From assembly GCA_030584065.1 (NCBI GenBank), contig CP129489.1:2027497-2091496 (forward strand): a stretch of DNA of 64,000 bases, in the 5' to 3' direction. The notes beneath the pieces were generated by a model. That model did no database searches and was not told the DNA's origin. It saw only the letters and a program-made list of their open reading frames with translations. Source of the stretch: Flavobacteriales bacterium (lineage in GTDB: Bacteria > Bacteroidota > Bacteroidia > Flavobacteriales_F > PHOS-HE28). This document shows positions 1 through 64,000 of the stretch, piece by piece. The translations under genes were made by a program, and so were the position numbers. The stretch's first letter is position 1; the number at the start of each line of letters is the position of its first letter.

Positions 1-2
1 TT

Positions 3-2510
3 ACGCGGCCCGATGGGTCGAGCACCATGCGCTGGGGCTTCTTCACGCGCGAGGCCACCTGGGACTCCACCGTATCCGACCCCGACATGGCCTGGCTGAT
101 CGAGGGCACCGGCAGCCCGCTCCAACCTTACGCCGTGCGTTTCCGCTTCGCGCCGGACCAGGAAGGCGCATGGAGCTTCAGGATCTCCGCGAAGGCACCG
201 CTTACCTCCGATGCCCAGGGGGCGACGCTCCCCGAACTGCTCCACACGGGCTTCGGCCTGCAGTGCATGCCACCGCTGGCCGACAACAACGGCTACTTGC
301 AGGTGAATGCCGCCAACCGCCGCCACCTGCAATTCCAAGGCGATCCGGCGCTGCAGGGCGACGAGACACCCTTCTTCGGCCTGGGCACCAACATGGCCAA
401 CATCAACCACGGCAGCTTCGGGGCAGGCGTCGTCCCGCCGGGCGTCACCTACATCAAGCGCGACCACCGCAACTTCCAGGAGACCATGGAGCGCCTGCAT
501 GCCGTGGGTGGCAATTACCTGCGCATGTACCTCCTGGAGAAGATCTTCTCGCCCGAATACGTGAACCTCGGGGTCTACGACCAGTACCGGTCGCAGCCGG
601 CCTGCGCCAATGGCAATGCGCCCTCCTTCCGGGGCAACTGCCAGTACCAGTGCTGGGCCTTCGACCAGATGATCGACTGCGCCCGCGCCAACAACATCTA
701 CCTGCAGGTCTGCGTGGATGCCTACCCGCCGGGGATCAACTTCGAGAGCCTCGGCTGGGGCGCCAACGCCTACTGGCTCGCCTTCATCGAGCCCAACCCC
801 CTGCCGCCGCCCCAGCGCTTCAACATGCGGAAGTTCTTCTACACCTACGGCGAGGGCCACCCCGACCGCTACACCAAGGGCGTGTTCTATTACTGGAAGC
901 GCAAGTACAAGTACATGATGAGCCGCTGGGGCTGGTCGGTGAACATCGCCGCCCTCGAACCCTTCAACGAGATCGACCAGCTCCTCACCTACCGCACGGA
1001 CACCATCGACGGCAACTGCAACGAGAACGACGGCGCCTGGGCCGCCGATGCGCAGCTGCCCGATACCATCAGCGCATGGTTCGGCGACATGGCCCGCTTC
1101 GTGCGCGGCACGCAGGACCCTGAGCACCCCGCCCGATCGCCCTTGGGCGAGAACAAGCTCTTCCTGGCCAGCTATGCCATGAACGACCCCGGCATGCCGG
1201 CCGCCGAGAGCTTCTATGCGCCCCTCACCAACCCCGAGGTGGACCTCATCGATGCGCACCTGGGCCTGTACCCCGACCTCCAGGCGGAGCGCGACCTGAC
1301 CGACGAACGCATCCACCAAGGCATCCGGAATGCCACAGCCTTCTGGAACCGCTTCCCCGCAGCGCAGTCCGACTGGCAGGAACGCAAGCCCTTCAACCAG
1401 GGCGAGTACAACCACTACACGCAGTTCACCATCCCGAATCCCAACTTCCCGAACCTGGTGCTCTGGCGCAACGATGTGGAGAAGATCTTCCACAACTACG
1501 ACGTCTCCTTCCACAACGAGCTATGGAGCAGCGCCTTCAGCGGCAAGTTCGCCGCAGGAACCACCTGGCACTGGGAGCGGGTATTCTGGTGGGAGGATGC
1601 GATGCCCCTCCCACCAGAGGATGACCTGAACAATGAACAAATTGGACTATTCACAAATCATTACCCTGGCACCAATAATTTGGATTTAGGCTTAGGTATT
1701 CCAATCCCAATCGCCAATCGTCCAATTCATCACCATTTTCAAGCAATTGCGGATTTCTTGAACCGCCCAAGTATACAAGATCTCGGAATATTCTCTGGCG
1801 CTTTCACCCCGAACGAGTTCTTTGATGACGATGATTCGGACGGTATCAACCCCTTGGAGGCGTACTACCTAAGGAGCGACCAGAGCACCGCTATTGGCTG
1901 GGTGCATAACCGCAACGCCTCGGTGGCCAAGAGCTTCTATGTGATGAGCGGGGCGGGCAATGAGAACTTCCTGGGGTGCACCGCCCCTGATTCAGCAAGC
2001 ATCACGCTCTCTGGATTCTTTCCGCTGCATTCGCATTACATCACTTGGTTCCCCACGCGCATCGGTGCCACGGACCTTCCGCAAGACAGCGAATTCCCCA
2101 GTACGCTGCAGAGCGATGCCAATGGCGACATCGTCATCAACCTGGATGGTGAGTTCAACGGTGTGGACAACAACTACTTGGATACACTGCATGCTGATTA
2201 TGCATTTGTGATCACGCCTGGTCCTTTCGTGAAAAGCCTCGCCCAAGACGCTGTTGAAACCGAAACGGACACAGACTGGGACTTCTCGCTCTACCCCAAC
2301 CCCACTCGCGACTTGCTCACTCTGAGTTTCGCGGATGACACAAACAAGGATGTGGCATTGCTTGATGTTTCCGGTCGGATAGTAGCGCGACACCAGAACA
2401 TTGTTACCCTGATGCTCCAGATACCAATAGGCCCACTCGCCAAGGGAGCTTATTGGGTGCATGTCACATCGGGCGACAACATGAAGGTCAAGAAAATGAT
2501 AATCCGTTAA
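3..2510 (+). CDS. T9SS-secreted clan-A-like glycoside hydrolase, 5' end cut by window
   Basis: The frame is open to the window edge, so the ATG at 27 is internal and the true start and signal peptide lie outside. Residues counted from that ATG: 1-60 look like a DUF5060-type beta-sandwich (RFAPDQEGAWSFRI). A TIM-barrel hydrolase follows from about 95, introduced by YLQVNAANRRHLQFQ and PFFGLGTNM. ALEPFNEID gives the likely acid/base Glu315 and FNQGEY the likely nucleophile Glu460. The last 85 residues are a T9SS type A sorting domain (LYPNPTRDLL, KGAYWVHV). Substrate is unknown; a plant or microbial polysaccharide is inferred from the fold. DNA up to about 1592 is GC-rich and reappears in the copies at 7884 and 12050; from about 1620 it becomes visibly AT-richer, suggesting a mosaic gene. 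The stop is three bases before the partner gene at 2514, so translational coupling is likely. Confidence 0.8.
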   Translation, partial: TRPDGSSTMRWGFFTREATWDSTVSDPDMAWLIEGTGSPLQPYAVRFRFAPDQEGAWSFRISAKAPLTSDAQGATLPELLHTGFGLQCMPPLADNNGYLQVNAANRRHLQFQGDPALQGDETPFFGLGTNMANINHGSFGAGVVPPGVTYIKRDHRNFQETMERLHAVGGNYLRMYLLEKIFSPEYVNLGVYDQYRSQPACANGNAPSFRGNCQYQCWAFDQMIDCARANNIYLQVCVDAYPPGINFESLGWGANAYWLAFIEPNPLPPPQRFNMRKFFYTYGEGHPDRYTKGVFYYWKRKYKYMMSRWGWSVNIAALEPFNEIDQLLTYRTDTIDGNCNENDGAWAADAQLPDTISAWFGDMARFVRGTQDPEHPARSPLGENKLFLASYAMNDPGMPAAESFYAPLTNPEVDLIDAHLGLYPDLQAERDLTDERIHQGIRNATAFWNRFPAAQSDWQERKPFNQGEYNHYTQFTIPNPNFPNLVLWRNDVEKIFHNYDVSFHNELWSSAFSGKFAAGTTWHWERVFWWEDAMPLPPEDDLNNEQIGLFTNHYPGTNNLDLGLGIPIPIANRPIHHHFQAIADFLNRPSIQDLGIFSGAFTPNEFFDDDDSDGINPLEAYYLRSDQSTAIGWVHNRNASVAKSFYVMSGAGNENFLGCTAPDSASITLSGFFPLHSHYITWFPTRIGATDLPQDSEFPSTLQSDANGDIVINLDGEFNGVDNNYLDTLHADYAFVITPGPFVKSLAQDAVETETDTDWDFSLYPNPTRDLLTLSFADDTNKDVALLDVSGRIVARHQNIVTLMLQIPIGPLAKGAYWVHVTSGDNMKVKKMIIR
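363..1378 (+). repeat. About 1-kb duplicated GH core, copy A
   Basis: This stretch is almost base-for-base identical to 7884-8899; by eye I find three differences (near 692, 1215 and 1324). Its 3' part (1268-1592) is also repeated at 12050-12374. It covers the first half of the hydrolase barrel, including the acid/base Glu. Confidence 0.9.
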
Positions 2511-2513
2511 ACC

Positions 2514-4109
2514 ATGAGATCAAGTATCGCAGTGGTTACCATTTCGTTGGCTTGTGTTTCACAAGCGCAGCCCACTTTTGAGAAGATCTACTTGGCAACA
2601 GGAGCCTATAAGCGCAATCTTGTCGAACTCCCAAGTGGTAACATCCTTACCTCGATGGCCATCTATCCGGGCATTACAATACTGAACTCGTCCGGCGATT
2701 TTGTGTACTCTAATTGCTTCTGGGGAGATTCGGTGTTGACGATGCAGTCCATTCGTCCTATCACAGAGAACAACTATTTGTTCCTTTGTCTTTATCGCAA
2801 GGACTCGTGCAATTCATTCGGGAGTACTACCGTGCCATTCACCCATCCCGCCCTCGGGCGGATGGACAGCTTGGGGAACATCTCCTCCTTCAAGCATTAT
2901 AGGCTGGCGCCTGCCGGATGCCTCACCCGTGCGGGCGACCTGGTCGTTCTGAGCGACTCTGGTGCGATGATATGGGGTCGGGATACCAATTTTTATGCGT
3001 TCAGGGTCGATGCGGACCTGAACGCGCTTTGGGGGCGGCGCTTTGCGGAGGATGGTGGGATCCATTTCATGAAGGAGCTCCCCAATGGGGACCTCATCGC
3101 TGGCATTAATCTTCGGGAGGGAGGAGCATCGGTGGCGCGATTTGATACTCAAGGCAACCTCGTTTGGAGCAAGTCATACTTCCGACCGAATGGCGTAATA
3201 CACGACGCCTACGTAGATCCGGATGGTTCGTTAATTGTTACCGGCTTCACGGACAGCACCACCACCAGCATGTTCATACCATTACCAGCGGCATTTCAAC
3301 CAAAGCTCTTCATGATGAAACTGAGCGGAGATGGAACAGTCCAATGGTGCCGTGGTTTCGATAGTGCGCCTTACTACTGGCATACACCAAGGTGGTCACG
3401 ATTAATACGATCCTTGGATGGGAACTTCGTCATTGCAGTAACGTTGGGAACCGCAGGATACAACCTGCCTTCCCGGCCCTTGTTACTGAAGTTGAATTTC
3501 AATGGCGATACGCTATGGTCCAACGCCGTGGGCCACAATGGTTACTTGCACTACGTGTCTGATCTACTTGAGACAGCAGACGGAGGCTTCATGATTAATG
3601 GCAGTATACAGGGCGACCTTCCTGGAGGCTGGTCGGGTGCGCCGTATGTTTTCAAAGCTGATTCCTTAGGTCGGTTTCCCTGTTGGGATGAGCATCATTC
3701 AATTGAGACCTTAGAACTTTTCCCCACCGATAGCAGTGTAACGCTTACGCCGATAGATGGCATCACAACGCATGAAGCTTACGTGAGCGATACGACATTA
3801 GCTTCTCTTGCAACCTACGATGGTTGCACCTTCGCCACCAACATGCCCCCCCGCATGGAGCGCCGCGCGCCCATGTCCATCCGCCCCAACCCCAACACCG
3901 GCCACTTCACCCTCTCCTTCCCCGACCCCCTGATGGCCGAGAGCTACTACAGCGTGTACGACACCATGGGCAAGTTGCTCTTCCAACGGCCCTTGCCCCA
4001 GGGCAAGGAGACCGAGGAGGTGGACCTCTCGCGCTTCGGGCGCGGCACCTATGTGGTCCGGTTCACGGATAAGGAGGGGAGCTGCTACGAACGGGTGGTG
4101 GTGGAGTAG
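2514..4109 (+). CDS. Secreted propeller-like T9SS protein (partner 1)
   Basis: A 531-aa protein with an N-terminal signal peptide (about residues 1-19, ending SQA). It has repeated strands of the type DGNFVIAV, NGDTLWS and ADGGFMINGS, as in delta-60/beta-propeller secreted proteins of Bacteroidota. A T9SS type A sorting domain runs from about residue 453 (IRPNPNTGHF to YERVVVE). It probably acts at the cell surface or outside; no catalytic residues are recognisable. The ATG follows the GH stop by three bases, an arrangement repeated in every unit of this locus. The N-terminal four fifths is AT-richer than the sorting domain (from about 3838), and the sorting domain is nearly the same in the paralogues at 4269 and 6210. 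Function unknown. Confidence 0.8.
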   Translation: MRSSIAVVTISLACVSQAQPTFEKIYLATGAYKRNLVELPSGNILTSMAIYPGITILNSSGDFVYSNCFWGDSVLTMQSIRPITENNYLFLCLYRKDSCNSFGSTTVPFTHPALGRMDSLGNISSFKHYRLAPAGCLTRAGDLVVLSDSGAMIWGRDTNFYAFRVDADLNALWGRRFAEDGGIHFMKELPNGDLIAGINLREGGASVARFDTQGNLVWSKSYFRPNGVIHDAYVDPDGSLIVTGFTDSTTTSMFIPLPAAFQPKLFMMKLSGDGTVQWCRGFDSAPYYWHTPRWSRLIRSLDGNFVIAVTLGTAGYNLPSRPLLLKLNFNGDTLWSNAVGHNGYLHYVSDLLETADGGFMINGSIQGDLPGGWSGAPYVFKADSLGRFPCWDEHHSIETLELFPTDSSVTLTPIDGITTHEAYVSDTTLASLATYDGCTFATNMPPRMERRAPMSIRPNPNTGHFTLSFPDPLMAESYYSVYDTMGKLLFQRPLPQGKETEEVDLSRFGRGTYVVRFTDKEGSCYERVVVE

Positions 4110-4187
4110 CTTTAGGGCATGGGCAGTCCGGCGCCCCCCTATGTGCAGGGTCCCCTCGTTCCTCGGGAGACCCTGCAGCGGTCTGAG
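4110..4187 (+). repeat. Repeat R, copy 1 (78 bp)
   Basis: Begins directly after the stop codon of partner 1 and ends with gtctgag. Copies at 5850-5927 and 7809-7886 are identical to each other; this one differs by one base. It contains a hairpin with arms gcagggtc and gaccctgc and an in-frame ATG reading MGSPAPPYVQ. Each copy runs straight into a different GH-type 3' remnant in the same reading frame. Confidence 0.92.
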
Positions 4188-4265
4188 GGCCTTGCGCGCG
4201 GCGCCTACTGGGTGCGCGCAACGGATGGCACATTCAGCGCCACAAAAAAACTCTTAGTGCATTGA
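4119..4265 (+). pseudogene. Orphan 3' stub of a GH-type T9SS gene (48 aa)
   Basis: The ATG of repeat R opens a 48-codon frame. Its first 23 residues come from R and the last 25 (GLARGAYWVRATDGTFSATK onward) are the final strands of a T9SS sorting domain homologous to the end of the GH protein at 2510. There is no signal peptide and no catalytic domain. The TGA is followed by three bases and then the ATG of partner 2, as after the intact GH gene. It is probably a remnant or a silent donor cassette rather than a working protein. Confidence 0.65.
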
Positions 4266-4268
4266 GCC

Positions 4269-5849
4269 ATGATGAATCGGTTGTTATTCTCCGTCGTGGT
4301 TGTGTTGCCAGCATCGCTTATGCAGGCGCAGCAGGGCTTCATCAAGTACACGAGCGCGGTTGGCGCATCCAAATTCAGCATGCATCAATTAGCTGAAGAT
4401 AGAATCCTGATCGCATTGGCGAACAATTCAGGGTTCTCGATTCTGAATAGCGAAGCAATCATAGAACAAACGGTGCGCTTCGAGGTGGATACGTTGCTCG
4501 GAATTCAGGCTGTTAAACCGACACCGGACGGCGCGATACTCGCAGTTGGAACTTACCGGAAGGGAACTTGTCCTGTGAGCCAATGGGGAATGAATTACCC
4601 TGCGTGGTTCAAGGTGGTTTCGGATGGGAGTATTCCTGTCTCCTCGTATTACGAACTGAATGCAGAATACTGCTCCAACTATGCAGGTGATGCTGTTCTC
4701 ACTAGTGATGGAAGTGTGATTCTATGGGGCTTCGACAAGTTCTTCTTTGTGCTAAGGGCGGAGCAGACAGGAGATATTGCTTGGGCAAGGAGATTCAGCC
4801 ATACTACGAACGGTAGTATCCGCTTCATCAAGGAGCTCGCCAACGGCGACCTTTTGGCGGGCGTCAACATGGATACGGCTGGCGTCGCCGTGGGCCGCAT
4901 GGATGCCGAGGGCAATTTCCTCTGGCTGAAGAGCTACTTCCGCCCCAAGGGCATGATCGCCGACGCCCTCATCGAGGACGATGGCTCTTTCATCATCACC
5001 GGCTTCACCGACAGCCTCGCCGCTCCCGGATTCCTCGACCCCCTGCCGCCCGACTACTGGCCCAAGCTCTTCGTGATGAAGCTCAGCGGCGACGGCGAGG
5101 TGCTCTGGTGCAAGGGTTACGACATAGCGCCCTACCGGTGGTACACGCGCCCGGGCGCGCGCATCGAGCGGCACCATGATGGCAACTACATCCTGCTGGG
5201 CAACATCGGCGGCCTCAACCACCCCTTCGGCTACCGGCCCCAGCTGATGAAGCTGGACCACAACGGCGACACGCTGTGGACACGCTCGGCGGGCCGCGAG
5301 GGCCATGTGCACGACATCATCAACATGACGGTGTGCTCCGACGGCGGCATCCTGTACAACGGGCAGAGCCTGAGCAACAGCCCTGACATGTTCATCTTCA
5401 AGACCGACTCCCTGGGCTACCTGCCGTGCTACAACCGCTGGCACGCCACCACCATCGTGGATCTCTTCCCTACCGACAGCAGCTTCACCCTCACCAGCAT
5501 CGATGGCGCCACGGCCCATCCGGCCTTCATCACCGAGGCGGAGAACCCGCCCATCACCATCATCGATGGCTGCTCAACCGGCATGGAGCACACGGGGATG
5601 CGGCCCAGCGGCTTCCGCGTGTATCCGAACCCCACTCCGGGCCAATTCACCGTGCAGTTCAATGACCCGCTCATGGCCGAGAGCTATTATAGCGTGTACG
5701 ATGCGCTGGGCAAGCTCCTGTTCCAGCGCCCGCTGCCGCCGGGCCGCGAAACGGAGGAGGTGGATCTATCGCGCTTCGGGGCGGGCACCTACGTGATCCG
5801 GTTCACGGATAGGGAGGGGAGCTGCTACGAACGGGTGGTGGTGGAGTAG
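4269..5849 (+). CDS. Secreted propeller-like T9SS protein (partner 2)
   Basis: A 526-aa paralogue of the gene at 2514. It has a signal peptide (about 1-20, LMQAQ), propeller-like strands (NGDLLAGVN, DGSFIITGF, LWTRSAG, SDGGILYNG) and a T9SS sorting domain from about residue 449 (RVYPNPTPGQF to YERVVVE). The first third is AT-richer; from about 4810 the DNA becomes GC-rich and much closer to the paralogues, so the gene looks like a mosaic of a divergent 5' part and a homogenised 3' part. Its stop codon abuts repeat R copy 2. Function unknown. Confidence 0.8.
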   Translation: MMNRLLFSVVVVLPASLMQAQQGFIKYTSAVGASKFSMHQLAEDRILIALANNSGFSILNSEAIIEQTVRFEVDTLLGIQAVKPTPDGAILAVGTYRKGTCPVSQWGMNYPAWFKVVSDGSIPVSSYYELNAEYCSNYAGDAVLTSDGSVILWGFDKFFFVLRAEQTGDIAWARRFSHTTNGSIRFIKELANGDLLAGVNMDTAGVAVGRMDAEGNFLWLKSYFRPKGMIADALIEDDGSFIITGFTDSLAAPGFLDPLPPDYWPKLFVMKLSGDGEVLWCKGYDIAPYRWYTRPGARIERHHDGNYILLGNIGGLNHPFGYRPQLMKLDHNGDTLWTRSAGREGHVHDIINMTVCSDGGILYNGQSLSNSPDMFIFKTDSLGYLPCYNRWHATTIVDLFPTDSSFTLTSIDGATAHPAFITEAENPPITIIDGCSTGMEHTGMRPSGFRVYPNPTPGQFTVQFNDPLMAESYYSVYDALGKLLFQRPLPPGRETEEVDLSRFGAGTYVIRFTDREGSCYERVVVE

Positions 5850-5927
5850 CTTTAGGGCATGGGCAGTCCGGCGCACCCCTATGTGCAGGGTCCCCTCGTT
5901 CCTCGGGAGACCCTGCAGCGGTCTGAG
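5850..5927 (+). repeat. Repeat R, copy 2 (78 bp)
   Basis: Same element as at 4110 and identical to the copy at 7809. It again starts immediately after a partner stop codon and ends in gtctgag, then joins a 3' GH-type remnant in frame. Confidence 0.92.
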
Positions 5928-6206
5928 AGCTTGATGGAAGCTGACGAACCGGAGATCCCTATCACGGGTGGCTGGGATTTCATGATTTATCCCAATCCCA
6001 CGCGGAGCGAGTTCACCCTACGCTTTCAAGATGATAGCCCCAAGGATATCGCCATCATGGACCTCACAGGACGGCTGGTGGCTCGCTACGGCAACATAAC
6101 GGGTGGCTTGGTGCAGTTCCCGCATTTGCGCCTATCACAGGGCGCCTATTGGGTGCGTGCATCGGATGGCCTCAGGGCTAAGGCCAAACAACTCATCATC
6201 TACTGA
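5859..6206 (+). CDS. Orphan T9SS sorting-domain cassette (115 aa)
   Basis: Opens at the ATG within repeat R. After 23 R-derived residues it encodes about 92 residues homologous to the end of the first GH protein: WDFMIYPNPTRSEFTLRF, LTGRLVARYGN, SQGAYWVRAS. Only the sorting domain is left, with no signal peptide and no hydrolase barrel, so as it stands it cannot be T9SS cargo. The TGA lies three bases before partner 3 at 6210. The amino-acid sequence is diverged from the first GH tail, so this is a different allele or type rather than a recent copy. It may be a decayed gene or a cassette that becomes functional after recombination; I cannot tell which. Confidence 0.6.
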   Translation: MGSPAHPYVQGPLVPRETLQRSESLMEADEPEIPITGGWDFMIYPNPTRSEFTLRFQDDSPKDIAIMDLTGRLVARYGNITGGLVQFPHLRLSQGAYWVRASDGLRAKAKQLIIY

Positions 6207-6209
6207 GCC

Positions 6210-7808
6210 ATGGAACGAAGGCTGCTACTTGGGCTGTGTTTGTTCATTGCGTTTACTGTCAACGCGCAATCTAACTTCATGCGAATGTACCAGTCTGGTC
6301 CGAGCTTTGGCTTTGAGATCAATGAGTTACCCAGTGGGAACAACCTGGTCAATATGGGGCATTCGCATGTCATTGACGGTAATGGGTATATCAACCATTC
6401 CATGTCCTATATTGAGACCAATGTTGTTTACGGTTTGCAGAACATGAAGTACGTGGGTGGCGACCGGGTGCTCTTCGCTTCTGCAACGTGGGGTGTTCCA
6501 TGTTCGTTTGGTTCTGGCGGTTATGAAGAGCCTGTCATCGGGCTTATGGATACAGTGGGAGCGATCATGACAATGAAACGCTATGTGTTGAATACCGGGG
6601 TTTGCAATGGCATTACCAAAGGGTTGCTACCCACAGCGGATAGTGGTGCGATCGTTTGGGGCAGGTATTATGGTCCCTTCGCGCTGCGCGTGGACGGCAC
6701 ATTGGACCCCGTCTGGTCCAAGCGCCTCATGGACGCGGGTGCCTTCAGCTTCTTCAAAGAACTGCCGAATGGCGATCTCTTGGCAGGCATCAACATGCAA
6801 ACGGCGGGTGTGGTGGTGGCCCGCATGAACGCTGCAGGCGAAGTGCTATGGAGCAGGAGCTACATACGGCCACGGGGCGTGGTGAGCGATGCCATCATCG
6901 AACCGGACGGCTCCTTTGTACTGGTGGGCTATACCGACAGCACGGGTACCACGGATCCGATCTTCACGCCACTGCCGCCGGGATACAACCCGAAGCTCTT
7001 CATGATGAAGCTCAATGGCGAGGGCGATGTGCTCTGGTGCAAGGGCTACAGAAGCACCACCAACCTCTGGTACACCCGCCGCGATGCGGTGATCGAGCGC
7101 ACCTTGGACGGCCAGTACGCGGTGCTCGCCACCCTGGGGCCACCGAACCAGCACGATTGGTTCAGGCCCTACCTGATGAAAACGGACCTGAACGGCGACA
7201 CCCTCTGGACGCGATCCGTAGGACGGAACAACTATACCTACGTAACCCAGGACCTACAGGCCAGTTCCGATGGGGGCTACATGATCAGTGGCTTGATCTA
7301 TGGCGATATGCCCGGTCCTTACTCTGGAATGAGTTTCATCTATAAAGCGGACTCATTGGGCTATTTCAACTGCTGGCAGAGAGTGCCGTCCATAGAAATA
7401 ATGGACCTATTCCCAGTAGATAGCACGGTAGTGCTGAACATCATCAGCGGCATCGCCACAGCCACGCCGATGGCGTTCACGGACAGCATACTGGACTCGA
7501 GTATGGTCCCCTCATACGACGGCTGCACCTTCACCACGGGCATGCCTCTTACGATGCCGCGCAGCCGCTCCATTTCCGTCCGCCCCAACCCCACCCCCGG
7601 CCGCATCACCGTGGAGTTCCCCGATCCCCTGCTGCGCGATAGCTACTACAGCGTGTACGATGCCATGGGCAAGCTCTTGTTCCAGCGCTCCTTGCCCAAG
7701 GGCCACGAAACGGAAGAAGTGGATCTAACGTGCTTCGGAGCTGGCACTTACGTCATCCGCTTCACGGATCAGGAGGGCAGTTGCTACGAGCGGGTGGTGG
7801 TGGAATAG
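6210..7808 (+). CDS. Secreted propeller-like T9SS protein (partner 3)
   Basis: The third member of the partner family, 532 aa, with a signal peptide (about 1-20, ending VNAQ), repeated propeller strands (NGDLLAGIN, DGSFVLVGY, NGDTLWTRS, SDGGYMISG) and a sorting domain from about 455 (VRPNPTPGRI to YERVVVE). Most residues between about 160 and 400 match partners 1 and 2 closely, while the first 150 residues and the stretch around 390-440 are divergent and AT-richer. The start is fixed by the three-base gap after the upstream TGA. Its stop abuts repeat R copy 3. Confidence 0.8.
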   Translation: MERRLLLGLCLFIAFTVNAQSNFMRMYQSGPSFGFEINELPSGNNLVNMGHSHVIDGNGYINHSMSYIETNVVYGLQNMKYVGGDRVLFASATWGVPCSFGSGGYEEPVIGLMDTVGAIMTMKRYVLNTGVCNGITKGLLPTADSGAIVWGRYYGPFALRVDGTLDPVWSKRLMDAGAFSFFKELPNGDLLAGINMQTAGVVVARMNAAGEVLWSRSYIRPRGVVSDAIIEPDGSFVLVGYTDSTGTTDPIFTPLPPGYNPKLFMMKLNGEGDVLWCKGYRSTTNLWYTRRDAVIERTLDGQYAVLATLGPPNQHDWFRPYLMKTDLNGDTLWTRSVGRNNYTYVTQDLQASSDGGYMISGLIYGDMPGPYSGMSFIYKADSLGYFNCWQRVPSIEIMDLFPVDSTVVLNIISGIATATPMAFTDSILDSSMVPSYDGCTFTTGMPLTMPRSRSISVRPNPTPGRITVEFPDPLLRDSYYSVYDAMGKLLFQRSLPKGHETEEVDLTCFGAGTYVIRFTDQEGSCYERVVVE

Positions 7809-7886
7809 CTTTAGGGCATGGGCAGTCCGGCGCACCCCTATGTGCAGGGTCCCCTCGTTCCTCGGGAGACCCTGCAGCGGTCTGAG
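7809..7886 (+). repeat. Repeat R, copy 3 (78 bp)
   Basis: Identical to the copy at 5850. Its end (gtctgag) overlaps the start of the duplicated GH core: the gagacaccc that follows matches position 363 of the first GH gene. Confidence 0.92.
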
Positions 7887-10271
7887 ACACCCTTCTTCGG
7901 CCTGGGCACCAACATGGCCAACATCAACCACGGCAGCTTCGGGGCAGGCGTCGTCCCGCCGGGCGTCACCTACATCAAGCGCGACCACCGCAACTTCCAG
8001 GAGACCATGGAGCGCCTGCATGCCGTGGGTGGCAATTACCTGCGCATGTACCTCCTGGAGAAGATCTTCTCGCCCGAATACGTGAACCTCGGGGTCTACG
8101 ACCAGTACCGGTCGCAGCCGGCCTGCGCCAATGGCAATGCGCCCTCCTTCCGGGGCAACTGCCAGTACCAGTGCTGGGCCTTCGACCAGATGATCGACTG
8201 CGCCCGCGCCAGCAACATCTACCTGCAGGTCTGCGTGGATGCCTACCCGCCGGGGATCAACTTCGAGAGCCTCGGCTGGGGCGCCAACGCCTACTGGCTC
8301 GCCTTCATCGAGCCCAACCCCCTGCCGCCGCCCCAGCGCTTCAACATGCGGAAGTTCTTCTACACCTACGGCGAGGGCCACCCCGACCGCTACACCAAGG
8401 GCGTGTTCTATTACTGGAAGCGCAAGTACAAGTACATGATGAGCCGCTGGGGCTGGTCGGTGAACATCGCCGCCCTCGAACCCTTCAACGAGATCGACCA
8501 GCTCCTCACCTACCGCACGGACACCATCGACGGCAACTGCAACGAGAACGACGGCGCCTGGGCCGCCGATGCGCAGCTGCCCGATACCATCAGCGCATGG
8601 TTCGGCGACATGGCCCGCTTCGTGCGCGGCACGCAGGACCCTGAGCACCCCGCCCGATCGCCCTTGGGCGAGAACAAGCTCTTCCTGGCCAGCTATGCCA
8701 TGAACGACCCCGGCATGCCGGCCGCCGAGAGCTTCTACGCGCCCCTCACCAACCCCGAGGTGGACCTCATCGATGCGCACCTGGGCCTGTACCCCGACCT
8801 CCAGGCGGAGCGCGACCTGACCGACGAACGCATCCACCAAGGCTTCCGGAATGCCACAGCCTTCTGGAACCGCTTCCCCGCAGCGCAGTCCGACTGGCAC
8901 GGTGCTGCGATTCCTATGCCCTTCATCATCGGCGAAACCTCATTCAGCGCCGAGGATTCCAACGACGACAATTTTGACGACCCTTTCAACCATCATCTGG
9001 TCGACGACCCCGCCCATGACTATCCGCCCTGGCGAGACGGGCCCGAATCGCAACAATCCGCCTATGCCTCCCAGACCATGACGGCCACACGAGCGTACCT
9101 GGGTTCCGGATACTCTTGGTGGGGATTCCAGAACGGCCGTGCGGCGAATCTAACTCCGCCCTCACCTCCAACACCCAGCAACATTCAACACTGGCAAGGG
9201 GTCTACCGCGCTAACTTCTACGGTGCACTCAAGTATGGCGATGAAAACGCCAATCCGCCGATTCCTTGGGAAGACAAGCTTGTTGCTGGCACGTTCAGCA
9301 CTTACTCACTCGCCTCAGCCCCCAGCTCCCTTCCCACCCCTCCAGCCGATTACCATCGCGGCAAGTTCAATGGCTCACTGAGCAGTGGTACCGTGTTGGG
9401 AACCGTGAACTTAATTGATCAGGACGGCCAGGCCATAACACACGCCGTGGGTTGGACGAAGCTGATATACTCCGACGCCTCTAACGATCCCGTGCATGAG
9501 ATTGTGACAAATCAAATCTCGAATGACCAAGGCCTGTTGAATATCCATCGCGGACCGGTAATCAACGGCTGGTATGTGTCCAAGTATGAGATGCGCGTTC
9601 ACGTGCCCGGTGGTGCCACAAGCCCGGGTGACGCTTCAAACCAGTCCTATCAGTCCTGGCAACAGCTCGGATCATCCCTTACCCTAGCGCGCTCTAAGCT
9701 CGCCTTTACGGCGGAGGCCTCCGGCGTCACCGTGCCGATTGGCCAGAGCTATGATCCGAAGGCATGGAGCACCCTCTTTGTGAACAATGTGACTTACGAG
9801 GGCAATGGTTCGCAAGGGGCTAGTGGAGATCTGCGCGCCAGACAATTCATTCATATGTCCACAGAGTTCCATGCAGCGCACGGCAGTGAAGTTCACATTC
9901 ATCCAGAGAATGTCTTCCCCGATTGCGGGGATCCGCATATGCTCGTCGCTGAGGACAATCCTCACATAAACCATGAATCGGCGAAACGTGCTACTGATTC
10001 CGCGCATCAACTGGTTCTTCGTTTCAAGGACTTCCCCGCATGCGGGCTTCGTGTTGCGCCAAATCCCTGCGGTGAGTTCCTTGAGGTTTCTGGTCTGCCC
10101 CCTGGCGCACCTTATCGGATTGTTTCGGACCAGGGAGCGATTGTGCTCACAGGCATCATAACTGTGCAACCGATTCGCATTCAGGTGAGCGCTATTTCAC
10201 CAGGTCACTACACACTGCATGCGGAGTTCGAGAACACCACGTGCTCTGCACCATTCGTCAAAATGAACTGA
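7818..10271 (+). CDS. Chimeric GH-type T9SS protein lacking signal peptide (orphan cassette 3)
   Basis: 817 codons from the ATG inside repeat R. Residues 1-22 come from R. Residues 23-360 are the same half TIM barrel as in the first GH gene (acid/base at Glu225, EPFNEID). From nt 8900 the sequence is entirely different. The new half still supplies a likely nucleophile in FIIGETSF (Glu373) and an aromatic strand (SGYSWWGF), so a complete clan-A-like active site can be drawn across the junction. The end is a T9SS-like domain (LRVAPNPCGEFLEV, SPGHYTLHAEF). There is no signal peptide and no DUF5060-like domain, so the copy is truncated at its 5' end. The TGA is three bases before the next gene. 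Annotated as CDS because the frame is intact; it may be silent. Confidence 0.7.
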   Translation: MGSPAHPYVQGPLVPRETLQRSETPFFGLGTNMANINHGSFGAGVVPPGVTYIKRDHRNFQETMERLHAVGGNYLRMYLLEKIFSPEYVNLGVYDQYRSQPACANGNAPSFRGNCQYQCWAFDQMIDCARASNIYLQVCVDAYPPGINFESLGWGANAYWLAFIEPNPLPPPQRFNMRKFFYTYGEGHPDRYTKGVFYYWKRKYKYMMSRWGWSVNIAALEPFNEIDQLLTYRTDTIDGNCNENDGAWAADAQLPDTISAWFGDMARFVRGTQDPEHPARSPLGENKLFLASYAMNDPGMPAAESFYAPLTNPEVDLIDAHLGLYPDLQAERDLTDERIHQGFRNATAFWNRFPAAQSDWHGAAIPMPFIIGETSFSAEDSNDDNFDDPFNHHLVDDPAHDYPPWRDGPESQQSAYASQTMTATRAYLGSGYSWWGFQNGRAANLTPPSPPTPSNIQHWQGVYRANFYGALKYGDENANPPIPWEDKLVAGTFSTYSLASAPSSLPTPPADYHRGKFNGSLSSGTVLGTVNLIDQDGQAITHAVGWTKLIYSDASNDPVHEIVTNQISNDQGLLNIHRGPVINGWYVSKYEMRVHVPGGATSPGDASNQSYQSWQQLGSSLTLARSKLAFTAEASGVTVPIGQSYDPKAWSTLFVNNVTYEGNGSQGASGDLRARQFIHMSTEFHAAHGSEVHIHPENVFPDCGDPHMLVAEDNPHINHESAKRATDSAHQLVLRFKDFPACGLRVAPNPCGEFLEVSGLPPGAPYRIVSDQGAIVLTGIITVQPIRIQVSAISPGHYTLHAEFENTTCSAPFVKMN
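7884..8899 (+). repeat. About 1-kb duplicated GH core, copy B
   Basis: Near-identical to 363-1378 (three differences seen). It stops abruptly at the shared gactggca, after which the two genes have no visible DNA similarity. Confidence 0.9.
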
Positions 10272-10274
10272 GCG

Positions 10275-11942
10275 ATGAAAGATCTACGTCCCCTCTTCTG
10301 GCTCGCGTGTATCTGCGTATCGTTCTCCGGCCAATCGCAAGCGCTGGAATGGCTGCGGCAATTCAACAGTTCGGGACCAAATTTGGGTACGGATGGCACA
10401 TTGCTAGCCGGGGGAACTGACGGCAGCATCTACGCAGCAGGGACCATCAGTGCAGGCACAATTAACCTGGGCCAGAGTCAGATGGAGGTCTCAGGGCGTG
10501 ATGATGCGCTCTTAGTGAAGCTGAGCCCGGAAGGTACCGTTGCCTGGGGTCGGCTCATTGGTGGCCCTTGTACAGATGATTTCGGCGCAAACGACGATGC
10601 TTATTGTCTACTGTTCGATGCGGATGAGGAGCAAATCGTTGTTGGGGGCGCTTATTCAGGAACCGCGACGTTCGGAGGCATTGAGTATGTGGGTAGCTGC
10701 CAGGTCTTCCGTTATGGCTTCATCACGGCCTACGACCAGCTGGGAGTTGAAGCTTGGGGGCAGGTCATTCTGGGCGAGGATGTTCTGGTAAGAGAAATAC
10801 TGAAGGCCAGTAGCGGTGAGCTGCACGTCTTCGGCGTAGCCTCGGAGTGGGATGCCTATTTCAGCATCAATCCGTTGGTAAGCGTTCCAGTCGGGGGCTT
10901 CCATGCCATCTATGGTGCGGACGGCAGCTTCGTCTTTGCCGAGCGCATGCTTGCGCACGGCCAAGTCTTTCGAGGCTGCACAGCCAGCTCAGGGATGCTT
11001 GTCTGTGGTACATATTCCGAGAACGATACACTTTGGGGCATGCCATTGCCGCATGCCGGCGCGTACGATAATGGGTTTCTCTGCCTTTCAGACGGCAACG
11101 GCCTGGCTCACTGGGTTGTAACCGTGGGCTCCAGCACCAGTGCCAGTTTCATCGATGGGGTGGAATTGAGCAACGGAGATTTCGTAGCCCATGGCAGATA
11201 CGATGATGATCTATTCCTACCAACGGATACGCTGGAAGCTGTTGGCGCGGCGAACTTCCTGGCCTGCTATTCCGCGGATGGCACTTTCAAGTGGGCCAAG
11301 AATATGCCTTCCCCTGGCTTCTTGATCGGCTTCGGCCCCATGCAAGCGGCAAGTGACGGAAGCTTCTACTTCACGGGCACCTTCGCGGATGAACTGAACG
11401 TGGGCACCACGACTTTAGCTAGTAACACTAGCCGGGATAATTTCGTCCTGCACCTGGATAGCATGGGCAATGTGCTGCATGGCCTCCACGTGGGCCGCGT
11501 TCGCTTCGGCAATTGCCCCGGGCTGGTGGTGAACAGCGATGGCATCTACGTGGGCTCGAACTTTGACAGCACCATGGTCATTGGCGCGGAGACCTTCCTG
11601 CCCACGGTACAGGACTATCCGGATCTCTTCGTGGCCAAGTTCGACAGCCTGCCGGCCATTAATTCGATCAACTCTCTGGTCATCGGCAATACCGAGCTGC
11701 TCATCTACGCCAATCCGAACAATGGTACGTGCACAGTGGAGCTTCCGGGGTCCATCAGTCCAGGCAGCGAAGTCCAGCTCCGGATCATCGATAACATGGG
11801 CCGTCTTGTTGACGCAGTGCCATTGCGTTTGGATCGGCAAGGCCGGGTTGAGGTGGATATCCGTGCACAGGCCAAGGGGCTCTACCATCTGGAGCTCCTT
11901 GCTGGGGCGCGGCGGTACACCGGAAAGATCGTGTTCGAGTGA
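10275..11942 (+). CDS. Secreted repeat (SBBP/propeller-like) T9SS protein (partner 4)
   Basis: A 555-aa protein with a signal peptide (about 1-23, ending SQA), beta-propeller-like repeats (DGSIYAAGTI, DDALLVKLSPEGTVAWGR, SDGSFYFTGTF, RDNFVLHLDSMGN) and a T9SS sorting domain from about 475 (IYANPNNGTCTVEL, KGLYHLELLAG). It is analogous to partners 1-3 in position and plan, starting three bases after a GH-type stop, but clearly diverged in sequence. Its C-terminus is not the homogenised YERVVVE type and it is not followed by repeat R. Probably surface-exposed; function unknown. Confidence 0.78.
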   Translation: MKDLRPLFWLACICVSFSGQSQALEWLRQFNSSGPNLGTDGTLLAGGTDGSIYAAGTISAGTINLGQSQMEVSGRDDALLVKLSPEGTVAWGRLIGGPCTDDFGANDDAYCLLFDADEEQIVVGGAYSGTATFGGIEYVGSCQVFRYGFITAYDQLGVEAWGQVILGEDVLVREILKASSGELHVFGVASEWDAYFSINPLVSVPVGGFHAIYGADGSFVFAERMLAHGQVFRGCTASSGMLVCGTYSENDTLWGMPLPHAGAYDNGFLCLSDGNGLAHWVVTVGSSTSASFIDGVELSNGDFVAHGRYDDDLFLPTDTLEAVGAANFLACYSADGTFKWAKNMPSPGFLIGFGPMQAASDGSFYFTGTFADELNVGTTTLASNTSRDNFVLHLDSMGNVLHGLHVGRVRFGNCPGLVVNSDGIYVGSNFDSTMVIGAETFLPTVQDYPDLFVAKFDSLPAINSINSLVIGNTELLIYANPNNGTCTVELPGSISPGSEVQLRIIDNMGRLVDAVPLRLDRQGRVEVDIRAQAKGLYHLELLAGARRYTGKIVFE

Positions 11943-12049
11943 GCACACGGCGAATGTGTGGTTATCGACACGGGTTCACATTTGCCAACGCAAGACGCCC
12001 GGCTGAGCAGCGGCCACGGGGATAACTTCCCCGACGATTCCATGCAACA

Positions 12050-12374
12050 GTACCCCGACCTCCAGGCGGAGCGCGACCTGACCGACGAACGCATCCACCA
12101 AGGCTTCCGGAATGCCACAGCCTTCTGGAACCGCTTCCCCGCAGCGCAGTCCGACTGGCAGGAACGCAAGCCCTTCAACCAGGGCGAGTACAACCACTAC
12201 ACGCAGCTCACCATCCCGAATCCCAACTTCCCGAACCTGGTGCTCTGGCGCAACGACGTGGAGAAGATCCTCCACAACTACGACGTCTCCTTCCACAATG
12301 AACTCTGGAGCAGCGCCTTCAGCGGCAAGTTCGCCGCAGGCACCACCTGGCACTGGGAGCGCGTGTTCTGGTGG
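12050..12374 (+). pseudogene. Internal fragment of the GH gene
   Basis: 325 bp match 1268-1592 of the first GH gene with several substitutions (for example cagctcacc for cagttcacc). It encodes YPDLQAERDLTDERIH through ERVFWW, including the NQGEY nucleophile strand. It has neither gene end: upstream, 11943-12049 is unrelated and carries no repeat R; downstream the frame runs into a GC-rich stretch before the ABC-F start. It is best read as a remnant. Its 5' boundary differs from the R-joined copies. Confidence 0.8.
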
Positions 12375-12504
12375 CCCGATCGCAGCCGGTGCACAGGCAC
12401 CGGCCGCCTGCCGATCCCGGGCCGCTGCGCCCCACCTGCCGCCGGTTGCCGACCTTCGCGCCCCGGCCGCCGCGGCGCCCCCCCCGCGCCGGCCGCCACC
12501 GCCC

Positions 12505-14406
<1,902 letters not shown>

Positions 14407-14469
14407 CGCCGGTCAGCCCGCGCCACGCCGCAGCTGCGGCGCATCATCCCGCTTTCCTGACGAATGTTC

Positions 14470-14500
14470 TTGGATGCACAGGCAGGGACGGATAATTTCA
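14470..14500 (+). promoter_or_regulatory. Candidate Bacteroidota-type promoter
   Basis: TTG at 14470 and TAATTTCA at 14493, spacer 20, fit the TTG-N19-21-TAnnTTTG pattern. About 170 bases separate it from the start at 14670, giving a long leader. The following ccgccccttaacc also follows the -7-like box at 24822. Confidence 0.35.
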
Positions 14501-14669
14501 CCGCCCCTTAACCTGAATCGCGCCTCGTGCCCGCACCATGGCACGATGCGCCCCGCAATCCGCTGCGCCCCGTGCAGCGCACCGCCACCAGGCCTCCCCG
14601 GCCTTGCCCTCGTACAGCGGCACGGACGCCGCAGTGAATGCTGGAACCCTTAACCAAAACAAGAGAGAC

Positions 14670-17600
14670 ATGAAGAGTCGAGACAAGATGATCAGGCGAA
14701 CGCGCTGGTGGGCCCCTGCGGCGATGCTGCTGGGCGGCCTCTTTCAGGCCAATGCTGCGCAGGCCCAGTTCTGTAATGCCACGGTCACGAATGGAGGTGT
14801 TGTTACACCGACAGGTACCGTTCAAACAGTTGTTGGAGCATCAGGCACCCGCACGTATTGGACGTTCAACACTACGGCTGGCACGAGTTATACGTTCCAG
14901 AACTGTGGTTCAGGTGGTGACACCTACCTCCGCCTGTATTCCACCGCCACTGGAGGCACGGTCCTGGCCAGCAACGACGACGGCTGCGGTACACAATCCA
15001 CGGTGACCTATGTGGAAACAGCCAGTTCCACACGTTCCATCCTGCTCACCAATTTCAGTTGCAATACGCTCTCCGCCAACACCACGCTGAGCTATTCCAG
15101 CGCGGCTCCGTGGGATCCCTGTGCCACCATCCCGACGATCTCCGCCTGCGGGGTGAGCACGGTTTCCTCGCACACGGGCGCGGGCTCTTGGAGCCCTGGC
15201 ACCTGTGGATTCAGCACCCCGGGACAGGAAAAACTCTACACCTTCACCCCCAGCGTCACCGGAGCCCACGCCTTGCAGGTGACGGCCGCTACGGGTGGCT
15301 ATGTGGATTACTTCTGGAAGCTGGCCTCTGATGGATGCACCAGCACCGGTTGGACCTGCATTGATGACCTGAACGCTGCGGCAACGGTCAACCTTCCCTC
15401 TTGGACGGCTGGCGTTCCCGTGTACATCATGCTGGATCCGGAGAATACGGGGGCGATGACCCACACCTTCCAGATCAACTGCCCGGCGGCCTGCACCGCG
15501 CCCACCTCTTCCGCTGCCACGAGCATCACAACCGGCAGCGCATTGGCCAACTGGACCTGCGCCGGTTGCACGGGCACCGGTCCCTTCATCGTGGAATACG
15601 GCCCTGCGGCCACCTTCACCACCCCTGGCAGCGGCGCCACCGCCGGTCCCAATGGCACGGTGATCCCCGGCGCCACGGCCCCGCAATTGATCAGCGGCCT
15701 GGCCAGCAGCACCCAATACCGCTACTTCGTCCGTCAGGACTGCGATGGCGGCAACACCACCTTCAGCCCCAACAGCGCGGGCCAGACTTTCACCACGCTG
15801 GCGGCTCCCCCGCCCAACGATGCCTGCAGCAATGCGATCACCATCGCCTGCGCCAGCACGCCGGTGACGGGCTCCACCATCCTGGCCACCGTTGATGCTG
15901 AATACAGCGACTGCGGCGCGGGCAACGAAGGCCCCCAGGGCGGCGTGTGGTACCGGATCGTGGGCGATGACAACCAGTACACCATCACCACCTGCGATGC
16001 CAGCGGCACCGGCTACGACACCCGCCTCACCGTGTACAGCGGCAGCTGCGGCGCCTTCACCTGCGTGACGGCCAACGATGACATGACCCCCGCCTGCACC
16101 ACCGGCAGCTTCCGCAGCCGCGTGCAGTTCAACGCCAACAGCGGCACGGACTACTACGTGTTCGTGCACGGCTACGGCACCCCCGGCGCCACGGGCAACT
16201 TCATCCTCAACATCACCTGCGCGCCGCTGTGCCTGCCGGTGCCGGGCAATGACGTGTGCGCCAGCGCCACGGCCCTGACGGTGGATGCCGCCCCCACGGC
16301 CGGTACCAACACCTGCGCCGCCGCCACGGTGGGCAACCCCACCTGCGAGAGCGCCTTCGCCACGCTGCCCGATGTGTTCTACTCCTTCACGGCCAGCGCT
16401 GCGGGCACCAACCTCATCACCTTCAACCTCTACACCGCGAGCAACCTGGGCTATGCCCTCTACGATGCCTGCGGAGGCACGCAGATCGCCTGCAACCCGG
16501 GCGTGACCAGCGGCACCACCTACACCCACACGGGCCTCACCAGCGGCAACACCTACTGGGTGCGCGTGTGGACGGACGACATCACCACGGGCACCTTCGA
16601 TGTGCAGGTGAATCAACCCTGCCAGCCTGCCGCCACCCGCACCGCGGTGCCCAGCTGCGGCACCAACGAGTTCTTCATCGATGTGAACGTGACCGACCTG
16701 GGCACGAGCAGCGACCTGGACATCACCACCGACTTCGTGGGCGATGCCGAGCCCACCAGTGTGGGCCTGGGCGTGACGCAGATCGGCCCCTACCCCAGCG
16801 GCACCACGGTGGTGGTGACCCTGGTGCACGACAACGGCGGCATCTGCAACCTCACCCTGACGGGGCTCTCCTACAACTGCCCGCCGGCCAACGATGCTTG
16901 CGCCAACGCGATCAACGTGAGCAGCTATCCGTACGCGAGCCCGGTGGTGAACAACAGCCTGGCCACGGACGATGTGCCCGCCTCGGTGTGCACCGGCCCC
17001 TACAAGAACGTGTGGTGGCGCGTGGAGGGCGTTTGCGGCACCATGACCGCCAGCACCTGCGCCGGCTCCAACTTCGACACCGAGATCGCCGTGTTCAGCG
17101 GCGACTGCCTCACCCCGCTTGAAGTGATCTGCAACGACGACTTCTGCGGCGTGCAGAGCCAGGTGACCTGGAACTCCACCCCCGGTGCGTTCTACTACAT
17201 CTCGGTGGGCAGCTACTCCAGCTTCTCCAGCACGGGCAACATCGCGCTCACGGTGACCGCCACGGTGGACGACACCGATGGCGACCTGATCGCCGACTGC
17301 GACGACAACTGCCCCACCACCCCCGGTGAGCAGGGCGATGCCTGCGACGACAGCAACCCGAACACGGTGCTGGATGTGCTCAACGGCAGCTGCGTGTGCG
17401 CGGGCCAGGCCTGCACCACCGACCTCGACCTGATCTGGCAGCCCGATGGCGTGAGCAGCATCACCTGGGAGCTCCGCCAGCAGGGCACCGACATCCTGGT
17501 GCAGGCCGGCGGCGGCATCTACCCCGAGACCCCCGCCTACAGCGAGGCCACCTGCCTGCCCGACGGCTGCTTCTACCTGGTGGTGACCGATGACGCCGGA

Positions 17601-18785
17601 GACGGCATCGCCGGCGGCGGCTACCAGCTGAAGATCAACAGCGGCGCGCGCATCATCGACAACCTCACCGATGCCTTCGGCAGCGGCGGATTCACCAGCG
17701 GATACACCAGCCAGGTCGCCAATGGCGAGGGCTTCTGCCTGCCCCTGGGCCAGGACCGCCTGATCTTCACCAGCTGCGACAAGACGGACTGGAAGACCAG
17801 CCCCTGCGGCGGCGAGTTCGTGGTGGCCAACACCAACGCGGCCGTGAGCACCGAGTACGGCGTGAGCAACGCCACCAGCGGTTACCAGATGTGGTGGTTC
17901 GACCCCAACGGCGGCTACAGCTTCAAGCGCTTCCAGAGCCACAATACCTCCAACGGCCTGCCCGCCAGCGCCACCCGCGCCTGCCACTTCCAGCTCAACA
18001 GCTGGAGCGGCAACCAGCTGCAGGAGGGCGTGGTGTACAACGTGAAAGTCCGCGGTCGCGTGGCCGGCAACTACCTGCCTTGGGGACCGGCCTGCCGCCT
18101 CACGGTGAACAACGCCGCTGCGCAATGCCCCCGCACCAAGCTCATGGACATCCCCGGCAACCAATACCTGAGCTGCGGACAGACCCGCCCGGTGGGCACC
18201 AGCCAGGCCAGCCTGGTGCATGCCAAGCCCGTGCGCCGCATGAACAACAACTGCAACTGGGTGAGCGCCAACCGCTACCAGTTCCGCTTCCGCCTGCCCG
18301 CCGAGAACTTCGAGCTGGTGAAGACCAGCGCGCTGGGCAAGTACTTCGTGAACACCAACGGGCTGCAGTGCGACAAGACCTACGAGGTGGATGTGCGCGC
18401 CAGCTTCGATGGCGGCGCCACCTGGTGCCACAGCAGCGATCCCTGGGGCGATGTGTGCCTGCTCACCACCACCTGCAGCAATGCACTGGCTGAGGAGGGC
18501 ACCAGCACGGGCACCGCTGCGGGCACCCTGCGCATGTACCCCAACCCCAACCAGGGCGACCAGCTGATGCTGAGCCTGAGCGCGGTGGCCGAGGGCGTGC
18601 AGACGGTGAGCATCGACCTCTTCGATGTGTTCGGCAAGCGCGTGGCGGCCCGCACCATCCCCGTGCAGGACGGCTTCGTGAACACCATGCTGGAGCTCAA
18701 CGGCGAGCTCGCCAACGGCCTCTACATGGTGAGCATCACCGCCGGTGCCGACAGCTACACCGAGCGACTGGTGATCCAGAAGTAA
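14670..18785 (+). CDS. Giant T9SS surface protein A (1371 aa)
   Basis: I start it at the ATG at 14670 (MKSRDKMIRR), which gives a good signal peptide (about 1-32, ending AQA); the frame is open 44 codons further up but without a signal-like start. Domains in order: a PPC-like sandwich (33-145), a second sandwich with SACGVSTVSSH (about 150-270), an Fn3 domain (about 275-375, VEYGPAATF, STQYRYFVRQDC), two PPC-like domains beginning NDACSNA and NDVCASA (about 380-650), a small sandwich, a third PPC-like domain (NDACANA), one Ca-binding TSP3-like motif (DTDGDLIADCDDNCP), the constant C-module (about 915-1275) and a T9SS sorting domain (1287-1371). Likely an outer-surface adhesin-like protein; no enzymatic motifs seen. 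First of four giant genes in a row, ended by its own terminator. Confidence 0.85.
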   Translation: MKSRDKMIRRTRWWAPAAMLLGGLFQANAAQAQFCNATVTNGGVVTPTGTVQTVVGASGTRTYWTFNTTAGTSYTFQNCGSGGDTYLRLYSTATGGTVLASNDDGCGTQSTVTYVETASSTRSILLTNFSCNTLSANTTLSYSSAAPWDPCATIPTISACGVSTVSSHTGAGSWSPGTCGFSTPGQEKLYTFTPSVTGAHALQVTAATGGYVDYFWKLASDGCTSTGWTCIDDLNAAATVNLPSWTAGVPVYIMLDPENTGAMTHTFQINCPAACTAPTSSAATSITTGSALANWTCAGCTGTGPFIVEYGPAATFTTPGSGATAGPNGTVIPGATAPQLISGLASSTQYRYFVRQDCDGGNTTFSPNSAGQTFTTLAAPPPNDACSNAITIACASTPVTGSTILATVDAEYSDCGAGNEGPQGGVWYRIVGDDNQYTITTCDASGTGYDTRLTVYSGSCGAFTCVTANDDMTPACTTGSFRSRVQFNANSGTDYYVFVHGYGTPGATGNFILNITCAPLCLPVPGNDVCASATALTVDAAPTAGTNTCAAATVGNPTCESAFATLPDVFYSFTASAAGTNLITFNLYTASNLGYALYDACGGTQIACNPGVTSGTTYTHTGLTSGNTYWVRVWTDDITTGTFDVQVNQPCQPAATRTAVPSCGTNEFFIDVNVTDLGTSSDLDITTDFVGDAEPTSVGLGVTQIGPYPSGTTVVVTLVHDNGGICNLTLTGLSYNCPPANDACANAINVSSYPYASPVVNNSLATDDVPASVCTGPYKNVWWRVEGVCGTMTASTCAGSNFDTEIAVFSGDCLTPLEVICNDDFCGVQSQVTWNSTPGAFYYISVGSYSSFSSTGNIALTVTATVDDTDGDLIADCDDNCPTTPGEQGDACDDSNPNTVLDVLNGSCVCAGQACTTDLDLIWQPDGVSSITWELRQQGTDILVQAGGGIYPETPAYSEATCLPDGCFYLVVTDDAGDGIAGGGYQLKINSGARIIDNLTDAFGSGGFTSGYTSQVANGEGFCLPLGQDRLIFTSCDKTDWKTSPCGGEFVVANTNAAVSTEYGVSNATSGYQMWWFDPNGGYSFKRFQSHNTSNGLPASATRACHFQLNSWSGNQLQEGVVYNVKVRGRVAGNYLPWGPACRLTVNNAAAQCPRTKLMDIPGNQYLSCGQTRPVGTSQASLVHAKPVRRMNNNCNWVSANRYQFRFRLPAENFELVKTSALGKYFVNTNGLQCDKTYEVDVRASFDGGATWCHSSDPWGDVCLLTTTCSNALAEEGTSTGTAAGTLRMYPNPNQGDQLMLSLSAVAEGVQTVSIDLFDVFGKRVAARTIPVQDGFVNTMLELNGELANGLYMVSITAGADSYTERLVIQK

Positions 18786-18811
18786 GCCTCGGCTGAACCG
18801 ACCCCTTGTGC

Positions 18812-18841
18812 GCGGCCCCCACCCGAAACGGTGGGGGCCGC
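18812..18841 (+). terminator. Intrinsic terminator hairpin of giant gene A
   Basis: A 12-bp perfect stem, gcggcccccacc and ggtgggggccgc, with loop cgaaac, 27 bases after the stop; no clear T-run. The same stem sequence recurs at 31706, 39554 and 61287 after other giant genes. Confidence 0.75.
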
Positions 18842-18977
18842 TGCATTGGGGCCCAGGCACCTGCCTCGTCTTGCGCAGCGCAACGGACCGGCAGGAGCCC
18901 GGGCGGTCCGCAAGGCTTTTCGTCGATGGCAAATGCATATTCATATGAAACTGTTGATTATTCGTCGATAGAAAAAC

Positions 18978-19009
18978 TTGACAATCGTCATCTTGCCCCG
19001 CTAGTTTCG
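18978..19009 (+). promoter_or_regulatory. Candidate promoter of giant gene B
   Basis: The gap 18786-19153 holds the terminator, a short AT-rich patch (about 18925-18985) and this box: TTGACA at 18978 and TAGTTTCG at 19002 with a 21-base spacer, a good fit to the Bacteroidota -33/-7 pattern. The start codon is 145 bases downstream. I see nothing else in the gap. Confidence 0.45.
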
Positions 19010-19153
19010 ATCGTCGATTCACCAGAATACGTCGCCGAACAGGCGTTCTGAGTCGACCGATCCGGAAGCGGACTGCAAGCCGCGCCGGTGGGGAACCCGT
19101 CCGAGCCGGTTGGGAGACCGAAAGCCCACCCATCCCCCTAACACCTTCCTTCC

Positions 19154-22100
19154 ATGCACCACGCCAACCCTACCTGGCCTGCTGCCTTTCTGCGGCTGCT
19201 GCTCCTGATGGCCCTGCTGGTACCTCCAGCCCTTGCCCGCGCCCAGGTGGCCTCGATGTACGCCTTCAGCCAATCCCCGGGCACCTTCACAGCAATCACC
19301 GGCGGCACCCAGCTCTGGGCCACCACCTTCGATGACAACGTGTCGGCAGCGCAGACCATCCCGGCCTTCACCTTCAACGGCACCGCGTACACCCAGCTGT
19401 ACGTCTCCACCAACGGCTTCATCACCTTCGGATCGGCGCCCGCCGGCAATAACTACACCCCGCTCAGCAGCACCGCCACCTACCAGCGCTGCATCTCGGC
19501 CTTCGGCGCCGACCTCGTGAACGCCTCCTCGGGCACCCGCGACGTGCGGTGGCAGACGGTGGGCAACGAGGTGGTGGTGCAGTGGCGCGGCCTAAGGCGC
19601 TACAGCTTCTTCGGCCTCTCGGAATCCTTCTCCTTCCAGGTGCGGCTGAACACGGCCACCGGTGAGATCCGCACCGTGTACGGACCCTTCGCCAGCGGCC
19701 CGGCCAACAGCACGGCGCAGCAGCCGCAGGTGGGGCTGCGCGGCCCGAGCAACGCCTTCGCCACCGACGTGAACAACCGCCTGGTGGGCACCGGCAGCGA
19801 GAACTGGGCCACCAGCCTGGCCGGCACCGCCAACACCAGCGCCATGCGCTTCACCAGCGCCAGCCCGGCCAAGAGCTGGAGCAGCGGCCTCACCTACACC
19901 TGGACCCCCGTGAACTGCACGGCCCCGAGCGCGACGGCCAGCGTGGTGACCGATTGCGCCACCGGCACCTACGGCATCCAGGTGAACGTGACCGGCATCG
20001 GCGATGCGCCCAGCGTCACCATCCAATCGCCCACGGGCACCAACGTGCACAGCAACGTGGGCCCGGGCACTTACACGGTCAGTGGCATCCCCTTCGGATC
20101 GCCGCGCACGGTGACGGTGGTGCACAACGGCAACAGCCTCTGCAACCTGGGCCTGGGCAGCTTCAACTTCACGGACCAGGGCAGCACCTGCCACGGCGCC
20201 GCCGCGCACCCCATCCCCGACAACGGCTGCGGCACCGGCAATTACACGTCGGTCCCCTTCTGCCTCTCCAGCACCGGCACCGCACTGGGCACCGACGTCT
20301 TCGTGCGGAGCGTGGATGTCATCGTCAGCCACACCTGGGGCAGCGACCTGCGCATGTTCCTGCGCGCACCTGACAACACCGAGGTGGGCCTGCTCACCGC
20401 CGCGGCCGGCGGCAGCGGCACCCAGTTCGGCAACGCCGCGGCCTGCCCGGGCGGCCTCTTCACCTTCCAGGACGGCGGCGCTCCGCTCAGCGGCGTGGCG
20501 GGCAGCAGCACCAACGTGGGCACCTGGGCGCCCAGCCAGTCGCTCAGCGGCTTCCACAACGGCCAGGACCCCACCGGCACCTGGACGCTGCGCGTGTGCG
20601 ACGCGGTGGGCCAGGACGCAGGCGCCGTGCGCTACGTGCGCGTTAACCTGTGCACGCCGCCCACGGCCACCTTCACGCCCGTTGACGATTGCGGCAGCAA
20701 CCAGTTCAGCGTGCAGGTGAACGTGACGGGCTATGGCGCCGGCACCACGGCCCACCTCGTGTACACCGTGGATGGAACGCCCTTCGCCCTCAACAGCCTG
20801 CCGCTGGGCATCACCACCATCGGCCCCTTCGCCGTGGGCAGCGAGGTGGCCTGCTCCCTCAACAACGGCATCAGCAATTGCGGCGCAGCGGAGGCCACGC
20901 TCTACTCCAACTGCCCCATCCCCATCGCCTGCGGCACCAGCCAGACGCTCTCCCATTGCTACCGCAACGGCGACACGCGCACCTTCCACTTCATTGCCAG
21001 CAACCCCTTCGAGACCATCACCCTCAGCTTCGTCTCGGGCACCATGGACCCGAACGATGTGATCCGCGCCTACAGCGGCAGCGACAACAACGCACCCCCC
21101 ATCGCGCAGCTCACGGGCAGCTTCACCGACCTGTTCGGCGTGTCGGGCACCTCGGCGGGCGATGAGCTCTTCCTGGAGATCGACAGCGACGGATCGAACA
21201 GCTGCGCCAGCGGGCAGCAAAGCCCCTGGGTCTTCGAGGCTGAATGCACCGCCGGCTGCGTGGACCCGGATGCCGTCATCACGGTGAACACCGACTGCAA
21301 CGCGTACAGCTTCACCATCGATGCGGAGGTGCTCTTCACGGGCGATGCGTCCACCACCACGCTGCGCTACACCGTGAACGGCGGCCCGCCCACGGACATC
21401 CCCGGCCTGCTCGACTACGATGTGCAGACCATCGGGCCCTTCGCGATGGGCGATGCGGTGAACGTGTGGCTGCTGCACGAGACCGATGCGCTCTGCAACC
21501 GCAACTTCGGATCCTTCACCAATGCGCCGGGCTGCCCCAGCGCGGAGAACTGCGTGAACGCGCTGAACCTCGCCGCGGAGACCAGCCCCCTGCCAGGCAC
21601 CACCGTGGGCCGCACGGCCGATTTCAGCTTCGCCTGCGGCACCGCGAGCGGCAACACGGCGGCCGATGCCATCTACTTCATCGACGTGCCCGACGGGAAC
21701 CAGCTCCGCATCCGCCAGCAGGCCAACAACTATGATTCACAGCATTACGTGCGCTACGGCGGTGCCTGCCCCGGCAGCACCGTGATCGCCTGCGTGGATG
21801 ACGACGGCGGCGAGGTGGCCTGGGTGGAATGGACCAACACCACGGGCAGCACCCAGCGCGTATGGTGGATCCAGGACGGCTACGGCAGCGGCACGGGCAC
21901 CTACACGCTGGAGTGGCAGCTGCTCACCTGCCCGTCGCCCACCGCGGCGGCGGCCACGGGGATCACCAACAGCCAGGCGGGCGCCAATTTCTCCGGCCCT
22001 CCCGGCAACTACCTCGTGGAGTACGGGCCGGCGGCCACCTTCACCGCACCGGGCGCTGGCCCCACGCCGGGGCTGAACGGCACGGTGATCAGCGCCAGCG

Positions 22101-24646
22101 TGTCGCCGGCGCTGATCACGGGCCTGGCGCCGAACACGCAGTACCGCTACTTCGTGCGGCGCGATTGCGGCGGCGGTGACTACAGCACCAACAGCGCGGG
22201 CATCCTCTTCACCACCACCAACGCGCCCACCCCCATCGGCAACGGCGCCTGCGGCAACAACCTGGCGATCGCCGACAACGGCTGCGGCAGCAGCACCTAC
22301 CTCAATGCCGGCATCACCATCAGCGGCCAGCCCAACGCCTTGGGCACCAACGTGGGCCTGAGCAGCGTGGAGCTGATCATCACCCACACCTACCGCAGCG
22401 ACCTGCGCATCAGCCTGGTGAGCCCCGGAGGCCAGGAGGTGCAGCTGGTGAACGCACGCGGCGGCAGCAATGACAACTTCGGAAGCACAACCGGCTGCCC
22501 GGCCAACCTGTTCCGCCTCGTCGCGGGCGGTGCGGCGCTGTCCTCCATCCCCGCTTCCAACAACGTCACCGGCAACTACGCGCCCGAGCAGCCGCTCACC
22601 GGCTTCAACACGGGCAACCCCAACGGCACCTGGATCCTGAAGGTCTGCGATGCCGCCTCGCTCGACCTGGGCGCGCTGCGCTTCGTGCGGCTCAACTTCC
22701 TGCCCATCGACTGCCAGGGCGTGCTCGGCGGCTCCGCCATGCCCGGCACCCCGTGCAACGACGGCGATGCCTGCACCATCAACGACACCTGGAGCCCCGG
22801 CTGCGCCTGCGCCGGCACCTTCCAGGACACCGATGGCGACCTGACCTGCGACGCCGTTGACGGCTGCCCCAGCGATCCGGCGAAGACCGCGCCCGGGCAG
22901 TGCGGCTGCGGCAATCCCGACACCGACACCGACGGCGACCTCACCGCCGACTGCGTGGACGGCTGCCCGAGCGACCCGGCGAAGACCGCGCCCGGCATCT
23001 GCGGCTGCGGCGTGCCCGACACCGACACCGATGGCGACCTCGCCGCCGATTGCGTGGACGGCTGCCCCAACGACCCGGCGAAGACCGCGCCCGGCATCTG
23101 CGGCTGCGGCGTGCCCGATAGCGACACCGATGGCGACGCCCTGGCCGATTGCGTGGACCCCTGCCCGCTGCTGGCCGGCCTGCAGAACGGCGACATCTGC
23201 GATGCCAACCCCGATGCGGGCTACACGCTGGGCCAGGTGGCCGGATGCGCCTGCGTGCCGGTGCCGTGCACCAACGCCATGAATGTCGAGTTCCAGAGCG
23301 ACGGGCTCAGCGACATCACCTGGGAGCTGCGCCAGCAAGGCACGAACACGCTGGTGCAGAGCGGCGGCGGCCTGCTGCCCCCCAGCCCGGGATTCAACAT
23401 GAGCACCTGCCTGCCCGACGGCTGTTACTACCTGGCGGTGCTGGACGATGGCGGCGACGGCATCGCCGGCGGCGGATACGCGCTGCGCGATGCGGACAAC
23501 AAGCGCATCATCGACAACCGGCGCGATGCCTTCGGCAACGGCGGCTTCACCGCGGGCTACACCAGCCAGATCGCCAATGGCGAGGGCTTCTGCCTGCCGC
23601 TGGGCACCGACCGCATGATCTTCACCAGCTGCGACCGGCTCGACTGGAAGACCAGCCCCTGCGGCGGCGAATACGTGGTGGCCAACGGCAATGCGGCCGT
23701 GAGCGCTGAATACGGCGGCGCCAACGCCAGCACCAGCGGCTACCAGATGTGGTGGTTCGACCCCAACGGCGGTTACAGCTTCAAGCGCTTCCAGAGCCAT
23801 GCCACCAGCAACGGCATGCCGGCGGGCCCCACCCGCGCCTGCCACTTCCTCATCAACGGCTGGAGCGGCAACCAGCTGCAGGAGGGCGTGCTCTACAACG
23901 TGAAGGTGCGCGGCCGCATCGCCGGCAACTACCTGCCCTGGGGCGCCGCCTGCCGCTTCATGGCGGACAATACGCTGGCGCAATGCCCCCGCACCAAGCT
24001 CATGGACATCCCGGACAACGCCTTCCTCTCCTGCGGCCAGCTGCGGCCGCTGGGCACCGGCCAGGCCAGCCTGGTGCATGCCCGCCCCGTGCGCCGCATG
24101 AATGCCAACTGCAATTGGGTGAACGCCAACCGCTACCAGTTCCGCTTCCGCATCCCGGCAGAGGGCTTCGAGCTGGTGAAGACCAGCGCCGCCGGACAGT
24201 ACTGGGTGAACACCAACGGCCTGGCGTGCAGCAAGACCTACGAGGTGGAGGTGCGCGCCAGCTTCGATGGCGGCGCCACTTGGTGCCATGGCGGAGCGCT
24301 GTGGGGCGATGTGTGCCTGCTCACCACCACCTGCAGCAGCGCCCTGGCCGAGCAGGACGTGGACTCCGGCAGCGCCACCGCCGGCACCTTGCGCATGTAC
24401 CCCAACCCCAACCAAGGTGACCACGTGATGCTGAGCCTGAGCGCGGTGGCCGAGGGCGTGCAGACGGTGAGCGTGGACATCTTCGATGCCTTCGGCAAGC
24501 GCGTGGCCGCTCGCACCATCGCGGTGCAGGACGGCTTCGTGAACACCGCCCTGGCGTTGAACGGCGAGCTCGCCAATGGGCTGTACATGGTGAGCGTCAC
24601 CGCCGGCGATCGACAGATCGTGGAGCGCTTGGTGATCCAACGGTAG
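19154..24646 (+). CDS. Giant T9SS surface protein B (1830 aa)
   Basis: Signal peptide at about 1-30 (LLLLMALLVPPALARAQ). N-terminal sandwich to about 255 (STNGFITFG), related to the N-terminus of the protein at 50096. Then a small sandwich, a proprotein-convertase P-domain (about 346-500, HPIPDNGCG, SDLRMFLRAPDN, DPTGTWTLRVCDA), a CUB-like domain (about 593-698, SGTMDPNDVIRAYSG), another sandwich (ADFSFACGTASG), an Fn3 domain (VEYGPAATF), a second P-domain (about 1035-1190, NGTWILKVCDAA), three 33-aa TSP3-like repeats (about 1226-1340), the constant C-module (about 1372-1735) and a T9SS domain (1746-1830). P-domains here probably serve as beta-sandwich adhesion modules, since no protease domain is present. 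Flanked by its own promoter-like box and a terminator at 24667. Confidence 0.86.
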   Translation: MHHANPTWPAAFLRLLLLMALLVPPALARAQVASMYAFSQSPGTFTAITGGTQLWATTFDDNVSAAQTIPAFTFNGTAYTQLYVSTNGFITFGSAPAGNNYTPLSSTATYQRCISAFGADLVNASSGTRDVRWQTVGNEVVVQWRGLRRYSFFGLSESFSFQVRLNTATGEIRTVYGPFASGPANSTAQQPQVGLRGPSNAFATDVNNRLVGTGSENWATSLAGTANTSAMRFTSASPAKSWSSGLTYTWTPVNCTAPSATASVVTDCATGTYGIQVNVTGIGDAPSVTIQSPTGTNVHSNVGPGTYTVSGIPFGSPRTVTVVHNGNSLCNLGLGSFNFTDQGSTCHGAAAHPIPDNGCGTGNYTSVPFCLSSTGTALGTDVFVRSVDVIVSHTWGSDLRMFLRAPDNTEVGLLTAAAGGSGTQFGNAAACPGGLFTFQDGGAPLSGVAGSSTNVGTWAPSQSLSGFHNGQDPTGTWTLRVCDAVGQDAGAVRYVRVNLCTPPTATFTPVDDCGSNQFSVQVNVTGYGAGTTAHLVYTVDGTPFALNSLPLGITTIGPFAVGSEVACSLNNGISNCGAAEATLYSNCPIPIACGTSQTLSHCYRNGDTRTFHFIASNPFETITLSFVSGTMDPNDVIRAYSGSDNNAPPIAQLTGSFTDLFGVSGTSAGDELFLEIDSDGSNSCASGQQSPWVFEAECTAGCVDPDAVITVNTDCNAYSFTIDAEVLFTGDASTTTLRYTVNGGPPTDIPGLLDYDVQTIGPFAMGDAVNVWLLHETDALCNRNFGSFTNAPGCPSAENCVNALNLAAETSPLPGTTVGRTADFSFACGTASGNTAADAIYFIDVPDGNQLRIRQQANNYDSQHYVRYGGACPGSTVIACVDDDGGEVAWVEWTNTTGSTQRVWWIQDGYGSGTGTYTLEWQLLTCPSPTAAAATGITNSQAGANFSGPPGNYLVEYGPAATFTAPGAGPTPGLNGTVISASVSPALITGLAPNTQYRYFVRRDCGGGDYSTNSAGILFTTTNAPTPIGNGACGNNLAIADNGCGSSTYLNAGITISGQPNALGTNVGLSSVELIITHTYRSDLRISLVSPGGQEVQLVNARGGSNDNFGSTTGCPANLFRLVAGGAALSSIPASNNVTGNYAPEQPLTGFNTGNPNGTWILKVCDAASLDLGALRFVRLNFLPIDCQGVLGGSAMPGTPCNDGDACTINDTWSPGCACAGTFQDTDGDLTCDAVDGCPSDPAKTAPGQCGCGNPDTDTDGDLTADCVDGCPSDPAKTAPGICGCGVPDTDTDGDLAADCVDGCPNDPAKTAPGICGCGVPDSDTDGDALADCVDPCPLLAGLQNGDICDANPDAGYTLGQVAGCACVPVPCTNAMNVEFQSDGLSDITWELRQQGTNTLVQSGGGLLPPSPGFNMSTCLPDGCYYLAVLDDGGDGIAGGGYALRDADNKRIIDNRRDAFGNGGFTAGYTSQIANGEGFCLPLGTDRMIFTSCDRLDWKTSPCGGEYVVANGNAAVSAEYGGANASTSGYQMWWFDPNGGYSFKRFQSHATSNGMPAGPTRACHFLINGWSGNQLQEGVLYNVKVRGRIAGNYLPWGAACRFMADNTLAQCPRTKLMDIPDNAFLSCGQLRPLGTGQASLVHARPVRRMNANCNWVNANRYQFRFRIPAEGFELVKTSAAGQYWVNTNGLACSKTYEVEVRASFDGGATWCHGGALWGDVCLLTTTCSSALAEQDVDSGSATAGTLRMYPNPNQGDHVMLSLSAVAEGVQTVSVDIFDAFGKRVAARTIAVQDGFVNTALALNGELANGLYMVSVTAGDRQIVERLVIQR
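22828..23150 (+). repeat. Three tandem 99-bp TSP3-like repeats within giant B
   Basis: The unit encodes a DTDGDLxADCVDGCPxDPAK-type repeat of 33 residues containing CGCG. The cggctgccc marker recurs at 22861, 22960 and 23059, exactly 99 bases apart, with the second and third units almost identical. Asp-rich DxDxDGD motifs suggest calcium binding. Confidence 0.85.
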
Positions 24647-24666
24647 GCAATACCCACCCCGCATCG

Positions 24667-24690
24667 GACGGCGCCCAGCAGGGCGCCGTC
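24667..24690 (+). terminator. Intrinsic terminator hairpin of giant gene B
   Basis: A perfect 10-bp stem, gacggcgccc and gggcgccgtc, with loop agca, 20 bases after the stop. Unlike the other giant-gene terminators it has its own sequence. The strand is inferred from the gene upstream. Confidence 0.7.
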
Positions 24691-24821
24691 CCTGCTTGGT
24701 GGCAGCGCAGACCGGCTTGGCCCAGGCCGGGCGCGGGAAGGCCCATGCGATCGACCGCTCAGCCTTCCAACGCGCCGCCACAAATCGCAGAGCCCTGCAT
24801 GCGGAGTAAGGGGCCGCCCGC

Positions 24822-24829
24822 TACTTTCC
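24822..24829 (+). promoter_or_regulatory. Candidate -7 box of giant gene C
   Basis: TACTTTCC followed by cgcccccttaacc, resembling the box and downstream bases at 14493. I find no good TTG at the expected distance, so only the -7 part is supported. Confidence 0.25.
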
Positions 24830-24850
24830 CGCCCCCTTAACCGAAATACC

Positions 24851-27800
24851 ATGTTATACCTCCACGCAATCGCCAACACAGGAACGGCGGCGCGCGCACT
24901 GGCAGCAGGCGCGCTCATGCTGGCCTCCGGCGGGCTCTGGGCGCAGTGCAGCCAGGGCACCCTCATCTCCGCCGTTACGCCCACAGCGGTGTTCCAAACG
25001 GTGAACGTACCGGCGGGCGCACCCTCCCTGAACGACCCCACCTATTTCGAGTTCACCGGCACGGCGGGCACGCAATACACCTTCAGCTATTGCCAGGGCG
25101 GCGGTTCGGCCGGGTATGACACCTACCTCACCATCACCAACGCCGTGGGGACCGCCCAGCTGTGGAACGATGATTTCTGCGGCTTGAGCTCCGAGGTGGC
25201 CTTCACGCCCACCCTCACCGGCACCTACCGCGTGTACACGTCGGCGTGCTGCCCCTGCGGCACGCGCGGCGCGGCGGCCACCCTGGCCTATCGCGCGCTG
25301 GCGAGCGGCGGCGGCGGCAACGACAACTGCTCCGGCGCCATCGCCCTCACCTGCGGCACGCCGGTGGCCGGCAGCACCACGGGATCCACGGTGGACACCT
25401 ACCCCACCTGCGGCTCCGCCACGGGCGGCCACCCCGGTGTGTGGTACAGCATCGTGGGCGACGGCGGCCAGTACACCGCTTCGCTCTGCGGATCGAGCTA
25501 TGACACGCAGCTCAGCGTCTTCGGCGGCACCTGCGCCGGCCTGGTGTGCATCAGCGACAACGACGACGATTGCGGCCTGCAGAGCCAGGTGACCTGGTCC
25601 ACCACACCCGCCACCCCCTACCTCATCTTCGTGCACGGCTACGCCGGCACCACCGGCGCCTTCACCCTGCAGGTGACCTGCGCCGCACCCTGCGCCCCGG
25701 CCATCACCAATGACGATTGCGCCGGTGCCGAGCCCATCCCGGTGAACACCACCGGCTGTGCCCTCACCGTGAGCGGCAACAACAACTGCGCCGCGCCGCT
25801 GGCCCCCAACCCGAACTGCTTCAGCCCCTTCGCCACGCTGCCCGATGTGTGGTACAGCTTCACGCCCACCACCAACGAGCTCTCCCTCACCGTCACCTAC
25901 GGCACGGCCACCAGCCTGGGCGCCGTGGTCTACAACGGCACCTGCGGCACCCTCACCCAGGTGTCGTGCAACAGCTTCCTCACCTCCGGAAGCGGCTCGG
26001 TGATCAGCGGCCTCACGCCCGGCCAGCCCCACTTCCTGCGCATCCTGGGTCCGCAGGGCAGCCGCGGCTCCTTCACCGCCTGCCTCAGCCTGGTGGTGCC
26101 CGGCTGCGCCACCTACACCACGCCCGCACAGGGCGGTTCGGCCGAGGCCACCGGCACCAACCTCGCTTGGAACCCGGCCACCTATGCCTCGGGCTACCGC
26201 CTCTACTTCGGCACCGACGGCGGCGGCGTGACGCTGCCCACCAGCATCGCCAGCAACGTGGACCTGGGCAACGTGCTCAGCTACGCCACCGGCGCCCTGG
26301 CACCGAACACCACCTACTACTGGGCCATCGTGCCCTACAATGCGGCCGGCGAGGCTTCGGGCTGCACCATCCGCAGCTTCAACACCAATCCGCCCGCCTG
26401 CGTGGCGGCCCCCACCGCCCCGGCTGACGGCGGCAGCGGCTGCGGCGGCGGTGCCATCCTGCTCAGCTGGCCGGCCAGCCTAGGCGCCACGGGCTACACC
26501 GTGGTGCTCAACGGCAACACCGTGGCCGCCAACCAGCCCGGCACCAGCTACGATGCCGGCATCCTGGCCGCCGGCCCCTACACCTGGAGCGTGACCCCCA
26601 GCAACGGCAACGGCCCCGCCACGGGCTGCCCCACCTGGAGCTTCACGGTGATCAACGCGCCGCCGGGCGACAACCTGGCGCTCGCCATCCCGCTGGACCT
26701 GGCGCCGAACGGCTCCACCGCCGTGGCCGGCAACAACCTGGCGAGCAACTGCTACACCAACCAGATCGGCAACGCTTCGCCCGACACCTGGTACCGCTTC
26801 AACTCCGGCGCCTGCGCCACCACCGTGTCGCTCGACCTGTGCACGGGCCAGAGCTTCGACAGCTACCTGCGCCTCTACGATGCCAGCGGCACCGTGCAGC
26901 TGGCCTTCAGCGATGACGTCTGCGGCGCCGGCGCCTCCATCCAGAACTTCGCCATCAGCCCCAACACCGACTACATCGTGGTGGCCGAGGGCTTCGGCGG
27001 CAGCACCGGCAACTTCACGCTCACCCTCAGCGTGAACTGCTATTGCGAGAACCCCGCAGGGGCCGTGACCGCGGTGAACGAGGATTGCGGCAACGGCACC
27101 TACACGCTGGGCGTGAACGTCACCGGCACCGGCAGCACCCCCACGGCCACGGTGCGCTACACCGTGAACAACGGCACGCCGGTGAGCATCACCGGCCTGG
27201 GCGTTGGCCCCCTCACCATCCCGGCATCGGGCAGCTTCCAGCAGGGCGATGCGGTGGACGTGGAACTGCTCACCGACAACGGCAACTGCGTGCTCGACCT
27301 GGGCAGCTACACCGACAACTGCCCCATCCAGATCACCTGCGGGGTCACCGAGGCCATCTCCTACTGCTACAAGAACAACGATGTGAAGACCTTCACCTTC
27401 CTCGCCAGCAACCCCAACGAGACGGTGACGGTGAGCTTCATCGAAGGGTCGATGGACCCGAACGACGTGATCCGCGCATACAGCGGCACGGACAACAACG
27501 GCGCGCCCATCCCCGAGCTCACGGGCAGCTTCGCCAGCCTCTTCGGCGTGGGGGGCTCCTCGGCGGGCGATGCGCTCTACATCGAGATCGACAGCGACGG
27601 CAGCACCAGCTGCGCCGACGGCCAGGAGGACACCTGGGTGTTCGAGGCGGAATGCACGGCCGGCTGCGTGGACCCGGACGGCACCGTGACGGTGAATGCC
27701 GGCTGCTCCACCATCGACGTGGAGGTGAGCTTCGAGGGTGACGGCTCGTCGGTGACGCTGAGCTACAGCGTGAACGGCGGCACCCCCACCGAGATCCCCG

Positions 27801-30800
27801 GACTGGTGAGCGGCAACGTGGAGACCATCGGACCCTTCACCCCCGGCCAGTCGGTGCAGGTCTTCCTGCTCCACGAGTCGGACAATGCCTGCAACCGCAA
27901 CCTGGGCACCTACGTGATCCCCGCGCAGCCCGTGGCGGTGAACTTCGGCCTCACGGCCACGCCCCCCACCGTGTGCCCCGGCGGCAGCAGCCAGTTGCAG
28001 GCCAGCTTCGGCAACCCCACCAACATCACGCTCTACAGCTACTTCACGGAGACGGGCGCCACGCTCGACCCCATGGCGGGCGCCACCAGCCTGGGCGTTG
28101 CTGGCGATGACAGCGAGTCGGGCCTCAATGCCATCGGCTTCCCCTTCTTCTACGAAGGCACCTCCTACACCGACTTCTCGGCCAACAGCAACGGCGTGAT
28201 GCGCTTCGGCGGTCCGGTGGGCGCTGCCTACTTCAACACAGGCGCGCCTTTCCAGCCGGCTTCGCTCTGCGTGCTGTGGGACGACCACTCCGCCACCTCG
28301 GTGACCACCCTGCTCACCGGCGCCGCCCCCAACCGCGTGCGCATCATCAGCTACAACCTGAACATCTCGTTCGGGACGGCCTCGGTGCTGCAGATCTGGC
28401 TCTACGAGACCACCAACGTGATCGAGTTCCGCTACGGCAGCGCGGCGAGCACCAACAGCGCCACCATCGCCGCCGTGGGCGCCAACACCGCGCAATACCT
28501 GAGCGTGCAGAACTTCACGGGCCACGCGGTGAGCTCCTCCGTCCGGCAGGACAACCTCGCCGGCTGGCCGGGCTCGGGCCGCCTGTACCGCTTCACGCCG
28601 CCGCCTTCGGTGACCGCGTTGGATTACAGCTGGTCGCCCGCCGACTTCCTCACCAGCACCACCACGGCCAACCCGCAGGCCAACGGCGTCACCGCCAGCA
28701 CCACCTACACGGTGACGGTGACCGGCTCCAACGGCTGCACCTACGTGAACACCGTGTCGGTGAACGTGGCCACGCCGATCGAATCCGTGGCCATCACCCC
28801 TGCGGTGGCCTCCATCTGCGCCGGCAACCCGGTGACGCTCACGGCCACCCCCACCGGCGGCCTGGCGCCCTTCAGCTACGCCTGGACCGCTCCGGGCGGC
28901 GCCCCCGCGGGCGGCAGCGCCAACCAGTCGGCCGGCACCGCCGGTGACTGGAGCGTGACGGTGACCGACGCGTGCAGCACCTCGGCCGGCGCCACGCGCA
29001 GCGTGAGCGTGAACCCCGTTCCCAGCGCAAGCATCAGCCTCTCCGCGCCGGTGTGCGTGGGCGGCAGCTTCACCCTCACCTGCAACAGCGACATCGGCAC
29101 CTCCTTCGCCTGGAGCGGCCCCGCCCCCGTGGGCGGCAGCACCGGCCAGAGCGTGACGGTGAACGGCCTCACCAGCGCGAATGCCGGCACCTACACGGTG
29201 ACGGCATCGGCCAACGGCTGCACCTCGGCCGTGGCCAGCCAGAATGTGACGGTGAACCCCAACCCGGCCATCGCCGCGGTGACCGCCCTGCCTGCGGCCA
29301 TCTGCGAGGGCGCCAGCAGCCAGCTGAACGTGACGGCCACCGCCGGCACCGACCTCTTCGGCGTGCTCAGCGCCTTCAACGCCGGAAGCGCCAGCGTGGT
29401 GGCCGCAGTGCCCACCCCCAGCGGCTTCCAGATGGACCAAGGGGTGAACAGCAACAACATCAGCGACGGCTGCGGTGACATGTATGACGGCGGAAACCGC
29501 CTGAACACGAACCTCGGCGCCACCCTGCAGTACTCGGACAACGTGGTGGTGAACAGCGCGGCGCTCGGCGCCGGCGGCCGCTACTTCACCCGCTACATCG
29601 CCAGCCCCGGCTGCCAGGCCGGCCCTGCGGCGCTCTTCCTGTGGGCGGGCGACATCAACGGCCTCTCCTCGCTCTCCATCACCGGCAACCTCGGCGCCGA
29701 TGGCAGCGGATCGCAGCAGCTGAGCACCTTCACCGTTTCGGCCAACGGCACCACCTACACGGTGCTGCTGAAGCGCGTATTCAACGCCTTCGACCCCTCG
29801 GTGAACCAGATGTTCATCCTGCCGCAGCCCAACAGCGCCACCCAGAGCATGGGCGCCAGCACGGACGACAACCTGCACACCATCACCGGCCTGGCCGGGG
29901 TGAGCCGCTTCTACTACCTGCTCTATGCGGGCGCCAGCGGCGCGCTCATCAACGATGCGCAGGCCACCGGCATCGCGCAGGCCTTCGTCAACCTCCTGCC
30001 CGCCGGCACCCTCGCCTACCAGTGGAGCAACGGCGCCACCGCCGCTTCCACCACGGTCACCTCGCCCGACGCATACAGCGTGCTGGTGAGCAACACCGTG
30101 ACGGGCTGCTCGAGCACCGGCAACGTCACCGTGAGCCAGGACCTCACCGACACTGACAATGACGGCATCATCGACTGCGAGGATTCCTGCCCGGCGCTCG
30201 CCGGCGAGATCGGCTCGCCCTGCGATGACTTCAATGCCGGCACCATCAACGACCAGATCAACGGCGATTGCGAATGCGAAGGCACCCCCTGCTCGCACGA
30301 CCTGACGCTGGCCGTGCAGATGGACGGCGTGAGCACGGTGACCTACGAGCTGCGCGACCAGGGCAACGATGCGCTGGTGCATACCGGCCAGCTCTACCTG
30401 CCCGGCCCCGGCGAGATCACCGGATCGGCCTGCCTGCCCACGGGCTGCTTCTACCTGCGCGTGCTCGATGACGGCGGCGACGGCATCGTCAACGGCGGCT
30501 ACGTGCTGCGCATGGCGGGCGCCAGCACCAAGCGCGTGATCGACAACCGCAACAACTTCACCAGCGGCGCGGTGAGCCAGATCGCCGGCAACGAGGGCTT
30601 CTGCCTGCCGCTCGGCACGGACCGCCTCGTCTTCACCAGCTGCGACAAGCTCGACTGGAAGACCAGCCCCTGCGGCGCCGAGTACGTGGTGGCCACCGAG
30701 AACGCGCTGGTGAGCCAGCAGTACGGCGTGAACAACGCCACCAGCGGCTACCAGATGTGGTGGTACGACCCCAACGGCGGCTACAGCTTCAAGCGCTTCC

Positions 30801-31681
30801 AGAGCCACAGCACCAGCAACGGCCTGCCGGCCAGCGCCACCCGCTCCTGCCACTTCCTGATCAACAGCTGGAGCGGCAACCAGCTGCAGCAGGGCGTGCT
30901 CTACAACGTGAAGGTGCGCGGCCGCGTCAACGGCGACTACCTGCCCTGGGGCAATGCCTGCCGCTTCTCGGTGAACAACGCGCTGTCGCAATGCCCGCGC
31001 ACCAAGCTGATGGACATTCCCGACAACCCCTTCCTCAGCTGCGACCAGAGCCGTCCGGTGGGCACCAGCCAGGCCAGCCTCGTGCATGCCAAGCCCGCGC
31101 GCCGCATGAACAGCAACTGCAACTGGGTGGGCGCCAACCGCTACCAGTTCCGCTTCCGCATCCCGGCCGAGAACTTCGTGCTGGTGAAGACCTCCGCCAC
31201 CGGCGCCGGCAACTACTTCGTGAACACCAATGGCCTGCAGTGCGGCAAGACCTACGAGGTGGATGTGCGCGTGAGCTTCAACGGCGGCAGCACCTGGTGC
31301 GTGGCCTCGGCCAACCCCAACAGCGTCGATGATCCCGCCTGGGGCGATGTGTGCACCATCACCACCGTCTGCGGCAACTCCCTCGCTGAGCAGGGCACCA
31401 GCGCCACCGCGACGGCCGGCACCCTGCGCATGTACCCCAACCCCAACCGCGGCGACCAGCTGATGCTGGGGCTGAGCGAAGTGGCGGAGGGCGTGCAGAC
31501 GGTGAGCGTTGACATCTACGATGCCTTCGGCAAGCGCGTGGCGGCCCGCACCATCCCCGTGCAGGACGGCTTCGTGAACACCGTGCTGGAGCTCGATGGC
31601 GCCCTCGCCAACGGCCTCTACATGGTGGGCATCACCGCCGGTGCCGACAGCTACACCGAGCGCCTGGTGATCCAGAAGTAG
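24851..31681 (+). CDS. Giant T9SS surface protein C (2276 aa)
   Basis: Signal peptide at about 1-31 (LMLASGGLWAQ). N-terminal PPC-like sandwich related to that of protein A, then two further PPC-like domains (NDNCSGA, NDDCAGA), two Fn3 domains (about 420-600, TTYYWAIVPYN, YTWSVTPSNG), another PPC-like domain (NTDYIVVAEGF), small sandwiches, a CUB-like domain (about 835-935, EGSMDPNDVIRAYSG), a domain with FYEGTSYTDFSANSNG, several Ig/PKD-like domains (about 1255-1480, TTYTVTVTGSNGCTY), a segment with little recognisable similarity, one DxDNDGI motif, the constant C-module (about 1815-2180) and a T9SS domain (2192-2276). No enzymatic motif seen. The CUB-like domain closely matches that of protein B, suggesting exchange between neighbours. 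Confidence 0.86.
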   Translation: MLYLHAIANTGTAARALAAGALMLASGGLWAQCSQGTLISAVTPTAVFQTVNVPAGAPSLNDPTYFEFTGTAGTQYTFSYCQGGGSAGYDTYLTITNAVGTAQLWNDDFCGLSSEVAFTPTLTGTYRVYTSACCPCGTRGAAATLAYRALASGGGGNDNCSGAIALTCGTPVAGSTTGSTVDTYPTCGSATGGHPGVWYSIVGDGGQYTASLCGSSYDTQLSVFGGTCAGLVCISDNDDDCGLQSQVTWSTTPATPYLIFVHGYAGTTGAFTLQVTCAAPCAPAITNDDCAGAEPIPVNTTGCALTVSGNNNCAAPLAPNPNCFSPFATLPDVWYSFTPTTNELSLTVTYGTATSLGAVVYNGTCGTLTQVSCNSFLTSGSGSVISGLTPGQPHFLRILGPQGSRGSFTACLSLVVPGCATYTTPAQGGSAEATGTNLAWNPATYASGYRLYFGTDGGGVTLPTSIASNVDLGNVLSYATGALAPNTTYYWAIVPYNAAGEASGCTIRSFNTNPPACVAAPTAPADGGSGCGGGAILLSWPASLGATGYTVVLNGNTVAANQPGTSYDAGILAAGPYTWSVTPSNGNGPATGCPTWSFTVINAPPGDNLALAIPLDLAPNGSTAVAGNNLASNCYTNQIGNASPDTWYRFNSGACATTVSLDLCTGQSFDSYLRLYDASGTVQLAFSDDVCGAGASIQNFAISPNTDYIVVAEGFGGSTGNFTLTLSVNCYCENPAGAVTAVNEDCGNGTYTLGVNVTGTGSTPTATVRYTVNNGTPVSITGLGVGPLTIPASGSFQQGDAVDVELLTDNGNCVLDLGSYTDNCPIQITCGVTEAISYCYKNNDVKTFTFLASNPNETVTVSFIEGSMDPNDVIRAYSGTDNNGAPIPELTGSFASLFGVGGSSAGDALYIEIDSDGSTSCADGQEDTWVFEAECTAGCVDPDGTVTVNAGCSTIDVEVSFEGDGSSVTLSYSVNGGTPTEIPGLVSGNVETIGPFTPGQSVQVFLLHESDNACNRNLGTYVIPAQPVAVNFGLTATPPTVCPGGSSQLQASFGNPTNITLYSYFTETGATLDPMAGATSLGVAGDDSESGLNAIGFPFFYEGTSYTDFSANSNGVMRFGGPVGAAYFNTGAPFQPASLCVLWDDHSATSVTTLLTGAAPNRVRIISYNLNISFGTASVLQIWLYETTNVIEFRYGSAASTNSATIAAVGANTAQYLSVQNFTGHAVSSSVRQDNLAGWPGSGRLYRFTPPPSVTALDYSWSPADFLTSTTTANPQANGVTASTTYTVTVTGSNGCTYVNTVSVNVATPIESVAITPAVASICAGNPVTLTATPTGGLAPFSYAWTAPGGAPAGGSANQSAGTAGDWSVTVTDACSTSAGATRSVSVNPVPSASISLSAPVCVGGSFTLTCNSDIGTSFAWSGPAPVGGSTGQSVTVNGLTSANAGTYTVTASANGCTSAVASQNVTVNPNPAIAAVTALPAAICEGASSQLNVTATAGTDLFGVLSAFNAGSASVVAAVPTPSGFQMDQGVNSNNISDGCGDMYDGGNRLNTNLGATLQYSDNVVVNSAALGAGGRYFTRYIASPGCQAGPAALFLWAGDINGLSSLSITGNLGADGSGSQQLSTFTVSANGTTYTVLLKRVFNAFDPSVNQMFILPQPNSATQSMGASTDDNLHTITGLAGVSRFYYLLYAGASGALINDAQATGIAQAFVNLLPAGTLAYQWSNGATAASTTVTSPDAYSVLVSNTVTGCSSTGNVTVSQDLTDTDNDGIIDCEDSCPALAGEIGSPCDDFNAGTINDQINGDCECEGTPCSHDLTLAVQMDGVSTVTYELRDQGNDALVHTGQLYLPGPGEITGSACLPTGCFYLRVLDDGGDGIVNGGYVLRMAGASTKRVIDNRNNFTSGAVSQIAGNEGFCLPLGTDRLVFTSCDKLDWKTSPCGAEYVVATENALVSQQYGVNNATSGYQMWWYDPNGGYSFKRFQSHSTSNGLPASATRSCHFLINSWSGNQLQQGVLYNVKVRGRVNGDYLPWGNACRFSVNNALSQCPRTKLMDIPDNPFLSCDQSRPVGTSQASLVHAKPARRMNSNCNWVGANRYQFRFRIPAENFVLVKTSATGAGNYFVNTNGLQCGKTYEVDVRVSFNGGSTWCVASANPNSVDDPAWGDVCTITTVCGNSLAEQGTSATATAGTLRMYPNPNRGDQLMLGLSEVAEGVQTVSVDIYDAFGKRVAARTIPVQDGFVNTVLELDGALANGLYMVGITAGADSYTERLVIQK

Positions 31682-31705
31682 GCCTCGGCTGAACGGACCC
31701 TTCGC

Positions 31706-31735
31706 GCGGCCCCCACCGGAAACGGTGGGGGCCGC
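31706..31735 (+). terminator. Intrinsic terminator hairpin of giant gene C
   Basis: A 13-bp stem, gcggcccccaccg and cggtgggggccgc, closed by a gaaa tetraloop, 24 bases after the stop. Same stem family as at 18812. Confidence 0.75.
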
Positions 31736-31796
31736 TGCATTCGGGGCCAGGACGCTGCCGCCGGTGCGATACGCAATCAGACCCTCAATGTCAATG

Positions 31797-31833
31797 CTAA
31801 CGAAGGTTGACACCGGCACTAACGAAGGTTGAC
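31797..31833. promoter_or_regulatory. Tandem 15-bp direct repeat upstream of the subtilase gene
   Basis: ctaacgaaggttgac occurs at 31797 and 31819, 22 bases apart (about two helical turns), 48 bases before the start at 31881. Spacing and position suit an operator, and each copy contains a TTGAC that could also serve as a -33 box. No convincing -7 box is seen. The regulator is unknown. Confidence 0.35.
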
Positions 31834-31880
31834 GATCGCCCAGGGCGCTGGTCCAAAGGGCTTCGGCACTTTCGCTGCAA

Positions 31881-34800
31881 ATGTTCCCGACCATGGCCAA
31901 ACGCTCTCTTTCACTTCTCACACTGCTCCTGCTGCTGTTGGTCACCAGCGGGCTTCATGCGCAATCATCATGGGTGCCCGGAGAAGTGCTGGTACGCTTG
32001 AAGCAGGCCAGCGATACGGCGCTCGTGCGGGCCCAATGGCTGCAGCAAGCACAACAGGGACCGGTCCTTCAGCACATGGCGCTGCTGGGTGAGGGTTCCC
32101 GTTATGCGGAGCTTCGGTTCTCCGGTGTGGTTCCCTCGGGCGAGCCCGAACTGGAACGCCTCGTGGCGACCCTGCCGGCGGTGGAGAGCACTTCGCTGAA
32201 CTATCTGGTGCAGCGCCGCGCACAGCCCAATGATCCACAGTACGGCAGCCAATGGCATCTGGCCGATATGAACGTGGAAGCCGCATGGGACTTCAGCACC
32301 GGTGGTGCCACGGCAACGGGCCAGCGCATCGCGGTGGGCATCGTGGACAGTGGTGTGGAACAGAACCACCCCGATCTCGCGGCGAACGTGGTGTTCGCGG
32401 GCTCGGCGGCCGATGAGCATGGTACCCAGGTGGCCGGCGTGGTGGGCGCCGTGGGCAACAACGGCATCGGTGTGAGCGGCGTGAACTGGGACGTGGACCT
32501 GGTGAGCCCGGCCAATGTGACCACCCTGAGCGATGCCTTCGAACAATTCCAGTTCTGCCTGAACCAGCGCACGCTCTTCAACCAGAGCAACGGCGCGCAG
32601 GGCCGCTTGATCGTGGCGCTCACCGTGTCCTGGGGCATCCCCAATGCGCAATGTGGCTTCGGCGATCCGTTGTTCGACGACCTGGGCGCAGCGGGCATCC
32701 TGGTGGTGACGGCAGGCCCCAACGACCCCACGGACATCGATGTCGTCGCGGACTATCCGGCCACCTGCCCCAACGCCAATAACATCGTGGTGACCAGCTA
32801 CGGGCAGCAGGACCAGGTGCCCTTCGCCGTGGGCGACAACACCGTGCACCTGCTGGCACCTGGTCTGGGGATCCCTACCACGGACTTCGGTGGGGGCTAT
32901 GATGCGGTCGCCGGCAACTCCTTCGCCATCCCCAATGTGGCCGGGGCGGTGGCGCTGCTCTACAGCAACGACTGCTCCTCCTTCGCCCAGGCCATCCTCA
33001 CCGATCCGCTGGGCACGGCCCTGCAGGTGAAGCAGGCCATCCTCAGCAATGTCGCGCCCTTCCCGGGCGGCAATGCCATCACCATCACCGGAGGCAAGCT
33101 CGATGTAGGCGCGGCCTACACGGCCCTGCGCAACCAATGCTGCCCGGAACTGACCGTGACGCTCGACAGCCCTGCCGGAGCGGACGCCCAGTATGAGCTG
33201 ATGAACGGACAAGGCATCGTGCTGGCCCAAGGCATCGGCGATGTCATCACCTTCTGTGCAGCCGATGGCTGCTTCAGCGTCTCGGTGCTCGGTGGTGATG
33301 GCCAGCCCGTGGAGGGGAGCTTCTCCGCAAGCCTGGGCGCCGTCCCCATCACCGCCGGGGCCATCACCAATGGTGAGATGAGCTTCACGCTTGGCACTCC
33401 GGTCCAAGGCTGCACCAACCCCGCCGCGTTCAATTACGACCCCGCTGCCGATTGCGACGATGGCAGCTGCTGTCCGGAGGGAATGGTCCAGGTGGCCATC
33501 CTCACGGATGAACAGGGCCTTACCGGGACCCTTGATGTCACCGTGACCCTGGCCGGTGCGATCATCCACGATGGTCCCCTGCCCGTTGCGGACCTTCCCG
33601 GCTATGGCGTTTCCGGCGTGGCGGTGACCTTCTGCGAAGCACCGGGATGCTTGAGCGTCACCGTTGGTGCCAGCGATGTGCCGCTTGCCGAGCTCTCGCT
33701 GATCTCCATCATCGATGAGCTGGGCTTCCAGCAGCAGGGGTTCAATGCGCTGACGGGTTTCTTCGGTCCGCTGGGCGAGCTGAGCGAGACCTGCGACGGG
33801 GTGGACAACGACTGCGACGGCGCGGTTGACGAGGAGTTCATGTGGTACCCCGATGCCGATGGCGATGGGTGGGGGGCGAATGTGCCCGCGGTGATCTCCT
33901 GCACGCCAATGGCCGGTTCGGTGCAGCAGACCGGCGATTGCGATGACACGAACGCGGACGTCTTCCCCGGTGCGAGCGACCCGTGCCCGATGGCCGATGG
34001 CATCGATAACGATTGCAACGGCCTGGCCGATGACCAGGACGGGGTCTTCTGGTTCGCGGATGCAGATGGTGATGGTTGGGGCAGTGAGCTGGACATCGTG
34101 CAGGCCTGCACCCAGCCTCCGGGCTATGCGACCGCTGCTGGCGATTGCGACGATGCGGATGAGACGGTCTTTCCCGGCGGCCCCGAACTCTGCGACGGCC
34201 TCGACAACGACTGCGACGGCGAGGTGGATGAGGGCTTCACTTGGTACGTGGACGCCGATGGAGACGGCTTCGGCGACGAGGCCTCCGCAGCGGTCTTCTG
34301 TACACCTCCGTTGGACTTGGTGCAGCTGGGCGGCGACTGCGACGACAGCGATGCGGACACCTACCCCGGAGCACCCGAGGGCTGCGACGGCGTGGACCGC
34401 AACTGCGACGGGGTGATCCCCGGGACCAACGGCACCGAGGTGTACAGCCCCAACTGGACGGCCACCGCCACCACCGGCGCCACCGTGGAGCTCTACGGCC
34501 TGCTGGCCCAGGGCAAGACCGTGGTGCTGGACCTCTTCGCGGCCTGGTGCCCGCCCAGCCAGCAGATGCTCACCGCCAACTTCCTGCAGGACTGGAACGC
34601 GCACATGGGCCCCGACGGCACCGACCAGATCCGCATCGTGGCCATCGCGGTGGACCAGAGCGCGGGTGATGTAACGCCCTTCATCGACGAAGCGCAATGG
34701 CCCGTGATCGTGCAGGACGGCGAATCCTTCGGGACCCTGTACAACGCCATCGGCATGTTCGACAACGCCGTGCCCACCTTGCTGATGATCTGCCCCGATC

Positions 34801-37800
34801 GTTCGGTGACCATGCTTTACGGCGGACCGGATGCTCTTCCGTACACCGGCCTCTTCGAATATGACGCCCAAGCGGCCACCGCCCTCCTGAACGAGCGCTG
34901 CGGCTGCCGCGAAGCCTGCACCACCAACATCGGGTGCATGGACGTGAACGCCTGCGACTACGACCCCAACGCCACCTGCCCAGGCCCCTGCGCACAGGCC
35001 CAGGAGTGGTTCGTGGACAACGACGGTGATGGCGTGGGCAGCACCTCGCTCGGCACCGCCTGCACCCAACCCGCCAACAGCGCGCCCGTGGCCGGTGATT
35101 GCAACGACGATGACCCCACCGTGCAGCAGGGCTTCACGCTCTTCGTCCTCACCGAGGACCCCGGCGACTTCGGCACCGCGCACTACGTGGTGCAGCACAG
35201 CGGCGGGGTGCTGGAAGGCGACCTGGACCTGCCGGCGGAGACCGAGGGGATCGGTGAACTGCCCGTGTGCATCGGAGCGGGATGCTACTCCATCAGCATC
35301 ACGCAGAACGATGTGCCGCTGTGGGAGGAGACCATCCTGCTCTTCCCCGGTGACGAAGGGGAACAAGTGACCTTCAACACCTTCGACGGCTACCAGGGCG
35401 GCGGCAGTGCCGAAGTGTGCGACGGTGTCGATAACGATTGTGATGGCACCGTGGATGAAGGCTGTGGCAACTGCGATGCCGCCGACCGCGCGTGGATCCT
35501 GGCGAACCAGGCCACCATCGAGACCATCATCGGCAATAACCTGAACGCCTGCCTGGCCAGCGGCGATCAACTGGCCTGCTTCACGGAGGCCCTGGTGCAG
35601 AACACGCCGCTGCCGGAAGCTTGCGCCGCTTGCGTGGCCCAGCGCTACGTGTGCATCATCAGCGAGTGCCTGGCCGCCTGTGTCAGCGGTTTCGGAACCC
35701 CTGAATGCCAGGCCTGCGTGAACGCCAGCTGCAACGCCGCCTACTTCGCCTGCGCCGGCTTCACCGATGCCGACGGCGATGGCTTCGTGGCCGAGCTGGA
35801 CTGCGATGACGCGAACCCGAACGCGTACCCGGGTGCGAACGAGCTCTGCGACACCATCGACAACGACTGCGACGGCCTGGTGGATGAGACGCCCACGCTC
35901 TATTACGCCGACCTGGACGGCGATGGCTGGGGCGATGAGAACAACACCGTGGAAGGCGGATGCAGCCCGCCCAACGGCGCCACCAGCCAGGTGGGCGATT
36001 GCGACGACAGCAACGCCGACATCTATCCCGGCGCGCCCGAGCTGTGCAACGGCATCGACGACGATTGCGATGGCGCTGTGGATGACCTCGCCGGAACCGC
36101 CTACTATGCGGATGCCGACGGTGATGGCTACGGCGACATCAACAGCGAACAGTTCTCCTGCACGCCCATCCCCGGCCTCATCACCCAAGGCGGCGATTGC
36201 GACGATACGGATGAGGCCATCAACCCCGGCGCCGCGGATCCCTGCGATGCCATCGACCAGGACTGCAGCGGCGGGCCCGTGCTCACCACCTGGTTCGTGG
36301 ACAACGATGGGGATGGCTTCGGCAACGATGCCACGACCACGGAGGATTGCACGCAACCCTCCGGGTACGTGGCCACGGGTGGCGATTGCGACGACTCCAA
36401 CAGCGATGTCTTCCCCGGCAACGGCTGCAGCAACTGCACACCCACGGAACAGGCGTGGATCGCCGCGAACCAGCAGACCCTGCTCAACGCCCTGAGCGAT
36501 TGCGCCCTGCAATGCCTCGGTGATCCGGGTTGTCTCGCCGGTTGCCTGCAGGCCAACGGAGTACCGCTGGGCGCCGCATGCCTGGGCTGCGTGGACGGTT
36601 ACCTCGCCTGTGTGCAGGACAACTGTTCGTTCCCGTGCCTCAACGCTCCCGAGTTCTGCTTCTCCTGTCAGGTGCAGGCCGGCTGCCTGGCGCAGCTGGC
36701 CACCTGCATGGGCCAAGTGGACGCTGATGGCGATGGCTGGTGGGCCGGCAGCGATTGCGACGACAGCAACGCCAACGCCTTCCCCGGCGCAGTGGAGGTG
36801 TGCGATGGCGTGGACAACGACTGCGATGGCAGTGCGGACGAGGGCCTCAGCGTGACCTACTACACCGATTCCGATGGCGATGGCTTCGGCGTCTTCGGCA
36901 CGGAGATCACCGGCACCTGCGAACAGCCCCCCGGCACGGCCACGCAGGGCGGCGACTGCGACGATGCGGATGATACCGTATACCCTGGCGCCCCCGAGCT
37001 CTGCGATGGCCTGGACAACGATTGCGATGAGGTGGTGGACAACGAAGCCGGCATGCTCTACTACACCGATGCCGATGGTGACAGCTATGGCGACGATGCC
37101 ACGGCCGTATACTCCTGCACGCCCGTCCCCGGCGCGGTGACCGTGGGCGGTGATTGCAACGACGCCGACGCTGCCATCAATCCCGGCGCCGCCGATCCCT
37201 GCGACAGCATCGACCAGGACTGCAGCGGCGGGCCGGTCATTGCCACCTGGTACCTGGACAATGATGGCGACGGCTTCGGCAGCGAGGCGACGAGCCTGGA
37301 CGACTGTGCGCCACCCGGTGGCTATGTGGCGCTGGGCGGCGATTGCGACGATGCCAACAGCGACCTCTTCCCCGGCAACGGCTGCAGCAACTGCACCGTG
37401 ACCGAGCAAGCCTGGCTCGCGGCCAACCAGCAGACGCTGCTCAATGCCGTGGGCGGCTGCGCCCTGCAATGCCTCTCCGGCGATCCCGCCTGCATCGCCA
37501 GCTGTCTGCAGGACGAAGGCATCCCCCTGGCCGCGGTCTGCCTCACCTGCGTGGAGGAGTACATCGCCTGCACCTTCGACAACTGCCTGATACAATGCCT
37601 GGGCAGCGAGGAGGCCTGCCTGGAATGCCAGCTGCAGAGCGGCTGCTTCGCTTCGTTCGCCAGCTGCCTCGGCATGGTGGATGCCGACGGCGATGGCTGG
37701 TGGGCCGGCAGCGATTGCGACGATGCCAATGCCGCCATCAATCCCTCCGCGCAGGAGACCTGCGATGGCATCGATAACGACTGCGATGGCACCGTGGACG

Positions 37801-39527
37801 ACAACGCTGGCGATGCCTACTACCCCGATGCGGACGGCGATGGCTTCGGCGACAACGACGCCATGGTCCTCTCGTGCACACCGGTGCCCGGCCTCATCAC
37901 GCAAGGCGGCGACTGCAACGACAATGACGCCGATGTGAACCCGCTCGGATTGGAGCTCTGCAATGGCCTGGACGATGACTGCGATGGCGAGGTGGATGAG
38001 TTCAATGACAGCGATGGCGACGGGCTGGAGGACTGCATCGATCCCTGTCCGGTGAATGCGTTCCTGACGCCGGGCGACGGCTGCGACGATGGCAATGCCG
38101 CCACCACCAACGATGCGATCGGCCTCGATTGCCTCTGTGCAGGAACCCCCGTGGCCGCCTGCACCACCGACCTGGACCTGATCTGGCAGCCCGATGGCGT
38201 GAGCCTCATCACCTGGGAGCTCCGTGAACAGGGCACCAACGCCTTGGTGCAGGCCGGCGGCGGCATCTACCCCGATGTGAGCCAGTACAGCGAGGCCACC
38301 TGCCTGCCCGATGGCTGCTTCTACCTCACCGTGATGGACGAGGGCGGCGACGGCATCGCCGGCGGCGGCTACCAGCTGAAGATCAACAGCGGCGCACGCC
38401 TCATCGACAACCTCACCGATGCCTTCGGCAACGGCGGATTCACCAGCGGCGTCTACAGCGAGATCGACGGCCTCGAGGGCTTCTGCCTCCCCCTGGGAAG
38501 CGACCGCCTGATCTTCACCAGCTGCGACCGCGTGGACTGGAAGACCAGCCCCTGCGGCGGCGAGTTCGTGGTGGCCAATGACAACCCGGCCGTGAGCGCC
38601 CAGTACGGCGTGAGCAACGCCAACAGCGGCTACCAGATGTGGCTCTACAACCCCAACGGCGGCTACAGCTTCAAGCGCTTCCAGAGCCACAGCACTTCCA
38701 ACGGCCTGCCCGCCGGCGCCACCCGCGCCTGCCACTTCCAGCTCAACAGCTGGAGCGGAAACCAGCTCCAGGAGGGCGTGCTCTACAACGTGAAGGTCCG
38801 CGGACGCATCGCCGGCAACTACCTGCCCTGGGGGCCCGCCTGCCGCCTGGTGGTGAACAACGCCGCTGCGCAATGCCCCCGCACCAAGCTCATGGACATC
38901 CCCGGCAACCAATACCTGAGCTGCGGACAGACCCGCCCGGTGGGCACCAGCCAGGCCAGCCTGGTGCATGCCAAGCCCGTGCGCCGCATGAACGCCAACT
39001 GCAACTGGGTGAGCGCCAACCGCTACCAGTTCCGCTTCCGCCTGCCCGCCGAGGGCTTCGAGCTGGTGAAGAACAGCGCCGTCGGGCAGTACTGGGTGAA
39101 CACCAACGGACTGCAGTGCGACAAGACCTACGAGGTGGACGTGCGCGCCAGCTTCGATGGCGGCGCCACCTGGTGCCACAGCAGCGATCCCTGGGGCGAT
39201 GTGTGCCTGCTCACCACCACCTGCAGCAATGCGCTGGTCGGGCAGGGCACCGGCACCGCCGCCGGCACCCTGCGCCTCTACCCCAACCCCAACCAGGGCG
39301 ACCAGCTGATGCTCAGCCTGAGCGCGGTGGCTGAGGGCGTGCAGACGGTGAGCGTGGACATCTTCGACCTGTTCGGCAAGCGCGTGGCCGCCCGCACCAT
39401 CCCCGTGCAGGACGGCTTCGTGAACAGCGTGCTGGAACTGAACGGCGAGCTCGCCAACGGCATGTATGTGGTGAGCATCACCGCCGGTGCCGACAGCTAC
39501 ACCGAGCGGCTGGTGATCCAGAGGTAG
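31881..39527 (+). CDS. Giant T9SS subtilase-MopE-repeat protein D (2548 aa)
   Basis: Signal peptide at about 1-28; the ATG at 31893 (MAKRSLSLL) is an equally good start. After a propeptide-like region comes an S8 subtilase domain with the triad Asp156 (GIVDSG), His180 (DEHGTQVAG) and Ser347 (GNSFAIPNVAG); the usual GTSMAxP has become GNSFAIP. Then about 13 MopE-type motifs (DCDDxxxxxxPGA, CDGxDNDCDG) from about residue 635, interrupted by a thioredoxin-like domain (about 850-1010) whose CxxC is reduced to CPPS (Cys890). Three Cys-rich domains start CxNC (about 1195, 1516, 1835). The end is the constant C-module (about 2094-2455) and a T9SS domain (2464-2548). Secreted protease predicted; the Asp-rich repeats probably bind calcium. 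Single gene with its own terminator. Confidence 0.87.
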   Translation: MFPTMAKRSLSLLTLLLLLLVTSGLHAQSSWVPGEVLVRLKQASDTALVRAQWLQQAQQGPVLQHMALLGEGSRYAELRFSGVVPSGEPELERLVATLPAVESTSLNYLVQRRAQPNDPQYGSQWHLADMNVEAAWDFSTGGATATGQRIAVGIVDSGVEQNHPDLAANVVFAGSAADEHGTQVAGVVGAVGNNGIGVSGVNWDVDLVSPANVTTLSDAFEQFQFCLNQRTLFNQSNGAQGRLIVALTVSWGIPNAQCGFGDPLFDDLGAAGILVVTAGPNDPTDIDVVADYPATCPNANNIVVTSYGQQDQVPFAVGDNTVHLLAPGLGIPTTDFGGGYDAVAGNSFAIPNVAGAVALLYSNDCSSFAQAILTDPLGTALQVKQAILSNVAPFPGGNAITITGGKLDVGAAYTALRNQCCPELTVTLDSPAGADAQYELMNGQGIVLAQGIGDVITFCAADGCFSVSVLGGDGQPVEGSFSASLGAVPITAGAITNGEMSFTLGTPVQGCTNPAAFNYDPAADCDDGSCCPEGMVQVAILTDEQGLTGTLDVTVTLAGAIIHDGPLPVADLPGYGVSGVAVTFCEAPGCLSVTVGASDVPLAELSLISIIDELGFQQQGFNALTGFFGPLGELSETCDGVDNDCDGAVDEEFMWYPDADGDGWGANVPAVISCTPMAGSVQQTGDCDDTNADVFPGASDPCPMADGIDNDCNGLADDQDGVFWFADADGDGWGSELDIVQACTQPPGYATAAGDCDDADETVFPGGPELCDGLDNDCDGEVDEGFTWYVDADGDGFGDEASAAVFCTPPLDLVQLGGDCDDSDADTYPGAPEGCDGVDRNCDGVIPGTNGTEVYSPNWTATATTGATVELYGLLAQGKTVVLDLFAAWCPPSQQMLTANFLQDWNAHMGPDGTDQIRIVAIAVDQSAGDVTPFIDEAQWPVIVQDGESFGTLYNAIGMFDNAVPTLLMICPDRSVTMLYGGPDALPYTGLFEYDAQAATALLNERCGCREACTTNIGCMDVNACDYDPNATCPGPCAQAQEWFVDNDGDGVGSTSLGTACTQPANSAPVAGDCNDDDPTVQQGFTLFVLTEDPGDFGTAHYVVQHSGGVLEGDLDLPAETEGIGELPVCIGAGCYSISITQNDVPLWEETILLFPGDEGEQVTFNTFDGYQGGGSAEVCDGVDNDCDGTVDEGCGNCDAADRAWILANQATIETIIGNNLNACLASGDQLACFTEALVQNTPLPEACAACVAQRYVCIISECLAACVSGFGTPECQACVNASCNAAYFACAGFTDADGDGFVAELDCDDANPNAYPGANELCDTIDNDCDGLVDETPTLYYADLDGDGWGDENNTVEGGCSPPNGATSQVGDCDDSNADIYPGAPELCNGIDDDCDGAVDDLAGTAYYADADGDGYGDINSEQFSCTPIPGLITQGGDCDDTDEAINPGAADPCDAIDQDCSGGPVLTTWFVDNDGDGFGNDATTTEDCTQPSGYVATGGDCDDSNSDVFPGNGCSNCTPTEQAWIAANQQTLLNALSDCALQCLGDPGCLAGCLQANGVPLGAACLGCVDGYLACVQDNCSFPCLNAPEFCFSCQVQAGCLAQLATCMGQVDADGDGWWAGSDCDDSNANAFPGAVEVCDGVDNDCDGSADEGLSVTYYTDSDGDGFGVFGTEITGTCEQPPGTATQGGDCDDADDTVYPGAPELCDGLDNDCDEVVDNEAGMLYYTDADGDSYGDDATAVYSCTPVPGAVTVGGDCNDADAAINPGAADPCDSIDQDCSGGPVIATWYLDNDGDGFGSEATSLDDCAPPGGYVALGGDCDDANSDLFPGNGCSNCTVTEQAWLAANQQTLLNAVGGCALQCLSGDPACIASCLQDEGIPLAAVCLTCVEEYIACTFDNCLIQCLGSEEACLECQLQSGCFASFASCLGMVDADGDGWWAGSDCDDANAAINPSAQETCDGIDNDCDGTVDDNAGDAYYPDADGDGFGDNDAMVLSCTPVPGLITQGGDCNDNDADVNPLGLELCNGLDDDCDGEVDEFNDSDGDGLEDCIDPCPVNAFLTPGDGCDDGNAATTNDAIGLDCLCAGTPVAACTTDLDLIWQPDGVSLITWELREQGTNALVQAGGGIYPDVSQYSEATCLPDGCFYLTVMDEGGDGIAGGGYQLKINSGARLIDNLTDAFGNGGFTSGVYSEIDGLEGFCLPLGSDRLIFTSCDRVDWKTSPCGGEFVVANDNPAVSAQYGVSNANSGYQMWLYNPNGGYSFKRFQSHSTSNGLPAGATRACHFQLNSWSGNQLQEGVLYNVKVRGRIAGNYLPWGPACRLVVNNAAAQCPRTKLMDIPGNQYLSCGQTRPVGTSQASLVHAKPVRRMNANCNWVSANRYQFRFRLPAEGFELVKNSAVGQYWVNTNGLQCDKTYEVDVRASFDGGATWCHSSDPWGDVCLLTTTCSNALVGQGTGTAAGTLRLYPNPNQGDQLMLSLSAVAEGVQTVSVDIFDLFGKRVAARTIPVQDGFVNSVLELNGELANGMYVVSITAGADSYTERLVIQR
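35463..38040 (+). repeat. Triplicated block of about 320 aa within protein D
   Basis: Each block begins with a Cys-rich domain of about 97 aa (CxNC, EQAWxxANQxT) and continues with MopE-type motifs. Block starts are at 35463, 36426 and 37383, i.e. 963 and 957 bases apart. The second and third blocks share most residues; the third is followed by fewer MopE motifs. Confidence 0.8.
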
Positions 39528-39553
39528 GCCTCGGCTGAACGGACCCCTGGAGC

Positions 39554-39583
39554 GCGGCCCCCACCCGAAACGGTGGGGGCCGC
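39554..39583 (+). terminator. Intrinsic terminator hairpin of giant gene D
   Basis: 12-bp stem gcggcccccacc and ggtgggggccgc with loop cgaaac, identical to the hairpin at 18812, 26 bases after the stop. Confidence 0.75.
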
Positions 39584-39661
39584 TGCGTTAGCGATCGGTC
39601 GATCAGGAACCGAGGCGGTCCATCGGTGCACGCGCCGCAGGCGCGCCAGGCCATGAATGAC

Positions 39662-39688
39662 GAAGGCCCGCGCAATGCGCGGGCCTTC
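39662..39688. terminator. Bidirectional terminator between convergent genes
   Basis: A perfect 12-bp stem gaaggcccgcgc and gcgcgggccttc with loop aat, placed between the end of giant gene D and the end of the minus-strand gene at 39711. The symmetric stem can serve both. Confidence 0.7.
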
Positions 39689-39710
39689 CATCAACGGGTG
39701 GTCAGGGGCC

Positions 39711-40394
39711 TCAGGCGGCCTTCTGCTCCGGGGCCTCCTTGGCGCGGCGGCCGCGGTCAACGATGATCCGCGCGTTCCAGTAGGCCCGGTGCAGCGCGGG
39801 ATCCTCCGTGGCGAAGCGCTCCATCAGCGCATCCAGCCGGGTGGCCAGCAGCCGCTGCGTATCGCGGATCACCAGCACCAGCTCCGTCGTGGCGCCCTTG
39901 CGGGCCGTGATGGCCAGGCGCGGCGCCGCCAGCGCGGCCTCGTAGCGCCGGATGGCCTGCTCCAGCGCCTCCAGCCGGGCGGCATCCACGCCATAGTCCG
40001 CCAGCGCTGCGCCCACCGCGGTGGCCTCGGCCAGCACCACCTGGCAGTGCCGGGCCACCACACCATCGGCGTGGCGCTCCAGCAGACGGCGCGTCACCGA
40101 CATCTTGCCGGCGAGCACCATGTTGCCGCTCACCGTCGCATAGGCCAGGGTGCCCTTGGCCACCACCACCGCGGCCTGCATCATGGCCTGCTCGGCGCCC
40201 AGCTTGTCGCGGGCAAAGCCGCGCAGGTCCACCACCTGCTTCTCCACGCAGGCCGAGATCGCCAGCAGGTTCGCGCGCAGGTCGCTGGCCGCCGTGCTCA
40301 GCGCAGGCACGGTGTCGAAGATGGCATGGTGCTCATCGAGCACTTGGAGTACGGCATTGAACATGTTCGTCCGGGATTCTTGCTGCTTGTTCAT
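39711..40394 (-). CDS. Uncharacterised helical protein (227 aa)
   Basis: I take the start at 40394 (MNKQQESRTNMFNAV); the frame is open upstream, but that part is Pro/Arg-rich and does not look coding. The product is almost wholly alpha-helical and Ala-rich, with no signal peptide or membrane segment (VLDEHHAIFDTVPALSTA, ATAVGAALADYGVD, LVLVIRDTQRLLATRLDAL). It ends in a basic tail. I have an impression of similar short helical proteins of unknown function in Bacteroidota, but cannot name a family. It converges on giant gene D; the two share the hairpin at 39662. Confidence 0.7.
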   Translation of the reverse strand: MNKQQESRTNMFNAVLQVLDEHHAIFDTVPALSTAASDLRANLLAISACVEKQVVDLRGFARDKLGAEQAMMQAAVVVAKGTLAYATVSGNMVLAGKMSVTRRLLERHADGVVARHCQVVLAEATAVGAALADYGVDAARLEALEQAIRRYEAALAAPRLAITARKGATTELVLVIRDTQRLLATRLDALMERFATEDPALHRAYWNARIIVDRGRRAKEAPEQKAA

Positions 40395-40758
40395 GGCGTT
40401 GAACGGTTGGGGTTGTTTGCTTGCATTTTCCGTTGGGGGGAGTGAAAGGGGGGTGTCCATTCGTTCGGTCGGTCCGGCACCGCGGGCGGTGCGGCGGCTT
40501 GTGCAGTGGCGGCGTTCAGGGTCCCATGGCGCTACGGTTTTAAGGGTGGGTGTATTGCGGCGTTTCTGACCGGTGCAACGGAGCATTGCCCGCCAGGGTT
40601 GGCGCTGTTTATCAACGATCGATCGTCAATTCCCGAAATCCGTATGCAGCCATCCGCCCCAACGCCGCGCAACGCCGCAAGCGCAGCCGACCATGAGCGG
40701 CGCGCAAGGCGAATCACACCACCCAGCCAGCGGCCTTCGGCACCGGCGCAGACGCCGT

Positions 40759-41304
40759 TGACAGGCGCGCAGCCGGCTCTGACAGCCATGCAACGCCCGT
40801 TGACACCTGCGCAGCGGCCTTTGACACCTGCACAGCGACCTCTGACACCCGCACAGCAGCCTTTGACACCCGCACATCGGCCTTTGACACACGCGCAGCG
40901 GCCTTTGACACACGCGCAGCGACCTCTGACACCTGCGCAGCGACCCATGACACCTGCACAGCGGCCTTTGACACCCGCGCATCGGCCTTTGACACCCGCG
41001 CAGCAGCCTTTGACACCCGCGCATCGGCCTTTGACACACGCGCAGCGACCTCTGACACCTGCGCAGCGACCCATGACACCTGCACAGCGGCCTTTGACAC
41101 CTGCGCAGCGGCCTTTGACACCTGCGCAGCGGCCTCTGACACCTGCACAGCGACCCATGACACCTGCGCAGCGGCCTCTGACACCCGCGCAGCGACCATT
41201 GACACCCGCGCAGCGACCCATGACACCTACGCAGCGACCCATGACACCCGCGTAGCGGCCTTTGACACCCGTGCAGCGACCCAGGACACCCGCGCAGCCG
41301 CGAT
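40759..41304. repeat. 21-bp minisatellite, 26 units
   Basis: Units of the form TGACACCTGCGCAGCGGCCTT follow one another without any indel: the TGACAC marker falls at every 21st base from 40801 to 41284 (24 units), with two weaker units before it at 40759 and 40780 and a decayed one after. Because 21 is a multiple of three, several frames on both strands stay open (plus: TPAQRPL repeats from an ATG at 40644 to a stop at 41255; minus: GRCAGVK repeats). The plus frame stops inside the array, so I do not call a protein. The stretch 40395-40758 before it holds nothing else recognisable. Confidence 0.9.
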
Positions 41305-41427
41305 CGTCACCCCGCCAGCGGCCCCGGGCCATCGCGCAGCCGCCCATGCCAGGGAACCGGCCGCGCACCGCAGCGGCACAGCCCACGCCGCTACCCTTGA
41401 ATCATCCCCCTGCAATACATTCAACCC

Positions 41428-44400
41428 GTGACCCTCCCCGACTACCTCTCCGCCCTCGCCAAGCTCCACGCCAGCGGCCGCGCCACCGAGCACAGCTACC
41501 GGGGCGACCTCCAGCAGCTATTGACCAGCCTGTGCACAGGCATCACCGTGACCAACGAGCCCCAGCGCATCGCCTGCGGAGCGCCGGACTACATTCTTAC
41601 TAGGAAGGACATCCCCGTCGGCTACATCGAGGCCAAGGACATCGGGGTGGACATGGACAGCAAGAGCCTCAAGGAGCAGTTCGACCGCTACCGAGGCTCA
41701 TTGGACAACCTCATCATCACCGACTACCTCGAGTTCCGCTTTTTCCGCAACGGCGAGCACACCAGCACCGTGCGCATCGGGGAGCTGAGCGGCGGCCGCG
41801 TGAAGGCGCTGCCCGCAGCCTTCGACCAGTTCACGGCGCTCATCGCCGACTTCGTGGCGTGGCAGGGGCAGACCATCACCAGCCCCAAGAAGCTCGCGAG
41901 CATGATGGCCGGCAAGGCCCGCCTGCTGGCCGATGTGATCGAGAAGGCCGTGACCAGCGACGAGGAGACCCGCGCCAACACCGACCTGAAGGACCAGCTG
42001 GAAGCCTTCAAGCACATCCTCATCCACGACATCACGCCCAAGGCCTTCGCCGACCTCTACGCGCAGACCATCGCTTACGGCATGTTCGCCGCGCGGCTGC
42101 ACGACCCCAGCCTGGACAGCTTCAACCGGATGGAGGCCGCTGTGCTCATCCCCAAGAGCAACCCCTTCCTGCGCAAGCTCTTCCACAGCATCAGCGGGCC
42201 CGACCTGGACGACCGCATCGTGTGGATCGTGGATGCGCTGGCCGACATCTTCCGCGCCACCGACATCGCCAAGCTGCTCAGCGGCTTCGGCAAGGGCAGC
42301 GGCCGCGAGGATGCCTTCATGCACTTCTACGAGGACTTCCTCGCGCAATACGACCCCAAGCTCCGCAAGAGCCGCGGCGTGTGGTACACCCCCGATGCCG
42401 TGGTGCGCTTCATCGTGCGTGCGGTGGACGACATCCTGCGCACCGAGTTCGGCCTGCCGATGGGCTTGGCCGATAGCAGCACCGTGCAGATCGAGGTGGA
42501 TACCGACAACGCCGACAAGCGCACCACAACCGGCAAGCGCCGCGTGAAGAAGACCGTGCACCGCGTGCAGGTCCTCGATCCCGCCACGGGCACCGGTACC
42601 TTCCTGGCCGAAGTGGTGCGGCAGGTGCATGCCAAGTTCCAAGGGCAGGAGGGCATGTGGCCGCAGTACGTGGAGCAGCACCTGATCCCGCGCATCAACG
42701 GCTTCGAGCTGCTGATGGCCAGCTATGCCATGGCCCACCTGAAGCTTGACCTGGTGCTGCGCGATACCGGCTACGACATGGGCAAGCCGCACGGCACGCC
42801 CGGCGCTGCGCCCAAGGGCAGTGAGCAGCAACGCCTGCGCGTCTTCCTCACCAACTCACTGGAAGAGGCCCACCCCGATACCGGCACCCTCTTCGCCAGT
42901 TGGCTAAGCCAGGAGGCCAACGAGGCCAATGCCGTGAAGCGCGATACGCCCGTGATGGTGGTGCTGGGGAATCCGCCGTACAGCGGCATCAGCAGTAACA
43001 TGGGCGAATGGATCAGCGGGCTGATCGAGGACTACAAGTACGTGGATGGCGAGCACTTCGGTGAGCGCAAGCATTGGCTGCACGACGACTATGTGAAGTT
43101 CATCCGCTTCGGTGAGCACTTCATTGAGAAGACCGGCGAAGGCGTGCTGGCCTACATCAACAATCATGGCTTCATTGACAATCCCACCTTCCGGGGCATG
43201 CGCTGGCACCTGCTGAACACCTTCGATAAGATTTATGTGATCGACCTGCACGGCAATGCCAACAAGAAAGAAGTAGCACCTGATGGACGTAAGGACGAGA
43301 ACGTGTTCGACATTCAGCAGGGCGTTAGCATCAACTTCTTCGTGCGCACAGCAGAGAAAAGGAAAGGCCAACTTGGTAAAGTCTACCATACGGAACTATG
43401 GGGTGCTCGGGAGGACAAGTACAACCAAATGCTTGCCAGCAGTCGTTTGGACTTCAACTTCCAAGAGGTACCCAATGGCGCTCCCTACTTCTTCTTTCAA
43501 CCCAAGGACGAGTCGGCGAAGTCTGACTTCAACGCAGGCTTAGCCCTGGACGCCCTGTTCACCATTGGAAGCAACGGCATTGTCACAGCGCGGGATGAGT
43601 TCGTCCTTGACTTTGAGCGAGCACCTCTTGAACAAAGGATCTATGACTTCTGCGACCGGAACTTGCCGACAGGTGCATTCCAGGCCAAGTATGCACTAAA
43701 GGAGAACTATCAGTGGAAGGTTGATGAACAGCGGAAGCTAGTCCCACCTCTAGACCCTTCTCTGGTCACAACGATTTCATACCGACCATTCGATGACCGC
43801 TTCATCTACTACCAAGAGAACCTGGTGTTCCGAACACGGAGGAAGCTCATTGGGCATATGCTTGCAGGGGCTAATGTTGGTATTGTGGCTCCAGGACAAA
43901 CCAGAGACGGATTTGGTGGCTTTATAGCCAAGCACATAATTGGGCATAAGCTCTTTAGCGCGTACGACATCAACAACATCTTTCCCCTCTATCTCTACCC
44001 CGAAACCACCAAGCAGACCGCAGCCCTGAGCCAAGGCGTGCAGCCCAACCTGGATGCCAAGCTGGTGGAGCAGCTGGTCAACGGCATCGGCCTCACCTAC
44101 CGCTTCGATGCCAACGACCTTTGGGCGCATGGCATAGGAAAGGACCTCACCCCGCTGGATGTGCTGGACTACTGCTACGCCGTGCTGCACAGCCCGGCCT
44201 ACCGCGCCAAGTACAAGGAGTTCCTCAAAAGCGACTTTCCGCGCATTCCCTATCCGACCGATGCCAAGAAGTTCCGCGCCTTGGTGAAGCTGGGCGCCCG
44301 CCTGCGGCAACTGCACCTGCTGGAGGATCCGGCGGTGGAGCAGTTCATCACCAAGTACCCCGCCGCTGGCGACAACACGGTGAGCCGCAAGATGACGGCG

Positions 44401-44670
44401 AAGAGTCCTGGCTGGGAAGCGACGAGCGGCAGGTCGGCCAGCGGCCAGTTGGGCCGCGTGTGGATCAACGACCTGCAGTACTTCGCCGACGTGCCCGAGG
44501 TGGCCTGGAACTTCTACATCGGAGGTTATCAACCCGCGCAGAAGTGGCTGAAGGACCGTGTGGGGAGGCAACTAACTTTCGATGACATCCGCCACTACCA
44601 GCGCATGATCGTGGCGCTGACGGAGACGGGGAAGTGCATGGAGGAGGTGGATACGGTGGGCGTGGTATGA
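41428..44670 (+). CDS. Single-chain restriction-modification protein (type ISP/IIG-like)
   Basis: 1080 aa from a GTG at 41428. The N-terminal PD-(D/E)xK nuclease has Asp54 (GAPDYIL) and Glu68-Ala-Lys70 (YIEAKD). A helical connector runs to about 330. The gamma-type N6-adenine methyltransferase has motif I DPATGTGTF (384) and motif IV NPPY (515). From about 720 the C-terminal part carries YRPFDDRFIYY, RRKLIGHMLAG and FPRIPYPTD, typical of the target-recognition region of type ISP enzymes. No helicase motifs lie between nuclease and methylase, so it is shorter than true type ISP proteins and closer to type IIG/IIL in plan. It should cut and methylate DNA by itself. A TACATTCA box (41416) lies only five bases before the start. 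DNA from about 43260 to 43980 is AT-richer, where target recognition may vary. Confidence 0.88.
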   Translation: MTLPDYLSALAKLHASGRATEHSYRGDLQQLLTSLCTGITVTNEPQRIACGAPDYILTRKDIPVGYIEAKDIGVDMDSKSLKEQFDRYRGSLDNLIITDYLEFRFFRNGEHTSTVRIGELSGGRVKALPAAFDQFTALIADFVAWQGQTITSPKKLASMMAGKARLLADVIEKAVTSDEETRANTDLKDQLEAFKHILIHDITPKAFADLYAQTIAYGMFAARLHDPSLDSFNRMEAAVLIPKSNPFLRKLFHSISGPDLDDRIVWIVDALADIFRATDIAKLLSGFGKGSGREDAFMHFYEDFLAQYDPKLRKSRGVWYTPDAVVRFIVRAVDDILRTEFGLPMGLADSSTVQIEVDTDNADKRTTTGKRRVKKTVHRVQVLDPATGTGTFLAEVVRQVHAKFQGQEGMWPQYVEQHLIPRINGFELLMASYAMAHLKLDLVLRDTGYDMGKPHGTPGAAPKGSEQQRLRVFLTNSLEEAHPDTGTLFASWLSQEANEANAVKRDTPVMVVLGNPPYSGISSNMGEWISGLIEDYKYVDGEHFGERKHWLHDDYVKFIRFGEHFIEKTGEGVLAYINNHGFIDNPTFRGMRWHLLNTFDKIYVIDLHGNANKKEVAPDGRKDENVFDIQQGVSINFFVRTAEKRKGQLGKVYHTELWGAREDKYNQMLASSRLDFNFQEVPNGAPYFFFQPKDESAKSDFNAGLALDALFTIGSNGIVTARDEFVLDFERAPLEQRIYDFCDRNLPTGAFQAKYALKENYQWKVDEQRKLVPPLDPSLVTTISYRPFDDRFIYYQENLVFRTRRKLIGHMLAGANVGIVAPGQTRDGFGGFIAKHIIGHKLFSAYDINNIFPLYLYPETTKQTAALSQGVQPNLDAKLVEQLVNGIGLTYRFDANDLWAHGIGKDLTPLDVLDYCYAVLHSPAYRAKYKEFLKSDFPRIPYPTDAKKFRALVKLGARLRQLHLLEDPAVEQFITKYPAAGDNTVSRKMTAKSPGWEATSGRSASGQLGRVWINDLQYFADVPEVAWNFYIGGYQPAQKWLKDRVGRQLTFDDIRHYQRMIVALTETGKCMEEVDTVGVV

Positions 44671-44710
44671 GGGATGGAGCAGCTGGTACATCATTGATGA
44701 TCACGAGAGC

Positions 44711-45226
44711 GTGCCAAAACAAGTGCAGCGTCATAATCCCCTAAGCCCTGCTGAGCAGAAGCACTTTGTTGATGTGGTCATCCCCGGGCGCATCGAGGTT
44801 ATTAGCGCATGTCTAAGGGAACCGGAGCCATCTGACCCACTTCTGGCAGCAGCTGCGATCCATACGCGTGCGCTAGCTAGCTTCCTTGGCATCGGGGTGG
44901 TCAACGGCAAGGTCACCGAAGACCACAGACACTACGACCATGGGGATGGCTCATACGAGGTGAAGATCTCGGACCTACAGGGTGGCGCGCTCTTCACGAA
45001 GGAAGAGCTACTCCAACTGGATAAAGGTGACAGGGAGGCGATCCGGTCGGGCTTCATTACTGTGAACTGCGAGTTCGCACATCTGACCTATTGGCGTGAC
45101 CCTGAGAATCAAGACACCCGGGGTGGTCCAGTTGCCTCGTACCGACCGGCGCTGATCAGCAGGGTACGCACTTTCGCAGACACGATCATCCGTTTGGTGA
45201 GGTCCAGGGTGCCGGCGGCCCCATAG
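44711..45226 (+). CDS. Uncharacterised protein downstream of the RM gene (171 aa)
   Basis: Begins at a GTG 40 bases after the restriction-modification stop; no in-frame ATG fits. Soluble, no signal peptide. Visible features are an N-terminal helix (PAEQKHFVDVVIPGRIEVI), an Asp/His-rich HRHYDHGDGSYEVK segment and an aromatic FITVNCEFAHLTYW strand. I do not recognise the family. Spacing and direction suggest cotranscription with the RM gene, so an accessory or regulatory role is possible but unproven. Confidence 0.6.
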   Translation: MPKQVQRHNPLSPAEQKHFVDVVIPGRIEVISACLREPEPSDPLLAAAAIHTRALASFLGIGVVNGKVTEDHRHYDHGDGSYEVKISDLQGGALFTKEELLQLDKGDREAIRSGFITVNCEFAHLTYWRDPENQDTRGGPVASYRPALISRVRTFADTIIRLVRSRVPAAP

Positions 45227-45237
45227 GACCTAATGCG

Positions 45238-45405
45238 ATGTTATCCGATGGATGGAACAATTATCTTGCGTGTCTGGAACACACCAGCGGCACAACGATT
45301 AACAATTACCACAAGGCCCACGTGATCGACCTGCTCAAGCGGGTATGTGCCGTGAGCGTGAGGACGGTGGGGGTGGTGAGGGGGATGGAAAGGACGGAAA
45401 GGTGA
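45238..45405 (+). CDS. Possible short ORF (55 aa)
   Basis: ATG at 45238, eleven bases after the previous stop, TGA at 45403. The first 40 residues look protein-like (WNNYLACLEHTSGTTINNYH, VIDLLKR), the rest is Val/Arg-rich low complexity from a gtgagg/ggtggg stretch. No family recognised; it may be a remnant. Confidence 0.3.
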   Translation: MLSDGWNNYLACLEHTSGTTINNYHKAHVIDLLKRVCAVSVRTVGVVRGMERTER

Positions 45406-45421
45406 ACAGATTACCACGAGA

Positions 45422-45691
45422 ATGAAACCATTGGTGCTTGCCGAGTTACTTACTGCGATCAAACGAGTGATCGCAGCCGGAGAAACGGATTTGACTGGGC
45501 TTCATGCTCGCTTGTACAATGCAGGGGAACATGTCCAGTACAAAGAGGGGCGACGTTGGGTAAGCCTGCGAACGGATGCCTTGGCGATGACGATCAAAGC
45601 GCTAAGGGAAAAGGCAGATGGCAAGAAGGCTTCTGCTGAGCGGAAAGTGGCCGACCCAGGGCCGAAGGCGCGTAAAGCAAGGAAGGCGTGA
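45422..45691 (+). CDS. Small basic uncharacterised protein (89 aa)
   Basis: 89 aa. Helical N-terminus (LAELLTAIKRVIAAGETDL), a middle with LHARLYNAGEHVQYKEGRRW and a Lys/Ala-rich tail (KKASAERK, KARKARKA) that could bind nucleic acid. No signal peptide. Preceded by AT-richer DNA and followed after 27 bases by a hairpin (45719-45744). Function unknown. Confidence 0.5.
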   Translation: MKPLVLAELLTAIKRVIAAGETDLTGLHARLYNAGEHVQYKEGRRWVSLRTDALAMTIKALREKADGKKASAERKVADPGPKARKARKA

Positions 45692-45718
45692 CATGCAGGT
45701 TCACCGCACTACACCGCA

Positions 45719-45744
45719 GCAGGGTCTCCTGAAAGGGACCCTGC
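45719..45744. repeat. Hairpin with R-like arms
   Basis: Arms gcagggtc and gaccctgc around a 10-base loop; the same 8-bp arms form the hairpin inside repeat R (4110, 5850, 7809). It may also terminate the gene ending at 45691. Confidence 0.5.
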
Positions 45745-45780
45745 GCTCCCTGAACCGCCGCAGGCCCCCCTCAAAAGCTC

Positions 45781-45925
45781 AGCACTGCGCGTAGCCTGCG
45801 GCTACGCGCAACAACGCAGGCTCTCGGCAGCCTGCGGCTGCCCGTGTACGCCGGTTGCCCCAGGCTGCCGCAGGCTGCGTGGGCCGGACCCTGCCGAGCG
45901 CAGCCGCAAGCTGCGCTCACATACC
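45781..45925. repeat. REP-like palindromic element, copy 1
   Basis: GC-rich element with a perfect 10-bp hairpin (gcgcgtagcc, loop tgc, ggctacgcgc; 45787-45809) followed by imperfect palindromes built on gcagcctgcggctgc. Long stretches (ggttgccccaggctgccgca and beyond) match 47062-47231 exactly; a partial third copy is at 47973. Confidence 0.8.
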
Positions 45926-45979
45926 GGCCAGGCTAGGCGCAGATGGGGGCAACATGCGCCTTCACCGTAATTTCGCTGC

Positions 45980-46195
45980 ATGTCGAGCAAGGTCACCTTC
46001 AGCAAGAAGCTCAGTTCGGAAGGGAAGGCGATGAACAAGGCCTTCAAGACTGCCACGCGGCGCGCTGCCGAACAGGCCTTCGCCAAGCGGAAGACCATCC
46101 TTGTGGAGCGCGATGGGTGGCTTGTGCGGGTGCGCGCGGATGGCCGGGTATGGCGCCGTGTGAAGAAGCTGGCACCCGTGCATTTGCCGGGATAA
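45980..46195 (+). CDS. Small basic protein, possible partner of zeta-like kinase (71 aa)
   Basis: 71 aa, basic: MSSKVTFSKKLSSEGKAMNK, RRAAEQAFAKRKTILVERDG, LVRVRADGRVWRRVKKL. The GWLVRVxADG part looks like a beta-hairpin. It ends eight bases before the zeta-like kinase at 46204, so the two are probably one operon, as expected of a toxin-antitoxin-type pair; the antitoxin role is inferred from position only. A TAATTTCG box at 45968 sits five bases before the ATG, suggesting a very short leader or a chance match. Confidence 0.6.
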   Translation: MSSKVTFSKKLSSEGKAMNKAFKTATRRAAEQAFAKRKTILVERDGWLVRVRADGRVWRRVKKLAPVHLPG

Positions 46196-46203
46196 GGGGG
46201 GGC

Positions 46204-47042
46204 ATGGAGCGGAGCCCACGCCTGCGCGTCTTTGCCGGACCCAATGGATCCGGTAAGAGCATCATGAAGCAGCAGGTGATGCGCACCGAGGTGAGCGGAA
46301 GGCCGGTGAACCTGGGTGTTTACGTGAATGCGGATGAGATTGCCGCCATCCTGCGCAAACGCCGCCGTTTGGCCTGAGCACCTACCAGGTGCAGGCGGAC
46401 CGGAAGTCGTTCCTGCGCTTCGCTTACGGATCGGGCTTACTGAGCCGACGCTTCCCGAAGCATCGGATGCTGGTGGAGCACCGCATCGACGGATCCGTTT
46501 TCGTGCTCACGAATGGCCGTCATCTGGAGCATTTCGCCCAGCTGATCGCCGCTTACCTGTGCGAGCGATTGCTGGAACGGCGGATCCAGTTCTCCTTCGA
46601 GACCGTATTCAGCCATGCGAGCAAGCTGGCTCTCATGGCACGTGCGCAGAAAGCCGGATACAAGGTGTACCTCTATTTCATCGCCACCAACTCTCCGGAG
46701 ATCAATGTGGACCGGGTCCGGATCCGAGTGGATTCCGGTGGGCATAACGTGCCGCGCACCAAAATCATTGACCGCTATGGCAAGTCGCTGGCCCAACTCC
46801 TTCCAGCCATCGAGCTCTGCTATCATGCCTTCATCTTCGACAACTCAACGGCATTCGAAGGGGGCACCGGCGAGCCGCTCATGTTCGCCGAGATGAAGCA
46901 GACCTCCACGGGCCTCAACTGGGCTTGGGATACCCAGCGCATCCCGGATTGGTTCATCCGGGCGTATCTGATCGCCAGCGGAGAGGCAGTCTATCTGGAT
47001 ATTGCGCGTACCGTGATCGCCGAGCGGAGCCCAGGGCGATAG
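46204..47042 (+). pseudogene. Zeta-toxin-like P-loop kinase, frameshifted
   Basis: Frame 1 (46204-46377) encodes MERSPRLRVFAGPNGSGKS with a Walker A at residues 12-19, then VNADEIAAILRKRR, and stops. The other frame continues from about 46362 with FGLSTYQVQADRKSFLRF through an ORF to 47042 (FETVFSH, AGYKVYLYFIATNSPEINVDRVRIRV, GGHNVP, AYHAFIFDNS-like), which is the rest of a zeta/UDP-N-acetylglucosamine-kinase-type fold. The join lies within gccgccgttt near 46361-46370, so a single-base change would restore one protein of about 280 aa. Inactivation by mutation or a sequencing error are both possible. The family phosphorylates UDP-GlcNAc in known cases; the substrate here is unproven. Confidence 0.75.
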
Positions 47043-47061
47043 TCCTCTTATGGCAGGCCCC

Positions 47062-47231
47062 TCACTGCGCCTAGCCTGCGGCTACCCTCAGCGGCGCGTA
47101 GCCTCCGGCTACGCGCATCGACGCAGGCTCTCGGCAGCCTGCGGCTGCTGGTGTACGCCGGTTGCCCCAGGCTGCCGCAGGCTGCGTGGGCCGGACCCTG
47201 CCGAGCGCAGCCGCAAGCTGCGCTCACATAC
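47062..47231. repeat. REP-like palindromic element, copy 2
   Basis: Same element as at 45781 with an extra half-unit (gcgcgtagcctccggctacgcgc hairpin near 47094-47116). From acgcaggctctcggcagcct onward it is nearly identical to copy 1 up to ctcacatacc. It fills the gap between the zeta-like gene and the PLD-like gene. Confidence 0.8.
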
Positions 47232-47263
47232 CGCGATACGGCGCGGGTACTGTATGTTGCGGC

Positions 47264-47968
47264 ATGGCCAGCTTCCTCACCGCTACCGACAGCAGTGCCG
47301 CCATCGAGCGCGTCATCCGCGAGGCGAGCGGCGCGCTCACCCTCATCAGCGCCTTCGTCTTCCCGCGCATCGTGCACCTGCAACGCCTGCAGGACGCCGG
47401 GGAGAGCGGCGTGGAGATCACCATCCTCTTCGGCAAGAAGCCCATGGACCAGGGCGTGTTCCGCGACCTTCGGGAGCTGCCCAACATGCGCCTCTATTTC
47501 CTGAAAGAGCTCCATGCCAAGTGCTACTTCAACGAACGGGAGGGCGTTGTGACCAGCTTGAACCTGCTGGGCGGCTCCGAGCGGCACAACCGCGAGATGG
47601 GCGTGCTGCTGCGGGCCGATGCCGATGCGGAGGCCTATGCGGCCATGTGCAAGGAGGCGCGCAGCATCGTGCGGGTGGCGGACCTCATCCACAGCACCGT
47701 GCCCGACCGCAAGCTGGACGCGCCGCGCATGGAATGGAGCAAGCGGGCCGAGGCCATTCCCACCACGCTGGATGCGGAGGGCAGGGAGCTGAACAGCATC
47801 GACAAGATCCGTCGCAAGCATCCGCGCGCCTACCTCCGCTGGACCCCCGAGGAGGATGCCCTGATCCTGGAGATGCTGGACAAGGGCATGGCGCGGCTGG
47901 CGATCAGCGAGGTGCTGCAGCGGCAGCCTTCGGCCATCGCATCGCGCATCCAACGCTTGCGTCCGTGA
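47264..47968 (+). CDS. PLD-like protein with C-terminal Myb/SANT-like helix-turn-helix
   Basis: 234 aa from the ATG at 47264; the open frame upstream lies in the REP-like element. The N-terminal 165 residues look like a single phospholipase-D-type nuclease domain: ALTLISAFVF strand, VEITILFGKK, then LHAKCYF (His84, Lys86) followed by TSLNLLGGS, an HxKx(n)N half-motif without the usual Asp. The C-terminus (192-234, RWTPEEDALILEMLDKG, RQPSAIASRIQRL) is a Myb/SANT-like DNA-binding fold with Trp. One such domain would dimerise to make an active site. It sits in the accessory island beside the RM and zeta-like genes, so a defence or DNA-processing role is plausible, but this is inference. Confidence 0.7.
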   Translation: MASFLTATDSSAAIERVIREASGALTLISAFVFPRIVHLQRLQDAGESGVEITILFGKKPMDQGVFRDLRELPNMRLYFLKELHAKCYFNEREGVVTSLNLLGGSERHNREMGVLLRADADAEAYAAMCKEARSIVRVADLIHSTVPDRKLDAPRMEWSKRAEAIPTTLDAEGRELNSIDKIRRKHPRAYLRWTPEEDALILEMLDKGMARLAISEVLQRQPSAIASRIQRLRP

Positions 47969-47972
47969 ATCC

Positions 47973-48045
47973 CCGCACTGCGCGTAGCCTGCGGCTGCGC
48001 GCAACAACGCAGGCTCTCGGCAGCCTGTGGCTGCCCGTGTACGCC
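47973..48045. repeat. REP-like palindromic element, copy 3 (partial)
   Basis: gcactgcgcgtagcctgcgg and gcaacaacgcaggctctcgg match the first half of copy 1 at 45781; the second half is missing. It directly follows the PLD-like gene. Confidence 0.75.
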
Positions 48046-48092
48046 CGCTCCCGCGGAATGATGATCCGTGGTCTCGAATCCCTCCAACCGCT

Positions 48093-48124
48093 GCCGGGTC
48101 TCCCAAGGAACGAGTGGCCCCTGC
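48093..48124 (-). repeat. 32-bp element related to the repeat R hairpin
   Basis: Aligned to the reverse complement of the hairpin in repeat R, 28 of 32 bases agree (shared core ggaacgag, tctccc). The arms are degenerate here. It lies in the leader of the FISUMP gene. The rest of 48046-48347 shows nothing I can name. Confidence 0.65.
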
Positions 48125-48347
48125 GCTGACCTTCAATAGCGGCCGCCCCAGCTACAATGGGAAGCGCTCCGCGATCGGCCACCTCCAGCATGATCGGTGT
48201 CGCGGGGTCCGCCCACCGCGCGCATGCCAAGCGCTCGGCGAAACCACTGCGGGAGGGGAATGGCGATGGCGCGAATGGGATGGTAATCGGCTGGATCGTA
48301 CTTTGGATGCGGCGGTGCCTGATGCCGCCACCGAAGCCGGAGCAACC

Positions 48348-49118
48348 ATGCGCCATCCGTTCATCACCCGTGCGCTTCCCGGAGCGCTGAGCCTCCTCTG
48401 CCTCTTCTCCTGTGCGAAGGACAACGAGGAGCAGGCCGCTGCCGGCGGCGGCGGCACCACGCCACCGCCCCCGCCGCCGGCATCCACCTCCTTCGTGCCG
48501 GTGGAGCTCATCCACGACAGCATCACCGACATCGATGGCAACCAGTACTACACCGTGCTCATCGGCACGCAGGAGTGGATGGCGCAGAACCTGCGCACCA
48601 CGCGCTACCGCGATGGCAGCGCCATCCCCTATGTGCCCGACAATGCCGAGTGGACCGCATTGGACACCGGAGCCTGGTGCAACTACGTGAACAACGCCAT
48701 CTACGACTCTCCGTGGGGCAAGCTGTACAACTGGTACGCCGCCGCAGCGCCGAACATCTGCCCCGAGGGCTGGCACGTGCCCACGCTGTGGGAGTACGAC
48801 ACGCTCAGGACCTATCTGGGCGGCAGCACTGTGGCCGGGGGGAAGATGAAGTCCACCTCCACGCAGCTCACCTTCGGGTGGATGGGGGGCAACGCCGGTG
48901 CCACCAACGAAAGCGGCTTCACCGCGTTGCCGAACGGCCGCCGCAGCTTCGACGGCGCGTACGATGTAACGCCGGGGCACCACGCCTACTTCTGGACGTC
49001 CACCCCGCAAAGCACGGGTTACAGCTACCGCTACCGGCTCTGGACCGGCGACAGCACCTTCAGCCAAGGGACCGACATCAACAGGTACGGCTTCTGCATC
49101 CGCTGCCTGAAGGATTGA
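48348..49118 (+). CDS. FISUMP-domain lipoprotein (256 aa)
   Basis: Start chosen at the ATG at 48348 because it yields a lipoprotein signal (ALSLLCLFSC, acylated Cys22). A Gly-rich and Pro-rich linker (GGGGTTPPPPPP) follows. The rest is a Fibrobacter succinogenes major paralogous (FISUMP) domain: IDGNQYYTVLIGTQEWMAQN, CPEGWHVPTLWEYDTL, ESGFTALPNGRR, YFWTSTPQSTGYSYRYRL, GFCIRCLKD. Such proteins are membrane-anchored and common in Bacteroidota and Fibrobacteres; a binding role is assumed, no catalysis known. It converges on the gene at 49167 with 48 bases between stops and no visible hairpin. Confidence 0.88.
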   Translation: MRHPFITRALPGALSLLCLFSCAKDNEEQAAAGGGGTTPPPPPPASTSFVPVELIHDSITDIDGNQYYTVLIGTQEWMAQNLRTTRYRDGSAIPYVPDNAEWTALDTGAWCNYVNNAIYDSPWGKLYNWYAAAAPNICPEGWHVPTLWEYDTLRTYLGGSTVAGGKMKSTSTQLTFGWMGGNAGATNESGFTALPNGRRSFDGAYDVTPGHHAYFWTSTPQSTGYSYRYRLWTGDSTFSQGTDINRYGFCIRCLKD

Positions 49119-49166
49119 GGCGCTCAAGCGGATGTGGCCCGGCACGCTGACACCGCGCCTATCCCC

Positions 49167-49544
49167 CTACTCCAGCTCCAGCAGCAGCCCCGTCCAATCC
49201 CCGCGGCTGTCCATCCGCACCCAGTCGCCATTGCGCACGCCGCGGTACACCTCCACCTCGGCCCCGCTGCTGTCGCGGGCGGTGATGCGCAGGTCCGTGA
49301 GGAAGTTGGACGGGTACACGTGGCCGCCCGATCCCTCCACCACCTCCAGGATCTCTGCCGTGGCGCCGGCCGCGATGCTGTCCACCCGCAGGGCGACCGC
49401 ACCGCTGCGCTGCTGGGCCCACAGGTGCACCGTGGCATCGCCGCCGTTGCGCACCAGGTAGCTGGCCCTGCTGCGCGGCTCCACCTTCATGCACGCGGCA
49501 AGGCCCAGCGCCAGGAGCAGGATGGGCAGCCTTTCACGGTGCAT
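49167..49544 (-). CDS. Small lipoprotein (125 aa)
   Basis: The ATG at 49544 gives a clear lipoprotein signal (ILLLALGLAAC, Cys18); the longer open frame upstream is Arg/Pro/Ala-rich and not credible. The mature part is a small beta-rich domain (ASYLVRNGGDATVHLWAQQ, TAEILEVVEGSGGHVYPSNF, LTDLRITARDSSGAEVEVY, DWVRMDSRGDW) without Cys. No family recognised. Likely anchored in the outer or inner membrane facing the periplasm. Confidence 0.65.
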   Translation of the reverse strand: MHRERLPILLLALGLAACMKVEPRSRASYLVRNGGDATVHLWAQQRSGAVALRVDSIAAGATAEILEVVEGSGGHVYPSNFLTDLRITARDSSGAEVEVYRGVRNGDWVRMDSRGDWTGLLLELE

Positions 49545-50095
49545 GCGGCGAAAGTAGGGGCGGCGCCGCGCCGAGGCCCCCTCCTCCGCTGCGGGGCGCC
49601 ACCGCTGCCGCAGGGCCTCATGCACCGCACCTTGCGGAGCATCGCCGCTGCGTGCCGCCCACCTGGAGGAAGGAGCCGGACGCCCGCCCGCTGCCCTCCC
49701 GCGCTGCGGCGCGTATGCAAGAATGACCTGAAACGTTGCGTCACCGGGCCGGTGCGCGCAGGGCGCCGCCGCATGCGCCGTAATCGCCTGATGCTGTGCG
49801 CGAACCGCCCGGGGAAGCCCGCTCCGCATCCGCCCTGCACGCAGCGATCGCCCCCCGGTTGCCAGCGGTGGATAAAAATTTCACCATCGGCCTGTGGAAA
49901 AGCGGCCACTACATTCGCCCCTGCGAATACGTTTCCGCCAATCGAAGAATTTTGACGCTCCACGCCCTTACCGGCTCCATCGTCACCCGATCCACCGCTG
50001 CGGCCTCGCGCGGAGGCAGCGGCGCACCGCACCTTTTCCCGAACCCCAGCCGGCCCTGAGCCGGTGCTGACATCCGACAACCAAAGCCCTGTTCC
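49545..50095. other. Divergent intergenic region (551 bp)
   Basis: Lies between the small lipoprotein gene (minus) and giant gene E (plus). No convincing ORF. AT-richer patches at 49870-49885 and 49940-49960 and a TACATTCG box at 49912 could belong to the giant gene's promoter, but no TTG stands at the right distance. No hairpin or repeat seen. Confidence 0.4.
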
Positions 50096-53000
50096 ATGTC
50101 CACATTCAACCCCACCCCGAAGAGCGGCAGTACCGGTACGCGCATGCTGAAGCGCGCCCTGCTCCTGGCCGCGCTGGTGCTGCCCGCAGTCCTGTGGGCC
50201 CAGGTGAACTACACCCGAAGCACCTTCACCGGAACCTACACGCCCATCACCACCGGCGGTGGCGCGCTCACCGCCGGCGCTACCGGCGACGGCGTGTACA
50301 CCAACGGCCTGCCGATCGGATTCAATTTCGATTACAACGGCACCGTGTACACCACCTTCGGGGTGAGCACGGACGGCTTCATGAGCTTCACCGCCACGAC
50401 CAACTCGCTCACGAACACGAACCTCTTCTCCGCGACCGCGCCCAACGCGGTGATCGCACCGTGGTGGGACGACCTGAACACCAATGCCGTGGGCACCAAC
50501 CCCGCAGGGTCCATCCTGTACCAGACCACGGGCGCTCCGGGCAGCCAGGTGCTCACGGTGCAGTGGATCGTGTCCAGCTACTGGAGCACATCCGCTGGCC
50601 AGCCACGCCTGCTCAACTTCCAGGTGAAGCTCTACGAGGCCACCGGGGATATTGAGCTCTGGTATGGCGATGCAATCGGCACGACCACCAATACCGCCGA
50701 ATCCGCCTCCATCGGCCTGGAGAGCGCCACCGGCGGCAATGGGCAGTACATCGATGCGGTGACCGGCTCGCGCTTCACCAGCAACAGTACCCTGCAGAGC
50801 AACCGCTGGCCCGCCTACAACTTCCGCTTCACCCCCGGCAGCGCAGCTCCTGTGGCGGCCGGCACCTACAACGTGGGCGTGGGCCAGACCTATGCCAACC
50901 TGAACGAAGCCGTGGCCGACCTGAACCTGCGCGGCGTGAACGGCGCGGTGACCCTCAACCTCACCGACGACCAGTATGACGCGACCCCCGCCGGCGGCAG
51001 CCACTTCTTCCCCATCCTGCTGGGCCCCGTGAGCGGTGCCAGCGCCACCAACACCATCACCATCACCAAGAGCGGCACCCCGGCGGTGATCACCTATGAC
51101 GGGGCGCTGGGGTCCAGCGGATCCCTGGGCAACCAGGCTTCCACCACCGGCGTGGGCGGCTCCAACGTGGACCCCATCATCGGCCTGGTGGGCGCTGATT
51201 ACGTGACCATCCAGAACGTGACCCTGCTCGGCCCCAGCGGCAGCCTGGTGGACCATGGCATCGGCCTCTACAACAGCTCCGCCACGGATGGCGCCACCAA
51301 CAACACCATCCAGAACGTGACCGTGCAGATGAACCGCGGCAACACGGGCAGCCGCGGCTTCCGCATGAACACCGGCACCACCCCCAGCTCGGCCGCCGGC
51401 GCCAACAGCAACAACACCTTCCGCGACTTCACCATCCGCAACGTGTACGCGGGCATCGAGTTCAGCGGCAACGCCACCTGGCCCGACGTGAACACGCAGA
51501 TCGTGGCCACGGATTGCAACACGCCCAACAGCATCGGCGATCCGAACACCGCATTCGACATCGGCGGCGGCAACTCTTCCACGGCCTCATACGGCATTCA
51601 GCTCACCAACCAGAGCGGCTTCACGGTCAACGGCAATGCGATCCGCAACGTGAGCAACACCACCGGGCAGCTGGATGGCATCAACATCGTTGCCTTCCAA
51701 GGGACCTGCACAGTGGCCAACAACGTGGTCCGCACCATCACGCGCAACAGCACCAGCTCCACTGTTGCGCTGACCGGCATCCGGGCCACGCATCCCACCA
51801 CCGGCACGCACGCGCTGCGCATCTACAACAACGCGATCAGCGAGGTGCGCAACCTCTATACCGGTACGATAACCGCCACACGAAGCCCCTTGGGCATCTA
51901 TGCACCCACCACTGGCGGCGCGAACACCCAGAGCTTCGAGGTGTGGAACAACACCATCAGCATCGACCAATCTGCCAATCCGAACATCTCCAGTTCCTGC
52001 CTTGAGATCGCCAGCACGGCCACCACCGGTGCCACCTGGACGGTGCGCAACAACATCTTGGCGAACTACACTACGGGACAGACCGGCGTGGGGCGCCACT
52101 TCGGCGTGGTGCACTCCAACAACGGCACCATCGTAGGCGCCACTGGATCATTGCTCAGCAACAACGCCATCTACATCGCAGACGGTGCCGGCACCACCGG
52201 GTTCACCGCTGGCGGTGGCGGCTCCTCGCTGACCACCACTCCCTCGGCCACCTACAATGGACAGGCTGCCTGGGATGCAGCATCTGCACAGGTGGGCGCG
52301 AACCTTGACGACAATCCCAACCTGACGACAGGGCTGGAATCGGCTTCCGCCGCATTGAATGGCGCGGGAGCCGCCGTGCCCGGTTACCTCACCGTGGATG
52401 CCGCCTGCGCCCCGCGCCAGAACGACATCGGCGCCTTCAACATCAACGCCTGCGTGACGCCGGTGGCCGGCACGATCGATGGTTCGCCCCTCGCCTGCCT
52501 CGGCCAGGCCAATGCCCTCTCGCTCGATGGCGCCTCCAGCGGCCTCGGCATCAGCTACCAGTGGCGCTACGGCCCGGTGGGCGGCCCCTATGACGACCTG
52601 CTCGGCACCGCCCTTACCCAGAGCACCAGCGGCCTGCCCTTGGGCAGCTACGAAGTGGTGGTGGACGTGATCTGCTCGGCCGGCCCCACCACGGTCACCA
52701 CGGCGCCCTTCGCGCTCACGGTGAACCCCGTGCCCACCGCCTCGGCCAGCGCGGGCCCCGCCTGCATCGGCCAGACACTGCAGCTCGCCGGCACCACCGA
52801 CATCGGCACCGGCTTCACCTGGTCCGGCCCGAACGGCTTCAACAGCACCCTGCAGAACCCCACCATCGGCAGCCTCACCGCAGCCGCCAACGGCACCTAC
52901 ACCTTCATCGCCTCGGCCGCGGGCTGCAGCAGCACCCCGGCCACTGTGGCGGTGAGCACCGTACAGCCCCCCACGATCAGCTCGGTCACCGCTTCGCAGA

Positions 53001-56000
53001 ACCCCATCTGCATCAACAGCTCGGCGCAGCTGAATGCCGCAGCGACCGGTGCCCAGCCGAACGTGCTCATCTCCGAGGTGGTCCTTTTCCGCACCGGTAC
53101 GGGACAGACGCCGACCTATCCGGCGCACATCACCGGTGCCGACCTGGCCGAACTGGTGAACGCCTCTACCGTGCCGGCCGACATCAGCGGCTGGACCATC
53201 CAGGCTTTCGCGAGCAACGGCACCACCCCCAGCCATAGCCTGACCTTTGCCCCGGGCACGGTGATCCCGGCCAATGGCGTGGCCGTGGTGCACTTCGGTT
53301 CGGGCACGGACAACGTCCCTCTCCTGTACTTCAACACGGGCGGCTCCAGCGACACCTACTTCTCGGGTGGCCCGATGGGCGTGGTGCTGAAGAACGGCAG
53401 CTTCGTCATCGATGCCGTGGGTGCCGGAACATCCTTCACCTGGAACCCTGCCACCGGTGTGACCGCCGGGGATTGGAGCGGTGTGGCCAGCTCACCGAGC
53501 GGCATTGCCGGTTCCATCCGCACCGCGCTGTCGGACAACAACACAGGGGCTGACTGGACCGCCTCTTCCGTTGGCCTGCCGCAGACCATCGGCACCTACA
53601 ACAACTACAACAATCCGAACTCCAGCCCCATCGCTTCCTACGCATGGGACCCTGTGACCTTCCTGGACGATGCCACCATCGCCAACCCGCAGGCATCGAA
53701 CGTGACGGCCACCACGGCCTACACGGTGACGGTGACCAATACGGCCGGCTGCGCCTCGGTGGGGAACATCACCCTTCAGGCCAACCCGGCCATCGGGCCC
53801 ACGCAGGCCGAGATCAACCCCGACCCGGCGGAGTTCTGCACGGGCGGCGATGTGGAACTCACCGCCAGCCCCCTGGGCGGCGGCGCCCCCTACACCTACA
53901 CGTGGACCGACCCGAACAACGTGACGGGCGCGCCCTCCAGCTCGGCCACCCAGGTGGTGAACATCCCCGGCCTTTGGACCGTGCAGATCGATGATGCCTG
54001 CGGCGGCACCGCCACGGCGAGCATCACGGTGGTGGAGAACCCCACCCCCACGGCCTCGGCCAGCGCCGGCCTGGCCTGCCTGGGCCAGACCCTGCAGCTG
54101 ACGGGCACCACCGACATCGGCACCAGCTTCGCTTGGACCGGCCCCAACAGCTTCGCCAGCACCAGCCAGAACCCCACGGTGAACCCCGTGGTGCCGGCCA
54201 GCGCAGGCACCTACAGCTTCGTGGCCACCCTGGGCGATTGCTCCAGCGCACCGGCCACGGTGACCGTGAGCCCGCAGCCCGCCCCCATCATCTCGTCGGT
54301 GACCGCCACCCCCAACCCGGTCTGCGCCGGCACGGGTGATGTGCAGCTCAATGTGAACGCGTTCGTCGGCTACGCCGGCGCACCCATCGCCTACGCGCCG
54401 CTCAGCCCCGCAGGGCCTGTCACCCCCGGCCCCACGGGCGATGACAGCATGTCGGGCGACGTGGCCATCGGCTTCACCTTCCCCTTCTTCGGCGTGAACT
54501 ACACCACGCTGCGCATCAGCACCAACGGCTTCATCACCTTCGCCAACACCACCGATGCGGGCTGCTGCTCCGGTGAGCTGCTGCCCACCAACGATGTGAA
54601 CCAGCCCAACAACGTGATCGCGCTGGCCTGGGAGGATTACAACACGGGCCTCGGCGGCACCATCGACTACTTCACGCTCACCGCCCCGAACCGCTTCGTG
54701 GTCCGCTACAACAACGTGATCCGCTTCGGCAGCACCGGCGCGCTCGACGGCCAGATCGTGCTCTTCGAGGACGGCACGGTGGAGATGCACATCGCCAACT
54801 CCAACACCACGGGCGGCGACATCATCACCCAGGGCCTGGAGAACGCCGCCGGCACCGAGGCCATCACCGTCCCGGGCCGGAACGCAGCCGAGTACAGCAT
54901 CACCAACGACGGCTACCGCTTCTCGCTGCCCCAGGCTGACTACCTGTGGACGCCCAGCACCTTCCTCACCTCCGATGTGATCGCCAACCCCGTGGCGGAG
55001 GCCCCCACGGCCACCACCGCCTACAGCGTCCTGGTGTCGTCCACCAACGGCTGCGAATCCACCGGCAACGTGACGATGACGGTGAACCAGAGCCCCGATG
55101 TGGACCTGGCCGTGGTGCAGGACTGCATCAACTCGGCCTTCTCCATCAGCGTGCTGGTGAACAGCACCGGCAACGGCCCCACGGTCGACCTCAGCTACAC
55201 GGTGAACGGCGGCACCCCCGTGGTGGTGAGCGGCCTCGCCGCCGGCCCGCAGGCCCCCCTCGGGCCCTTCCTGGGCACCGATGACGTGGTGGTGACCATC
55301 GTGGACCCCGCCGCCGGCTGCAACACCACCCTGCCCGTGTTCCGCAGCGGATGCCCCGAGTTCATCGTCTGCCCCAACATCCTCACCAAGACCTACTGCT
55401 ACGAGAACAACGACACCCGCAGCTGGCTCTTCGAGGCGCCCCCGGGCGAGACCATCCGCCTGCGCTTCGTGAGCGGCGGCATGGAGCCCAATGACATCAT
55501 CAACATCTACGACGGCGTGGACGACAACGCGCCCTCGCTCACCGCGGGCTCCTTCGCCAACCTCTTCGGCGTCACCGTGGTCTCCACCGGCCAGAGCATC
55601 TACATGGTGGTGGCCAGCGATGGCAGCGGCAGCTGCGCCGACAACGACCCCCTCGCCTCCACCTGGGTGTGGGAGGTGCAGTGCAACCCCGGCTGCGTAG
55701 ACCCCGCCGGCTCCGTCGCCACCGTGCTCGACTGCTTCGAGCAGCGCTTCTCGCTCGACGTGGGCGTCGACTTCGTGGGCGACGGCGCCACCGTTGACCT
55801 GGAGTACAGCGTGAACGGCGGAACGCCCGTCACCATCCCGGGCCTGATCGACTTCGACATCCAGAACATCGGGCCCTTCGCCTTCGGCGATGACGTGGAG
55901 GTCTTCCTGCGCCACGACTTCGACGGCTCCTGCGACCTGAACCTGGGCACCTTCACCGAGGAGCAGTCGGCCTGCCCCAACGACGAGCCCTGCTCCGCGT

Positions 56001-59000
56001 GGATCCTGCCGATGAACCCCAACTACACCTGCACGGCCACCTCGCCCGGCAACATGACCGGTGCCACGCTCACGGCCGGCATCACGGGCGGCTGCACCGG
56101 CGTGGTGCAGGACCGCTGGTACCGCTTCACCGCCACGGCCCCCACGCACCGCGTGCAGCTGGGCGGCACCACCACGGGCCTCTCGCACTCCATCTACACC
56201 GGCACCTGCGGCGCCCTGACCTTGGTGCCCGGCACCAGCTGCGTGAGCGGCGCCACGGCCAGCAACCCGGCCAACCTCACCATCGGTGAGATCTACTGGG
56301 TGCGCGTGAGCCGCACCACCGCGGGCACCAACGCCTACACGGTGTGCGTGAGCGCGCCGCCGCTGATCGACGTGGACGCCACCGTGCTGGTGGAGCCCCT
56401 GGCCGCCGGTTGCTACACCGCCGCCGAGGACGTGATCGTGCGCGTGCTGAACAACGCCATCTACCCGCTTGACCTGAGCGTGAACCCGCTCACGGTGAAC
56501 GTGGCCGTCACCGGCGCCGCCACCGCCAACCTCAGCGGCACGGTGAGCACCGGCATCGTGGCCCCCGCCGCCACCATCGACGTGACCATGAGTGCCACGC
56601 TCGACATGACCGCCGCTGGCACCTACACCTTCAACGGCAGCGCCGTGGTGGCCGGTGACGGCAACGCCACCAACGACGGCATGACCGCCGCCAACCGCAT
56701 CAACGCGGCCACGGTGGCCATCCCGCAGACCTGCAACTTCACCGGCTTCACCGGGTCGAACCTCACCACGGTGTTCCCGAACTTCCGTGAGGGCGCAGGC
56801 GCCGCATTGCCGGCCGGCACAACCAGTGGATGGCTCAGCTCCAGCGCGCTGGGACAGGCCACCGCGCGCATCAACCTCTTCGGCACCACCCGCAACGAGT
56901 GGATCGTGGGACCGAAGTTCGTACCCGTGCTGGGCACCGTGCTGCAGTACAAGATCGCCATCACGGACTTCGCCTCCGGTGCAGCCGACCCGGCTGGCAT
57001 GCAGGGCACCGATGACCGGGTGCGCGTGATGATCAGCACCGATTGCGGCGCCAGCTACAGCGAGATCTTCGTGCACAACGCCGCCAACACCGTGGGCATC
57101 ACCAACAGCCTGGTGCAGCAGCAGGTGGACCTGAGCAGCTACGCCGGGCAGCCGGTGATCATCGCCTTCCTGGCGCAGGACGGCCCGGTTGACAACACCC
57201 CGGACTACGACTTCCACCTGGATGACATCAACATCACCAACATCGCCGTCTGCGCCGGCGCACCGGTGGCCGGAACGGCGGCCGGCTCGCAGCCAGGCCC
57301 CGTCTGCGCACCCGCCAGCACGAACCTGAGCCTCACCGGCCAGAGCACCGATGCCGGCGTGGCGGTGACCTGGTGGAGCTCCACGGTGAACGGCGGCCCC
57401 TACACCACCAACGTGGGCAGCGGTGCTTCCGTGACCGCCAGCGGCCTTACCGAGACCACCTACTTCGTGGCCTCGGTGAAGTGCCTGGCCACCAACGACA
57501 GCACGCTCTCCAACCAGGTGAGCATCCAGGTGACGCCCACGCCGACCGCCAGCGCCAGCGCCGGCCCTGCCTGCACCGGCCAGGACCTGCAGCTGACCGG
57601 CACCACCGACTTCGGCACCACCTTCAGCTGGACCGGCCCGAACTCCTTCAGCAGCACGGACCAGAACCCGCTGATCACGGCCATCACCACGGCCGCCCAG
57701 GGCACCTACACCTTCACGGCCACGGCCAACGGCTGCTCCACCCAGGGCACGGTGGCGGTATCGGTGAACACCACCCCGGTGATCACCAGCCTCACCGCCG
57801 ACCCCAACCCGGTGTGCATCGGCGCCAACAGCCAGCTGAATGCGACGGCCCCGGTGTCCGGGTACAGCCTGGGCAGCAGCGGCACCAGCTTCATCGACAT
57901 CAGCGGCACGGGAACGGCCATCCCCGGCGTGGGTGATGACACCGAGCACAACATCACCATCCCCGGCGGCTTCATCTTCAATGGGGTGAACTACACCGAC
58001 GCGCGGGTAGGCGCCAACGGCGTCATCGTGTTCGGTGCGACGGCCGGTGATATCTCGCTCACCAACGCCGCTCTTCCGACCGGTACGGTGGCCGCAGGCA
58101 ATGCCTTCCTGGCGCCGTGGTGGGACGACATCGACAACGATGCGGGCGGCGGCCAGATCTTCATCGGCCAGAGCGGCAACCTGCTCATCGCCCAGTGGAA
58201 CAACTGGGGCCGTTCCGCAGCGGTCGCCGGCCAGGTCATCACCTTCCAGGTGCAACTGGACCAGGTGACCGGGCAGATCTTCTTCGTCTACCCCGACGTC
58301 ATCTTCGGTGGCACACAGGCCGCCGCCAATGACAACGGCCTCAACGCCACGGTCGGCATCCAGTGGGCCAACGCGGCCGGAAGCGCCATCCAGTACAGCT
58401 TCAACCAAGCCAGCCTCGTCGATGGCCAGGTGATCAGCTTCACGCCGAACCAGGCCACCTTCTCGTGGAGCCCGGCCACCTACCTCACGGCCACGAACGT
58501 GGCCGATCCCGAGGCCCAGAACGTGCTGGCCGACATCACCTACACGGTGACGGCAACGGCCACCAACGGCTGCGTGTCCGCACCGGCACAGGTGACGCTG
58601 GAGGCCAACCCGGCCATCCAGGCGGGTGAGGCGGAGATCAACCCCGACCCGGCCAGCTTCTGCACCGGCAGCGATGTGGAGCTCACCGCCGTGCCCCAGG
58701 GCGGCGGCGGCCCCTACACCTTCACGTGGACGAGCCCCAGCAACGTCACCGGCGCGCCCAGCGCATCGCCCACCCTCACGGTGGATGAGGCGGGCACCTG
58801 GAGCGTGCTGATCGAGGATGGCTGCGGCAGCGATGCCACCGCCACCGTGGTCGTCACCGAATACGCCGTGCCCGTGGCCAGCGCCAGCAGCAACAGCCCC
58901 GTATGCGTGGGCGCCGACATCGAACTGCAGGGCGGCAGCGACGTGCCGGGCAGCACCTTCGCCTGGACCGGACCGTTGAGCTTCAGCAGCACCGATGAGG

Positions 59001-61261
59001 ACCCCGTGATCGCCGGCGCCACGCTCACCATGAGCGGCACCTACAGCGTGGTGGCCACGGCCAACGGCTGCAGCAGCGCACCCGCCACCGCCAGCGTGAG
59101 CGTGAACGTGACGCCCACCGCCCCCGTGGTGGTGCCCACGGTGTGGTCGCTCTGCCCCGGCGGCAGCGTGGACATCACGGCAAGCTCCACCGCGCTCTCC
59201 ACGGTCAGCTTCAACGGTGGTGGCGTGGCCATCCCCGCAGCGCCGAACAGCGGTGGAACAGGTGCCAGCAGCATCGGTGGCCCCTACCCCTCCACCATCA
59301 CGGTGAGCGGGCTGCCCACCAGCGGCGTCACCGTGAAGCGGGTGTTCCTCAACGGCATGGTACACACCTTCCCGGATGACATCGACATCCTGCTGCAGTC
59401 GCCCACCGGCACCAACGTGGTGCTGATGTCCGATGCCGGCCTCAGCAACGACTTCACGGGTGAGAACCTGGAGATCCGCGACGATGCCGCAGGTCCGATG
59501 TCGGACAGCGGAGTGATCCCATCCGGCTCCTACCAGTGCACCAACTACGGCACGCCCGACAACTGGTTCGCTCCGGGCCCTGGCGATGTGACCCAGGCCA
59601 CGCCCTCGCTGAGCCTCTTCACCGGCGATCCCAACGGCACCTGGAGCCTCTTCGTCTCGGATGATGCCGGTGGCGACACGGGCAACATGGCCGGCTGGGC
59701 CATCGAGTTCGAGTACAACAACGTCACCTACACCTGGACCGGCGCGGGCCTCAACACCAGCAGCGGCCCCGATGTGACGGCCACCCCGGCGGCCACCACC
59801 ACCTACACGGTGACCGCGGAGAACAACAGCTGCTCGGCCAGCACGGACATCACCGTGTACATCGGCAACAACGACCTCACCCTCGAGCTGGAGACCGACG
59901 GCAACGGCGAGGACCTCTCCTACGAGCTGCGCCAGGACGGCACCAACGCCCTGATCTACGCCGTGGAGGCCGGCACCTTCCCGGACAACGCCATCGTCAC
60001 CAGCTTCAGCTGCCTGCCTGACGGCTGCTACCACCTGCGCGTGCTCGATGCGGGCGGCGACGGCATCGCCGGCGGCGGCTACATCCTGCGCGAAGGCGAC
60101 GGGGCCCAGCGCCGCATCATCGACAACCGCGACAACTTCTCCAGCGGGGCGGTGAGCGCCATCGCCAGCAACGGGGCCTTCTGCCTGCCGCTCGGCGACG
60201 ACCGCCTGATCTTCACCAGCTGCGACAAGCTCGACTGGAAGACCAGCCCCTGCGGCGGTGAGTTCGTGGTGGCCAACAACAACGCTGCGGTGACCGCCCA
60301 GTTCGGCGTCACCAACGCCACCAGCGGCTACCAGATGTGGTGGTACGACCCCAACGGCGGCTACAGCTTCCGTCGCTTCCAGAGCCACAGCACGGCCAAC
60401 GGCCTGCCGGTGAGCGCCACCCGCGCCTGCCACTTCCAGCTCAACAGCTGGAGCGGCAACCAGCTGCAGCAAGGCGTGGTGTACAACGTGAAGGTGCGCG
60501 GACGCGTGGCCGGCAACTACCTGCCCTGGGGCGCTGCCTGCCGCCTGAAGGTGGACAACACCCTGGCCCAGTGCCCCGCCACCAAGCTGATGGACATCCC
60601 CGACAACCAGTTCCTGAGCTGCGGCCAGACCCGCCCGGTGGGCACCAGCCAGGCCAGCCTGGTGCATGCCCGCCCCGTGCGCCGCATGAACAACAACTGC
60701 AATTGGGTGAACGCCAACCGCTACCAGTTCCGCTTCCGCATCGCCTCGGAGAACTTCGTGCTCGTGAAGACCAGCGCCACCGGCCAGTACTTCGTGAACA
60801 CCAACGGCCTGCAGCCCTGCAAGACCTACGATGTGGATGTGCGCGTGAGCTTCAACAACGGCAGCACCTGGTGCGTGGTGACCCCCAACCCCACCAGCGT
60901 GAGCGACCCCGCCTGGGGCGATGTGTGCCAGCTGACCACCGCCTGCGACCTCAACCAGAGCCTGGCAGTGCAGCCCGGCACGGCCGCCGGTGAAGCCGCC
61001 GAGCTGCGCATGTACCCCAACCCGAACCGCGGCGACCAGCTGATGCTCTCGCTCGACCGCGTGGCGGAGGGCGTGGAGACCGTGAGCGTGGACATCTACG
61101 ACGGCTTCGGCAAGCGCGTGAGCGCCCGCACCATCGCGGTGCAGGATGGCTTCCTCAACACGGTGCTCGACCTCAACGGATCGCTCGCCAACGGCCTCTA
61201 CATGGTGAACATCACCGCCGGCACGGCCACCTTCACCGAGCGCCTGGTGATCCAGAAGTAG
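50096..61261 (+). CDS. Giant T9SS surface protein E (3721 aa)
   Basis: Start at 50096 or at the ATG at 50144 (MLKRALLLAALVLPAVLWAQ); both give a signal peptide. Order: N-terminal sandwich (about 37-255, STDGFMSFT) like that of protein B; a right-handed beta-helix region (about 255-785, IQNVTLLGPSG, YNNAISEV, VWNNTISI); repeated Ig/PKD-like domains of about 80 aa (ASAGPACIGQTLQL, ASAGLACLGQTLQL, ASAGPACTGQDLQL); a lamin-tail-like domain (about 985-1110, ISEVVLFRTGTG, ISGWTIQAF); sandwiches with STNGFITFAN and GANGVIVFG; a CUB-like domain (about 1757-1865, GGMEPNDIINIYDG); a PPC-like domain; a MAM/jelly-roll-like segment; a P-domain (about 3040-3210, DPNGTWSLFVSDDAGG); the constant C-module (about 3259-3625); a T9SS domain (3637-3721). 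Extracellular; the helix could bind or cut polysaccharide. Confidence 0.87.
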   Translation: MSTFNPTPKSGSTGTRMLKRALLLAALVLPAVLWAQVNYTRSTFTGTYTPITTGGGALTAGATGDGVYTNGLPIGFNFDYNGTVYTTFGVSTDGFMSFTATTNSLTNTNLFSATAPNAVIAPWWDDLNTNAVGTNPAGSILYQTTGAPGSQVLTVQWIVSSYWSTSAGQPRLLNFQVKLYEATGDIELWYGDAIGTTTNTAESASIGLESATGGNGQYIDAVTGSRFTSNSTLQSNRWPAYNFRFTPGSAAPVAAGTYNVGVGQTYANLNEAVADLNLRGVNGAVTLNLTDDQYDATPAGGSHFFPILLGPVSGASATNTITITKSGTPAVITYDGALGSSGSLGNQASTTGVGGSNVDPIIGLVGADYVTIQNVTLLGPSGSLVDHGIGLYNSSATDGATNNTIQNVTVQMNRGNTGSRGFRMNTGTTPSSAAGANSNNTFRDFTIRNVYAGIEFSGNATWPDVNTQIVATDCNTPNSIGDPNTAFDIGGGNSSTASYGIQLTNQSGFTVNGNAIRNVSNTTGQLDGINIVAFQGTCTVANNVVRTITRNSTSSTVALTGIRATHPTTGTHALRIYNNAISEVRNLYTGTITATRSPLGIYAPTTGGANTQSFEVWNNTISIDQSANPNISSSCLEIASTATTGATWTVRNNILANYTTGQTGVGRHFGVVHSNNGTIVGATGSLLSNNAIYIADGAGTTGFTAGGGGSSLTTTPSATYNGQAAWDAASAQVGANLDDNPNLTTGLESASAALNGAGAAVPGYLTVDAACAPRQNDIGAFNINACVTPVAGTIDGSPLACLGQANALSLDGASSGLGISYQWRYGPVGGPYDDLLGTALTQSTSGLPLGSYEVVVDVICSAGPTTVTTAPFALTVNPVPTASASAGPACIGQTLQLAGTTDIGTGFTWSGPNGFNSTLQNPTIGSLTAAANGTYTFIASAAGCSSTPATVAVSTVQPPTISSVTASQNPICINSSAQLNAAATGAQPNVLISEVVLFRTGTGQTPTYPAHITGADLAELVNASTVPADISGWTIQAFASNGTTPSHSLTFAPGTVIPANGVAVVHFGSGTDNVPLLYFNTGGSSDTYFSGGPMGVVLKNGSFVIDAVGAGTSFTWNPATGVTAGDWSGVASSPSGIAGSIRTALSDNNTGADWTASSVGLPQTIGTYNNYNNPNSSPIASYAWDPVTFLDDATIANPQASNVTATTAYTVTVTNTAGCASVGNITLQANPAIGPTQAEINPDPAEFCTGGDVELTASPLGGGAPYTYTWTDPNNVTGAPSSSATQVVNIPGLWTVQIDDACGGTATASITVVENPTPTASASAGLACLGQTLQLTGTTDIGTSFAWTGPNSFASTSQNPTVNPVVPASAGTYSFVATLGDCSSAPATVTVSPQPAPIISSVTATPNPVCAGTGDVQLNVNAFVGYAGAPIAYAPLSPAGPVTPGPTGDDSMSGDVAIGFTFPFFGVNYTTLRISTNGFITFANTTDAGCCSGELLPTNDVNQPNNVIALAWEDYNTGLGGTIDYFTLTAPNRFVVRYNNVIRFGSTGALDGQIVLFEDGTVEMHIANSNTTGGDIITQGLENAAGTEAITVPGRNAAEYSITNDGYRFSLPQADYLWTPSTFLTSDVIANPVAEAPTATTAYSVLVSSTNGCESTGNVTMTVNQSPDVDLAVVQDCINSAFSISVLVNSTGNGPTVDLSYTVNGGTPVVVSGLAAGPQAPLGPFLGTDDVVVTIVDPAAGCNTTLPVFRSGCPEFIVCPNILTKTYCYENNDTRSWLFEAPPGETIRLRFVSGGMEPNDIINIYDGVDDNAPSLTAGSFANLFGVTVVSTGQSIYMVVASDGSGSCADNDPLASTWVWEVQCNPGCVDPAGSVATVLDCFEQRFSLDVGVDFVGDGATVDLEYSVNGGTPVTIPGLIDFDIQNIGPFAFGDDVEVFLRHDFDGSCDLNLGTFTEEQSACPNDEPCSAWILPMNPNYTCTATSPGNMTGATLTAGITGGCTGVVQDRWYRFTATAPTHRVQLGGTTTGLSHSIYTGTCGALTLVPGTSCVSGATASNPANLTIGEIYWVRVSRTTAGTNAYTVCVSAPPLIDVDATVLVEPLAAGCYTAAEDVIVRVLNNAIYPLDLSVNPLTVNVAVTGAATANLSGTVSTGIVAPAATIDVTMSATLDMTAAGTYTFNGSAVVAGDGNATNDGMTAANRINAATVAIPQTCNFTGFTGSNLTTVFPNFREGAGAALPAGTTSGWLSSSALGQATARINLFGTTRNEWIVGPKFVPVLGTVLQYKIAITDFASGAADPAGMQGTDDRVRVMISTDCGASYSEIFVHNAANTVGITNSLVQQQVDLSSYAGQPVIIAFLAQDGPVDNTPDYDFHLDDINITNIAVCAGAPVAGTAAGSQPGPVCAPASTNLSLTGQSTDAGVAVTWWSSTVNGGPYTTNVGSGASVTASGLTETTYFVASVKCLATNDSTLSNQVSIQVTPTPTASASAGPACTGQDLQLTGTTDFGTTFSWTGPNSFSSTDQNPLITAITTAAQGTYTFTATANGCSTQGTVAVSVNTTPVITSLTADPNPVCIGANSQLNATAPVSGYSLGSSGTSFIDISGTGTAIPGVGDDTEHNITIPGGFIFNGVNYTDARVGANGVIVFGATAGDISLTNAALPTGTVAAGNAFLAPWWDDIDNDAGGGQIFIGQSGNLLIAQWNNWGRSAAVAGQVITFQVQLDQVTGQIFFVYPDVIFGGTQAAANDNGLNATVGIQWANAAGSAIQYSFNQASLVDGQVISFTPNQATFSWSPATYLTATNVADPEAQNVLADITYTVTATATNGCVSAPAQVTLEANPAIQAGEAEINPDPASFCTGSDVELTAVPQGGGGPYTFTWTSPSNVTGAPSASPTLTVDEAGTWSVLIEDGCGSDATATVVVTEYAVPVASASSNSPVCVGADIELQGGSDVPGSTFAWTGPLSFSSTDEDPVIAGATLTMSGTYSVVATANGCSSAPATASVSVNVTPTAPVVVPTVWSLCPGGSVDITASSTALSTVSFNGGGVAIPAAPNSGGTGASSIGGPYPSTITVSGLPTSGVTVKRVFLNGMVHTFPDDIDILLQSPTGTNVVLMSDAGLSNDFTGENLEIRDDAAGPMSDSGVIPSGSYQCTNYGTPDNWFAPGPGDVTQATPSLSLFTGDPNGTWSLFVSDDAGGDTGNMAGWAIEFEYNNVTYTWTGAGLNTSSGPDVTATPAATTTYTVTAENNSCSASTDITVYIGNNDLTLELETDGNGEDLSYELRQDGTNALIYAVEAGTFPDNAIVTSFSCLPDGCYHLRVLDAGGDGIAGGGYILREGDGAQRRIIDNRDNFSSGAVSAIASNGAFCLPLGDDRLIFTSCDKLDWKTSPCGGEFVVANNNAAVTAQFGVTNATSGYQMWWYDPNGGYSFRRFQSHSTANGLPVSATRACHFQLNSWSGNQLQQGVVYNVKVRGRVAGNYLPWGAACRLKVDNTLAQCPATKLMDIPDNQFLSCGQTRPVGTSQASLVHARPVRRMNNNCNWVNANRYQFRFRIASENFVLVKTSATGQYFVNTNGLQPCKTYDVDVRVSFNNGSTWCVVTPNPTSVSDPAWGDVCQLTTACDLNQSLAVQPGTAAGEAAELRMYPNPNRGDQLMLSLDRVAEGVETVSVDIYDGFGKRVSARTIAVQDGFLNTVLDLNGSLANGLYMVNITAGTATFTERLVIQK

Positions 61262-61286
61262 GTACCGCCCGAACCGACCTATGAGC

Positions 61287-61316
61287 GCGGCCCCCACCGT
61301 TTCCGGTGGGGGCCGC
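61287..61316 (+). terminator. Intrinsic terminator hairpin of giant gene E
   Basis: 13-bp stem gcggcccccaccg and cggtgggggccgc with loop tttc, 25 bases after the stop; fourth copy of the conserved stem, here with a changed loop. Confidence 0.75.
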
Positions 61317-61452
61317 TGCGTTTGGGCGGCTCGCGCCGCGGGGCGGCCGGCGCACCGGTCCGCCCTTCTGCACCCATTGGCCCGCACGGCCTGTTCATCG
61401 ATGACCCGAACCTGCCTGAACGCAGAAAAATGCGCTTCATCGATGGGAAAGC

Positions 61453-61483
61453 TTGACTTTCAATTCACACCGCATTAGCTTCC
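61453..61483 (+). promoter_or_regulatory. Candidate promoter of giant gene F
   Basis: TTGACT at 61453 and TAGCTTCC at 61476, spacer 20. The start codon is 280 bases downstream. Confidence 0.4.
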
Positions 61484-61763
61484 CCTCGCTTTTGCCGCGG
61501 AGCCCTGCAAGGCCGCACAAGAGCAGGGTGCGCCACCGGACCGGAAGACCGGGAACGCACCCGCGGAACAGCCCGAGGAGCCCGGAAGGGACTGCGGAGA
61601 CCAAACCTCCCCGCCCCTTCCCTACTACCATCCCCTCCCCCCCACCCGCTGCCGGCCGCTTCCCCGCGGCCCCATTACCCGACAGGCCCACCCGCCTTGC
61701 CCTCGTGACGGCACCACGGAACGTGCCGCCCTTGCAACGTTCACACTTCCAAAACCAACACAC
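61484..61763 (+). other. Long GC-rich leader before giant gene F
   Basis: No credible gene; the open frames are Pro/Arg-rich. It shares gccttgccctcgt (61692 area) with the leader of giant gene A (14601 area), hinting that the leaders of these two related genes have common ancestry. No Shine-Dalgarno sequence before the ATG. Confidence 0.35.
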
Positions 61764-64000
61764 ATGAATCGACAGAACTCAAAGGGGCGAATGCGCCGAA
61801 CGCGGTGGTCCATCGCCTCCCTGGCTGCGAGTGCAATGCTCTGGTCCGCCCTGCCCACAGGGGTTCAGGCCCAGTGCACCGCCACGACGCTGTACCCAAG
61901 CACCACCTTTACACCAACGGCGGGTGCAGGATTCCAAACCATCAACGCCTGCAATTATGCCGGCGAATACGCGAACGTGGCCGTGACCACGGGGGACACC
62001 TACATCTTCTCCACCTGCGCTGCTGACGGCTCCAACGTCACCTACGACTCACAGCTCACGCTGCGTACCACGGCTGGCGCCCAGCTCGGCTACAGCGATG
62101 ACGCCTGCGGCACGCAATCGCGGATCACGTGGGTGGCCACGCTCACCGGCACGGTGCGCATCCACCTGCACCAGTACAACTGCGTGTCGAACACCACCTG
62201 CTCCGCCATCCGCGTGAGCCGGACGGCGGCCGGCGGAGGTGGAGGCAGCGGATGCCTAACGGCGTCCTATGGTCTTTACCCGGGCACCACGTTCACCCCG
62301 GTCTGCACAGGTGCAGCGGAATCCATTACCACGGTTGGCTACGCCGGCGAATACTCCAACGTGAACCTCACGGCCGGCACGCTGTACACGTTCACGAGCT
62401 CGGTAGGCACGGACTACATCACCATCAGCAATGCAGCCGGTACCACGGCGCTGGCCTTTGGTACCACGCCGCGCACCTACACCCCCTCCACCAGCGGCAC
62501 CTACCGCTTCTACACGCACACAAGCGGCCCTGCTGCTTGTGGCGAGTCAGGCACTAGCCGGACCCGCGCGGTGCAATGCACCGCCCCTGCGGTGAACCCC
62601 TGCACGGCACCGGTGGCAGCTGCTGCCTGCGGCACCACCCAGACCACCTCGCTCAGCGGCACGCCCTTCTGGACCGTGCAGACCTTGTGCAGCTTCGGTC
62701 GCACCGGCATGGAGCGCATGTTCACCTACACGCCCACGGTGACGGGCAACTACAGCGTTACCGTGACCGCCAACAGCCTGAACAACTACTCCGCCCTCAG
62801 CTGGGCCACCTCCTGCGCGCAAGCTGCCACCTGGAACTGCATCAGCGGCGACCTGGCCTCATTCGCCACGGGCAGCTTCCCCATCGGCGCCACCTGGACC
62901 GCCGGCACCACCTACTACCTGCTGTGGCGCGGCGAAGCACCGGGCATGACCGGCACCGTGACCTGGCGCGTCAACTGCCCGCCGCCGCCCAGCGACGCCT
63001 GCGCCAGCGCCATCCCCATCACCACGCTGCCCTACACCAGCACACCGGTATCGACCGTGGGCGCCACCACCGACGGCCCGGTGACGACCTGTGATGGCCC
63101 ATACAACAACGTCTGGTGGACCGTGAGCGGTGTTTGCGGACCCATGATCGCCTACACCTGCGGATCGAGCTATGACACCGAGATCGCCGTTTACGCAGGC
63201 ACATGCGCCGGGCTGACCCCGATCACCTGTAACGATGATGCCGGGGCGAATGGCCCCTGCCCCTCCACGCTACAGAGCTGGGTAACCTGGGCAGCCACCC
63301 AAGGCACCACCTACTACATCGCGGTGGGCGACTACTGGTCGGGCGGAACCGGCGGCAACGCCGTACTGAACGTGACCGCGGTGGACGGCGATAGCGATGG
63401 CGTGGGCGATGCCTGCGACAATTGCGTGAGCACGGCCAATGCCAACCAGGCCGATGCCGATGCCGACGGCGTGGGCGATGTGTGCGACAACTGCCCAGCT
63501 GACTCCAACGCCAGCCAGACCGACAGCGATGGCGACACCAACGGTGACGCCTGCGACATCTGCCCCGGCGGCAATGACTTCACCGATGGCGACGGCGATG
63601 CCGTGCCCGATTTCTGCGACATCTGCCCCACGGTGAACAACGGCAGCCCCGGCCAGGCCTGCGATGACGGCAACCCGCTGACGGTGCTCGACGTGCTGGG
63701 CGGCAGCCCCGCCTGCGCCTGCGCAGGCACCCCCTGCACCCAGACGGTGACCGTGACCCTGCAGAGCGACGGCGCCAGCCCCCTGCGCTGGGCCCTGCGC
63801 CAGCAAGGCACCAACATCCTGGTGCAGAGCTCGCCCGGCTACCCCGCCTACGACTACCCGCCGCCGAGCCCCAACTACACCTACACCACCTGCCTGCCCG
63901 ATGGCAACTACTACTTCACCATCGAGGACGGCGACTGCAACGGCATCGTGAACGGCGGTTACGTGGTGCGCGTGGACGGCAAGCGCGTGATCGACAACAC
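61764..64000 (+). CDS. Giant T9SS-family surface protein F, 3' end cut by window
   Basis: ATG at 61764, frame open to the window end (at least 745 aa). Signal peptide at about 1-36 ([13 protein letters not shown]) like that of protein A (both begin with a basic stretch and RRTRW). Two PPC-like sandwiches with a shared Cys pattern ([30 protein letters not shown]), a domain with [20 protein letters not shown], a PPC-like domain ([16 protein letters not shown]), then TSP3-type calcium motifs ([42 protein letters not shown]), and the beginning of the constant C-module from about nt 63736 ([37 protein letters not shown]). The rest of the module and the sorting domain are expected beyond the window. 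Confidence 0.83.

What the first reader, a model, noticed from the sequence alone, without database searches (positions are those of the whole stretch)
3..11942. Iterated GH/partner cassette locus resembling an orphan-cassette array
Seen: one long GH gene plus partner, then three units built as repeat R, in-frame 3' GH remnant, TGA, three bases, ATG of a secreted partner gene. The stop-NNN-ATG spacing is the same at 2508-2516, 4263-4271, 6204-6212 and 10269-10277. Remnants differ in length (25, about 92, about 795 aa) and in sequence type. Known: orphan C-terminal modules with linked partners downstream of a full gene are typical of polymorphic toxin and other recombination-diversified surface loci. 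Inference: this may be a diversification system for a T9SS-secreted hydrolase and its cognate partner, which I do not recognise as described.
Basis: partly seen in the sequence, partly recalled or inferred. Interest (0 to 1): 0.75.

Follow-up and report, generated by a model that had tools for sequence, protein, structure and literature searches.

The report
Swappable secreted-enzyme and partner gene cassettes
This bacterium, like many relatives in its genus, keeps one working surface-enzyme gene with a partner gene and, behind it, a row of spare enzyme-tail-plus-partner pieces that relatives have visibly swapped into their own working genes, much as some bacteria keep spare toxin tips, except that here both proteins look exported.

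Summary
The window starts inside a 1027-aa T9SS-exported glycoside-hydrolase-like gene (GH), followed by a secreted beta-propeller partner. Three units follow, each built as a repeat R, a GH 3' remnant, stop-NNN-ATG and a partner; a fifth, partnerless GH remnant was missed. Relatives in the genus show what the locus is. An operon of SprB-repeat gene, GH and partner recurs: GH in 17 of 45 genomes, the partner in 31. I found 22 orphan partner copies in 14 genomes; at least 18 are intact and most retain a GH tail. Sequence, synonymous sites and composition all show that GH C-terminal half plus partner body is one exchangeable block, flanked by a genome-specific GH N-terminal part and a genome-specific partner C-terminus. 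Orphan blocks in one genome are active blocks in another (85% and 94% partner-body identity). Two loci of one genome share a near-identical GH but carry different tails and partners. Unit 4 joins the GH core to the tail and partner of a second, GH5 family and keeps 1013 bp nearly identical to the active gene. It works like an Rhs/CDI orphan-module locus but fails the toxin/immunity tests. Molecular function and recombination enzymology are inferred.

The parts
1..2510 (+). Active GH gene, 3' part (gene starts at -573; 1027 aa in all): GH-like core, then variable C-terminal part with T9SS type A sorting domain
   Evidence: L004:11924-15007; PF18962 and TIGR04183 hits, weak DUF5060; profile match to solved DUF5060 proteins
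366..1378 (+). Part of the constant GH core, duplicated almost exactly in unit 4 (3 mismatches in 1013 bp): substrate for homologous recombination
1379..3848 (+). Active variable block: GH residues ~651-1027 plus partner-1 body (GC 51-53% against 66% for the flanking constant parts)
2514..4109 (+). Partner 1 (531 aa): signal-peptide-like start, beta-propeller body, T9SS CTD
   Evidence: AlphaFold2 model pLDDT 74 matching beta-propellers
4096..4187 (+). R copy 1: 3' end of partner 1 plus hairpin-bearing spacer
4188..4265 (+). Orphan unit 2: GH tail remnant (25 aa) and stop
4269..5849 (+). Partner 2 (526 aa), intact
5836..5927 (+). R copy 2
5928..6206 (+). Orphan unit 3: GH tail remnant (92 aa) with complete T9SS CTD; 83% aa identical to the active tail of G037 L082
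6210..7808 (+). Partner 3 (532 aa), intact; body 85% identical to the active partner of G037 L082, CTD only 68%
7795..7886 (+). R copy 3
7887..8899 (+). Orphan unit 4: GH core fragment (GH residues ~314-651), no signal peptide
8900..10271 (+). Unit 4 tail (TailB): C-terminal half of a second, GH5-type family, joined in frame before the second presumed catalytic Glu
   Evidence: GH5 relative L148 has PF00150 at E=2e-11
10275..11942 (+). Partner 4 (555 aa), the partner type of the GH5 family; intact
8789..8899 (+). 111-bp direct repeat, left copy, flanking the unit-4 tail and partner insert
   Evidence: 100% identical to 12050-12160
12050..12160 (+). 111-bp direct repeat, right copy
12050..12374 (+). 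GH remnant 5 (tail A type, 97% identical to GH 1268-1592), no partner; ends at the intergenic region before an ABC-F gene

Best explanation
This is a diversification locus for a T9SS-exported enzyme and its partner. One active operon encodes a SprB-repeat protein, a glycoside hydrolase and a secreted beta-propeller partner. A two-gene block, running from inside the GH to near the 3' end of the partner gene, is exchanged between strains and between loci. The likely route is homologous recombination at the flanking constant sequences: GH core on the left, partner CTD and spacer on the right. Displaced or imported blocks are kept behind the active gene as orphans with an intact partner and a truncated GH. 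Recombination between the GH core in an orphan (unit 4: 1013 bp, 3 mismatches) and the active gene would put that tail and partner in the expressed position and loop out 7521 bp. Shown here: the mosaic structure, block boundaries, covariation, composition shifts, and orphan-active correspondence between genomes. Inferred: that homologous recombination does it, that orphans are a usable reserve, that GH and partner interact, and that the variation serves competition, recognition or escape at the cell surface.
For: Operon and partner recur across the genus. L089 and L090: DNA mostly ~100% from the SprB gene to GH residue ~600, then 43-74% through GH tail and partner body, rising to 80-96% at the partner CTD. 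L080 and L081, two loci of one genome: GH mostly 96-100% identical with IS copies at the same site, then 29-65% from GH residue ~880 into the partner. Unit 3 (orphan) against G037 L082 (active): tail 83, body 85, CTD 68; G009_134 (orphan) against G044 (active): body 94, CTD 71. Within-genome pairs: body 50% and CTD 86%; between genomes 45% and 64%; within-genome fourfold sites 27-46% in the body, 70-75% in the CTD. GH 675-1025 covaries with partner body (r 0.25-0.60, most windows 0 of 1000 permutations), GH 25-675 weakly (r -0.07 to 0.43), while the GH N-terminal part covaries with partner CTD (r up to 0.77). Base composition steps at the same borders. Same-species genome: flank 93% identical, but a single, different partner at the site. 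The 111-bp direct repeat around the unit-4 insert fits single-crossover insertion into a GH copy.
Against: No recombinase, recombination intermediate or population mixture was observed. R ends at the same base at all three junctions although the GH breakpoints differ; simple homologous recombination does not explain this fixed end. Fully active loci with TailB behind the GH core were not found in relatives. Break positions differ between pairs (GH residue ~120, ~600, ~880), so 'cassette' is a tendency, not one fixed unit. The G001 locus is on a short contig that begins in thyA. Permutation tests ignore phylogeny.
Confidence: 0.75

Rival explanations
1. Ordinary tandem gene family: the GH-partner operon was duplicated in place, GH copies decayed, partner bodies diverged, and gene conversion kept the partner 3' ends alike. 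There is no import and no reserve function.
For: Some genomes have tandem full operons (L177, L178), orphans lie in tandem, and many GH remnants look like decay products. Gene conversion at the CTD fits the within-genome similarity.
Against: Partner bodies inside one genome are nearly as different as between genomes (50% vs 45%), while single bodies match other genomes' active copies at 85-94%. L080/L081 have a near-identical GH but different partners. Composition steps at the block borders.
Confidence: 0.15
2. A site-specific or hairpin-directed process (REP/RAYT, IS200/IS605-like or one-ended transposition) moves the orphan units, using the hairpin in R and cutting at its fixed 3' end.
For: R ends at the same base in three junctions with different GH breakpoints; G002 has its own ~95-bp hairpin spacer with a nearly constant 3' end in at least three units; both spacers fold better than most shuffles (z -2.1 and -3.1).
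Against: The hairpin family also sits in other intergenic places with no cassettes; the G002 spacer is unrelated in sequence; no transposase was seen in the window's array, though none was searched for specifically.
Confidence: 0.1
3. True polymorphic toxin system: GH is an antibacterial effector and the partner is its immunity protein, kept intact in orphans to protect against relatives. (This is a rival on function; it is compatible with the exchange mechanism above.)
For: At least 18 of 22 orphan partners are intact while GH is truncated; arrangement and orphan structure match Rhs (PMC3967940); T9SS-linked polymorphic toxins next to SprB-repeat genes are described (PMC7073777).
Against: No toxin domain in Pfam, NCBIfam or PADLOC; the partner is ~530 aa with a T9SS sorting domain, not a small cell-bound immunity protein; the variable part of the enzyme includes its own sorting domain.
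Confidence: 0.2
4. Assembly artefact: collapsed or chimeric repeats.
For: Several relatives' contigs end inside these repeats.
Against: Window genome is a single contig; comparable arrays in independent assemblies.
Confidence: 0.03

Closest known systems
Rhs and CDI loci with orphan toxin/immunity modules (e.g. Salmonella rhs main/orphan, PMC3967940)
   Same: Full-length gene with constant N-terminal part and exchanged C-terminal part, linked downstream partner, downstream orphan modules with core remnants usable for homologous recombination (522 bp at 95% there, 1013 bp with 3 mismatches here), orphan forms found fused to the full gene in other strains.
   Different: No toxin tip, no small immunity gene; both proteins carry T9SS sorting domains; the exchanged block runs across two genes and ends inside the second one; the constant right flank is the partner's own C-terminal domain.
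TANFOR/BaCT polymorphic toxins of Bacteroidetes (PMC7073777)
   Same: Bacteroidetes, T9SS association, SprB-repeat gene next door, variable C-terminal parts with downstream partner.
   Different: No TANFOR or BaCT domain found; enzyme looks like a glycoside hydrolase; no orphan arrays or exchange were described there (the word 'recombination' does not occur in the paper).
Allelic exchange and domain rearrangement in P. gingivalis surface proteins (PMC5266723)
   Same: Surface proteins including the Kgp proteinase, mosaic between strains and not following the genome phylogeny.
   Different: The abstract describes domain and allele variants of single loci, not arrays of tail-plus-partner modules behind an active gene.
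DUF5060-type and GH5 glycoside hydrolases
   Same: DUF5060 match in the N-terminal third, EPFNE and GE motifs; TailB aligns with the C-terminal half of GH5 (PF00150) proteins of the genus.
   Different: No enzyme activity known; unit 4 joins two families between the two presumed catalytic Glu residues.

Membership tests
Polymorphic toxin locus (Rhs/CDI type) | Full gene with constant N-terminal part and exchanged C-terminal part | tested here: met
Polymorphic toxin locus (Rhs/CDI type) | Linked downstream gene that covaries with the C-terminal part | tested here: met
Polymorphic toxin locus (Rhs/CDI type) | Downstream orphan modules with core remnants | tested here: met
Polymorphic toxin locus (Rhs/CDI type) | C-terminal toxin domain | tested here: not met
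   no toxin family in Pfam, NCBIfam or PADLOC
Polymorphic toxin locus (Rhs/CDI type) | Dedicated immunity protein | tested here: not met
   partner is a ~530-aa beta-propeller with T9SS sorting domain and no immunity family match; protective activity itself is not testable here
TANFOR/BaCT toxins | TANFOR N-terminal or BaCT C-terminal domain | tested here: not met
   no such match in the Pfam and NCBIfam scans
T9SS cargo | Type A C-terminal sorting domain | tested here: met
   GH and partners 1-3 above cut-off; partner 4 below cut-off (22.9 of 27 bits)
T9SS cargo | Export shown by experiment | not testable with these tools
   needs a culture or heterologous host
Glycoside hydrolase (GH core) | Match to a GH catalytic family | tested here: inconclusive
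   DUF5060 at 21.4 bits, below cut-off 27.2; profile match to solved DUF5060 proteins E=8e-8; own model unusable, pLDDT 33
Integron cassette array | attC sites with their consensus and an integrase | tested here: inconclusive
   no Rfam match in 1-13000; no attC-type consensus at R by eye; integrase not searched
Diversity-generating retroelement | Reverse transcriptase with template/variable repeats | not tested
   variation is blockwise over kilobases, which does not suggest it

The most novel reading that the evidence does not exclude
A genus-wide system that diversifies an exported enzyme together with its exported propeller partner by exchanging a two-gene block between constant flanks, with a bank of orphan blocks, and that serves surface recognition or competition without being a toxin/immunity system.
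Probability: 0.5. Interest if true: 0.8.

Novelty: new variant of a known kind. Interest (0 to 1): 0.64.

Why it matters
Orphan-module exchange is known from toxin loci. Finding the same architecture for a T9SS-exported hydrolase and a beta-propeller partner would show that the strategy is not tied to toxins, and would point to an unrecognised, fast-changing surface interaction in environmental Bacteroidota. It also gives a direct test: covariation of GH residues ~675-1025 with the partner body predicts that the two proteins meet.

Tried and rejected
R as an attC-type or cassette-specific site: its hairpin is a dispersed family found elsewhere without cassettes. R-like spacer of G002 as the same element: different sequence, practically confined to the arrays. 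Stop-NNN-ATG as a mark of the mechanism: it is the operon's normal junction. First tblastn with TailB used a wrong frame and was redone. One GH tail (G037_81) was stitched out of frame and corrected. The order-level search returned the same 45 genomes. AlphaFold2 model of GH is too poor to use. Plasmid DNA search: no match. PADLOC: no match. At class level none of the other 195 genera sampled had the partner at E<=1e-60.

Full report
Observation. The window lies in a single-contig genome of 3.92 Mb. The GH gene begins 573 bases before the window (1027 aa) and is preceded by a 439-aa SprB-repeat gene (PF13573 E=5e-19). R is 92 bp, 99-100% identical in three copies and full-length nowhere else.

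What the proteins are. GH and partners 1-3 carry T9SS type A sorting domains above the curated cut-offs; partner 4 scores below. GH has a weak DUF5060 match, and its profile matches solved DUF5060 proteins (E=8e-8), so the GH assignment is likely, not proven. The partner has no Pfam family outside its tail; its AlphaFold2 model (pLDDT 74) matches beta-propellers in the PDB. The GH model failed (pLDDT 33). Signal peptides are judged by eye.

The operon in relatives. In the genus (45 genomes held) 17 genomes have GH and 31 the partner; no other genus sampled in the class has the partner at E<=1e-60. The order is SprB-repeat gene, GH, partner in nearly every full locus, and the 3-bp gap is found in 33 of 45 partner copies. 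That gap is therefore a property of the operon.

Orphans are common. Twenty-two orphan partner copies in 14 genomes were classified, with GH remnants from 0 to more than 500 aa; 18 of the partners are intact, one runs off a contig, one is disrupted and two lack a clear start codon at the coordinates used. G002 has an array with its own ~95-bp hairpin spacer after several of its partner stop codons.

Mosaic structure. L089 and L090 (two genomes, same flanking genes) are mostly ~100% identical from the SprB gene to GH residue ~600, then 43-74% through GH tail and partner body, then 80-96% at the partner's end. L096 and L098 are alike at the start of GH and in the last ~120 bp of the partner and differ between. 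L080 and L081, two loci of one genome, share GH DNA mostly at 96-100%, including IS copies at the same site in GH, and then switch at residue ~880 to different tails and partners. Conversely, orphan unit 3 of the window matches the active tail and partner of G037 L082 (tail 83%, body 85%) although CTD similarity is only 68%; orphan G009_134 matches active G044 (body 94%, CTD 71%).

Statistics. Partner bodies: 50% within and 45% between genomes. Partner CTDs: 86% within and 64% between, 0 of 2000 label permutations. At fourfold sites the within-genome values are 27-46% in the body and 70-75% in the CTD with a step at residue ~450, so recombination rather than protein constraint makes the CTDs alike. 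GH 675-1025 covaries with the partner body (r 0.25-0.60); GH 25-675 does so weakly (r -0.07 to 0.43), and its first part follows the partner CTD (r up to 0.77). The permutations do not correct for phylogeny.

Composition. In the window GH 1-650 has GC 66% and GC3 90%, GH 651-1027 52-53% and 63-69%, partner-1 body 51.5% and 58%, partner-1 CTD 66% and 95%; units 2-4 show steps of the same direction. GC3 of CTD exceeds that of body in 38 of 39 copies genus-wide; the GH step is variable across genomes.

Unit 4. Its first 1013 bp match the active GH with 3 mismatches, then the frame continues into a C-terminal half that aligns from its first residues with GH5-type proteins elsewhere in the genus (PF00150 in L148), followed by that family's own partner type. 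The join lies between the EPFNE motif and the second presumed catalytic Glu (NQGE in GH, IIGE in the GH5 tail). The inserted piece is flanked by a 111-bp perfect direct repeat of GH (8789-8899 and 12050-12160), as expected of single-crossover insertion into a GH copy. The GH5-type operon has its own SprB-repeat gene and its own tandem partner copies (L174, L176-L178).

Mechanism. Homologous recombination at the GH core and partner CTD/R explains the borders and the mosaics. It does not explain why R ends at one base at three junctions with different GH breakpoints; a GAG microhomology is seen at the unit-4 junction and fits the unit-3 junction. A hairpin-directed process stays open.

Comparison. 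The closest system is the Rhs/CDI orphan-module locus, where an orphan tip with 522 bp of near-identity was activated by recombination in Salmonella (PMC3967940). Here the same layout is met, but no toxin domain and no immunity-type partner were found, so I file it as working like such a locus, not as a member. T9SS-linked polymorphic toxins beside SprB-repeat genes (PMC7073777) and allelic exchange in P. gingivalis surface proteins (PMC5266723) are the nearest precedents in the phylum. Text searches for the specific combination found nothing further; preprints and most subscription papers are not held.

Verdict. Function at the cell surface is inference.

Noticed in passing
window 4145-4176, 5885-5916, 7844-7875, 45719-45744: Hairpin family GCAGGGTC..GACCCTGC: 19 places in the genome, several in clusters, including near type I restriction-modification-like genes at 2178-2198 kb (L042, L043).
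   Followed up: partly
L080, L081 (G037): Identical ~0.9-kb IS copies (282-aa ORF) interrupt GH at the same site in two loci of one genome, with a further copy in L080.
   Followed up: partly
L147:2802-7962, L091:2-4749: A third cassette kind behind the same SprB-repeat gene: a ~1030-aa BNR-like protein plus a ~300-aa secreted protein; in L147 the latter ends in the GH partner's CTD.
   Followed up: partly
L148:2043-7517 (G041): A GH5-type operon followed directly by a fragment of the GH partner's CTD, as if one block had replaced another.
   Followed up: partly
L130:1-2300 (G001, same species): Contig begins in a thymidylate-synthase-like frame joined to a GH tail remnant and one partner, then the same ABC-F flank as the window; could be real or a chimera.
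   Followed up: partly
L174 (G013), L177 and L178 (G019, G042): Tandem GH5-family partners (three copies) and tandem full GH5 operons.
   Followed up: no
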